A DNA stretch of 43,393 bases. It comes from Aestuariivirga sp. (lineage in GTDB: Bacteria > Pseudomonadota > Alphaproteobacteria > Rhizobiales > Aestuariivirgaceae). This document shows, one piece after another, positions 1 to 43,393 of this stretch. Each line of letters opens with the position of its first letter. Positions within the stretch are counted from its first letter, which is position 1. Under the pieces are notes generated by a model. The model saw only the letters and a program-made list of their open reading frames with translations, did not search any database and was not told the DNA's origin. The DNA is taken from contig JAUXUN010000006.1 of NCBI GenBank assembly GCA_030680855.1, positions 1 through 43,393 of the forward strand. Reading direction: 5' to 3'. Position numbers and translations under genes: made by a program.

Positions 1-28
1 TCGAGCTTGAATTGCTTTAGCCAAAGAT

Positions 29-148
29 GCCCTCATCCGGCCTTCGGCCACCTTCTCCCATCCTTCGGACGGGAGAAGGCACTTGACGGTTATCGCCTTC
101 TCCCGTGCTCTTGCATGGGAGAAGGTGCCCGACAGGGCGGATGAGGGC
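29..148. repeat. Long palindromic repeat, copy 1
   Basis: The ends are inverted copies (gccctcatccg at the left, cggatgagggc at the right). Inside are two hairpins built from cttctccc/gggagaag. The same design recurs at 7249-7379 and 33234-33346, so this is a dispersed REP-like element of the genome. It sits just past the 3' end of the minus-strand dehydrogenase gene and may help end its transcript. Confidence 0.8.
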
Positions 149-154
149 CCTGCT

Positions 155-1195
155 CTAGAATTTCGTCACCACAGTTACGCCCGATGATTCAAACTTGTCC
201 ATGTTCATCAGGGCATCGATCGACTGCTCAAGACTTATGGTTTTGCCGATGAGTTTTTCGGGTGACAGTTTTCCCGACTGGATCATGGCCAGCATGCCGG
301 GATAGCGGTGGGCCTGCATGCCGTGGCTGCCCAAAATTTCAAGTTCATGGGCGATGACCTTGCCCATGGGAATTTGCGGCGCGCCGTGTTCGGCCAGCAT
401 GAGTCCCACCTGAATGTGCCTGCCGCGCTTGCGCAGATTGCTGATGGAATTGAAGCAGGTGGTGGCATGGCCCAGGGCATCGACGGAGACATGCGCCCCA
501 CCCCTGGTGATCTCCATGACGGCTTCGACGACGTTGGCCACCTTGCTAGCGTTCACCGTGGCGGCAGCGCCCACTGATTTTGCCAGGTCGAGTTTCTGGT
601 CGGCAATGTCGATGGCAACGACCTGGGCGCCAATCGCATTGGCAATCATGATGGCGGAAAGACCCACGCCGCCGCAGCCGTGGACCGCAACCCATTGCCC
701 GGCGGACACCCGGCCCTGATCGACGATGGCGCGGAACGAGGTGACAAAGCGGCAGCCCAGGCTGGCGGCGGTGGCGAAATCGATGGTCTCCGGCAGGCGA
801 ACCAGATTGATGTCGGCGTAATGGATGGACACATATTCGGCGAAGGAGCCCCAATGGGTGAAGCCGGGCTGGAACTGGTTATCGCAGACCTGGTGATTGC
901 CGGAGTGGCATTGCGGACATGAGCCGCAGCCGCTGACGAAGGGCACGGTGACACGGTCGCCCTTTTTCCAGTTCTTCACATCCCTGCCCACGGCCTCGAC
1001 AAAACCCGCCAGCTCGTGGCCGGGAACGTGAGGAAGCCTGATATCGGCGTCATGGCCCACCCAGCCGTGCCAGTCGCTGCGGCACACGCCGGTGGCCATG
1101 ACCCTGACGACAACGCCATGCGGCTCCGGCGCAGGATCGGGAAGCTTCACGATCTTCGGGGCGACCGAGAAGGCTTCATAGAGAACGGCTTTCAT
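155..1195 (-). CDS. Zinc-dependent alcohol dehydrogenase family protein (MDR superfamily)
   Basis: 346 residues, the usual length for a medium-chain zinc alcohol dehydrogenase, probably NAD(P)-dependent oxidation of an alcohol or reduction of an aldehyde. Visible ligands: catalytic zinc Cys38, His60-Glu61 (in PGHE) and Cys147; structural zinc Cys90, Cys93, Cys96 and Cys104. The Rossmann nucleotide motif GCGGVG lies at residues 172-177, followed by an acidic residue in VAIDIAD, which suggests NAD rather than NADP. The start ATG follows a ggagaat box. The gene stands alone, with a palindromic repeat at its 3' end and the oppositely oriented higBA pair beyond its 5' end. The substrate cannot be read from the sequence. 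Confidence 0.9.
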
Positions 1196-1322
1196 GGGCA
1201 GAATATTCTCCTTTCGCTGTCATGGCAGGCTAGTCTCAAACGGGTTCATAGGGAACGGCCCATCCATTCCGGTTTCGCGGCCAGCACATCTCCGACGCCC
1301 GGCAAGTTCATATGACCGGATT

Positions 1323-1344
1323 ATACGCTTGACGTATGGCGTAT
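1323..1344 (+). promoter_or_regulatory. Probable higBA operator over a -35 box
   Basis: ATACGC at 1323-1328 and GCGTAT at 1339-1344 form an inverted repeat with a 10-bp spacer. The spacer contains TTGACG, a good -35 hexamer (1329-1334). It lies about 20 bp before the toxin start, where HigA-type antitoxins autorepress their operons. No convincing -10 hexamer was picked out. Confidence 0.55.
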
Positions 1345-1362
1345 TTCATGGCATGGGAATGC

Positions 1363-1647
1363 ATGATCCTGGGTTACCGCGACAAACGCAGCGAGGCCTT
1401 TTCCAGCGGTGCGTTTGTCCGTGATTTTCAAGGCTTTGCGGCGCAAGCCAGCAAGCGGCTGGAAATCCTGGAAGCGGCAACCAGCCTTGAAGACCTGCGC
1501 GCCTTGCCGAGCAACCGGCTGGAAGTTTTGCGCGGCAAAAGGGCTGGGCAATTCAGCGTGCGCATAAATCAGCAGTGGCGCATTTGCTTCAAATGGCCAC
1601 AAGGAACGAACGGCCCGTCTGATGTAGAAATCGTAGACTATCATTGA
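1363..1647 (+). CDS. higB: HigB/RelE-type toxin, mRNA interferase of a type II toxin-antitoxin pair
   Basis: 94 residues from the ATG at 1363. The frame is open from an upstream ATG at 1336, but family members begin at the MI..(Y/F)RDK motif, and the upstream ATG lies within the operator. The sequence carries the HigB hallmarks: RDKR near the N terminus, FVRDFQGFA, an LRALPSNRLE segment and the C-terminal RINQQWRICF core followed by VEIVDYH. Proteins of this family cut mRNA on the ribosome and are neutralised by the downstream antitoxin. The gene comes first in the pair, toxin before antitoxin, which is the HigBA order. Ten bases separate it from higA. Confidence 0.9.
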   Translation: MILGYRDKRSEAFSSGAFVRDFQGFAAQASKRLEILEAATSLEDLRALPSNRLEVLRGKRAGQFSVRINQQWRICFKWPQGTNGPSDVEIVDYH

Positions 1648-1657
1648 GGAACTTGCC

Positions 1658-1942
1658 ATGACCCGCCATCCCATCCATCCCGGTGAAATCCTGAGCGATG
1701 AGCTCGGCGAACTGAATTTGACAGCCAGCGCCCTGGCGCGGCAGATCAAGGTTCCGGCGAACCGCATCAGCCAGATCATTCAGGGCAAGCGCGCCATAAC
1801 GGGCGATACGGCTTTGCGGCTGGGCCACTGGTTTGGCATGAGCCCGCAGTTCTGGCTGAATCTGCAGAGCCAATATGATTTGCGGCTCGCGGAAGCGGAA
1901 GCCGGAAAAGAAGTGCGAAAACTGCCGACGCGCGCCGCTTGA
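1658..1942 (+). CDS. higA: HigA-type antitoxin with XRE helix-turn-helix
   Basis: 94 residues. It opens with the HPIHPGEIL motif typical of HigA, followed by an XRE-type helix-turn-helix at about residues 20-60 (ALARQIKVPANRISQIIQGK) and the WFGMSPQFWLNLQ segment seen in this family. It should bind HigB and, with it, the inverted repeat upstream of higB. A gagga box precedes the ATG, and the toxin stop lies 10 bases before the start. Right after its stop codon the sequence becomes a transposase remnant, so an insertion landed directly at the end of the gene. The antitoxin itself appears full length. Confidence 0.92.
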   Translation: MTRHPIHPGEILSDELGELNLTASALARQIKVPANRISQIIQGKRAITGDTALRLGHWFGMSPQFWLNLQSQYDLRLAEAEAGKEVRKLPTRAA

Positions 1943-1944
1943 AC

Positions 1945-2298
1945 CAGGCAAAGAACGTATCGCGCAATTCGATCCTGCACACCGATGAAAGCCCGATCTA
2001 CACGCGGACCGGAAAAGAATTTGCGGCTCACGAAACAGTCACACACTCCAGTCTGGAAAACGTCCGTGGCAAGGTCCACACCAACACGGTTGAGAACGTA
2101 TGGTCTGTTTTCAAGCACGGTATGAAGGGCATCTATCAGCACTGTGGCGAGGCTCATTTGCCGCGCTATTTGGCTGAGTTTGATTTCCGTTATAACCGCC
2201 GTTCGGCTCTTGGCGTTTCAGATACCGAGCGGGCGCATGACGCTATCCGTGGGGCTGCTGGTCGTCGGTTGATGTATCAAGCTACTGGTAAAGCCTAA
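1945..2298 (+). pseudogene. 3' remnant of an IS1595-family (ISXO2-like) transposase
   Basis: The frame encodes the C-terminal third of an ISXO2-like transposase: HTDESPIY (a catalytic Asp region), VRGKVHTNTVENVWSVFKHG (with the Asn of the family's D-D-N/E triad) and YLAEFDFRYNRR near the end. The N-terminal zinc-binding and first catalytic parts are missing, so it cannot be functional. The open frame begins inside the last codons of higA, which marks the junction. No intact terminal inverted repeat was recognised. It indicates past insertion and deletion in this accessory stretch. Confidence 0.85.
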
Positions 2299-2388
2299 GA
2301 CGCCTAGGCAGCTTGCCCGGAAGCTTTGGCGGATAAGGAAACGCAAGCAGCCCGAAGCATGAACATGTCTGGAACAAAGACTCGACTT

Positions 2389-2444
2389 CTACATCCTGTG
2401 GATGTAGGTTAGGAAGGCACAACATCTTGGGGATGTTGTGCCTT
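2389..2444. other. Two adjacent strong hairpins before the HNH gene
   Basis: The first is CTACATCC at 2389-2396 paired with GGATGTAG at 2400-2407 (3-base loop). The second has a perfect 13-bp stem, AAGGCACAACATC at 2414-2426 with its complement at 2432-2444 (5-base loop). No T-run follows, so it is not a classical terminator on the plus strand. It could be an attenuator, an RNA processing site or an insertion sequence end. It lies 25 bp before the next start codon. Confidence 0.6.
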
Positions 2445-2469
2445 AATCTGCCACAGAAGGACAATTTCG

Positions 2470-2784
2470 ATGGCAAACAACCTAAATCTACTTGCTGGCT
2501 TGCTCAGCAATAATATTTTCAACGACGAAAAACTGATTCAAGAGGTTTGGGAAAAGGGCAAACCTGTTCCCGGGCTTGATGACAGGCATTGGCGTTATGA
2601 CGCCGATGGACGAATGATCTGTCGCAGCGACCACGGAAAGCGAGATTCAGCGTACGGTTGGGAGAAGGATCACATTGTTCCCACCGCCGTTGGCGGCTTG
2701 GACATTCTCAGCAACTTGCGCCCCCTCCATTGCAAGGGCAACTCCCTGCGCGGCGGGCTTCTGAGTGCATTGTTGCGGAAGTAG
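2470..2784 (+). CDS. Small HNH endonuclease-like protein
   Basis: 104 residues. The core is YGWEKDHIVPTAVGGLDILS followed by NLRPLHCKGNS, an HNH fold: the DH of the first strand, GG.D..SNL.P, and the final Asn. The usual CxxC zinc pairs are absent, as in other small HNH proteins of the form W..DHI.P...GG.D. The preceding segment (VWEKGKPVPG....WRYDADGRMI) also matches that small-HNH type. The start is supported by an agaagga box 8 bases upstream. No partner gene identifies a specific role; restriction, phage packaging or an orphan homing-type nuclease are all possible. It is surrounded by transposase debris and repeats, so it was probably acquired. Confidence 0.8.
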   Translation: MANNLNLLAGLLSNNIFNDEKLIQEVWEKGKPVPGLDDRHWRYDADGRMICRSDHGKRDSAYGWEKDHIVPTAVGGLDILSNLRPLHCKGNSLRGGLLSALLRK

Positions 2785-2925
2785 TCCGGCAGAAACCCAA
2801 ACAGCAGCAATTCTGTCTGGGTCATCAACATCGGGGATGGGGCTTACGAATAAGCCCATTCCCTTGAGAGTTTCATAAAGTCTTTCGTTGCGGGTCCATA
2901 CGTCCATGTGTTCCGGCAAGAGCAT
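2647..2925 (-). CDS. Possible small minus-strand gene or gene remnant, unknown
   Basis: A 92-residue frame whose first 45 residues or so read like a real protein (MLLPEHMDVWTRNERLYETL, then GLFVSPIPDVDDPDRI). The protein-like part ends near 2785, where the opposite HNH gene begins to overlap; beyond that the frame is probably antisense noise. Its ATG overlaps the TAA of a short Lys/Pro-rich frame upstream (ending KAKPAKKKKPR), which would suggest translational coupling. I do not recognise a family. It may be a truncated gene left by rearrangement. Confidence 0.3.
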   Translation of the reverse strand: MLLPEHMDVWTRNERLYETLKGMGLFVSPIPDVDDPDRIAAVWVSAGLLPQQCTQKPAAQGVALAMEGAQVAENVQAANGGGNNVILLPTVR

Positions 2926-3003
2926 TAGCGCGGCTTTTTCTTTTTTGCCGGTTTCGCCTTTAGCGGCTTATGCGGTTTGTGAGGTGTGGAGTTCTGATTT
3001 TTT

Positions 3004-3018
3004 CATAGGTGACCTATG
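3004..3018. promoter_or_regulatory. Palindrome joining two divergent ATG codons
   Basis: CATAGGTGACCTATG is a 15-bp palindrome. Its right end is the start codon of the 277-residue plus-strand gene, and its left end is an ATG on the minus strand (MKKSELHTSQTA, then stop). Each ATG is preceded by AGGT within the palindrome. It could be an operator or just a shared ribosome-binding site arrangement. Confidence 0.4.
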
Positions 3019-3849
3019 CGAAAGTGCATTTTCTGTTTTCGTACATACGATTTGACTGACGAGCACATCCTATCAGATTTTTTGCACAGCATCCTGCCCG
3101 ATGCTGAATATCGAGAAGAGTCTTTTGACGGTATGATGGAGGTTGACGGCAAGCTGAAGTACATCGTCATCCCTGTAAGAAATACCCCCGGGGCTGTTCA
3201 TACCAAAAAGGCCCATTGCGTTTGCAGGGACTGCAACACCGGGTGGATGCAGCGCATTGTAAGCGCCGCCAGTTATTGGGCCAAACCTCTTGTAGAGGGA
3301 AGGCCGATTGTTTTGAATGAGATTCAGCAGCGACAGTTGGCAAGCTGGATTGCGCTGTCCGCAATTTCGGCAAACTGGATTGGTAAGGACCGAACCAAAA
3401 TCACCCAAAGCGATAGAGATTATATGGTCGCCAAAGGCGTTCCGCCGCCGCATTGGTCTATATTTATTGGGAGATGGGATGGGCCTATTCGCGTTTCGGC
3501 TATGAGCCAGAGCCCGCTAATTGCGAGTCACCCAAAGAACGGCTCCATCGTGTTCACTATGCACTCGATAGCTTCCATCCAGGGCTGTCTCTATACACTC
3601 GTGCACACTCCTGACCCAGTTATCCCATTCCCCGTCCCAGATTCCATCTATCATCCCTATCTGGTTCGGCTGTGGCCCATAACTCGACGCTGGGTTATTG
3701 AAGATAAGACTCTTAGATGGCCGCTCGGCACCGCTCCCATCACGGGCCAGTTTTACGAGGGCGCTATTGCCCACGCGCTCCCCAGAGTCCTGAGGCACCG
3801 CCTGAGCACAGATCTTTCCTTCATCATTGAACGATTTCTGACCATCTAG
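3016..3849 (+). CDS. HNH/treble-clef nuclease-like protein of unknown function
   Basis: 277 residues. The N terminus has CIFCFRTYDLTDEHILSDFL and, about 55 residues later, CRDCNTGWM. This C-x2-C, (D/E)HI, C-x2-C-N layout is a treble-clef zinc site found in uncharacterised HNH-like proteins. The rest (residues 80-277) contains a Trp-rich central part and no motif I recognise. No signal peptide or membrane segment is seen. The ATG follows AGGTGACC within a palindrome. Base composition is less GC-rich than in the core genes around it, and the gene sits among a transposase remnant, another HNH gene and a duplicated RNA-like element, so horizontal acquisition is likely. A nuclease role is inferred from the zinc motif only. 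Confidence 0.7.
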   Translation: MRKCIFCFRTYDLTDEHILSDFLHSILPDAEYREESFDGMMEVDGKLKYIVIPVRNTPGAVHTKKAHCVCRDCNTGWMQRIVSAASYWAKPLVEGRPIVLNEIQQRQLASWIALSAISANWIGKDRTKITQSDRDYMVAKGVPPPHWSIFIGRWDGPIRVSAMSQSPLIASHPKNGSIVFTMHSIASIQGCLYTLVHTPDPVIPFPVPDSIYHPYLVRLWPITRRWVIEDKTLRWPLGTAPITGQFYEGAIAHALPRVLRHRLSTDLSFIIERFLTI

Positions 3850-3930
3850 AATTTGCGTATCCCTGTCACGGCGCGGCATATCTGAATCCTATCCATCGTC
3901 ATGTAAAGTGCATAATTATGAATTTATCCC

Positions 3931-3960
3931 TTGACAGTTATATTCCTATGTACTAGGAAT
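3931..3960 (+). promoter_or_regulatory. Promoter box and palindrome before structured repeat copy A
   Basis: TTGACA at 3931-3936 is a consensus -35 box. It is followed by a perfect 19-bp palindrome, ATTCCTA-tgtac-TAGGAAT (3942-3960), about where a -10 element and operator would lie. The second repeat copy also has TTGACA and ATATTCCTA at the same offset. No single -10 hexamer is convincing. Confidence 0.5.
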
Positions 3961-3965
3961 GATTT

Positions 3966-4320
3966 GTCCATCCCAGAAGGGGTCTCGGTCGCGACGGTGA
4001 TCATAGATGGGGTGGATGCGGCGCCTGCGGGTTTGATGAAACGTTCATCAGGCACCCGGGAGCTGACGGCTCGGCTCCTTGGATACTACGGTCCAAGCGC
4101 CTTAAATGGCTAAACAACCCTAGCGGAAAACCTCAGACACCGTGCGATCTAGGGCTCTGCAAGCGCCAGCCGGACAGCAAAAACCGCCGCAAAAGCGTGG
4201 GCGCGGTTTGCGTCAACCGCCGGACCACACGACCGGCATTTTCGCGTAGGCTGCGCTCACGCAACCCTTCGCTTCCCGCCTGCCCCGGAAACGGCATAAC
4301 CGTTTCCACCAGGGGCGGAG
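3966..4320 (+). ncRNA. Candidate structured RNA, copy A of a duplicated element
   Basis: From gtccatccc at 3966 to about 4190 it matches 43173-43393, with long identical blocks and scattered substitutions. Stems visible in order: TCCATCCC with GGGGTGGA (one wobble); CGGGT/ACCCG enclosing TGATGAA-acg-TTCATCA; CTTGGA/TCCAAG around 4078-4096; CCCTAG 4118-4123 with CTAGGG 4149-4154; AAACCGC 4181-4187 with GCGGTTT 4203-4209 enclosing CGC-AAAA-GCG; GCCGG/CCGGC near 4220-4236; and GGAAACGG-cataa-CCGTTTCC (4287-4307) inside CTGCCCC/GGGGCGG. Stem substitutions between copies keep pairing. A 60-codon frame crosses it but its substitutions do not look coding. I do not recognise an RNA family. The 3' end is uncertain. 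Confidence 0.5.
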
Positions 4321-4366
4321 CTGTGCCTGATGCTGATTGATACGTGAATCGCACTTCATCCTCGAT

Positions 4367-4509
4367 CCTCGCCCCCAATGCAATTGGGGGAGAGGTGGCG
4401 CGGGCAAAGCCCGTGACGGAGAGGGGGGGCGTGCAGGAGTGTCTCCGGCCGGCACCCCCTCTCCGTCTGCTTCGCAGACACCTCTCCCCCGCTATCCGCG
4501 AGGGCGAGG
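4367..4509. repeat. Large palindromic repeat of a second type
   Basis: CCTCGCCC at 4367-4374 pairs with GGGCGAGG at 4502-4509. Internal arms are AGAGGTG/CACCTCT and ACGGAGAGGGGG/CCCCCTCTCCGT, plus local hairpins such as CCCCAATgcAATTGGGG and GTCTGcttcGCAGAC. It resembles dispersed intergenic repeats common in Hyphomicrobiales but differs from the element at 29-148. Confidence 0.7.
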
Positions 4510-4516
4510 TAGAGCG

Positions 4517-4535
4517 TTCCCGGCTTTCGCCGGAA
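4517..4535. repeat. Short CCGGC/GCCGG hairpin
   Basis: TTCCCGGC-tttc-GCCGGAA, followed by tgaca. This small hairpin unit is frequent in alphaproteobacterial intergenic repeats and directly follows the larger palindrome. From here to 4680 I see no gene. Confidence 0.5.
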
Positions 4536-4681
4536 TGACAAATTGTTGAAGTTGAAACGTGAAACTCGCACTGCGCCCAGAATCATAAGCTACGCCCAAA
4601 TCCCACCGGACTTTTCGACGCATCGCTTATAACGCCCATAAAACCAAGGCATTACAAGAGTTTATACATACTATCCATTTC

Positions 4682-4710
4682 TTGACACATTTCACCCCCG
4701 TAACTATGGT
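4682..4710 (+). promoter_or_regulatory. Sigma-70-type promoter of the F0 ATP synthase operon
   Basis: TTGACA at 4682-4687, a 17-bp spacer, and TATGGT at 4705-4710. It lies 60 bp upstream of atpI, the first gene of the operon. Confidence 0.7.
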
Positions 4711-4769
4711 GCGCTCGATTTTAAGGGGTGGAAATCGCTGTTTTTTCGCTGGAAAATTTGAGTGGGATC

Positions 4770-5117
4770 ATGACGGACTCTGACCGGCTCAAAAATCTCG
4801 GCAAGAAGATCGACAAGTCCCTTGAAGAGCGGCGCGGCGCATCCGGTCCTGACAGTCAGGAAGGGTCTGCCGCGGGTCTCGCATTCCGGGCAGTCAGCGA
4901 ATTACTCGTGGGACTTCTTGTGTGCATGGCCCTGGGCTGGGGGGCTGACAAATATCTCGGCACCGCGCCCTGGATCATGCTGGCAATGATGCCTCTTGGG
5001 CTGGCGGCGGGCGTGATGAACGTCATGCGGCTGTCGCGCAGCCAGCAGGCGGAAGATTTACTCGGCGGCAAGGGCCCCATGCCCCCATCCGTCAAAGACG
5101 ATGATGATGAGGATTGA
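4770..5117 (+). CDS. atpI: ATP synthase protein I (AtpI)
   Basis: 115 residues from the ATG at 4770; an in-frame upstream extension exists, but family members start at MTDSDRLKNLG-like sequence. It has a hydrophilic N terminus, two transmembrane helices (about residues 37-58 and 67-87; GLLVCMALGWGADKYLG is the conserved part) and a very acidic Asp-rich C terminus. AtpI is a non-essential membrane accessory encoded at the head of F0 operons, thought to help c-ring assembly or ion supply. Its stop lies 3 bases before the preferred atpB start, which suggests translational coupling. Confidence 0.88.
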   Translation: MTDSDRLKNLGKKIDKSLEERRGASGPDSQEGSAAGLAFRAVSELLVGLLVCMALGWGADKYLGTAPWIMLAMMPLGLAAGVMNVMRLSRSQQAEDLLGGKGPMPPSVKDDDDED

Positions 5118-5119
5118 AC

Positions 5120-5869
5120 GTGGCAACTCCTGAACACGGCGAAAAGATTATCGATCCGATCCACCAGTTCGTGATCGAACGCCTGGTGCCGATCCATGTG
5201 GGCGGCGTCGATATTTCCTTCACCAATTCGGCGCTGTGGGCCGTTATCGCCGTTACCTGCGCCTCGCTGCTGTTCATTCTGGCGCCGCGAAATTTGATTC
5301 CCACACGCCTGCAGTCGGTAGCCGAAAGCATATATGAACTTGTGTACGACATAACCCACGACGTGCTGCATGAAAATGCCCGCACCTATTTCCCCTTCGT
5401 GCTGACGCTGTTCGTCTTCATCCTCTTCGCCAACGTCCTGGGCCTCATCCCCTATTCCTTCACGGTGACCAGCCATATCGTGATCACGCTGGCTCTCGCC
5501 CTTGTCGTGTTCATCGGCGCCACGGTCATCGGCTTCATCCGCAACGGCTTCGGCTATCTCAAGCTCTTCGTGCCATCGGGCGTGCCCACCCTGCTCCTGC
5601 CGCTTGTGGTGCTCATCGAAATCGTATCCTATTTCATCCGCCCCATGAGCCTTTCCATCCGGCTGTTCGCCAACATGATGGCAGGCCACATGATGCTGAA
5701 GGTGATGGCGGGTTTCGTCGTCATGCTCGGCGTGACGGCGGGCTGGCTGCCGCTGGTTGCCATGGTGGGCCTCATGGGACTTGAACTTCTCGTGGCCGCC
5801 CTTCAGGCCTATGTTTTCGCACTTTTGACCTGCATGTATCTCAGCGATGCCATGCATGTTGACCACTAA
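5120..5869 (+). CDS. atpB: F0F1 ATP synthase subunit a
   Basis: 249 residues from GTG at 5120. A TTG at 5114 would overlap the atpI stop but lies too close to the gatgagga ribosome-binding site, whereas the GTG is 7 bases away. The N terminus has the typical DPIHQF motif. The protein is polytopic; the penultimate helix holds the conserved Arg in SIRLFANMMAGHM, which works with the c-ring carboxylate in proton transfer. The C-terminal LLVAALQAYVFALLTCMYL segment is also characteristic. Inner membrane, F0 sector. The c subunit gene follows after 30 bp. Confidence 0.95.
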   Translation: MATPEHGEKIIDPIHQFVIERLVPIHVGGVDISFTNSALWAVIAVTCASLLFILAPRNLIPTRLQSVAESIYELVYDITHDVLHENARTYFPFVLTLFVFILFANVLGLIPYSFTVTSHIVITLALALVVFIGATVIGFIRNGFGYLKLFVPSGVPTLLLPLVVLIEIVSYFIRPMSLSIRLFANMMAGHMMLKVMAGFVVMLGVTAGWLPLVAMVGLMGLELLVAALQAYVFALLTCMYLSDAMHVDH

Positions 5870-5899
5870 CTAAACCCATCCATTCCACAGGAGAAAAAA

Positions 5900-6124
5900 A
5901 TGGAAGTTGAAGCAGCAAAAATGATCGGTGCAGGTATTGCAGCTATCGCCCTCGGTGGCGCCGGCGTTGGCATCGGCACAATTTTCGGCAACTACCTGGC
6001 AGGCGCGTTGCGCAATCCAGCCGCCGCCGCCAGCCAGCGCGGCACCCTGTTCCTCGGCTTTGCCTTCGCCGAAGCCACGGGCCTCATCGGCTTTGCCGTT
6101 GCCATGCTCATTCTGTTCGGCTGA
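5900..6124 (+). CDS. atpE: F0F1 ATP synthase subunit c
   Basis: 74 residues with the two-helix hairpin of the rotor ring subunit. The first helix carries the Gly repeat (GGAGVGIG, residues 19-26), the polar loop is RNPAA (38-42), and the second helix has the ion-binding carboxylate Glu58 in FAEATGL. No Na+-binding Gln/Ser pattern is evident, so protons are the likely ion. A caggaga box precedes the start. Strong expression is expected because the ring needs many copies. Confidence 0.96.
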   Translation: MEVEAAKMIGAGIAAIALGGAGVGIGTIFGNYLAGALRNPAAAASQRGTLFLGFAFAEATGLIGFAVAMLILFG

Positions 6125-6193
6125 TACCGGACATTGACCTCTGGCCGGCGCTGCATGGTGCGGCGCCGATCAAACCTTTGATAGGGCCTGCCC

Positions 6194-6679
6194 ATGCCGC
6201 AGCTTGATATGTCCACTTGGCCGCCACAGCTTTTCTGGCTCGCCGTCACCTTTCTGGCGCTCTATTACGTCATCTCGCGCGTGGCCATCCCGCGCACGGG
6301 CGGCGTGATAGCGCTGCGCAAGTCAACCATTGACGGCGACCTGGCAAAAGCCAAAAACCTCAAGGACGAAACCGAAAACGCGGTGCGCTCCTATGAGGCT
6401 GCCCTGGCTGATGCGAAGGCAAAGGCCCAGGCCATCGCCCTGGAAAACCGCAACAAGCTCAATGCCGAAATCGAGGCCGAGCGGGCCAAGCTTGATGCGG
6501 CACTTGGCGCCAAGATCGCCACGGCTGAAAAGAAAGTTGCCGCCTCGCGCGACAAGGCACTGGAAGATATTTCCGCCATGGCGGCTGATATCGCAAGCGA
6601 CATTGTCCAGCAATTGACCGGCAGCAAGATCACCAAAGCCGCGGCCACCGCCGCCGTTTCCAAGTCCCTGGGCAAATAG
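6194..6679 (+). CDS. atpF2: F0F1 ATP synthase subunit b'
   Basis: 161 residues: one N-terminal membrane helix (about residues 8-28, LFWLAVTFLALYYVISRVAIP), then a long charged, Ala-rich coiled coil. It forms the peripheral stalk with subunit b. Alphaproteobacteria carry two diverged b genes, and the PxLxxLIxR-like motif around VAIPRTGGVIALRK marks this one as b'. The gene is 69 bp after atpE and 9 bp before the second b gene. Confidence 0.93.
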   Translation: MPQLDMSTWPPQLFWLAVTFLALYYVISRVAIPRTGGVIALRKSTIDGDLAKAKNLKDETENAVRSYEAALADAKAKAQAIALENRNKLNAEIEAERAKLDAALGAKIATAEKKVAASRDKALEDISAMAADIASDIVQQLTGSKITKAAATAAVSKSLGK

Positions 6680-6688
6680 GAGCAAGAC

Positions 6689-7174
6689 ATGCTGCGTGAT
6701 CCTGCAACCTGGGTTGCCGTTTCCTTCATCCTCTTCATAGCGCTTGGCATCTATCTCAAAGTGCCGGCGATGCTTGCGAAGATGCTGGACGAGCGGGCCG
6801 ACAAGATCAGCAAGGAACTGGCGGAAGCGCGGAAACTGCGCGAGGAAGCCCAGGCGCTTTTGGCGGAATACCAGAAGAAGCGCACCGAGGCGGAAAAGGA
6901 CGCGGCCAACATCGTGGCCCAGGCCAAGGTCGAAGCAGAATCCTACGGCGTAGAAACCCGCAAGAAGCTGGCAGAAACCATCGAGCGCCGCACCAAGCAG
7001 GCGGCCCAGAAAATCGCGCAAGCCGAAGCCGCCGCCATTAAGGAAGTGCGCAGCACGGCCACCGAAGCCGCCATCGCCGCCGCCTCCAGGCTGGTCGGCG
7101 AAGCGGCCCAGGGGGCTGCGGGCGCCAAGCTGATCGACGAGTCGATCGCCGCGGTGAAGAGCCGGCTGAATTAA
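6689..7174 (+). CDS. atpF: F0F1 ATP synthase subunit b
   Basis: 161 residues. Start MLRDPATWVAVSFILFIALG gives a single membrane helix; the rest is a Lys/Glu/Ala coiled coil ending in SIAAVKSRLN. It is the second peripheral stalk subunit and closes the operon. The F1 genes are not in this window, which fits the split F0/F1 arrangement of alphaproteobacteria. A gagc/aggagc box precedes the ATG. A terminator follows 20 bp downstream. Confidence 0.95.
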   Translation: MLRDPATWVAVSFILFIALGIYLKVPAMLAKMLDERADKISKELAEARKLREEAQALLAEYQKKRTEAEKDAANIVAQAKVEAESYGVETRKKLAETIERRTKQAAQKIAQAEAAAIKEVRSTATEAAIAAASRLVGEAAQGAAGAKLIDESIAAVKSRLN

Positions 7175-7194
7175 ACAATTTCACAAGACGAATT

Positions 7195-7223
7195 AAAACT
7201 CCGGCCTTCGCGCCGAAGTTTTT
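7195..7223 (+). terminator. Rho-independent terminator after atpF
   Basis: AAAACT (7195-7200) and CGGC (7202-7205) pair with GCCG (7212-7215) and AGTTTT (7217-7222), with one internal mismatch, a short loop and a T-run at 7219-7223. The A and T tracts would make it work in both directions. Confidence 0.7.
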
Positions 7224-7248
7224 GATTAAAGCACTTGTGGTCAAGAGA

Positions 7249-7379
7249 CCCTCATCCGGCCTGTCGGCCACCTTCTCCCATTCGCAAGCGAACGGGAGAA
7301 GGCGATAATCTCTAAGGGTTTTGCCTTCTCCCGTGGCTCTTGGGCCATGGGAGAAGGTGGCCGACAGGCCGGATGAGGG
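7249..7379. repeat. Long palindromic repeat, copy 2 (33-bp perfect arms)
   Basis: Positions 7249-7281 are the exact reverse complement of 7347-7379, beginning ccctcatccggcctgtcgg. Inside is a second pair of arms from gggagaagg/ccttctccc. It is the most regular of the three copies and lies between convergent transcripts. Confidence 0.85.
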
Positions 7380-7420
7380 CTCTTCGATGCAGGATTCAAT
7401 AAGTGACGATCATGCTCCTG

Positions 7421-7583
7421 CTACAGATTTTCTCTTCCATCCTTAACCACAACCACCGGCTTGCCATACTTTGTAACGGTCTGCGGTCCTTCGGTTTGAG
7501 CCCTGCGAATTACTTCTTCGAGATTGGCTCTCGCCTCTCCCATCGACCAGACATTTCCACTCTTGTTCTCCACTCTTGTTCAT
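7421..7583 (-). pseudogene. Broken Phd/YefM-type antitoxin gene
   Basis: On the minus strand, NVWSMGEARANLEEVIRRAQ followed by TEGPQTVTKYGKPVVVVKDG is a clear Phd/YefM antitoxin N-terminal domain. The original start is probably the ATG at 7583 (MNKSG, after a ggag box), but a 13-bp tandem duplication (7556-7568 and 7569-7581) shifts the frame straight after MNKSG. Deleting one copy gives MNKSGNVWSMGEAR in one frame. A GTG could restart translation, but the product would still end at 49 residues, after KDGRENL, without the usual toxin-binding tail. No toxin gene is adjacent. A TATAAT lies at 7615-7610 on the same strand. Confidence 0.8.
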
Positions 7584-7632
7584 CTGCATCTCCAAACTTA
7601 GAGGGTCAGATTATAGCATTGTACAAAAAAAT

Positions 7633-10533
7633 CTACTCCGCCGCTTCCATGTAATTCGCCATGGGCGGGCAGGTGCAAACGAGATTGCGGTCGCCGTAGA
7701 CGTTGTCGACGCGGGCGACGGGCGGCCAATACTTGTCATTGGCATAGCCCTTTAGAGGGAAGAAGGCCTTTTCCTTGGAATAGGGATGCTTCCAGTCGCC
7801 GAGCAGCAGCCGATGCGTGTGGGGGGCGTTTTTCAGCACATTGTCGAGCCTGTCGGCCCTGCCCTCCTCCACTTCGGCGATTTCCTTGCGGATTTCGATC
7901 ATGGCATCGCAGAAACGGTCAAGCTCGCGCTTGCATTCGGATTCGGTGGGCTCGATCATCAGGGTATCAACGACGGGGAAGGACATGGTGGGGGCGTGGA
8001 AGCCATAGTCCACCAGGCGTTTGGCGACATCTTCAACGCCGAGGCCGGTGCGTTCCTTCAGCCAGCGGAGGTCAATGATGCATTCATGGGCGACAAAGCC
8101 GCCCGGCCCCGTGTAGAGCACCGGGAAATGGGGATTGAGGCGCCTGGCCATGTAGTTGGCGTTGAGGATCGCAACAATGGTGGCCTTGCGAAGGCCCTCG
8201 CCGCCCATCATGGCGATGTAGGTCCAGGAAATGGGCAGGATCGAGGCCGAGCCCCAGGGGGCGGCCGAGACGGCACCCTGAGACTGATCGCGGCCCGCGG
8301 CGGGGTTCACGCCATCCACCACGCTATGGCCCGGCAGGAAGGGAGCCAGATGGGCCTTCACGCCGATGGGCCCCATGCCCGGGCCGCCGCCGCCATGGGG
8401 AATGCAGAAGGTCTTGTGCAGGTTCATGTGACAGACATCGGCGCCGAGTTCGGCGGGGCGGACCACGCCCACCTGGGCGTTGAGATTGGCGCCGTCGAGA
8501 TAGACCTGGCCGCCATGGGCATGGATGACCCCGCAAATATCCTTGATTGCGGTTTCAAACACACCGTGAGTTGAGGGATAGGTGATCATGAGAGCGGCGA
8601 GATCGCTTTTGTGTTCTTCCGCCTTGGCCTTGAGGTCGGCCACGTCAACATTGCCCTGCTCATCGCAGGCGACAACAACAACCTTGAATCCCGCCATCAC
8701 CGATGAGGCCGGATTGGTGCCGTGGGCGGAGATGGGAATGAGGCAAATGTCACGATGGGTTTCACTACGCGAAGCATGGTAGCCGCGGATAGCCAGCAGG
8801 CCCGCATACTCGCCCTGGCTGCCGGCGTTGGGCTGCAATGACACCGCGTCAAAGCCGGTGATTTCCGCGAGCATCGCTTCAAGCTCTTCAAAAAGCTGCT
8901 GATAGCCTTGCGTCTGTTCAAGCGGCGCGAAGGGATGGAGCAGCGAGAAATTCCGCCAGGTCACCGGAATCATTTCGGTGGTGGCGTTGAGTTTCATGGT
9001 GCAGGAGCCAAGCGCAATCATCGCTTGATCCAATGCTACATCTTTTGCCTGCAAGTGGCGGAGATACCTCAACATTTCGGTTTCGGAATGATACATCTCG
9101 AAGACCGGATGGGTGAGGTAACTCGAGGTGCGCTGCAAGGATTTTGGAATGGTTTCCTTCGTGTCCTTGTCAAGCGCGTCGATATCGGCGCGCTCTGCCG
9201 CGTCGGTTTTGAAGACGCTGAGGAGGCGCTTCAATTCCTCGCGGCGCGTTGACTGGTCAAAGCTGATGCCGAGATGATCGGCATCGACATAGCGAAGGTT
9301 GATGCGCTTTTCCTTGGCGCGGGCAAACAGAGCATAGGCGCGGCCGGGGGCATGAATGGTCACCGTATCGAAGAAGGATTTGGTGGTGACTTCATAACCA
9401 AAGGAGGTCATGGCACTTGCAAAAATTTCGGCAAAGCGATGGGTGCGTTCTGCGGTTTTGCGGATGCCTTCCGGGCCGTTGTAGACGGCGAACATGGAGG
9501 CAATGATGGAGAGCAGCACCTGTGCGGTGCAAATATTGCTGGTGGCCTTCTCGCGCCTGATATGCTGCTCGCGGGTTTGCATGGCCATGCGCAGCGCCCG
9601 GTGGCCTTCGGCGTCAATGGACACGCCGATGATGCGGCCCGGCATGGCGCGCTTGAATTCATCGCGGGTGGCGAAGAAGGCGGCATGGGGCCCGCCATAG
9701 CCCATGGGAACGCCGAAGCGCTGGGCCGAGCCCACGGCAATGTCGGCGCCCAATTCGCCGGGCGAGGTGAGGAGCGCCAAGGCCAACAGGTCGGTTGCCA
9801 TGATCGCCATGGCGCCGGCGCCGTGGAGCTTGTCAATAAGCGCGCGGTAATCTCTGATTTCCCCGGAGGAGCCGGGATAGGAGAGAAGTGCGGCAAACAC
9901 GGTTTCCGGCTTCAGATCCTTGGCAGGATCGCCAATCACAATTTCATAGCCAAAGGCCCGGGCCCGCGTCTGGATAACGCCGATGGTTTGCGGATGGGTG
10001 TCGCGGTCAACGAAGAAGATGTTCGCCGTTGTCTTCACCAGGCGCTTGGCCATGGCCATGGCTTCGGCGGCGGCGGTGGCTTCATCGAGCAGCGAGGCAT
10101 TAGCGAGTTCAAGGCCGGTGAGATCGACAATCACCTGTTGGAAATTGAGAAGCGCCTCGAGGCGGCCCTGGCTCACTTCGGCCTGGTAGGGCGTATAGGC
10201 GGTGTACCAGCCGGGATTTTCCAGCACGTTGCGCAGGATGACCTTTGGCGTGACGGTGCCGTAGTAGCCCATGCCGATCATCGAGGTGAAAACCTCGTTA
10301 CGGTCGGCCATGCTGCGCAAATAGGAGAGCGCAGTGCGTTCGGCCCTGGCCATTGGCAAATCTAGGGGCTTGGCCATGCGGATTTCCTTCGGCACTACCT
10401 TGGCAATGAAATCCTCAAGCGACTTGGCGCCAACTTCACGCAGCATGTCGGTGGTTTCAGTCTCGCTCGGGCCGATATGGCGGCGGATGAAATTGGCGCC
10501 GGGTTCGAGATCGGCAAGGCTGGCACGGGACAT
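7633..10533 (-). CDS. gcvP: Glycine dehydrogenase (aminomethyl-transferring), P protein
   Basis: 966 residues from the ATG at 10533, preceded by gaggag; a TTG one codon earlier is less likely. This is the fused single-chain form in which N- and C-terminal halves are both PLP-enzyme folds. The PLP lysine is in [17 protein letters not shown], the Gly-rich loop of the C-terminal half. The N terminus has [10 protein letters not shown] and MIGMGYYGT, both typical. P protein decarboxylates glycine and passes the aminomethyl group to lipoyl-GcvH. It is the last gene of gcvT-gcvH-gcvP, 11 bp after gcvH, and should share the riboswitch control upstream of gcvT. Confidence 0.97.
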
Positions 10534-10544
10534 CAATCAGCTCC

Positions 10545-10916
10545 TCAGAGACTTGCAACAAATTTGTCGTAGGCGGCCTTGTCCATCAGCTCGCTGAACT
10601 CGGCTGGATTGGAGATTTTCACTTTCATGAACCAGCCATCGCCTTCGGCGCCGCGGTTGACGAGAGCCGGATCGGCCTCGAGTTCCTTGTTCACCTCAAC
10701 GACTTCGCCGGTGACCGGGGCGTAGACTTCGCTGGCGGCTTTGACGCTTTCAACGACAGCGGCGTCACCGCCCTTGGCAACCTTCTTGCCGACGGCCGGT
10801 AATTCGACAAACACCACGTCGCCCAATTGCTCCTGGGCGTGATTGGTGATGCCAATGGTGGCGATATCGCCGGCAAGGCTAACCCACTCATGGTCTTTCG
10901 AAAACTTGACGGACAT
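10545..10916 (-). CDS. gcvH: Glycine cleavage system H protein (lipoyl carrier)
   Basis: 123 residues, standard length. The lipoylated lysine is Lys59 in VVESVKAASEVYAP. HEWV near the N terminus and EGDGWFMKVK near the C terminus are conserved H-protein blocks. It shuttles the aminomethyl group from GcvP to GcvT and the reduced lipoyl arm to dihydrolipoamide dehydrogenase, which is not encoded here. It lies 11 bp after gcvT. Confidence 0.97.
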   Translation of the reverse strand: MSVKFSKDHEWVSLAGDIATIGITNHAQEQLGDVVFVELPAVGKKVAKGGDAAVVESVKAASEVYAPVTGEVVEVNKELEADPALVNRGAEGDGWFMKVKISNPAEFSELMDKAAYDKFVASL

Positions 10917-10927
10917 AGATGATCTCC

Positions 10928-12055
10928 TCAGCGTTCATAATTATGGGGGACGAAGGGCAGTGTGATGATCTGGGCGGGCATGGGCTTGTCTCGGATGATA
11001 AGTTGGATGGCCGTGCCCGGTTTGGCGAATGATGTTTCGACATAGCCCATGGCGACGGGGCAATTGGCGGTGGGACCGAAGCCGCCGGAGGTGATGACGC
11101 CGATCTGGCGGCCAGCAGTGTCAGTGACGACAGTTCCTTCACGCGCCGGGGCGCGGCCTTCGGGCTTGATGCCGACACGTTTGCGCTTCGCACCGGATGC
11201 GATTTCTTTCTGCACGCGGGCAGCGCCGATAAAGCCGCCTTCGGTTCGGCGGCGTTTCTGGATTGACCAGAGAAGATCGGCTTCAACGGGGCTGGTGGTT
11301 TCATCAATGTCGTGGCCGTAAAGGCAAAGGCCCGCTTCAAGACGCAACGAGTCGCGCGCGCCGAGGCCAACGGATTTCACATCCGGATTGGCCAGCAACA
11401 GTTGCCAGAGCCGCACCGCGTCCTTGTCAGAGATTGAAATTTCAAAGCCGTCCTCGCCCGTATAGCCGGAGCGCGAGACGTGGGCCTGAATGCCGTCAAT
11501 GGAAACAGCTGCGTAATGCATGAAGGGGGTATCGCGCACGGCGGGAGCGAGTTTCGCAAGTGCGGCCTCGGCCTTTGGCCCCTGCAGGGCGACGAGCGCC
11601 ATATCGGCGCCGCGCTGGAGCTTCACATTCGCGGGTAAGTTTTTTTCAATATGGGCAAAGTCGTCGTCCTTGCGCGCGGCATTGCAGACGAGATAGAGCC
11701 AGCCTTCGTAACCCGCATAGGCGGAACGAGTGACCATCAGATCATCGAGAATGCCGCCTTCGGGATTGAGGAATTGCGAATAGCGGATTTGATGGGGCTT
11801 GAGGCTGGCGATGTCGGCGGGAACCAGCTTTTCCATGGCGGCGGCGGTTGAGGCGTGGTCTGGCCCCACCAGAAAAGCCTGCCCCATGTGGGAGACATCG
11901 AAAAGGCCCGCGCTGGATCTGGTCCAGTTATGTTCGGTGAGAATGCCTGCAGGATATTGCACGGGCATTTCATAGCCGGCGAAGGGCACAAGCTTGGCGC
12001 CAAGAGCGGCATGCTCATCGTAAAGAATAGTGCGCTTGAGGGCGGTTTCGGTCAT
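10928..12055 (-). CDS. gcvT: Aminomethyltransferase, glycine cleavage T protein
   Basis: 375 residues from the ATG at 12055 (MTETALKRTILYDEH), with caggag 6 bases upstream. The frame stays open for 32 more codons, but that stretch is the riboswitch leader. Conserved blocks: FAGYEMPVQYP, LFDVSHMGQ, SRSGYTGEDGFEI and LGARDSLRLEAGLCLYG, the folate- and aminomethyl-binding parts of the family. It moves the one-carbon unit to tetrahydrofolate and releases ammonia. First gene of the operon. Confidence 0.96.
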   Translation of the reverse strand: MTETALKRTILYDEHAALGAKLVPFAGYEMPVQYPAGILTEHNWTRSSAGLFDVSHMGQAFLVGPDHASTAAAMEKLVPADIASLKPHQIRYSQFLNPEGGILDDLMVTRSAYAGYEGWLYLVCNAARKDDDFAHIEKNLPANVKLQRGADMALVALQGPKAEAALAKLAPAVRDTPFMHYAAVSIDGIQAHVSRSGYTGEDGFEISISDKDAVRLWQLLLANPDVKSVGLGARDSLRLEAGLCLYGHDIDETTSPVEADLLWSIQKRRRTEGGFIGAARVQKEIASGAKRKRVGIKPEGRAPAREGTVVTDTAGRQIGVITSGGFGPTANCPVAMGYVETSFAKPGTAIQLIIRDKPMPAQIITLPFVPHNYER

Positions 12056-12104
12056 CGGAACTCCTGACAATTGACGACAGGCCCAACGCTGACTTGCGCA
12101 TGGC

Positions 12105-12300
12105 CTGCCCCCTCTGTCAGAGAACCTGAGAGTTTTCATCCAAACCGTCACTCCGACACGGCCAGACTTGCTCCTACGGTGAGGGGTGTTGCTCCCCTGC
12201 TCTCCAGAGTTCCAAAACGCGGCGGTCCTTTTGCCTGAGAGTTTCCGGGGCGGTTGCTCCTTCGGCGCCGGGGTTTCCCCCGGTCTCTCCCGCTTGGCGC
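12105..12300 (-). promoter_or_regulatory. Tandem glycine riboswitch upstream of gcvT
   Basis: Read on the minus strand, two similar aptamers follow each other. The first begins gcgggagag and includes ctctcaggcaaaaggaccg, a glycine-aptamer signature. The linker carries aactctggagagc. The second repeats the pattern with ggagcaac, aactctcaggttctctgacagag. The element covers most of the leader between the promoter at 12320-12347 and the start of gcvT. In this class glycine binding turns the gcv operon on. No clear intrinsic terminator is seen, so control may be at translation. Confidence 0.92.
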
Positions 12301-12319
12301 TTTACGCGAACTGTGCGGC

Positions 12320-12347
12320 ACACTAGGCCGCCATGGCATTAAGTCAA
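12320..12347 (-). promoter_or_regulatory. Promoter of the gcvTHP operon
   Basis: Minus strand TTGACT (12347-12342), a 16-bp spacer and TAGTGT (12325-12320). A transcript would begin about 12 bases before the first glycine aptamer. The -35 overlaps the stop codon of the membrane protein gene. Confidence 0.6.
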
Positions 12348-12757
12348 GACTGGGCTGTTTCCCGATACGCCAAGGCAATCAGGGGGGAAACAACGGCGAA
12401 TTGAAGAATAGTGAAACCGGTCTCAAGAATCATGAAACTGGACACCGAGGTCATGTTGTATTTCGCCGCCACGGGAAGCACCAAAAAGGACCAGGCAAGG
12501 GTTCCGAAGATCAAACCGAATCTAAGGGCGCTAGAAAGCCATTGGCCTTTTGCGGTGCTAAAAAGTCGGGGATAGATCCATGCGAAGATAAGTCCCTGAA
12601 TAACCATGGAACCGAGGCCCATGGGAACGACGACGTCCTCCCGATATATCGCCAACTGGCGGTAATTTTCGGCAAAAGTGCTCAGATGCCAGAAAAACCC
12701 CAAGGGAAAGGTTGGAAGCACATAAGTGGCAACGGCCAGCCAGAATCTCCTATTCAT
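12344..12757 (-). CDS. Small four-helix membrane protein, unknown
   Basis: 137 residues from the ATG at 12757 (MNRRFWLAVATYVLPTFPLG), chosen because ggaggag lies just upstream. Four hydrophobic segments are seen (about residues 5-25, 45-65, 75-98 and 108-130). I do not recognise a named family with certainty. It is transcribed divergently from an HxlR regulator, and the space between contains twin palindromes, so it is the likely target of that regulator. Confidence 0.75.
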   Translation of the reverse strand: MNRRFWLAVATYVLPTFPLGFFWHLSTFAENYRQLAIYREDVVVPMGLGSMVIQGLIFAWIYPRLFSTAKGQWLSSALRFGLIFGTLAWSFLVLPVAAKYNMTSVSSFMILETGFTILQFAVVSPLIALAYRETAQS

Positions 12758-12777
12758 CCCGATCTCCTCCAATTCAC

Positions 12778-12820
12778 TTGCATTTTGCAATCATCATAGC
12801 AATTCAATTGCATTTTGCAA
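12778..12820. promoter_or_regulatory. Twin 13-bp operators in the HxlR divergent region
   Basis: The palindrome TTGCATTTTGCAA (TTGCA-ttt-TGCAA) occurs at 12778-12790 and, identically, at 12808-12820. Centres are exactly 30 bp apart, close to three helical turns, so two dimers would sit on one face. A related half site, aatgcaa, follows near 12825. This is the expected binding region for the HxlR protein. Confidence 0.75.
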
Positions 12821-12842
12821 GTAACAATGCAAAGATCACGTT

Positions 12843-13256
12843 GTGCCTGCAAATCAGCCAAACAGCCGGTCCGATTGTCCCATAAGTTTTGGGCTGGACC
12901 TCTTCGGCGATAAATGGACCTTGCTCATCCTACGCGACCTGTTGCTTAGGGGGAAAAGCAAGTTCGGGGAGTTCCTTGGCTCAGAAGAAAGGATCGCCTC
13001 CAACATCCTGGCTGACAGGCTCGCGCGGCTTGAAAGCAGCGGACTGATTACCAAAGCTGAGGACGAAAGTGACCGGCGGCAAAGCCTTTATCGCGCCACC
13101 AAAAAGGGAACGGACCTGCTGCCGGTGCTGGTGGAGCTTGCCTATTGGGGCGCAAGCCATGACCCCAAAACCGGGGCACCGAAGGAATTTGTAAAGGCAT
13201 ACCGCTTGGACAGGAGTGGACTGCTCAAGAGGCTTAAAAACGAAATAAAGGCATGA
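12843..13256 (+). CDS. HxlR-family winged-helix transcriptional regulator
   Basis: 137 residues from the GTG at 12843; the exact start is uncertain since no ATG precedes the conserved part. It has the family signature CPISFGLDLFGDKWTLLILRDLL (Cys12 at the start), the ERIASNILADRLARLESSGL recognition region and a C-terminal wing (RRQSLYRATKKG). HxlR proteins bind as dimers and often control a divergent gene, some through Cys oxidation or aldehyde sensing. Here the partner is the membrane protein gene on the other side of two identical palindromes. Autoregulation is likely. Confidence 0.88.
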   Translation: MPANQPNSRSDCPISFGLDLFGDKWTLLILRDLLLRGKSKFGEFLGSEERIASNILADRLARLESSGLITKAEDESDRRQSLYRATKKGTDLLPVLVELAYWGASHDPKTGAPKEFVKAYRLDRSGLLKRLKNEIKA

Positions 13257-13266
13257 TCCGCAATTC

Positions 13267-13295
13267 TTGACATTCTGCCCCGCCCCTCGCATGTA
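13267..13295 (+). promoter_or_regulatory. Possible promoter of ispH-rnhA
   Basis: TTGACA at 13267-13272 with CATGTA 17 bp further on. The -35 is consensus but the -10 is weak. The start codon at 13302 would be only a few bases from the transcript start, giving a very short leader. Confidence 0.4.
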
Positions 13296-13301
13296 AGCCC
13301 C

Positions 13302-14264
13302 ATGTTGAAGCCAAAGCTCACAGTTCTGCTGGCGGCGCCGCGCGGATTTTGCGCCGGGGTGGTGCGGGCTATTGATATTGTGGAGCGGGCCCTGGCGCTT
13401 TACGGGGCGCCGGTTTATGTGCGCCACGAGATCGTGCACAACAGGTTCGTGGTCGACGACCTCAAGTCCAAGGGCGCCATATTTGTCGATGAACTGGATG
13501 AGATTCCGGCGGGCGACAGGCCGGTGATTTTCTCGGCCCATGGGGTTCCCAAGGCGGTACCGCTTGCGGCCAGCGCGCGCAGGCTTTTCCAGATCGATGC
13601 CACCTGCCCCCTGGTGACCAAGGTTCACATGGAAGCCCAGCGCCACCACACGGACGGACTTGAAATCATATTGATCGGGCACCGGCACCATCCGGAAGTG
13701 ATCGGCACTATGGGGCAACTGCCGGCGGGCGCCATCAGCCTCATCGAAACGGTCGCCGATGCGGAAAAGCTTGCGGTGAAAAATCCGCAGAAGCTGGCTT
13801 ACGTGACCCAGACGACGCTTTCGGTGGATGACACGCGCGACATCATCGTTGCCTTGCAGCGGCGCTTTCCGGGGATTCGGGGACCCGTACGCGAAGACAT
13901 CTGCTATGCCACTACGAACCGGCAGGAAGCGGTGAAATCCATTGCCAGCAGGATTGATCTTCTGCTGGTGGTGGGGGCGCCCAATTCCTCCAACTCAAAG
14001 CGCCTGGTGGAAGTGGGCGAGAACGAAGGCTGCGCGCGGGCCCTGCTGGTGCAGCGCGCCGCTGATCTGGATTGGGCGCAGCTTCAGAACCTGCATACGA
14101 TCGGGATAACCGCTGGCGCTTCGGCACCGGAAATCCTGGTGAATGAAATCATCGAAGCGTTTCGCGCCCATTATGATGTGATGGTTGAGAATGTGGTGTT
14201 GCGGGAGGAAAACGTGTCGTTCAAACTGCCGCGCGAGCTGCGCGCCGCTGCCACCGCCTCATGA
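13302..14264 (+). CDS. ispH: 4-hydroxy-3-methylbut-2-enyl diphosphate reductase
   Basis: 320 residues. The three iron-sulfur cysteines are Cys17 (APRGFCAGV), Cys102 (DATCPLV) and Cys201 ([11 protein letters not shown]). HEIVHN at 42-47 and the PNSSNSKRL segment are the substrate-binding motifs of IspH. It makes isopentenyl and dimethylallyl diphosphate in the last step of the MEP pathway. The frame overlaps rnhA by the ATGA at 14261-14264, so the two are translationally coupled. That pairing of an isoprenoid enzyme with RNase H is a known alphaproteobacterial arrangement without a clear functional link. Confidence 0.96.
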
Positions 14265-14704
14265 CTGCAAACAAGGTCATCGTTCATACGGATGGCGCGT
14301 GTTCGGGAAATCCCGGCCCCGGCGGCTGGGGCGCCATTCTTGCCTTCAACGGCACGCGCAAGGAATTGTCCGGCGGCGAGGCGGAGACCACCAACAACCG
14401 CATGGAACTCATGGGCGCCATCGCGGCGCTTGAATCCCTCAAGCGGCCCTGCAAGGTGGAGATGCATGTGGACTCGGCTTACGTCAAGGATGGGATCACC
14501 AAGTGGATTCACGGCTGGAAGCGCAATGGTTGGAAAACCGCCGACAGGAAGCCGGTGAAGAATGTGGAGCTCTGGCAAAGACTGGATGCAGCCATCGCAA
14601 CGCATGACATCTCATGGCATTGGGTGAAAGGCCATGCGGGCCACAGCGAAAACGAGCGCGCCGATGAACTGGCCCGGGCGGGGATGGCGCCGTTCAAGCG
14701 GTGA
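14261..14704 (+). CDS. rnhA: Ribonuclease HI
   Basis: 147 residues. The four acidic catalytic residues are Asp11 (HTDGAC), Glu49 (NNRMEL), Asp71 (VDSAY) and Asp135 (ERADELA), one place later than in E. coli RNase [11 protein letters not shown] and [10 protein letters not shown] are typical. It cuts the RNA strand of RNA-DNA hybrids. Its start overlaps the ispH stop, and its stop codon is directly adjacent to the stop codon of the convergent peroxiredoxin gene. Confidence 0.96.
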
Positions 14705-15187
14705 TTACAACTGCTCCAGGATCGTATCGGCGCCGGAGACGTTGACGCCGGGTTTTTCCTCGAGGTTGATCCGGCGGACCACGCCGTTGTCAACGATCAT
14801 GGAATAACGGCGGGAACGTTCGCCCATGCCGTTATCGGGGAAGAAACGGTTCATGCCGACGGCCTTGGTGAAGGCGCCATTGTCATCAGCCAGCATGATG
14901 ATTTTTCCCTTGGCGCCGGTATGTTCGGCCCAGGCGTCCACCACATGGGCATCATTCACCGTCAGGCAAACCACCGAATCAACGCCCTTGGCCTTGATCG
15001 CCTCGAGATTGGCAAGGAAACCCGGCAGATGGTTCCGGCTGCAGGTCGGCGTGAAGGCTCCCGGCAAGGCAAAGAGCACGACCTTGCGGCCGGCGAAAAT
15101 CACATCGGTTGAAAGCTTCTGCGTGCCATCGGCGGTTTTCGACAAAAACTCCACCTGGGGCAGATGGTCGCCAACGGCAATGGTCAT
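14705..15187 (-). CDS. Peroxiredoxin, Prx5 type
   Basis: 160 residues from the ATG at 15187 (MTIAVGDHLPQVEF), with aggaata upstream; a longer open frame exists but is not homologous. The peroxidatic Cys49 is in PGAFTPTCS, the Prx5 form of the motif, and the DPNGAFTKA-like DDNGAFTKAVGM segment follows. Prx5 enzymes reduce hydroperoxides using glutathione/glutaredoxin or thioredoxin. No resolving cysteine is obvious, which fits the one-Cys glutaredoxin-linked type. Gene order with the DsbD-like protein (37 bp gap, same strand) hints at a redox-related transcript. Confidence 0.92.
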   Translation of the reverse strand: MTIAVGDHLPQVEFLSKTADGTQKLSTDVIFAGRKVVLFALPGAFTPTCSRNHLPGFLANLEAIKAKGVDSVVCLTVNDAHVVDAWAEHTGAKGKIIMLADDNGAFTKAVGMNRFFPDNGMGERSRRYSMIVDNGVVRRINLEEKPGVNVSGADTILEQL

Positions 15188-15224
15188 GGGATATTCCTGA
15201 ATGGGAGTGAATGCGGATGCTGAT

Positions 15225-15998
15225 TTAGGTGATCGTGAGGGTTTGTTCAATGCCGGAATCGCCGGTTGAAAGAGTGAGCTTCAGGGGAATGCCGCGGAGC
15301 TTCGCGGTATCCCTGAGATTCGCGATGGGCAGCCAGACCTCTCCGGTGGCGCCATCAAACCGGGGCTTTCCGAAATAGGCCGAGGTTTCTGATTCCACGA
15401 AAATATCCTGGGCCTGCCCTGTCAGGGTCACCACAAGCGCAGGCTTGTTTTCCCGGGTTTCAAAGCGCGCCGCAGTGACAAATGGCGGGGTGCCCGCAGC
15501 CGCAAGGCGCGGCAGGCGCTTCAGCCATTCATCCAACAAGGGATTTGCGGCAGAGGCGCTAAGCGCCGCCCCGGCTTTGGCCTTGGCGGGAATGCAGACA
15601 TCCTTGCACACAGCAAAAAACATATCGAGCTGCAGGCTCGCGGTTGCATCGAGCTTTTCGGGCCTTACGAAGACCGGAAACACGACCCGGTTATGGTAGC
15701 CGATGGTTTCGCCCGCGGCATCATTGAACCGGCGGGGGACCGGAAAGCCCACCTCGATTGCCGCGCAGTTCTCCGAGCCCGCCCAATCGAATTGCGGGGG
15801 AATTCCGGAATCGCCGGGCATGCGCCAATAGGTCTTCCACTCGGGCTCCAGTTCAACCAGAATGCCCGCCTGCCAGACGCCGCCTTCCTGGCCCCCCGAA
15901 ATCAGGGAGACCTTGAAGGGCTCGGGAATGTCGCTTCGCGCGGCCGTTGCCATGAGCGGCGCGGCGGCAAGAGCAAGGATGGCCTGTCTCCGGTTCAT
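15225..15998 (-). CDS. Exported DsbD N-terminal-domain-like protein
   Basis: 257 residues from the ATG at 15998. The first 22 residues (MNRRQAILALAAAPLMATAA) form a signal peptide with a twin Arg, so Tat export is possible. The rest resembles the periplasmic domain of thiol:disulfide interchange protein DsbD, with YWRMPGDSGIPPQFDW typical of the family and a Cys pair C131-KDV-C135 before IPA. The transmembrane and thioredoxin parts of DsbD are absent. The likely role is passing or receiving reducing equivalents in the periplasm. It precedes the peroxiredoxin gene. Confidence 0.8.
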   Translation of the reverse strand: MNRRQAILALAAAPLMATAARSDIPEPFKVSLISGGQEGGVWQAGILVELEPEWKTYWRMPGDSGIPPQFDWAGSENCAAIEVGFPVPRRFNDAAGETIGYHNRVVFPVFVRPEKLDATASLQLDMFFAVCKDVCIPAKAKAGAALSASAANPLLDEWLKRLPRLAAAGTPPFVTAARFETRENKPALVVTLTGQAQDIFVESETSAYFGKPRFDGATGEVWLPIANLRDTAKLRGIPLKLTLSTGDSGIEQTLTIT

Positions 15999-16093
15999 GT
16001 CTTCATTATGGCCCCCGGCCGCCAATTTCCCAATCAATTTCCTGTCACAATGCTTTGCTTTTCTAAAGCTTCAATTCCAGATAAATTGTGCCC

Positions 16094-16681
16094 ATGACTG
16101 CTTCGCAATATCTTGAAGGCCAGATCCTCATCGCCATGCCGGGCATTGGCGACCCGCGGTTTGACCGCTCGCTCATTTTCATGTGCGCCCACAGCAAAAG
16201 TGGAGCCATGGGGATCATCGTCAACAAGACGGCGCCCATGATGTTTTTTTCCGATCTTGTCGACCAGCTCAAAATTGTGCCGTCGGATGAAATCCGCGAG
16301 CTCGCGCCGCCGGTTCTGAACCTGCCGGTTCTCTTCGGCGGGCCGGTTGAGCAATTCCGCGGCTTTGTGCTGCACAGCACCGACTATCTTTCCCACAGCA
16401 CCAGCCTGCCCATCAACGATACGGTGGCGCTGACCGCCACGGTTGAAATCCTGCAGGCCATTGCCAGGGGCAACGGCCCCATCAAGGTCATGCTGGCCCT
16501 GGGTTATTCGGGCTGGGTTGCGGGCCAGCTTGAAAATGAAATCCAGCACAATGGCTGGCTGCATTGCGAGGCGGATGACGACCTCATTTTCGGGGCGGAC
16601 AATGACGGAAAATACGGGCGCGCCCTCAAGAAAATCGGCGTCGATCCGCTGATGCTTTCATCCGAGTCAGGCCACGCCTGA
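16094..16681 (+). CDS. YqgE/AlgH family protein (UPF0301)
   Basis: 195 residues from the ATG at 16094 (MTASQYLEGQILIAMPGIGD); a GTG two codons earlier is also possible. Family blocks: LIAMPGIGDPRFDRSLIF, GAMGIIVNK, LFGGPVE and ALGYSGWVAGQLENE. The biochemical role of this widespread family is unsettled; in Pseudomonas AlgH has been linked to alginate regulation. Its 3' end overlaps the convergent GGDEF/EAL gene by 15 bp. Confidence 0.92.
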   Translation: MTASQYLEGQILIAMPGIGDPRFDRSLIFMCAHSKSGAMGIIVNKTAPMMFFSDLVDQLKIVPSDEIRELAPPVLNLPVLFGGPVEQFRGFVLHSTDYLSHSTSLPINDTVALTATVEILQAIARGNGPIKVMLALGYSGWVAGQLENEIQHNGWLHCEADDDLIFGADNDGKYGRALKKIGVDPLMLSSESGHA

Positions 16682-19600
16682 CGCTTCCGGGCTTTCCTTT
16701 TTGGGCGCCAGCTTCCGCTTTGCGGTGGTTTTCTTTTTCGGTTTTTTCACCGGCTGGCTCTGGCTCAGGGGGATGCCCGGCAATTCTTCGGGTGCGAGCG
16801 TGAGGGGCCGTGGCCGCGGCGCCATGGGAGAGGAGCCGGGCCGCGGCAGCTGTGCAGCGGCCTTCTCGGCCTGAATGGCCAGTGCCACGGCCTTTACCGC
16901 CAGCCAGTCAGGATCCTGGGTGTGCAGCGGTTCCAACTGGGGCTGCTCCGCGCTCTCAATGGCATCAGTGGTCAATTCCGTTTCGACCGGAACCGGCACG
17001 GGTTCATGGGTGGCACGCTCCCATAGGTTCGACATGGCGGTGCGGCCATGGCCCTTTGCATAGGGCATCGCGGTGAGCGACTCGCCAACCTGCTTGGCAG
17101 TCATGGGCTGGCCGATGAAAAATCCCTGGCCGTAATCACACTCAAGATCGACGAGCCGGTCAACCTGGGCCTGGTCTTCAATGCCCTCGGCGACAATCGT
17201 CAGGCCGAGGTCATGGGCCAGCGAAACAATTGACTGCAGGATGATGGCGGCCTTTTCATCCTCAACCTCGGGCGAAACAAATGAACGGTCCACTTTCAAG
17301 GTATCAAAGGGCAAATGGCGGAGGCTGGAAAGCGAGGAATAGCCGGTGCCGAAGTCATCGCAGGCGAGGCCCACGCCCAGTTGCTTGACCAGTTCGAGAA
17401 GGCTGGCGGATTTTTCCGGGTACTGCATCACGGCGGATTCGGTCACTTCAATTTTCAGGGTCTGGCGGTAGACGGTTTCACGGGTGACCGCGGCGCGGAT
17501 GTCTGCCACGAGGTCCGTATCCAGGAGCTGGCTTGCCGAGACGTTGACCGCCATGAAGACCGGTTCGGAAGGCCTAAAGGCGCGCTGCCAAATTCCAAGC
17601 TGGCGCGTGGCTTCGTTCAGGACGAAGCGGCCAATATCCTTGATCATGCCGGTTTGTTCGGCAAGGCCCAGAAAACTTTCAGGCGCCAGAAGTCCAAGGC
17701 TTGGATGACGCCAGCGCACCAGGGCTTCAAAGCCCGCCAGGTCCATGTCGCTCAATCTGGCAATCGGCTGGTAATGAACTTCTATTTCATTGCGTTCGAG
17801 GGCGCGGCGCAGTTCCGCTTCAAGGGCCACGAGTTCGCCCCGGTCATCGCGCATGGACGAGCGGAAGAACTCAATCATCTCCTTGCCGCGGCGCTTGGCT
17901 TCATAAAGGGCAATGGCCGCGTCCTTCATGAGCTGCTCGGCGGTTGAGCCGCCCTCGCGGCCGCTGGCCGCACCGAGGCAGGCGGTCATGAAGATTTCCT
18001 GCTGATTGATGTTCACCGGCTTGGCAATTGCCAGGCGCATGCTGTCGGTGAAGCGTTTGATATCGCGCCTTTGCCCGGAGTCTGAAAAGAGGATGGCAAA
18101 CTGGTCGCCGGGCAGGCGCGCCACCGTATCTTCCGCGCCGAGAAGTGACTCGATGCGGCGGCCAAGAACCGTCAACAAACTGTCGCCGGCATCATGGCCG
18201 AGGCCATCGTTCACCGTCTTGAAGCGGTCGATATCGACAAGGATGACATGAAGATTGTCGGAATTGGGCTTGGCGATTTCGCGCTTCAACCGGTCCATGA
18301 ACAGGGCGCGGTTGGGAAGGCCGGTGACGCGGTCATAAACCGCATCGTTGAGCAGGCGTTCCTCGGTTCTCTTTGCGTTGGTGATGTCAGACAGGGTGCC
18401 GATGCTGCGCACCATGCGGTTGTCGGAACCGGCCATGGCGCGGGCCCGCAGTTCAAACCAGCGGTAGGTGCCGTCGGCCCGGCGCAGGCGCAGTTCCTGG
18501 TTGATGAGCCCGCGGCCGCGGCGTTCGGCGTTTTCAATGGTGGCCAGATAGGCGACACGGTCGGCAGGGTGCATGATGTCAAGCAAGGAATCGGCTGCTG
18601 CCTCGCTCAGTGTTCCCGGCGGATGGCCCAGGGCCTGCTCCAATTCTTCGCTCACAAACAGGTTCTGGTCGTCGGGCTGCCAGTCCCAGACATATTGCTG
18701 GGCGCCGGCAAGCGCCAGGCCGCGGCGGCCCGCCTCCTGGAACAGGCGCCGCGAGAGGACGCCGGTGCTGGCGGCACTTTGGGCAAAGCGAAAGGTCATG
18801 AAGACGAGAACCGTAACGAGGCCCAGAAGAAGGGCATGTGAAATGTAGGAGCCGCTGTTCTTCGAAAAAGCGGCCATCGTCGCCATGAACGTCCAGATGA
18901 CGACGGTGGACCAGAGCAGCAAGGCCGATTCCGCCGGGCGGAGCTGGCGCAGGCGGAACAGCATGACGAAGCCAATGATTGCGATGATTGCAAAGGCAAG
19001 GCGGGCGATGGCGGAAACAAGCAGAGGATCGACAAAGGCGTAAACCGGGAGCGCTGCGCCCGCCACCGCCAGCCCCACAAATACATTCCGGAGAATGGGA
19101 ACGGTCCGCCGCAGGTCGGCCAGCGCCGTCAGGCACAAAAGGAGGCCTACGGACATCAGGGATTCGATGACGGCGCGGGCTTCGGCGGGAGAAATCTCAA
19201 ATCCGAGAAACAGTTTTCTCGCCTGGGCAAAGTAACCGGCCTCCAAGGCGACGAAGGCTACGGAAGCCAGCGCGAAAATGCCGCCGGAGAGGAATGAGGC
19301 GCGGGCCCGGGTGGTGTAGAGCAGCAGCATGCTCAGCGACAGCAACACGGCGACGCCGAGAATTGCACCGCGGAAGAAGGCAATGGAGCGCGACAGCGAG
19401 TCAAAGGAATCACGCTCCCAGAGCATGGCGGTTGGAGCCTCACCGGTCATTTCCAGCGCGAGGCTGATGTTCGTTGAGGGTTCCAAGACAACACTGAAGG
19501 CATCCTGCCCGAGGGCTGAAACTTTTGGCGGTGTTACGGTCCCCGTGTTGGCAATGCTGGCAACAACGCTTCCCGGGACAAGCGGGAGGATCACCTGGGA

Positions 19601-19915
19601 GCCCGCGAATTTCTGGTGGTCAATGGCCACAATCAGGTTCTTCTGCGCCTTGGTGGTGTTCACCAAAGTCAGAATCATCCATTGGTAAGACGGCGCCGAA
19701 CGGGTCGCCTTCAGCGCAATGACACCGACTTTCCCGGTGGCATCGCGCGGCAGTTCCACCATGACTTCAGGTTTTTCAGTGGTCAGCCGCTGCAGATAGG
19801 GTGCGAGATTTATGCTGGAGCCCATGGCGCCCACATCGAGACGGGTTTCGGCAAATGCAGGATTTGCAAAACTGAAAAAAATCAGAAGCAGAAACGAAGC
19901 AAAGCGCAATAACAT
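16667..19915 (-). CDS. Membrane GGDEF/EAL protein, probable c-di-GMP phosphodiesterase
   Basis: 1082 residues. Signal peptide 1-22; periplasmic beta-rich domain to about 175; seven membrane helices, 178-380; PAS domain 400-520; GGDEF domain 525-685; EAL domain 695-945; and a long tail with a Lys-rich end (about 1055-1075). The GGDEF motif is degenerate (LPGDQF, 601-606), so cyclase activity is doubtful, though such domains may bind GTP. The EAL domain keeps Glu730-Ala-Leu, Asn791, Glu823, Asp853-Asp854, Lys874 and Glu910, the metal- and substrate-binding set. Net effect should be c-di-GMP breakdown in response to a signal sensed at the membrane or the PAS domain. It is monocistronic as far as I can see. 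Confidence 0.92.
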   Translation of the reverse strand: MLLRFASFLLLIFFSFANPAFAETRLDVGAMGSSINLAPYLQRLTTEKPEVMVELPRDATGKVGVIALKATRSAPSYQWMILTLVNTTKAQKNLIVAIDHQKFAGSQVILPLVPGSVVASIANTGTVTPPKVSALGQDAFSVVLEPSTNISLALEMTGEAPTAMLWERDSFDSLSRSIAFFRGAILGVAVLLSLSMLLLYTTRARASFLSGGIFALASVAFVALEAGYFAQARKLFLGFEISPAEARAVIESLMSVGLLLCLTALADLRRTVPILRNVFVGLAVAGAALPVYAFVDPLLVSAIARLAFAIIAIIGFVMLFRLRQLRPAESALLLWSTVVIWTFMATMAAFSKNSGSYISHALLLGLVTVLVFMTFRFAQSAASTGVLSRRLFQEAGRRGLALAGAQQYVWDWQPDDQNLFVSEELEQALGHPPGTLSEAAADSLLDIMHPADRVAYLATIENAERRGRGLINQELRLRRADGTYRWFELRARAMAGSDNRMVRSIGTLSDITNAKRTEERLLNDAVYDRVTGLPNRALFMDRLKREIAKPNSDNLHVILVDIDRFKTVNDGLGHDAGDSLLTVLGRRIESLLGAEDTVARLPGDQFAILFSDSGQRRDIKRFTDSMRLAIAKPVNINQQEIFMTACLGAASGREGGSTAEQLMKDAAIALYEAKRRGKEMIEFFRSSMRDDRGELVALEAELRRALERNEIEVHYQPIARLSDMDLAGFEALVRWRHPSLGLLAPESFLGLAEQTGMIKDIGRFVLNEATRQLGIWQRAFRPSEPVFMAVNVSASQLLDTDLVADIRAAVTRETVYRQTLKIEVTESAVMQYPEKSASLLELVKQLGVGLACDDFGTGYSSLSSLRHLPFDTLKVDRSFVSPEVEDEKAAIILQSIVSLAHDLGLTIVAEGIEDQAQVDRLVDLECDYGQGFFIGQPMTAKQVGESLTAMPYAKGHGRTAMSNLWERATHEPVPVPVETELTTDAIESAEQPQLEPLHTQDPDWLAVKAVALAIQAEKAAAQLPRPGSSPMAPRPRPLTLAPEELPGIPLSQSQPVKKPKKKTTAKRKLAPKKESPEASGVA

Positions 19916-19993
19916 CCGTCCGTCCTAGTGGAGCCAGCCTCAACTGGTGGGCTACTACGTAACGTGCTGCGACCCGGCTGGCAAGAACTGCCG

Positions 19994-20575
19994 CTAGCGG
20001 CCTTCCTGGAGCTTCGCAAACAGCAGGTGATCCTGCCAATTTCCCGCTATATTCAGGTATTTCCGGGCCATGCCCTCTTCCGAAAAGCCGCAGCGGCGCA
20101 AGAGCGCAATCGAGGCGTGATTGGAGGGCAGGCAGGCGGCCTCGACACGGTGCAGACTCAGGCCGTTGAAGGCGTGGCTGACCAGGGCGTTCAACGCATG
20201 GCCCATGTAACCCTGGCGGGCATAGGGTTTGCCGATCCAATAACCCACGGAACACATCTGGGCGGCACCGCGGCGGACATTCGAAGCGGTGATAGCCCCC
20301 AGGAGATGGTCATGCTCGCGATGAAAAACAAAGAAGGCGTAGGCCGTATCGTTTTTCGCCTGCGTTTGATAGTGCTTGATGCGCGAACGGAAATTGAACT
20401 TGCTGAATTCATAATTTGGCGCGAGCGGTTCCCAGGGGGCGAGGAAATTCTTGCTCTCCTGGCGCAGGCGCACCCAGCTCTCGAAATCGGAAAGCACCGG
20501 CGGGCGCAGAATCACCGGGCCATGTTGCAATTGCGGCAGCGGGTCATTTGCAAAGGGTGATCTCAAAAAAACCAT
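19994..20575 (-). CDS. GNAT N-acetyltransferase, RimJ/RimL type
   Basis: 193 residues. The RimJ/RimL layout is present: L-R-P-x-x-x-x-D near the N terminus (VILRPPVLSDF), VGYWIGKPYARQGYMGHAL (acetyl-CoA loop) and NHASIALLRRCGF near the C terminus. RimJ acetylates the N terminus of ribosomal protein S5, but many relatives have other targets. It lies 12 bp after the M16 peptidase gene on the same strand and is probably co-transcribed with it. Confidence 0.9.
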   Translation of the reverse strand: MVFLRSPFANDPLPQLQHGPVILRPPVLSDFESWVRLRQESKNFLAPWEPLAPNYEFSKFNFRSRIKHYQTQAKNDTAYAFFVFHREHDHLLGAITASNVRRGAAQMCSVGYWIGKPYARQGYMGHALNALVSHAFNGLSLHRVEAACLPSNHASIALLRRCGFSEEGMARKYLNIAGNWQDHLLFAKLQEGR

Positions 20576-20587
20576 TTGGCCTTCACA

Positions 20588-21853
20588 TCAGTGTTTGGAA
20601 AAATAGCCGGAAATTTTCTTGTGGGCGGAAAGATGCGACAGTTGCCCGACCGCACTGACAGCCGGAACCTTGTCCTGGAACAGCCGTGCCGCAAGATCAC
20701 GGACCTGGGCCGGCGTTACCGCCTCGATTTTTTCCACCAGGGTGGAAATCGCCGGGACCAGGCCAAAGGCCAGGAATTGCCGGGCGATCTGGTCGGCGCG
20801 CGACGAGGCGCTTTCCAGGTTCATCACAAGGCTGGTTTTCAGCTGGGCCTTGGCGCGGGCAACTTCCGCATCGGTCACGGCACTGGTGACCGACATCATC
20901 ACGCTCGATGTGACATTGAGAAGTTCTTCGGTGTGCTCCGGCGAGCTTGCGGCATAAACGCCGATCTGGCCCGCATCCTCGTAGGCCGAGCCAAAAGCAA
21001 AGACGCTGTAGCACAGCCCGCGCTTTTCCCGGACTTCCTGAAACAGTCTTGATGACATGCCGCCGCCGAGAATATTCGACAGGACCTGAAGCTGATAAAT
21101 CTCGGGATCACGGTAACTTGGCGCCGCAAATGAAAGTACTACATGAGTTTGGTCGAGCGGCTTTTGCGATTTCTGCTCGGTTCCGGAAAAACTGGGGGGT
21201 TCACGCTGGGGCTGCTGGCCGCGCCCTATTTTTCCAAAAAGTTTTTTTGCCGCCTCGGCGAATTTTTCATGGTCGATGTTGCCGGCGGCGGCCACGACAA
21301 TGCGCGAGGCCCAGTAGTTGCGGTCGCGCCAGGCCAGCATTTTTTCGCGGTTGACGGCGGCGATCAGTTCCGAGGTGCCGAGGATCGAGCGGCCAAGGGG
21401 ATGGTCGCCATAGCTGGCGCTCTGGGCGAGATCGAAAACCAGGTCATCGGGCTGGTCATTGGCGGCGGCGATTTCCTGGAGGATGACGTCGCGCTCGCGT
21501 TCCAGCTCTTCATCATCAAGTTCGGATTCGGTGAAGATGTCTGCCAGGATATCAAGGGCCAGGGCCCAGTCATCCTTCAGCACGCGGGCATAATAGGTGG
21601 TGGTTTCCATGCCGGTCGAGGCGTTGATTTCGCCGCCTGCCGATTCAATCTCCTCGGCGATGTCCTTGGCGGTGCGGCGCTTGGTGCCCTTGAAGGCCAT
21701 GTGCTCGAGGAAATGGGCGATGCCGTTTTCTTCCGGCCTTTCGTCCCTGGCTCCGGCCTTCACCCAAATGCCCAGCGCAACGGTTTCGATGTGGGGCATG
21801 GCGTGGGTCAACACGTTCAACCCATTTTCCAGGCAGGTAATCTCAACACCCAT
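20588..21853 (-). CDS. M16 family zinc processing peptidase
   Basis: 421 residues. The inverted zinc motif is H47-FLE-H51 (AHFLEHMAFKGT) with the downstream acidic ligand region around ELERERDVILQEI. The length and the Gly-rich C-terminal segment (SNILGGGMSSRLFQEVREKR) match single-domain M16B peptidases related to the mitochondrial processing peptidase beta subunit. Its position next to thrC is standard for Hyphomicrobiales. It starts 14 bp after thrC, so coupling is likely. Confidence 0.94.
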   Translation of the reverse strand: MGVEITCLENGLNVLTHAMPHIETVALGIWVKAGARDERPEENGIAHFLEHMAFKGTKRRTAKDIAEEIESAGGEINASTGMETTTYYARVLKDDWALALDILADIFTESELDDEELERERDVILQEIAAANDQPDDLVFDLAQSASYGDHPLGRSILGTSELIAAVNREKMLAWRDRNYWASRIVVAAAGNIDHEKFAEAAKKLFGKIGRGQQPQREPPSFSGTEQKSQKPLDQTHVVLSFAAPSYRDPEIYQLQVLSNILGGGMSSRLFQEVREKRGLCYSVFAFGSAYEDAGQIGVYAASSPEHTEELLNVTSSVMMSVTSAVTDAEVARAKAQLKTSLVMNLESASSRADQIARQFLAFGLVPAISTLVEKIEAVTPAQVRDLAARLFQDKVPAVSAVGQLSHLSAHKKISGYFSKH

Positions 21854-21867
21854 AACGCAATCCCATT

Positions 21868-23259
21868 TCAGGCCTTTTTGATCGACAGGACAAAATCCCT
21901 GACCGCCGTGGCGCTGTTTGGAAGTATAGTGAAACGTTCCTTGGCATTGAGCAAGTGGGATAGTCTTTGGGGTAAATAGGGCCTTATTCCGCTGGCTTTT
22001 TCGACAGCCTCGGGAAATTTGGCGGGGTGCGCGGTGGCCAGCGTGACCATGGGGCTCGTGCCAGCCTTGGCGCGCAAGGCGGCGGCAAAACCGGCGGCAC
22101 TATGGGGGTCGAGAAGTTCGCCGGTTGCTTTCAATGTCTGGGCAATGGTCTTGGCGGTTTCGGCTTCATTGACAGCGAAGGAGTCAAACTCCTCGCGTAT
22201 CGCCGCCAGTTCCTTTGGGGCGATGGTGAAGGCGCCGGATTGCGACAGGCCCGCCATCAGGCCGCGGATGGCAGCGGCATCACGGTCATAGACCTGATAC
22301 AGCAGGCGCTCAAAATTGCTCGAAACCTGGATATCCATGGAGGGACTTGAGCTTGGCGTAACGCCCTGCATTTCATAACGCCCGGTTTTCAGGGTGCGAT
22401 CGAGAATGTCATTGACGTTGGTGGCGATGGCCAGGCGGTCAATGGGAACGCCCATGCGCTTGGCGGAGTAGCCCGCGAAAATATCGCCAAAGTTGCCGGT
22501 GGGAACGCAGAAACTGATCTTGCGGTCGGGCGCGCCCAAGGCCACAGCGGATGAAACATAGTAAACAACCTGGGCCATGATGCGAGCCCAGTTGATGGAG
22601 TTCACGCCGGCAAGGCCGACACGGTCGCGGAAAGCATGATCGTTGAACAGGGCCTTCAGAATGGCCTGGCAATCATCGAAATTGCCTTCGATGGCGATGT
22701 TGTGAATGGCGGGGCTCTCCACCGTGGTCATCTGGCGGCGCTGGACATCGCTCACCCGGCCATGGGGATGGAGAATGATCGTGGTGGCATTCCGGCTGTT
22801 CCTGAAGGCGTCAATGGCGGCCCCTCCGGTGTCACCGGAAGTGGCGCCGACGATGGTTGCGTGGCTGCCGCGTTTCCTGAGCGACCACTCCATCAGGCGG
22901 GAAAGCAACTGCATGGCCACATCCTTGAAGGCCAGGGTTGGCCCGTGGAAAAGTTCGAGCAGCCATTGGTTGGCATCCATCTGCTTCAAGGGCGTGACCG
23001 CGGGATGGCCGAAGGTTGCGTAGGCTTCGGCGATCATCTGCTTCAGGTCGCCTTCGGGAATGGCGCTGCCGGTGAATTTCGAAACCACGTGATAGGCCAC
23101 ATCCTGATAGGAGCGCCCGCGCAGGCCGCGCAGTTCATCGGCGGAAATCTGCGGCCAAGACTTGGGCACGTAAAGGCCGCCATCACGGGCAAGGCCGGTG
23201 AGGAGGACATCTTCAAAGCCAAGCTCCGGGGCCTCGCCCCTGGTAGACACGTATTGCAC
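21868..23259 (-). CDS. thrC: Threonine synthase
   Basis: 463 residues from the GTG at 23259 (VQYVSTRGEAP). It is preceded by gaaagg at 7 bases; the longer open frame starts with non-homologous residues. PLP lysine Lys112 is in TLAFKDVA. Phosphate-binding GATSGDTGGAA and PTGNFGDIFAG are present. It converts O-phosphohomoserine to threonine. The gene belongs to the run surf1-thrC-M16 peptidase that follows the cox genes. Confidence 0.96.
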   Translation of the reverse strand: MQYVSTRGEAPELGFEDVLLTGLARDGGLYVPKSWPQISADELRGLRGRSYQDVAYHVVSKFTGSAIPEGDLKQMIAEAYATFGHPAVTPLKQMDANQWLLELFHGPTLAFKDVAMQLLSRLMEWSLRKRGSHATIVGATSGDTGGAAIDAFRNSRNATTIILHPHGRVSDVQRRQMTTVESPAIHNIAIEGNFDDCQAILKALFNDHAFRDRVGLAGVNSINWARIMAQVVYYVSSAVALGAPDRKISFCVPTGNFGDIFAGYSAKRMGVPIDRLAIATNVNDILDRTLKTGRYEMQGVTPSSSPSMDIQVSSNFERLLYQVYDRDAAAIRGLMAGLSQSGAFTIAPKELAAIREEFDSFAVNEAETAKTIAQTLKATGELLDPHSAAGFAAALRAKAGTSPMVTLATAHPAKFPEAVEKASGIRPYLPQRLSHLLNAKERFTILPNSATAVRDFVLSIKKA

Positions 23260-23309
23260 GGAGGAACCTTTCAAACGGGATTGCAAACTAGCGGGAGGAA
23301 CCCGTGGCT

Positions 23310-24029
23310 TCAAGCATCGGTTGTTTTCCGCTGTTTCCGGATGAAAAGGCCGGCAATCACCAGAAGTGTGACCGCGAAGGAAATCCAGGTGATGGCGTAT
23401 TGCAGGTGATTGTTGCGCAATTGGACTTCGGGGCCCGCGGCGCGCGGAAACCGGTTAGCTGCGCTGCCGGGAAGCTCCTGCAGGATGAAGGGAGCGACCT
23501 GCAAGTCAGGGGCGATGGCCACGGATGACAGCATGGCGGGCACATCCCACCAATACCAGAGATTGTCATCGGCATCATTGTCGGGGTCAAAAAACCCGCG
23601 TTCTTGGCCGTGGGCTCGCACTACGGCATTTAATTCCACGGGTGCCGGATTTTCGTTCCGTTTGGCGGCGTCCTTCAGGTCAGCGGGAACAACGCCGCGG
23701 TCCACCAGGGCCACAATGCCCTCGTCGCTCCTGAACGGCGTGATGATCTGCCAGCCGGGGTTTCCTTCAAAGGTGGCAAGCTTGTGCCTTTCGGACGCGT
23801 GATCGAACACACCTCTTACTTTGACCGCGTCGAATTCGATATCGGCGCCCTTGCCGCGGCGCGCGAGAACTTCAGTGAGGGAAAGCGGCGGGGCCGTGCT
23901 GCGTTCGGCGATCTCCGCAAGCAGTGCCTGCTTTTCGGCAAGGCGGAAGAGCTGCCATGTCCCGAGTGCGGTGAGTACGGCGATGCCAAGGCCGGCCCAG
24001 AACACAATTGGCCAGAGGCGCGGTTTCAT
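23310..24029 (-). CDS. SURF1 family cytochrome oxidase biogenesis protein
   Basis: 239 residues. Two membrane helices, at the N terminus (about 8-28) and near the C terminus (213-232), bracket a periplasmic domain, the SURF1 layout. Family motifs are LGTWQLFRLAEKQ and the WWDVPAM segment. SURF1 helps insert heme a into subunit I of the aa3 oxidase. It overlaps the DUF983 gene by 4 bp and completes the cox biogenesis set. Confidence 0.93.
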   Translation of the reverse strand: MKPRLWPIVFWAGLGIAVLTALGTWQLFRLAEKQALLAEIAERSTAPPLSLTEVLARRGKGADIEFDAVKVRGVFDHASERHKLATFEGNPGWQIITPFRSDEGIVALVDRGVVPADLKDAAKRNENPAPVELNAVVRAHGQERGFFDPDNDADDNLWYWWDVPAMLSSVAIAPDLQVAPFILQELPGSAANRFPRAAGPEVQLRNNHLQYAITWISFAVTLLVIAGLFIRKQRKTTDA

Positions 24030-24400
24030 GACCCTGTCCGGCCCTCACGGGCCTTGGTTTTCCATTGCTGGCAGAGAAGAAAGCCCTTCACGGGCCGGAG
24101 GAGAAGAAGCGGCATGAGAATGAGAACAGGAATGACCAGCAGAATATGCACCCAGTAGGGCGGCGCATAGGCAATCTCAACGCCCAGGATCGAGCCCACG
24201 CCCACAACGCAGACGAAGAGCATGACGAACCAAGCGGCCCCGTCGCCGCTGTCGGCAAAGCCATAGGACAGCCCGCAGCTCTTGCAGGATTTGGCGACGT
24301 TCAGATAGCCATCAAACAATTTTCCCCGCCCGCAACGGGGGCATTTCCCTGCAAGGCCCGTAGTGAGCGGAGAAAGGTCCGGATAGTAGTTGTCAGCCAT
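24026..24400 (-). CDS. DUF983 family membrane protein
   Basis: 124 residues from the ATG at 24400 (MADNYYPDLSPLTTGLAG). A CPRCGRGKLF motif and a second Cys pair, CKSCG, form a zinc ribbon in the N-terminal half. Two membrane helices follow (about 55-75 and 80-103). It is found next to cox genes throughout alphaproteobacteria and is assumed to support oxidase assembly, but its function is unproven. The upstream part of the open frame is antisense to nothing known and is not homologous. Confidence 0.9.
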   Translation of the reverse strand: MADNYYPDLSPLTTGLAGKCPRCGRGKLFDGYLNVAKSCKSCGLSYGFADSGDGAAWFVMLFVCVVGVGSILGVEIAYAPPYWVHILLVIPVLILMPLLLLRPVKGFLLCQQWKTKAREGRTGS

Positions 24401-24413
24401 CCCGAAATTGCAA

Positions 24414-25265
24414 TTACTCGTGCAGGATCGCCACGCCGGACGAGGCCCAGACATAGATGCAGGCAAAGAGGAAAAGCCAGACCACGTCCACGAAATGCCA
24501 GTACCAGGCAGCGGCTTCGAAGCCAAAATGCTGCTGTGGCGTGAAGTGGCCCTTGAGGGCGCGAAGCAGGCAAACGAGCAGGAAGATGGTTCCGATGAGC
24601 ACATGGAAGCCATGGAAGCCCGTGGCCATGAAGAAGGTTGAGCCATAGATGTTGCCGCCATTGTCGCGGCTGAAGGCAAACGCCGCATGGGCATATTCAT
24701 AGGCCTGAACGGCGGTGAAAAGTGCCCCCAGGGCCACGGTTGCGATGAGGCCCCAAATCAGGCCCTTGCGGTCATTGTTCAGAAGCGCGTGATGGGCCCA
24801 AGTGACAGTGGTGCCCGAGGTGAGAAGGATCAGCGTGTTGAGCAGCGGCAGATGCCAGGGGTCAAAGATGGCGGTGCCCTTCGGCGGCCAGACGCCTTCG
24901 GTTGCCGCCACGCGCGAGGCCTGGATGGCTTCATCGGCAAACAGGCTGGCGTCAAAAAAGGCCCAGAACCACGCCACGAAGAACATGACTTCCGAGGCGA
25001 TGAACATGATCATGCCGTAGCGCAGGTGAAGGCTGACAACCGGCGTGTGATCGCCGGCATGGGCTTCGTTGATGACGTCACGCCACCACATGAACATGAC
25101 GTAGAAAACAAGCGCAAAGCCCAGGGCCATGACAGCCCAATTGCCGCCATGCATCCAGTTTACCGCGCCAACTGCCAATATAAACGCAGCAGCGCCGCCG
25201 ATGGCCGGCCATGGGCTTGGATTGACCAGGTGATAGTCGTGGTGCTTTGCGTGGGCGTCAGCCAT
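24414..25265 (-). CDS. ctaE: Cytochrome c oxidase subunit III
   Basis: 283 residues from the ATG at 25265 ([20 protein letters not shown]). Seven-helix subunit III with the conserved [21 protein letters not shown] and [15 protein letters not shown] segments; the [13 protein letters not shown] region is the last-but-one helix. It belongs to the aa3-type oxidase with ctaC and ctaD and stabilises the core and its proton uptake. It sits 11 bp after ctaG. Confidence 0.96.
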
Positions 25266-25276
25266 GTCCCTACTCC

Positions 25277-25876
25277 TCAATTCGTATTCTGCTTCGGCGG
25301 GTTTTGCTCAACCGCGGAAACCGCATCAGGTTTGTCTACTGGAAAAAATGTATAGGACAGCGTGATTTCGCTGATCGATTTTGAATCCGGATCGTCGAGG
25401 ATTGCCGGGTCGACGAAAAAATCCACGGGCAAATCGGCGCTTTCTCCGGGCTTCAGGGTCTGTTCGGTGAAGCAGAAGCACTCGATCTTGTTGAAATAGG
25501 CGCCAGCCTCGGCGGGAGTCACATTGAAAATGGCGCTGCCCGTCAACACCTTGTCCGTGGTGTTGGTGGCGCTGTAATGGGCCATGTTCTGCTCGCCGAT
25601 CCTGACCTTCATGACGGACTGCACGGGATGGAAATTCCAGCCGAGGCTTCCTGCGGTGTTTGCGTCAAAGCGAATGGTAATGAACTTGCCAGTTGCGGTT
25701 TCGGGTGCTGCATCAGCGCGCTGGGTGGTGCCGCCAAACCCGGTGGCCTTGCAGAACATGCTGTAGAGCGGCACCGACGCATAGGTGAGTCCCACCATGC
25801 CAACGACGACAGTGCCGGCTACTGCCGCCACCCGAAGATTTTTCCGCGCATTGGGAATGACTGGGGCTGGTTTCAT
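25277..25876 (-). CDS. ctaG: Cytochrome c oxidase assembly protein CtaG/Cox11
   Basis: 199 residues from the ATG at 25876 ([15 protein letters not shown]). One N-terminal membrane helix (about 18-38) ends in [18 protein letters not shown], followed by a periplasmic domain with the copper-binding CFCF motif in [10 protein letters not shown]. It delivers Cu(I) to the CuB site of subunit I. Its start follows the small CoxF-like gene by a single base between stop and ATG. Confidence 0.95.
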
Positions 25877-25877
25877 C

Positions 25878-26030
25878 TCACCCCCCGGCCATGGCGGCGA
25901 AATTGCTGCCAATCCGCACAATGGTTGCGGCGAAGAAGAGGACCATCAGGGCAGCCAGAACGAGGGCCATGATGACCGAGCGCTTCCTGCGCCGCGCCAT
26001 GTCCGCCGGGTTGAAAGGCGTGTTGTTCAT
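25878..26030 (-). CDS. CoxF-like small membrane protein in the cox operon
   Basis: 50 residues ([20 protein letters not shown], then a hydrophobic helix of about 22 residues, [20 protein letters not shown]). The ATG at 26030 overlaps the ctaB stop as ATGA, and its TGA is one base from the ctaG ATG, so the gene exactly fills the space between the two. The basic stretch before the helix places its N terminus in the cytoplasm. Similar small proteins between ctaB and ctaG are called CoxF or cytochrome oxidase small subunit; the role is not established. Confidence 0.8.
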
Positions 26031-26971
26031 GGCAGCACCGGGGGGAAACTGGCAATTCCGAGCAGGCGTTCAACGGGAATGAGGGCAAAGACCAGGAACA
26101 GCCAGAGGATTGAAAAGCCGAAAAGCTTCTTGCAGGCGCGGTCAGCCGCCGCACCTTCGCGGCGGCGGTAAACGCTGATGGCATAATAAAGGAATATGGC
26201 TGAGAGCAGCGTCACGCCGGTGACATAGAGAATGCCGCTCACGCCGAGAAGAGCTGGAAGGAAGGTCAGGGGCAGAAGCACCAGCGTATAGAGCAGGATT
26301 TGCCTGCGGGTTTCATCGCGCCCGGCGACATTTGGCAGCATGGGAACGCCCGCCTTGGCGTAGTCGTCCTCGCGGAAAAGGGCCAGCGCCCAGAAATGCG
26401 GCGGGGTCCACATGAAGATAATCAGGAAGAGTGAAATGCCGCCGGGATCAATCGTGCCGGTCACCGCGGCCCATCCGATCATCGGCGGCAGGGCGCCGGC
26501 GGCACCGCCGATCACGATGTTCCGCGGGGTCCAGCGCTTCAGCCACATGGTGTAAATCACCACATAAAAGAAAATGGTGAAGGCCAGCAGGGCCGCCGCC
26601 ACGAGATTGACGAAGAGGCCGAGGGCGATGACCGAGGCAACGGCCAAGACAGCCCCGAAGCCCAGCGCTTCACCGGGAAGTATGGCGCCGCGCGGCACGG
26701 GGCGCGATCTGGTGCGCCGCATGACCGCGTCAATATCGGCATCATACCACATGTTGAGAGCGCCGGAGGCGCCGGCGCCTATGGCAATGGCCAGGAGTGC
26801 GACGAATGCCAACAGGGGATGCAGCGTTCCGGGGGCAGCCACAATGCCGACAAAGGCCGTGAAGATCACCAGCGACATGACGCGCGGCTTAAGCAGCGCA
26901 AAATAATCGCCAGCCGTGCCCTGCCCGCCAAGGGCCTGGTCGCTGGCGATATTTAACTGCAAGTCGCTCAT
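26027..26971 (-). CDS. ctaB: Protoheme IX farnesyltransferase (heme O synthase)
   Basis: 314 residues, polytopic UbiA-type prenyltransferase. The Asp-rich site is [21 protein letters not shown], and the second loop has [15 protein letters not shown]. It farnesylates heme b to heme o, which is then turned into heme a by a CtaA protein not encoded here. The gene starts 4 bp after ctaD and overlaps the small CoxF-like gene. Confidence 0.96.
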
Positions 26972-26975
26972 CAGC

Positions 26976-28637
<1,662 letters not shown>

Positions 28638-28646
28638 TCAATGAGT

Positions 28647-29534
28647 TCAATTTTGCGCCAGCTGGCCCTTGGCCTTCAGCATGGCAAAGAGAAAATCGCG
28701 GGCTTCTTCAATGCTGGCCGTCTTGGCTTTTTCAGCCCAGGCCGCGAAGTCAGCCTCGGATACGACATGCACTTCGATTGGCATGTAGGCATGGTCCTTG
28801 CCGCACAGCTCGGAGCACTGGCCGTAGTACACGCCTTCCGCGGTGGCCCTGAACCAGTCTTCGTTCAGGCGGCCGGGGACGGCATCGATCTTCACGCCGA
28901 AGGAGGGAATGGTCCAGGCATGAATAATGCCCTCGGGATCAGACGTTACAATCAGTTTTACCGTCTTGTTGACGGGAACGACGACCGGCACATCGGTAGC
29001 CAGCAGATAAGGAACATTGTCCCTTTCAGCGTCCGCCTCCGGTTTCAAATAGGAGGTGAAGCTGACCGCGGCCGAGCCATCATCATTCAGCCCGAGATCG
29101 GGATATTCATAGGTCCAGTTCCAGCTTGGGTTGCCGATGACTTTCACGGTCATGTCGGCCACCGGAATGTCGCGCTGTAGGTAGAGCAGGCGCAGGGACG
29201 GAATGGCAATGACCACGAGAATCAAAATCGGAATGACGGTCCAAGCCACCTCAAGGAAGGTATTGTGAGTGTTCTTGGAAGGAACCGGGTTTGCCTTGGC
29301 GTTGAAGCGCAGCATGATGTAAAGCATCAGGCCAAGCACGAAGAGGGTGATCACGGTGATGATCACCAACAGGAAGTTGTGCAGCGAATGGATAAACTCG
29401 GCAACGGGGGTTACGCCGTCCTGCAGGCCCAGCTGCCATGGCTCCGGCTGGCCAGCGGCGGCCCAGGCCGTAACTGATGCGAAAAGGACCAACATCCCCG
29501 CTACCGTTGCCGCCAGCCTGCTTGCGATTTTCAT
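28647..29534 (-). CDS. ctaC: Cytochrome c oxidase subunit II
   Basis: 295 residues from the ATG at 29534 (MKIASRLAATVAGMLVLFAS), preceded by gagagggg. It has a signal peptide (cleaved near AWAAAGQPEPWQ), two membrane helices (about 50-75 and 95-115), and a cupredoxin domain with the CuA ligands His (HAWTIPSFGVK) and Cys-x3-Cys-x3-His-x2-Met in QCSELCGKDHAYM. The aromatic patch near the electron entry site reads WNWTYEYPD. It receives electrons from cytochrome c. First gene of the cox cluster; its promoter must lie in 29535-29800 but was not pinned down. Confidence 0.96.
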   Translation of the reverse strand: MKIASRLAATVAGMLVLFASVTAWAAAGQPEPWQLGLQDGVTPVAEFIHSLHNFLLVIITVITLFVLGLMLYIMLRFNAKANPVPSKNTHNTFLEVAWTVIPILILVVIAIPSLRLLYLQRDIPVADMTVKVIGNPSWNWTYEYPDLGLNDDGSAAVSFTSYLKPEADAERDNVPYLLATDVPVVVPVNKTVKLIVTSDPEGIIHAWTIPSFGVKIDAVPGRLNEDWFRATAEGVYYGQCSELCGKDHAYMPIEVHVVSEADFAAWAEKAKTASIEEARDFLFAMLKAKGQLAQN

Positions 29535-29797
29535 CGATACCCCTCTCAATTCGTCATCCCGTAGCCCATTCACCCGGACTGTGCATTGCCATTGCGGAAC
29601 GCCAAGTTTACCCCAATGGACGGCTGAATGTGAACCACATTCGCAATCCACCCGCAACTAAAGCGGGCGCGGCATAACGTCATTGTAATCAAGCGCTTCG
29701 CCCTTTCGCCAGCAATCGCCTGGCACAGTTCGAAATTCCGCCTCAATTATCGATGAAATGCAGCATCGGGCCTTTTACCCTACAGGCCAATTCGCTG
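29535..29797. other. Divergent intergenic region between ctaC and ialB
   Basis: 263 bp of a 324-bp gap between two divergent genes. No convincing gene, RNA or repeat was seen. It presumably carries the minus-strand ctaC promoter. Its base composition is mildly less GC-rich than in the genes. Confidence 0.5.
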
Positions 29798-29826
29798 TTG
29801 TTTTACACCCAACTCGGCTGTATTAG
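29798..29826 (+). promoter_or_regulatory. Possible promoter of the ialB gene
   Basis: TTGTTT at 29798-29803, a 17-bp spacer and TATTAG at 29821-29826, ending 32 bp before the GTG start. The boxes are only moderately close to consensus. Confidence 0.4.
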
Positions 29827-29858
29827 CCGCGCTTCGCATACGAAAGGTACCCTTCCCC

Positions 29859-30473
29859 GTGAGAATCACCACCTCCCTTTGCACTGTTGCTGTCGCTGGC
29901 CTGCTGGGTCTTTTCCATCCAGTTTCGGCGCTTGCCCAGGAGCCGCAACCCTCTCCTCCGGGTACGGCTTTTGGCCCCCGGGTAAAACCAGGACAGGCAG
30001 CACCGGCCGGGCAACCCGCAGCAGCAGCACCAGATTCGGCGGCAACCGTTGCAACCCATGGGGCCTGGCAAATTCAATGCAGCGCCGAGAAGGACGGGAA
30101 AAAGGCTTGCGGCATGGTGCAGGTCACGCACAGTGAAAAAAACCCAAAGGTTGGTCTGTCGCTTGTTATCGTCAGGACGAAACAGGGCGACAAGGACGTG
30201 ATCATGATGCGCGTCCTGGCGCCGATTGGCGTTTACCTGCCAACGGGCGTTGCCCTGGAGGTTGATGGCGCGGCGGTCGGGCGTGTGCCTTTTACCCGGT
30301 GCAGGCCGCAGATCTGCGAAGCCCTGGCGGAAGCCTCGCCGGAAACCCTGGCAAAAATGAAAAAAGGCACGGCCGCCAATTTCATTGTTTATGAGGCCCC
30401 GGGGCTGGGTGTGCCGATGAAAATTTCGCTGGATGGTTTCTCGGCCGGACTGGAAAACCTGAACACCCTTTAA
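29859..30473 (+). CDS. Invasion-associated locus B (IalB) family protein
   Basis: 204 residues from GTG at 29859. A signal peptide (1-26, ending SALAQ) is followed by a Pro/Ala-rich linker (27-60) and the IalB domain: WQIQCSAEKDGKKACGMVQ, LAPIGVYLPTGVALEVDG, PFTRCRPQICEA and GLGVPMKISLDGF. Four Cys in the domain could form two disulfides. Named for a Bartonella virulence locus, the family is common in free-living rhizobia as a periplasmic or outer-membrane protein of unsettled function. tldD follows after 68 bp on the same strand. Confidence 0.9.
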   Translation: MRITTSLCTVAVAGLLGLFHPVSALAQEPQPSPPGTAFGPRVKPGQAAPAGQPAAAAPDSAATVATHGAWQIQCSAEKDGKKACGMVQVTHSEKNPKVGLSLVIVRTKQGDKDVIMMRVLAPIGVYLPTGVALEVDGAAVGRVPFTRCRPQICEALAEASPETLAKMKKGTAANFIVYEAPGLGVPMKISLDGFSAGLENLNTL

Positions 30474-30541
30474 TTATTGGCTGGCGGCGCTGGCCTCTGG
30501 TGCTTATCTAGGTTTGATACTTTTGGATAAGGATAACTCCA

Positions 30542-31957
30542 TTGCCGCTCTCACTTTTTGACAACACTGATACCACGCAGGCACAGGCGAGCGATCTTGT
30601 TGCAGGGGCCCTGGCGGGTGCCGATGATGGCGAGCTGTTTGTCGAAAAGCGCGAAACGCAGGGGTTCTCCTTCGACGATGGAAAACTGAAGGCCGCCAGT
30701 TTCGACGAATCGCAAGGCTTCGGCCTGCGCTCGGTGACGGGTGAAACCGCGGCCTATGCCCACTCGACCGAGATTTCGGCGGCGGCTCTCAAGCGCGCCG
30801 CGTCGCTTTGCAAATCAATGGCGAGGACCAGCGGCGGGCAACTCGCCGCCTCGCCGAAACGCACCAACCAGAAACTCTATTCCGCCCATAATCCGGTTGA
30901 GGCCATCGGCTTTGCCGAGAAAATCAGCCTTTTGCAAAAAGTGGATGGCTTTGCCCGTGCCCTCGGCCCGGAGGTCGCGCAGGTTTCGGTTTCGCTGGCC
31001 AGCGATTGGCAAGCGATCGAAATCATCCGCGGCGATGGCCGCATTTACCGGGATGTGCGGCCATTGGTTCGCTTTGGCGTGTCCATCGTGTCGGCGCGCG
31101 GCGGCATTCAGGGCCAGGGCAGCCATGGATTGGGCGGGCGCGGCGATCCCTCCTCCTATTTGACCGAAGAGCTCTGGCAGGGGGCGGCGCGCGAAGCCTA
31201 CCGGCAAAGCCTGGTATCGCTGGATGCAAAACCGGCGCCGGCGGGTGAAACCGATGTCCTGCTGGGGCCGGGCTGGCCCGGCATCCTGCTGCATGAAGCC
31301 ATCGGCCATGGGCTGGAGGGCGATTTCAACCGCAAGGGCACGTCCGCCTTTGCCGGGCTCATGGGCCAGCGCATTGCCGCCAAGGGCATCACTGTAGTTG
31401 ATGACGGCACAATTCCGGACCGCCGCGGCTCACTCAGCATTGATGACGAGGGCACGCCGTCCAACTGCACGACGCTGATTGAAGACGGGGTGCTGGTGGG
31501 TTTCATGCAGGATCGGCTCAATGCCAGGCTCATGGGCGTTGCGCCCACGGGCAATGGCAGGCGGCAGTCCTATGCCCATGCGCCCATGCCGCGGATGACC
31601 AACACCTATATGCTCTCGGGCGACAGGCACCCGGACGAGATCCTTAAGTCCATCAAGAAGGGCCTTTATGCCAAATCCTTCGGCGGCGGCCAGGTAGACA
31701 TCACCTCGGGCAAGTTCGTGTTCTCCTGCACCGAGGCCTATCTGATCGAGGACGGAAAAATCACCGTCCCGGTCAAGGGTGCGACGCTCATCGGCTCAGG
31801 TGCTGATGCCCTCACCCGCATCTCCATGGTGGGCAATGACATGGCGCTTGATCCGGGCATTGGAACCTGCGGCAAGCAGGGCCAGGGCGTTCCGGTCGGC
31901 GTCGGCCAGCCCACCTTGCGCATCGACCGGTTGACGGTCGGCGGAACGGCGGCTTGA
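30542..31957 (+). CDS. tldD: TldD family metalloprotease
   Basis: 471 residues from TTG at 30542, chosen because aaggat lies 7 bases upstream and the N terminus matches the family there. The zinc site is H251-E252-AIG-H256 (HEAIGHGLEGDFNRKG). YMLSGDRHPDEI and a conserved FSCTEAYLIEDG segment with a Cys are near the C terminus. TldD pairs with TldE/PmbA, not encoded here, to degrade unfolded peptides and, in some bacteria, process microcin or antitoxin. Located upstream of the cox genes on the opposite strand, as in many relatives. The HAD gene begins 4 bp later. Confidence 0.95.
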   Translation: MPLSLFDNTDTTQAQASDLVAGALAGADDGELFVEKRETQGFSFDDGKLKAASFDESQGFGLRSVTGETAAYAHSTEISAAALKRAASLCKSMARTSGGQLAASPKRTNQKLYSAHNPVEAIGFAEKISLLQKVDGFARALGPEVAQVSVSLASDWQAIEIIRGDGRIYRDVRPLVRFGVSIVSARGGIQGQGSHGLGGRGDPSSYLTEELWQGAAREAYRQSLVSLDAKPAPAGETDVLLGPGWPGILLHEAIGHGLEGDFNRKGTSAFAGLMGQRIAAKGITVVDDGTIPDRRGSLSIDDEGTPSNCTTLIEDGVLVGFMQDRLNARLMGVAPTGNGRRQSYAHAPMPRMTNTYMLSGDRHPDEILKSIKKGLYAKSFGGGQVDITSGKFVFSCTEAYLIEDGKITVPVKGATLIGSGADALTRISMVGNDMALDPGIGTCGKQGQGVPVGVGQPTLRIDRLTVGGTAA

Positions 31958-31960
31958 GCG

Positions 31961-32584
31961 ATGCCTCCACGCCTCGTCATTTTTGATATGGATGACGTGC
32001 TGTGCCACTACGATCTCGGACGCCGGCTTCGCGCCCTTTCGCAAATATCAGGCAAGACGCCGCGCGATATCCGGGCCGCAATCTGGGATTCAGGATTCGA
32101 GGATGACGCCGATTCCGGCGGCTATCCGGACGCTGATGTTTATCTCGCCGAATTCAGTTACCGCATCGGCCACACCATCACGCGCCAGCAGTGGATTGCG
32201 GCGCGGCGCGAATCGATGATCCCCTCCGGCGAGGTGCTGGCGTTGGCGGAAGCCATCGGCAAGGTTTCTCGGCTGGCGATTTACACCAACAATGGCCCCA
32301 TCGTTAAATCCTCGCTTGATGAGCTGTTCCCGGAGGCCGCCGCCATTTTCAAGGAGCGCTACTGCTCCTATGAATTCGGCACCAAGAAGCCCGATCCCGA
32401 CAGTTTTAGCAAACTGCTGGCCTCGATAGAAATTTCCCCGGCGGACACCTGGTTCATCGACGACAAGCGCTCGAATGTGCAAGGGGCCAGGCTCGCCGGC
32501 CTCAAGGCGCATCATTTCCGCTCCTATGAGGCTTTGGCGAAAGACGTTAAAGGCATGGGCTATGAAATAGCTGGAATTGCATGA
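31961..32584 (+). CDS. HAD superfamily hydrolase
   Basis: 207 residues. Motif I is FDMDDV with nucleophile Asp9 and Asp11; motif II is YTNNG; motif III is the Lys in GTKKPDP; motif IV is FIDDKRSNVQGA. The helical cap between residues 15 and 85 marks subfamily I, like phosphoglycolate phosphatase and epoxide-hydrolase-like members. The substrate is unknown. It starts 4 bases after tldD and overlaps the DUF937 gene by ATGA, so the three form one transcript. Confidence 0.9.
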   Translation: MPPRLVIFDMDDVLCHYDLGRRLRALSQISGKTPRDIRAAIWDSGFEDDADSGGYPDADVYLAEFSYRIGHTITRQQWIAARRESMIPSGEVLALAEAIGKVSRLAIYTNNGPIVKSSLDELFPEAAAIFKERYCSYEFGTKKPDPDSFSKLLASIEISPADTWFIDDKRSNVQGARLAGLKAHHFRSYEALAKDVKGMGYEIAGIA

Positions 32585-33225
32585 TGACACTGATGTCCAT
32601 TCTCGCCGCGTCCGGCAACGGCAAGTATTTCGACGGGGTCGCGCAGGCCTGCAACATGAGCACGGCCACGGCGAAGTCCACGCTTGGGCGGCTGTGCCCG
32701 GCCATTGCGGCGCGGCTCAAGGCGAAGGCGCAGAACGACATTGATTCATTCGAAGCCCTGCTTGATCTTCTCGATGAAGGCGACGATCTCAACGGGCTCA
32801 CGGATGGCGAGTCGATTGCCGACGGCAAGGCCGTGCTGGAGGACCTCTATGGTTCAACGCCTGCGGCCCTGGCTGAAATGAAACGGCTTGCGCCGGGACT
32901 GGATGATTCACAATACGAAAATATTTCAGCCATCGCAGCCACAAGTGTTCTGGCCGTGCTGGCGAAATCCTATGCAACGCCCGCAACGCTCTCGGGCGGC
33001 ACTGGCGAAGCCCCGCAAGGCGGCGGAATACTGGCAACAATCATTGCGGCCGTCCTCAAGGGCTTGCTGCAGGGCGCCAGAAGCCAGTTCGCACCAAAAC
33101 GGCGGAGGCGGCGGAGCTATACAAGCTACTTCGGTACGCGGCGCAAAACCACACGCCGCAAGCGGCGCGCCAAAACGCCAACGCTGGAAGACATTTTCGG
33201 ACAAATTCTTGGAACGGGGAAATAG
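32581..33225 (+). CDS. DUF937 family protein with a basic tail
   Basis: 214 residues. An N-terminal domain typical of DUF937 (MSILAASGNGKYFDGVAQAC) is followed by a helical region, a Gly-rich hydrophobic part (GGGILATIIAAVLKGLLQG, about 147-165) and a strongly basic tail (KRRRRRSYTSYFGTRRKTTR, about 173-192). The tail could bind nucleic acid or membrane, but that is inference. The function of the family is unknown. Coupled to the HAD gene through an overlap. Confidence 0.75.
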   Translation: MMTLMSILAASGNGKYFDGVAQACNMSTATAKSTLGRLCPAIAARLKAKAQNDIDSFEALLDLLDEGDDLNGLTDGESIADGKAVLEDLYGSTPAALAEMKRLAPGLDDSQYENISAIAATSVLAVLAKSYATPATLSGGTGEAPQGGGILATIIAAVLKGLLQGARSQFAPKRRRRRSYTSYFGTRRKTTRRKRRAKTPTLEDIFGQILGTGK

Positions 33226-33233
33226 CAAGAGGT

Positions 33234-33346
33234 CCTCATCCCCCTTCGGCCACCTTCTCCCATTCTTCGAATGGGAGAAGGCAATAACCATTTAGCGCCT
33301 TCTCCCGTGCTCTTGCATGGGAGAAGGTCCCGAAAGGGGATGAAGG
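33234..33346. repeat. Long palindromic repeat, copy 3
   Basis: cctcatccccttcggccacc at the left pairs with the right end (ccgaaaggggatgaagg), with the same inner ccttctccc/gggagaagg hairpins as copies 1 and 2. The stem bases differ from copy 2 on both sides (ccggcctgtcgg versus ccccttcgg), so the pairing was kept. It lies between convergent genes. Confidence 0.8.
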
Positions 33347-33359
33347 CTCTTTGCCGAGA

Positions 33360-34310
33360 TTACAGCTTCCGCAGAAAAACGCTTCTAACCGCATGATCCG
33401 TTCCCTTGCGCAGCACGAGGTCGGCGCGGGGGCGGGTGGGGAGGACGTTTTCGCGCAGGTTCACGAGATTGATGGTTTCCCAGATCCGTGTCGCCGTTTC
33501 GCGGGCCTGGACATCGGAATAGGAGGCGTAGCGGTGGAAATAGGATTTGGGACTCTTGAACGCGCCATCGCGGAGCGAGAAGAAGCGGTCGATGTACCAG
33601 TCGCTGAGATCGGCAATTTCCGCGTCGATATAGATTGAGAAATCGAAGAAGTCCGAGACGTTGGGAATGCCGCGTCCATCCTTTGGCGGGCGGCCGGTCT
33701 GCAGAACATTGATGCCTTCGACAATGAGAATGTCGGGTTGGTCAATGGTGATAGTTTCGCCCACCTGCACGTCATAGGAGAGATGGGAGTAGATGGGGGC
33801 CGTGACCTTTGGCTTGCCCGCCTTGATGTCCGACATGAAGTGCAGGAGCGAGGGCAAGTCATAGCTCTCGGGGAAGCCCTTGCGGGCCATCAGGCCTTCG
33901 CGCTCCAGCATGGCGTTGGGCAAGAGGAAACCATCGGTGGTGACAAGGTCCACCTTCGGATGATGCGGCCAGCGCGACAGGAGCCTTCGCAGAATGCGCG
34001 CCGTGGTGCTTTTGCCGACGGCCACGCTGCCTGCGATGCCGATGACGTAGGGAACTTTCCGATCCTCGCTGTGGAGGAAACTGTTGGTGGCGCGGAAAAG
34101 CTTCTGGGTTGCCGCCACATAGAGATTGAGCAGGCGCGACAGCGGCAGATAGATGGTCTCAACTTCCTGAAGATCGATCTTGTCGTTGAGGCCGCGCAAT
34201 TCATCGAGGTCAATTTGCGTGAGCGTCATGGGCGTGTCGGCGCGGAGCTTTGACCACTCATCGCGGTCAAAACGGCGGAAGGGAGAGACTGCCCGGGCGA
34301 GCGTTTCCAT
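33360..34310 (-). CDS. coaA: Type I pantothenate kinase
   Basis: 316 residues. The Walker A loop is GSVAVGKS (94-101), and further conserved blocks are [29 protein letters not shown] and [12 protein letters not shown]. It catalyses the first, regulated step of coenzyme A synthesis. The ATG shares one base with the hisE stop (TGATG), so it is the last gene of the his cluster transcript, a common Hyphomicrobiales arrangement. Confidence 0.96.
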
Positions 34311-34642
34311 CAGGTGGTTTTTCCCCGCGCGGCTTTTTCGGCAAGCCCGCTCACACCTTTGCGGCGTTCCAGCTCTTCCATGACACCGCTTAAAGGCACA
34401 TCGGAAGCCGCGAGCAATACGACTAAGTGATAAAGCACGTCGGCGGCCTCGGCTGTGACATGAGCCTTGTCGTGCTTCATGCTGGCAAGGGCCAGTTCAA
34501 CCGCTTCCTCGCCAAATTTCTTGGCGCATTTTTCCACGCCCTGCGACAGGAGTTTGGCGGTGTAGGATTGATCGGGGCTTTCGCCGCGGCGCTTTGCAAT
34601 CGCGTCGGCGAGGTCGGCCAAGGTCTGAAGATCATGACTCAT
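34310..34642 (-). CDS. hisE: Phosphoribosyl-ATP diphosphatase
   Basis: 110 residues. The MazG-like metal motif is [13 protein letters not shown] with downstream EAADVLYHL. It hydrolyses phosphoribosyl-ATP in the second step of histidine synthesis. It is a separate gene here, not fused to hisI, and lies 15 bp after hisF. Confidence 0.96.
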
Positions 34643-34657
34643 TATATACCCCCTGCC

Positions 34658-35418
<761 letters not shown>

Positions 35419-35419
<1 letters not shown>

Positions 35420-36150
35420 TATGCGGCCTCACGGATAAGCTTGAGCGCCGCGTTGGGATCAAGCCTGCCATCATAAATGGCGCGGCCCGAGATGGCCCCT
35501 TCGAGAATGGCGCAATCGGGTTCGAGCAGGCGCTCCACATCCCTGATGGAAGCAAGGCCGCCGGAGGCGATAACCGGAATGTTCACGCTGTTGGCGAGTT
35601 CAAGGGTTTTTTCAAAGTTGATTCCCTTCAGAATGCCGTCGCGGTCAATGTCGGTGAAGACGATTGCCGATACGCCCACATCTTCGAAGCGCTTGCCAAG
35701 CTCGATGGCCGTGAGCGAGGAGCTCTCGCCCCAGCCTTCAACGGCCACGTGGCCGCCCTTCGCATCAATGCCAACCACAATTTCTCCCGGAAATTCCTTG
35801 CAGGCCTCGCGCACGATATCCGGATTTCGCAGCGCTATGGTTCCGAGGATTACGCGGGTCACGCCGCGCGACAGCCAATGCTCAATTGTTGCCATATCGC
35901 GGATGCCGCCGCCAAGCTGCACCGGAATGGAAATGGCCTTGAGGATTTCTTCCACGGCCTTGCCATTGACCGGGCGGCCTTCAAAGGCGCCGTTGAGGTC
36001 AACGAGATGCAGCCATTCAAAGCCCAGGGCTTCAAAGCTTTTGGCCTGGGCCGCCGGATTGTCATTGAAGATCGTGGCCTGCTCCATGTCGCCCAGCTTC
36101 AGGCGCACGCACTGGCCGTCCTTCAAATCAATGGCGGGAAACAGGATCAT
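35419..36150 (-). CDS. hisA: Phosphoribosylformimino-5-aminoimidazole carboxamide ribotide isomerase
   Basis: 243 residues from the ATG at 36150, which overlaps the hisH stop as ATGA; a GTG three codons earlier is less likely. TIM barrel with the Asp in [13 protein letters not shown] and the second acid in [11 protein letters not shown]. It isomerises ProFAR to PRFAR before HisF/HisH. Both neighbours overlap it, showing tight translational coupling. Confidence 0.96.
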
Positions 36151-36788
36151 GGTTTCCACCGCAGAAAATTTGCAATGAGCGCCAGGCCGAGCGCCTGGCT
36201 TTTCTCCGGATGAAATTGCGTGCCCGCAAGATTGTCGTAACCCACCATGGCGGTGACCGGCCCGGCGTAATCGGTTATGGCCACCACATCTTCAGGCAGG
36301 GTTGCCGCGAGCTGGTAGGAGTGGACGAAATAGGCGTGAATGCCCTTCTCTCCCAACGCTATGCCGTCCAGCAAGGCGTGCGGGTTTTTGACGTCAAGCG
36401 TGTTCCAGCCCATGTGGGGAATTTTCAAATTTCCATCGGCGGGTGTTATCAGTTTTACATCACCGGCAATCCAGCCCAGGCCCGGGGTTATGTCATGCTC
36501 AAGGCCGCGGGTGGCCATGAGTTGCATGCCCACACAGATGCCGAGAAAAGGTTTGCCGCGCGCGATGACCTGCTCCTGAAGTGTGTCGCGCATGCCGGGA
36601 ACGGCCATAAGGCCTTCATAACAATCCTTGAAGGCGCCAACGCCGGGCAGAACAATGCGTTCGGCTTTCCGCACAATATCCGGATCAGCGGTGACAATGA
36701 TTTGCCCGCTTCCGCCCGCCGCGCGCTCGAAAGCTTTCAGGGCGGAATGCAGGTTGCCGGAACCATAATCGATAATTGCCACTTTCAT
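36147..36788 (-). CDS. hisH: Imidazole glycerol phosphate synthase glutamine amidotransferase subunit
   Basis: 213 residues. The nucleophile is Cys85 in [10 protein letters not shown], and His-x-Glu of the triad is in [18 protein letters not shown] at the N terminus is typical. It releases ammonia from glutamine for HisF. It lies 5 bp after the DUF2628 gene and overlaps hisA. Confidence 0.97.
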
Positions 36789-36793
36789 GGCAT

Positions 36794-37216
36794 TCAGCTT
36801 TTGTGGCCGAAGAGGCCAAGCACATCATGGTTGACCGGCAGCGGCGATGGCGATGCCTTTGCCGCAGCATCAGTCCCTTCGGCATAGAAGCGCAACTCGG
36901 CTTCTTCCAGGCTGCCGCCATTGCTCAGGCCAATTTCCGCATATTTGCGCCGGGTGAGAGACCAGCCCAGTAAATCATTGCCATGCAGGCCCATGAGAAT
37001 GTTGACGCCGAGCGCCAGCAAGAATTGCGGCACGGCCGGCAGGGCAGAGGCGATGAACATCACCGACGCCACAAGGACTGCCACAATCCACATGCGGTTC
37101 CACAGGGCCCAGACCCAGGTGAACACAAAGGCGCCCCAGGAAAAACCATCGGGCAAGAAAATTGCCTCGGCGGCCATGGCGTCATTCGGTTTGGCGTATA
37201 TGGAGTAAGTCGTCAT
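36794..37216 (-). CDS. DUF2628 family membrane protein
   Basis: 140 residues. An N-terminal segment ([20 protein letters not shown]) of the DUF2628 type leads into two or three short helices (about 28-100), and [18 protein letters not shown] is the conserved loop before the soluble tail. The function is unknown. It is inserted between hisB and hisH, shares one base with the hisB stop, and recurs at this place in related bacteria, so it is probably co-expressed with histidine genes without a proven role. Confidence 0.85.
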
Positions 37217-37809
37217 CAGCCTTTGAGCGAACCCTTGGTGGACGGAATGTGATCTTTCTGGCGCGGATCAATCTCGGTTGCCGCGCGCAATACCCGCGCT
37301 AAAGCCTTGAAACAGGATTCCGCGATGTGATGGCAATTGTCGCCGTAAAGCGTTTGCACATGGAGCGTCACGCCGGCATTCATGGCGAAAGCCTGGAACC
37401 ATTCGCGCACCAGTTCGGTATCGAACTCGCCGATCTTGGGACGGGAGAATTCCACCTTCCAGATCAGGAAGGGGCGGCCCGACACATCAATCGCGGCGCG
37501 GGTGAGCGCTTCATCCATGGGCAGGAAACAATCGGCATAGCGGCGGATGCCCTTGCGGTCGCCCAACGCCTTGGCAAAGGCCTGGCCCAGGGCAATGCCT
37601 GTGTCTTCCGTGGTGTGGTGAAAATCAATGTGGGTGTCGCCCTTGGCGCGCACCTTGATGTCGATCAGGGAATGGCGCGACAGCAGCTCCAGCATGTGGT
37701 CCAAAAAGCCCACGCCGGACTTCACGTCGAAGGCTCCCGTGCCGTCCAAATTAATGGAAACGGCGATCTGGGTTTCCGTTGTTTTGCGTTCAATACTTGC
37801 TTTGCGCAT
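37216..37809 (-). CDS. hisB: Imidazoleglycerol-phosphate dehydratase
   Basis: 197 residues from the ATG at 37809 ([15 protein letters not shown]), preceded by ggaaatgga. The Mn-binding repeats are [26 protein letters not shown] and [13 protein letters not shown]. It is the monofunctional form without a phosphatase domain. First gene of the his cluster, divergent from hslV across 90 bp. Confidence 0.96.
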
Positions 37810-37835
37810 CGTCCATTTCCATCTATGACGGAGGC

Positions 37836-37869
37836 CTCTTAGCAGATGCAGCAATATATGACTATATGG
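37836..37869 (+). promoter_or_regulatory. Weak candidate heat-shock-type promoter of hslV
   Basis: cCTCTTAGC near 37836-37843 and CTATATGG at 37862-37869 loosely resemble the RpoH boxes of alphaproteobacteria, with an 18-bp gap between CTTAGC and CTATAT. hslVU is often heat induced. The match is poor and is offered only as a candidate. Confidence 0.25.
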
Positions 37870-37899
37870 CCGTACCGGGATCGCAAAGGTAGTTAAAAT

Positions 37900-38439
37900 A
37901 TGGCTCAAATCGAACAATGGCACGGCACGACGATATTAACCGTGCGCAAGAACGGCAAAGTAGTCATCGCCGGGGACGGCCAGGTGAGCCTGGGGCAGAC
38001 GGTGATCAAGAGCAATGCGCGCAAGGTCCGCCCGCTGGGCACCGGGCTGGTGATCGCCGGATTTGCCGGGGCGACGGCTGACGCCATGACGCTTTTTGAA
38101 CGGCTGGAAGCCAAGCTCGAGCAATATCCGGCGCAGCTCACGCGGGCCTGTGTGGAGATGGCCAAGGACTGGCGCACCGACCGATATTTGCGCCGGCTTG
38201 AAGCGATGATGATCGTGGCTGACGTGAATGTCACGCTGGTGCTTACCGGCACGGGTGATGTCCTGGAACCGGAGCGCGGCGTAACGGCCATCGGCTCGGG
38301 TGGAAATTTTGCGCTGGCTGCGGCACGGGCGCTGATCGACACGGACTTGGATGCGGAGGCCATCGCCCGCAAGGCCATGGCGATTGCGGCGGAGATCTGC
38401 GTTTACACCAATGGCAATGTCACGGTTGAGAGCCTGTGA
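37900..38439 (+). CDS. hslV: ATP-dependent protease subunit HslV
   Basis: 179 residues. The active-site threonine follows a short propeptide in [11 protein letters not shown], and [11 protein letters not shown] and [14 protein letters not shown] are the proteasome-like signatures. HslV forms the double-ring proteolytic core and is opened by HslU. The gene is divergent from hisB and is followed by two unrelated genes before hslU. Confidence 0.96.
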
Positions 38440-39479
38440 TGACCAATCCCAATGATTTCACCTTTGGCCGCGCCGAGCTTGAAGCGGCTGTTACGAAAGG
38501 TGTGCTCGACAGAAACGCTGCCGACAATCTTACCGAATTTCTGATCCAAAATCGCGATACGGCGAGCGAACCTGATGAAGAACGGCTGCGGCTGATCACC
38601 GGCTTCAACGACATCTTCGTCACCATCGGCATCGCGCTGTTCTTAGGCGCGCTTTATTATCTTCTGGGCTTTGGCCTGCAGGGCAGCCTCGGCGTTGCCG
38701 CTGCCTCATGGGGTTTGGCAGAAGTCTTCACCAAAAGAAAACGCATGGCCCTGCCGAGCATCGTGCTGCTTATCCTCTTTGTCGTGAGCTCTGCAGTTAC
38801 CAGCTGGCATTTCTTTGTGCCCGGCATCGAGGCATCGAATTTTTATGACGGCGAGCTGCATGGACTGTCGGTTGGGCTTGCGGCCGTTGCGGCCTCGACG
38901 CTGCATTGGTTCCGCTTTCATGTGCCGATCACAATCGCAGCCTTTGCCGCGGGTCTTGTGGCCATTGCTGTGACCTTAATCACCTCGGTAACTGGAAATC
39001 TCATTATCAATTATCCCGTGGCGGTATTCGCACCGCTTGGCATTGCTGTCTTCCTCGCCGCCATGAAATTCGACATGTCGGACCGTAACCGCGTGACGCA
39101 GCGCACCGACATTGCCTTCTGGCTGCATCTGCTGGCCGCACCGCTCATCGTGCATTCAATTGTCCGCCCCCTGCTCACCGACACTGCGATTGACATGGGT
39201 TCGGCAGTGGCCATTGTCTCGCTCTTCGCGGTGCTGAGCTTCGTCGCCCTGACGGTGGACCGCCGGGCGCTACTGGTCTCGTCGCTGCTCTATCTCGGCT
39301 ATGCCAGTTCGAAGTTCCTGTCGTGGTCCGGCGTTGCCTCGGAAAATGCCGGGCTTTCCATCCTGATCGTCGGCGGCACCGTGCTGGTGCTTTCCGTCGC
39401 CTGGCAGCCCCTGCGCCGCATTGTTCTCAGCATTCTTCCACAGAACGTTCGCAATCTTGTCCCGCCCGCAGCCGCATGA
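38439..39479 (+). CDS. Multi-pass membrane protein, DUF2157-like
   Basis: 346 residues from the ATG at 38439, which shares one base with the hslV stop; a GTG one codon earlier is possible. A soluble N-terminal 60 residues (with AAVTKGVLDRNAADNLTEFL, a DUF2157-like start) precedes about ten hydrophobic helices. I cannot assign a function. Its start is coupled to hslV and its stop overlaps the following GNAT gene, so it is part of the hslV-hslU transcript. Confidence 0.75.
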   Translation: MTNPNDFTFGRAELEAAVTKGVLDRNAADNLTEFLIQNRDTASEPDEERLRLITGFNDIFVTIGIALFLGALYYLLGFGLQGSLGVAAASWGLAEVFTKRKRMALPSIVLLILFVVSSAVTSWHFFVPGIEASNFYDGELHGLSVGLAAVAASTLHWFRFHVPITIAAFAAGLVAIAVTLITSVTGNLIINYPVAVFAPLGIAVFLAAMKFDMSDRNRVTQRTDIAFWLHLLAAPLIVHSIVRPLLTDTAIDMGSAVAIVSLFAVLSFVALTVDRRALLVSSLLYLGYASSKFLSWSGVASENAGLSILIVGGTVLVLSVAWQPLRRIVLSILPQNVRNLVPPAAA

Positions 39480-40012
39480 CTGAGCTCCATATCACCTTTG
39501 AGCCCGTGGCGGAAAAGCATTATCCGCTCCTCAAGCGCTGGCTCAACGCGCCGCATATCCGCCAGTGGTGGGGCGATCCCGACATTGAGCTTGGCTACAT
39601 CATCGATATGGTTGAAGGGCGCGATACGACACGGCCCAACATCTTCCATGTGAACGGCGAACCCACGGGATATATACAGGTTTGGCGCATCGGCCCGCAC
39701 CAGACAGAAGACTGGAGCAAGGACAATCCCTGGCTCATGGACCTGCCGTCGCACGCGGTGGGCGTCGATCTTTCGATCGGCGAGGCTGAAAAGCTGGCCA
39801 AGGGGATCGGCTCCGCCGTGCTCCGCCGCTTTGTTGCCATGCTGAAGGCCGAAGGCCACACAGCAATCATCATTGATCCGGACCCGGCCAATGGCCGCGC
39901 CGTGCGCGCTTATGCGAAGGCGGGTTTCAAGCCTGTTCCCAATTTGGCGGGGCGCACCGACGGCGTCCTTATCATGCAACACGACTCCACCGCGAATGAG
40001 ATAAACCCATGA
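39476..40012 (+). CDS. GNAT acetyltransferase resembling aminoglycoside 6'-acetyltransferases
   Basis: 178 residues from the ATG at 39476 ([20 protein letters not shown]), overlapping the previous stop as [34 protein letters not shown] and [19 protein letters not shown] follow the AAC(6')/siderophore-acetyltransferase pattern. Resistance cannot be inferred; many chromosomal relatives act on other amines. It overlaps hslU by ATGA. Confidence 0.85.
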
Positions 40013-41310
40013 CTGACTTTACACCCCGTGAAATTGTTTCCGAGCTTGATCGTTATATCGTTGGGCAGGATGATGCCAAGCGGGCGGTGGCCGTTGCGCT
40101 GCGCAACCGCTGGCGGCGCAAGCAGTTGACCGGCACCATGCGGGAAGAAGTGTTCCCTAAGAATATTCTGATGATCGGACCCACGGGTGTTGGCAAGACT
40201 GAGATTGCACGGCGGCTTGCAAAGCTTGCCAATGCGCCGTTCCTGAAAGTCGAAGCCACGAAGTTCACCGAGGTTGGCTATGTGGGCCGCGATGTGGACC
40301 AGATCATCCGCGATCTCGTCGAGGCCGGCATCGGCATGGTGAAGGTGACGCGGCGCAAGGATGTGGAGGCGCAGGCCCATCTCAACGCCGAGTCGCGCGT
40401 GCTGGAAGCGCTGGTCGGCGCTAATGCCTCGGAAATAACCAAGGAAAATTTCCGCAAGAAGCTGCGCAGCAATTCGCTCGACGACAAGGAAATCGAAATC
40501 CAGGTTGCCGATACGGGCGGCGCTGCCTTTGATATTCCAGGGATGCCGGGAGGTTCTGCCAGCGTGATCAACATTGCCGACATCATGGGCAAGGCCTTTG
40601 GCGGGCGCACCAAGACGCGGCGCATGACGGTGAAGGCGAGCTATGAGCTATTGATCGCCGAGGAAAGCGACAAGCTTCTGGACCCGGAACAGATCAACCA
40701 GGAAGCCATTGACCTTGTCGAAAACAACGGCATCGTCTTCCTCGACGAGATCGACAAGATTTGCGCGCGGGCCGAACGCCAGGGCGGCGACGTGAGCCGC
40801 GAAGGGGTGCAGCGCGACCTGCTGCCGCTCATCGAAGGCACTACGGTTTCGACAAAGTATGGCCCGGTGAAAACCGATCATGTGCTGTTCATCGCCTCGG
40901 GCGCCTTCCATATCGCCAAGCCTTCCGACCTGTTGCCGGAATTGCAGGGCCGTTTGCCCATCCGGGTTGAACTGAAGGCGCTGGGACGGGAAGATTTCCG
41001 CCGCATCCTGACCGAGCCCGAATGCAGCCTGATCAAGCAATACAAGGCGCTGCTGGGAACCGAGGGCATTGACCTTGACTTCACCGAGGAAAGCATTGTG
41101 GCCATTGCCAATATCGCCGCCGAGATCAACGCCTCCATCGAGAACATCGGGGCGCGGCGGCTGCACACGGTGCTGGAGCGGGTGCTCGATGACATCAGCT
41201 ACACCGCCACGGACCGCTCCGGCGAAGCGGTGACGATTGATGAGCCCTATGTGCAAAAGCATGTCGGCGACCTTGCGAAGAACGCGGATTTGAGCAAGTT
41301 TATTTTGTAA
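40009..41310 (+). CDS. hslU: ATP-dependent protease ATPase subunit HslU
   Basis: 433 residues. The Walker A loop is GPTGVGKT (57-64), Walker B is [10 protein letters not shown] (241-250), and sensor region [17 protein letters not shown] is near the end. The GYVGRD pore motif is at about 90-95. It unfolds substrates and feeds them to HslV. The C terminus ends in LSKFIL, the tail that inserts between HslV subunits. Four-base overlap with the GNAT gene ensures joint translation. Confidence 0.97.
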
Positions 41311-41352
41311 GGATGAGTCCCCACTCTAATCCCTTGAGAGAAAAGCACCGCC

Positions 41353-42096
41353 ATGACTCTTGACCGTAGGATTCTGATTGGTTTGGCTGTTGCTTTTACT
41401 GTGGCGGGTATCTTTGCCTATCTGAATTTCTGGCATCCCACGGTGACTTTGAGATACCGGCTCACGCTTGAGGCAATGACGCCGGATGGCCCGAAAACGG
41501 GATCGGGCGTAATTCAGGTTTCTTATGGCAGCACATTCAATTTGGATGGTGGAGGCCGCAGGGGCGTAATGAAAGTTACGGGAGAGGCGGTGCCTGTTGA
41601 TCTTGGACGAGGCAATGTTCTTTTTGTCACTCTGACCAACTATATCTCGGGCCGAAACCACAGTTTTGGGAAACTGGATGGAGCTGCGAATGCTGAAACG
41701 CTTCCGCTAGTTGTTTTTGGTTTCAAGTGGAATGTGGGCGATGAATACCAACTGCCACCGCAGATTGCTGCTGCTCAGGCTTCGGGACCACGGGAAGTTC
41801 CATTCCGGTCTCTTCCTACTCTGGTAAAATTCGAGGACGTCAACAATCCAAAATCTGTTGGACTTGTGCAGCCTGAACGATTGAGCGCAGCTTTCGGAGA
41901 GGGTTATGCACTTTCCAAAGTCACAATGGAGATTAAAAATGATCCGCCAAGTGAAGGAATTGCAAAGCTTTTGAACTGGTTGCCGAAACTGATTGAGAAC
42001 CGTTTGCGTCTCAACGGTGAAAAGGGACCTGTAACGGACAATGCGCTTTCAAATAATCTGGGAGCTGGTGAATTTAAACGGAACGATCAATTCTAG
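41353..42096 (+). CDS. Membrane-anchored protein of unknown function
   Basis: 247 residues. One N-terminal membrane helix (about 8-26, ILIGLAVAFTVAGIFAYLNF) and a mostly beta-rich exported domain with no motif I recognise. The ATG at 41353 has agagaaa and no strong box. Codon use is noticeably less GC-biased than in the flanking genes, which suggests acquisition or a different history. After its TAG, a second frame continues with protein-like sequence (see 42041-42157), so the 3' end may be frameshifted. Confidence 0.7.
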   Translation: MTLDRRILIGLAVAFTVAGIFAYLNFWHPTVTLRYRLTLEAMTPDGPKTGSGVIQVSYGSTFNLDGGGRRGVMKVTGEAVPVDLGRGNVLFVTLTNYISGRNHSFGKLDGAANAETLPLVVFGFKWNVGDEYQLPPQIAAAQASGPREVPFRSLPTLVKFEDVNNPKSVGLVQPERLSAAFGEGYALSKVTMEIKNDPPSEGIAKLLNWLPKLIENRLRLNGEKGPVTDNALSNNLGAGEFKRNDQF

Positions 42097-42157
42097 TTTT
42101 GATGTGTATGCTCGAGGCTACGGTCCAGAAATTGAAGCAATCGCTATTCTAAAGTAG
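42041..42157 (+). CDS. Overlapping 38-residue frame or lost C terminus
   Basis: Frame MRFQIIWELVNLNG, then TINSSFDVYARGYGPEIEAI, then AILK. It overlaps the end of the previous gene in a different frame and reads like real protein. Either it is a tiny coupled gene or it is the original C terminus of the 247-residue protein displaced by a frameshift. It also overlaps the stop of the convergent MarR-GNAT gene. No strong ribosome-binding site was seen. Confidence 0.3.
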   Translation: MRFQIIWELVNLNGTINSSFDVYARGYGPEIEAIAILK

Positions 42158-43060
42158 CAGCTCCCATGTCTCACCCACAAGGTCCTTGCCGAAGCTGTGG
42201 TGCGGTTCTTCTTTCATGAGTTTGTAGCCCTCGTTCACATAAAGCTTGCGCGCTGCCGTGAGTGTGCTTTGGGTCCACAGCACAATGCGCTTGTAGCCTG
42301 CCTCTCGCGCGAAGGCGGTGCATTCGGAAACCAGTTTTTTGCCGAGGCCGAGGCCGCGGGCTTGCGGCTCCACATAGAGCAGCCGGAGCCTTGCGGTTTC
42401 CGCGTCTTCCTTCATCAGGTAGACGCTGCCCAGAATAGTGCCGTGACTCTCGGCTATCCAGGCGCGTTCGTTCACCGTGTCGTCGCGCCCGACAAACTCA
42501 GTAAGTATTTTCGCAACCAGCGCCTCGTAGGTTTTGTCCCAGCCATATTCCTGTTCGTAGATCAGGCCCTGCCTGCTGGCAACAAGCCCCAGATCGCCAA
42601 CCCGGTCGCGCCGCAGGATGTAATTGGGTGCGGCGGCGGTTTTTCCCAGAATACCCTGAATTGTTTCCATGGCCCCCAGCAAGGCGTTCACCGCGCCGGG
42701 CGGCAGGTTGGCAATCATGCCTGTTGCTGCCTGGGATGAGCGCCGGTCGAGTTGGTGGAAAGTCGTACGCCCCTTTTCCGTGAGGGAGAGATGAGAGCGG
42801 CGCTTGTCGGCCGCGTCGGTCTTGCGCGAAATCAGGCGCTTCTTTTGGAATGAACGCAGCATGCGGCTGAGATAGCCCCGGTCGAGGTTCAGTTTTTCGC
42901 CAATATCGGTGGCGGACATTTTCGGGGTCTGCCCCAGTTCATAGAGAATGCGCGCTTCGGCCAGGGAGAATCCGGATTTCAGCAGGTTTCCGTCGAGTAC
43001 GCCAATTTCCCGCGTGTAGAATCGGTTGAAGCGGCGGATGGCAGCGGAGGCATCGGGCAT
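42149..43060 (-). CDS. MarR-type regulator fused to a GNAT acetyltransferase
   Basis: 303 residues. Residues 1-135 are a MarR winged helix (ARILYELGQTPKMSATDIGE, then LNLDRGYLSRMLRSFQKK and the DKRRSHLSLTEKG wing). Residues 148-303 are a GNAT domain with the acetyl-CoA loop YVEPQARGLGLGKKL and a C-terminal ARKLYVNEGYKL. Such fusions act as one-protein switches in which acetyltransferase activity or ligand binding could be tied to DNA binding; the substrate is unknown. A perfect 29-bp palindrome lies 14 bp before its start, pointing to autoregulation. Confidence 0.9.
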   Translation of the reverse strand: MPDASAAIRRFNRFYTREIGVLDGNLLKSGFSLAEARILYELGQTPKMSATDIGEKLNLDRGYLSRMLRSFQKKRLISRKTDAADKRRSHLSLTEKGRTTFHQLDRRSSQAATGMIANLPPGAVNALLGAMETIQGILGKTAAAPNYILRRDRVGDLGLVASRQGLIYEQEYGWDKTYEALVAKILTEFVGRDDTVNERAWIAESHGTILGSVYLMKEDAETARLRLLYVEPQARGLGLGKKLVSECTAFAREAGYKRIVLWTQSTLTAARKLYVNEGYKLMKEEPHHSFGKDLVGETWELLL

Positions 43061-43073
43061 GGCAGGAATTTAG

Positions 43074-43102
43074 CCAATTAGTTGACTTTGTCAACTAATT
43101 GG
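43074..43102. promoter_or_regulatory. Perfect 29-bp palindromic operator of the MarR-GNAT gene
   Basis: 13-bp arm CCAATTAGTTGAC, three-base spacer ttt, and the exact complementary arm. The centre TTGAC-ttt-GTCAA is of the kind seen upstream of MarR-GNAT genes. It lies 14-42 bp upstream of the start at 43060. Confidence 0.85.
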
Positions 43103-43122
43103 AAGAGACGCCTCTCACTCTA

Positions 43123-43153
43123 TAGGAAAATAGTACTTGACACTATATTCCTA
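43123..43153 (+). promoter_or_regulatory. Promoter and inverted repeat before structured repeat copy B
   Basis: TAGGAAAATAGT at 43123-43134 and ACTATATTCCTA at 43142-43153 are complementary at 11 of 12 positions. The TTGACA -35 box (43137-43142) lies in the 7-bp spacer and the start of the right arm, so a bound repressor would block it. A TAATAT follows at 43152-43157, but its spacing to the -35 is too short to be the -10. Confidence 0.6.
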
Positions 43154-43172
43154 ATATGGCATGTCTGTTCCT

Positions 43173-43393
43173 GTCCATCCCGGAAGGGGTCTCGGTCATG
43201 ACGGTGATCAGTGATGGGGTGGATGTGGCGCCTGCGGGTCTGGTGAAACGTTCATCAGGCACCCGGGAGCCGGAGGGAAGGCCCGTGGATATTACGGTCC
43301 ATGCGCCTTAAATGGCTAAACAACCCTGGCGGAAAACCTCAGACACCGTGCGATCCAGGGCTCTGCAAGATCTTCCCCGAGGCAAAAACCGCC
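43173..43393 (+). ncRNA. Candidate structured RNA, copy B (runs off the window)
   Basis: Matches copy A from gtccatccc to aaaaaccgcc. The same stems are present: TCCATCCC/GGGGTGGA; CGGGT/ACCCG around TGGTGAA-acg-TTCATCA (a G-U replacing A-U); CGTGGA/TCCATG (a G-U replacing U-A); and CCCTGG 43324-43329 with CCAGGG 43355-43360, where copy A has CCCTAG/CTAGGG. A 51-codon frame from ATG 43156 (MACLFLSIPEGVSV...) is open but not well conserved as protein. The window ends at the first arm of the next hairpin seen in copy A. Confidence 0.5.

Follow-up and report, generated by a model that had tools for sequence, protein, structure and literature searches.

The repeat found twice in the window almost certainly represents a real RNA family that has not been described, being absent from Rfam 15 and from the literature searched. 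The window is the whole stretch of DNA analysed, 43,393 nucleotides, and is a whole contig. The helices of the RNA covary beyond both shuffled and slid controls. The initial annotation, which had proposed that the element may be an undescribed RNA, is extended here by the copy number, the spread across the order, a partner protein, a palindromic loop, and an open frame in many relatives.

The repeat unit in the window

The two copies have the same orientation and were placed correctly by the initial annotation (3966-4190 and 43173-43393), as was the TTGACA box ahead of each (3931-3936 and 43137-43142). They align in ungapped blocks at 3965-4063/43172-43270 (92% identity) and 4077-4163/43283-43369 (94%), and are 88% identical by blastn over query positions 66-289. 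A degenerate core pattern with up to three mismatches finds only these two sites in the window and none in 100 shuffles. The features of the two copies are as follows.

3917-4350, plus strand: copy 1, whole repeat unit (promoter and RNA), the extent common to copies in the host genome
3931-3936, plus strand: -35 box TTGACA of copy 1, from sequence
3942-3960, plus strand: operator-like inverted repeat ATTCCTA-N5-TAGGAAT in the promoter region, from sequence
3961-4116, plus strand: conserved 5' domain of copy 1 (covariance model R1, 143.7 bits, E 1.2e-48, the model having been trained on this copy among others)
3966-4017, plus strand: helix P1 (3966-3975 paired to 4008-4017), which closes around a G-rich run and the palindrome, from the fold and arm swapping
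3988-3995, plus strand: tip palindrome GTCGCGAC (6-mer TCGCGA), in the conserved palindrome zone
4024-4062, plus strand: helix P3, a hairpin with 12 pairs, ten of which have changes on both sides among 97 copies
4079-4096, plus strand: helix P4 with the conserved loop YAYUANGR (here UACUACGG, 4084-4091)
4195-4262, plus strand: long 3' hairpin of 21 pairs, predicted fold
4287-4307, plus strand: last hairpin GGAAACGG/CCGTTTCC, a possible 3' end signal, from the fold
43137-43393, plus strand: copy 2, truncated at the contig end (core 43168-43322)

The length of about 220 bp that was first given to the repeat reflects truncation. The repeat is present, but its true unit is about 440 bp (3917-4350) and appears shorter because copy 2 is cut by the contig end. 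Four copies in the host genome have both ends, for a total of six pairs. Five pairs share a stretch that begins at -42 to -61 nt and ends at +386 to +395 nt relative to the core start. The sixth pair shares a longer stretch because another repeat comes after both copies. The unit in genome G010 spans about -43 to +334 in three pairs. Unit ends are less uniform in the other genomes, with a median start of -105 to +15 and a median end of +209 to +408 from the core start. A REP-like repeat (CCTCTCCC/GGGAGAGG) at 4370-4500 lies 3' of copy 1 and also 3' of another copy (L005/L103), so the DNA shared by these two extends past the unit.

No common host gene lies beside the two copies, and the neighbors are those originally described. 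An HNH gene is located near copy 1 at 2470-2784 (PF01844, just over the cut-off). The ORF near copy 2 (42149-43060, minus strand) is one that we take to be MarR/GNAT. A remnant IS1595-type transposase (PF12762) at 1939-2298, about 1.6 kb before copy 1, sits between two HNH-like genes and small ORFs that presumably form a toxin-antitoxin pair.

Secondary structure and covariation

The first description held that at least four stems can be drawn, and this is the case. The sequence folds better than its shuffles, with z of -3.56 for 3966-4345 and -2.90 for 3966-4190. In addition to P1, P3, and P4, the 5' domain holds a small GCC/GGC hairpin. The long hairpin downstream varies in sequence by lineage and is a predicted fold, made without a shuffled control.

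Covariation is strong. In an alignment of 97 distinct copies, which was fitted to the covariance model and is therefore biased in its favor, the 21 model pairs form in 94.3% of cells (73.7% when shuffled; slid controls pair in 34-57%), and 397 double changes are observed against 122 in shuffles. P4 is paired in 98.8% of cells, and all six of its pairs have changes on both sides (97 copies). The A, U, A, and G of its YAYUANGR loop are almost invariant. A covariation scan over all column pairs, using 69 nonredundant rows of the model-fitted alignment, places the top eleven pairs in P3 and P4; ten are model pairs and one (82-123) is a column off. The first alignment, made with MAFFT free of any structure, has both-side changes in 13 of the 21 predicted pairs.

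P1 lies outside the covariance model and was tested by swapping arms. Its own arms score 8.64, while swapped arms average 5.42 and reach 5.92 at most (200 swaps, 69 copies). P1, P3, and P4 are thus established by covariation or by arm swapping.

Paired columns tolerate G-U far more than A-C. The ratio of G-U/U-G to A-C/C-A is 60:4 in P4 and 185:29 in P3 for 99 rows, and 39:3 and 133:25, respectively, for 69 nonredundant rows. This excess indicates selection on the RNA strand and is unexpected for a DNA cruciform.

A 6-nucleotide palindrome begins in a fixed zone of the alignment in 62 of the 69 nonredundant copies and occurs in eleven sequence variants. When roughly this zone is shuffled by mononucleotide, the mean is 15 copies and the maximum 24. 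The halves of the palindrome are adjacent, so it cannot pair inside one molecule. Its simplest reading suggests a kissing dimer, of which a palindrome is not in itself proof.

Promoter and probable status as a gene

TTGAC is present in the 70 nucleotides upstream of 62 of the 99 copies and precedes the core start by about 30 to 39 nucleotides. A CCCCGC-containing block replaces it in 24 copies, 11 have neither block, and two are too short to judge. The position of TTGAC would place the transcription start near the first bases of P1. The -10 element of copy 1 is weak (about 3954-3960), and a generic promoter and terminator scan of the window copy gives no promoter and no U-rich terminator. The TTCCTA of the operator-like repeat recurs, by eye, in the spacer of many copies. 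In L174-L183 and L195-L208, an upstream promoter-like block of approximately CTTATCCCCGCCCTCC-N-ACCTCCCnTA stands in place of TTGACA, as is the case for most copies from other families.

Of 90 scored copies, 54 share the strand of the gene that follows and 36 run against it, according to a rough ORF composition rule that missed the partner gene (described below) in at least L111, L056, L068, and L237. The repeat is probably an independent gene of its own.

Partner protein

Behind the RNA in several loci is a gene for a small, basic, arginine-rich cysteine protein with the pattern C-x4-C-x5-C-x6/8-C. A total of 24 partner genes were identified, nine of which are seeds of the search profiles. 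In 23 of the 24, an RNA on the same strand precedes the gene by 137-503 nt, and the remaining gene is near a contig end. Among the 15 that are not seeds, the RNA is present in 11 of 11 assessable cases within the genus and in three of three outside it.

Within the genus, a six-sequence profile has 19 matches, corresponding to 18 genes in 15 of the 37 genomes. For seventeen of these genes the RNA model matches the same strand 137-491 nt ahead of the gene, and the 18th (G007:C344) sits about 130 nt away from the end of a contig. Six were profile seeds. Of the other twelve, eleven can be assessed, and each of the eleven has the RNA.

Outside the genus, a wider profile of 14 finds six genes in five of 22 RNA-bearing genomes, each with the RNA 200-503 nt upstream. 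Three of the six are seeds and three are not, with two of the latter being weak matches (E 0.002 and 0.006). One weak partner match (E 0.006) was found in 22 genomes without an RNA match by DNA search; none of these control genomes is among the order-wide model matches, though perhaps not all were drawn there. The partner gene is absent from all six genus genomes without the RNA. The profile also finds nothing in 16 of the 31 RNA-bearing genus genomes and in 17 of the 22 outside the genus, where missing partners may reflect divergence or real absence.

The smallest partners are open frames of 61-69 codons. Four partner proteins have no Pfam match (E up to 1 and 10), and NCBIfam gives two matches far under the cut-off (TIGR02559 and TIGR00673). 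The partner therefore has no recognized HUH (Y1_Tnp) transposase domain, which would be expected of a REP/RAYT system. The predicted model of the protein is of low confidence (pLDDT 55.6), so that RNA binding is a guess from its basic and cysteine residues. Of 21 partner loci scanned, seven are followed by a tRNA-Lys(CTT) gene, two of these seven being a single locus of one genome. This shared neighbor suggests that part of the partner loci were inherited in place.

The presence of an RNA ahead of every assessable partner gene would suit a cis-regulatory leader of that gene, with solo copies being stray duplicates that act on nearby genes. At several loci, an upstream frame also ends in an ATGA that overlaps the partner start. 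We consider this reading unlikely, as copies are far more numerous than partner genes. A leader would be expected consistently upstream of a gene and on its strand, yet 36 of the 90 scored copies run against the gene that follows. The copies nevertheless retain the fold and, for the most part, a promoter.

Open frame within the RNA

A Shine-Dalgarno box and a start codon are present inside the P1 loop in 44 of the 99 copies (examples, L106:3033-3195 and L111:2412-2574). Read from that start, 43 of these copies meet no stop for at least 90 codons and the last meets none for 89, while the other frames are open in six and four of the 44. The 44 cases are not independent of one another, since the copies share descent and the core, being fixed, itself puts stops in the other frames. 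The remaining 55 copies, including both copies in the window, lack the box or start by the pattern used.

A codon-like substitution pattern, named in the initial annotation as an argument against an RNA, was sought and none was found. In 22 frames, for the best 40 (closest) of 231 pairs, all three codon positions change about equally often, and most of the changes are non-synonymous. The open-frame relatives thus have no synonymous or third-position excess, and five of their proteins have no Pfam match. The open frame is kept though its amino acids are not conserved, and a pure RNA reading leaves this frame unaccounted for.

One way to account for it is a gene family for a small protein of about 90-130 residues (MSTASR... 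PWALRPKRLQWL...), translated from the AGGAGG box and an A/G/TTG start, with the RNA structure as a side effect. The bias toward one open frame is what such a family would produce. It is a poor explanation overall and quite improbable, given the substitution pattern, the lack of Pfam matches, the pairing of positions that covary across the frame, and the 55 copies without box or start.

Copy number and distribution

In the host genome (3.73 Mb, 85 contigs), a 431-nucleotide query has 26 blastn matches, many of which are incomplete and located at contig ends; covariance model R1 has 22 matches there. Draft assemblies can break at such repeats, so an RNA family of this kind can hide at contig ends. 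The DNA search matched 15 of 61 genomes, all in the host genus. With model R1, 31 of the 37 genus genomes match, with 1 to 22 matches each.

Across the order, model R1 matches 30 of 397 genomes in 13 of 141 sampled genera (E ≤ 0.001), nine genera being below 1e-6. This search used stricter filters and scored seven candidates per genome, and its copy numbers are therefore lower bounds. Twenty-one of the 30 genomes are outside the host genus (best E 6.4e-18), including seven with E between 1e-4 and 1e-3 only. Model R2, used in a class-wide draw of 385 genomes, has three matching genomes outside the order. One of these has two copies (E 3.4e-8 and 4.9e-8), and the other two have E of 1.5e-4 and 7.3e-4. 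In our judgement, up to about 20 copies per genome across 13 of 141 genera, together with a dedicated small protein, is unusual among bacterial RNAs of unknown function.

A pattern scan gave 30 stretches, 28 of which are labeled Rhizobiales, Hyphomicrobiales, Alphaproteobacteria, or just "bacterium". The other two, L066 (Methanobrevibacter) and L069 (Clostridia), were taken to be chance matches, scoring 14 and 12.4 bits with model R1 and lacking a similar upstream part. Neither entered the RNA alignments, nor did L073, where the 5' part of the RNA differs or is cut. The plasmid and viral-contig collections searched contain no match to the family.

A quick tree of the 97 distinct copies needs 18 changes among its twelve genome labels, as opposed to 55.9 when shuffled and a minimum of 11. 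This clustering by genome indicates that copies multiply within genomes or are homogenized there by gene conversion. A copy upstream of a gene that we take to be LepA-like recurs in four genomes (G010, G017, G029, and G034), suggesting that some copies are old. In a search for empty sites, the right flank of one copy matched relatives without the element and the left flank did not; no clean empty site with both flanks was found. The unit has fairly sharp ends in the host genome, with no terminal repeats or target duplication shown for it.

The first description also proposed an independent or mobile RNA element. An independent, multiplying RNA gene fits the strand split and the clustering by genome; its mobility is putative. 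Another reading is a DNA repeat of the MITE or REP type, with hairpins that act at the DNA level during transposition and with incidental transcription. It would match the many similar copies at contig ends, the clustering, and the long 3' hairpins, but is made quite unlikely by the strand-specific tolerance of G-U over A-C, the nearly invariant loop bases, the kept promoters, and the host-genome copies, in which no terminal inverted repeats were noticed in an unsystematic look.

Comparison with known families

The sequence fell outside the families recognized in the initial annotation, and the window copies likewise have no Rfam 15 match at the gathering threshold. The same holds for 15 further loci, which contain only a tRNA and a serC leader elsewhere. 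When a copy from the window and a distant copy were searched at lax Rfam settings, all matches were sub-threshold and attributable to chance. No report recognizable as this family was found among those searched in open-licence PubMed Central.

The trans-encoded sRNAs of the SmelA075/SmelA099 type have several gene copies per genome in many Rhizobiales families and are built of 2-4 similar hairpin modules (PMC3927594). The RNA described here resembles them in being multicopy in Rhizobiales. It differs in its length of about 350-400 nt and its distinct P1, P3, P4, and long 3' hairpin, a separation made by description and Rfam only.

OLE has protein partners. Together with ROOL and GOLLD, it is a standalone, highly structured large RNA that forms homo-oligomers (PMC12286853). 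The present RNA is likewise standalone and highly structured. Unlike these RNAs, it has no Rfam match, is smaller, has many copies per genome, and has a different partner.

REP elements are many dispersed structured units with a single-copy RAYT transposase. The dispersed structured units here are similar, with one or two protein genes adjoining a unit, but each unit is an RNA gene of about 380-440 bp and the partner lacks a recognized HUH domain. Group II introns without an ORF exist as structured RNA copies plus a few protein-bearing ones. The present family also has many structured copies and few with a protein; in contrast to the introns, no reverse transcriptase was seen beside the copies, there is no Rfam match, and the RNA has its own promoter.

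Proposed mechanism

The family would comprise structured RNA genes that stand alone in genomes of the rhizobial order, most of them with a sigma-70-like promoter of their own. The transcript would start near P1, judging from promoter spacing, and fold into the 5' domain (P1, P3, P4, and the small GCC/GGC hairpin) and the long 3' hairpin. The palindromic tip may allow two RNAs to dimerize through kissing loops. Many genomes encode the small, basic, cysteine-rich protein behind one or two of their copies. This protein may bind the RNA, and the resulting RNA-protein particle would act in trans. The unit of promoter plus RNA appears to multiply within genomes, for which there is partial evidence above; many solo copies would then be non-autonomous offspring of an RNA-plus-protein locus.

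The full mechanism, a dimerizing RNA bound by its partner protein with solo copies spreading as passengers, is slightly favored. A bolder version is a selfish RNA-protein element of a new kind across the order. A self-dimerizing RNA and a minimal zinc-knuckle protein would drive copying of the RNA gene without a recognizable transposase, integrase, or reverse transcriptase. The RNA would also serve as an mRNA in one genus, with its frame kept open whatever the amino-acid sequence. This version is speculative and rather unlikely. The family opens a new RNA-protein system to experiment, with dimerization through the palindrome, protein binding, and the copying agent as subjects.

Other features of the window

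A second direct repeat is present at 41-129 and 33243-33331. It is 89 nucleotides in length, 88% identical, and built of CCTTCTCCC hairpins. An ordinary tandem glycine riboswitch is located at 12112-12302 on the minus strand (Rfam RF00504, two matches) and is followed by what are presumably glycine-cleavage genes.
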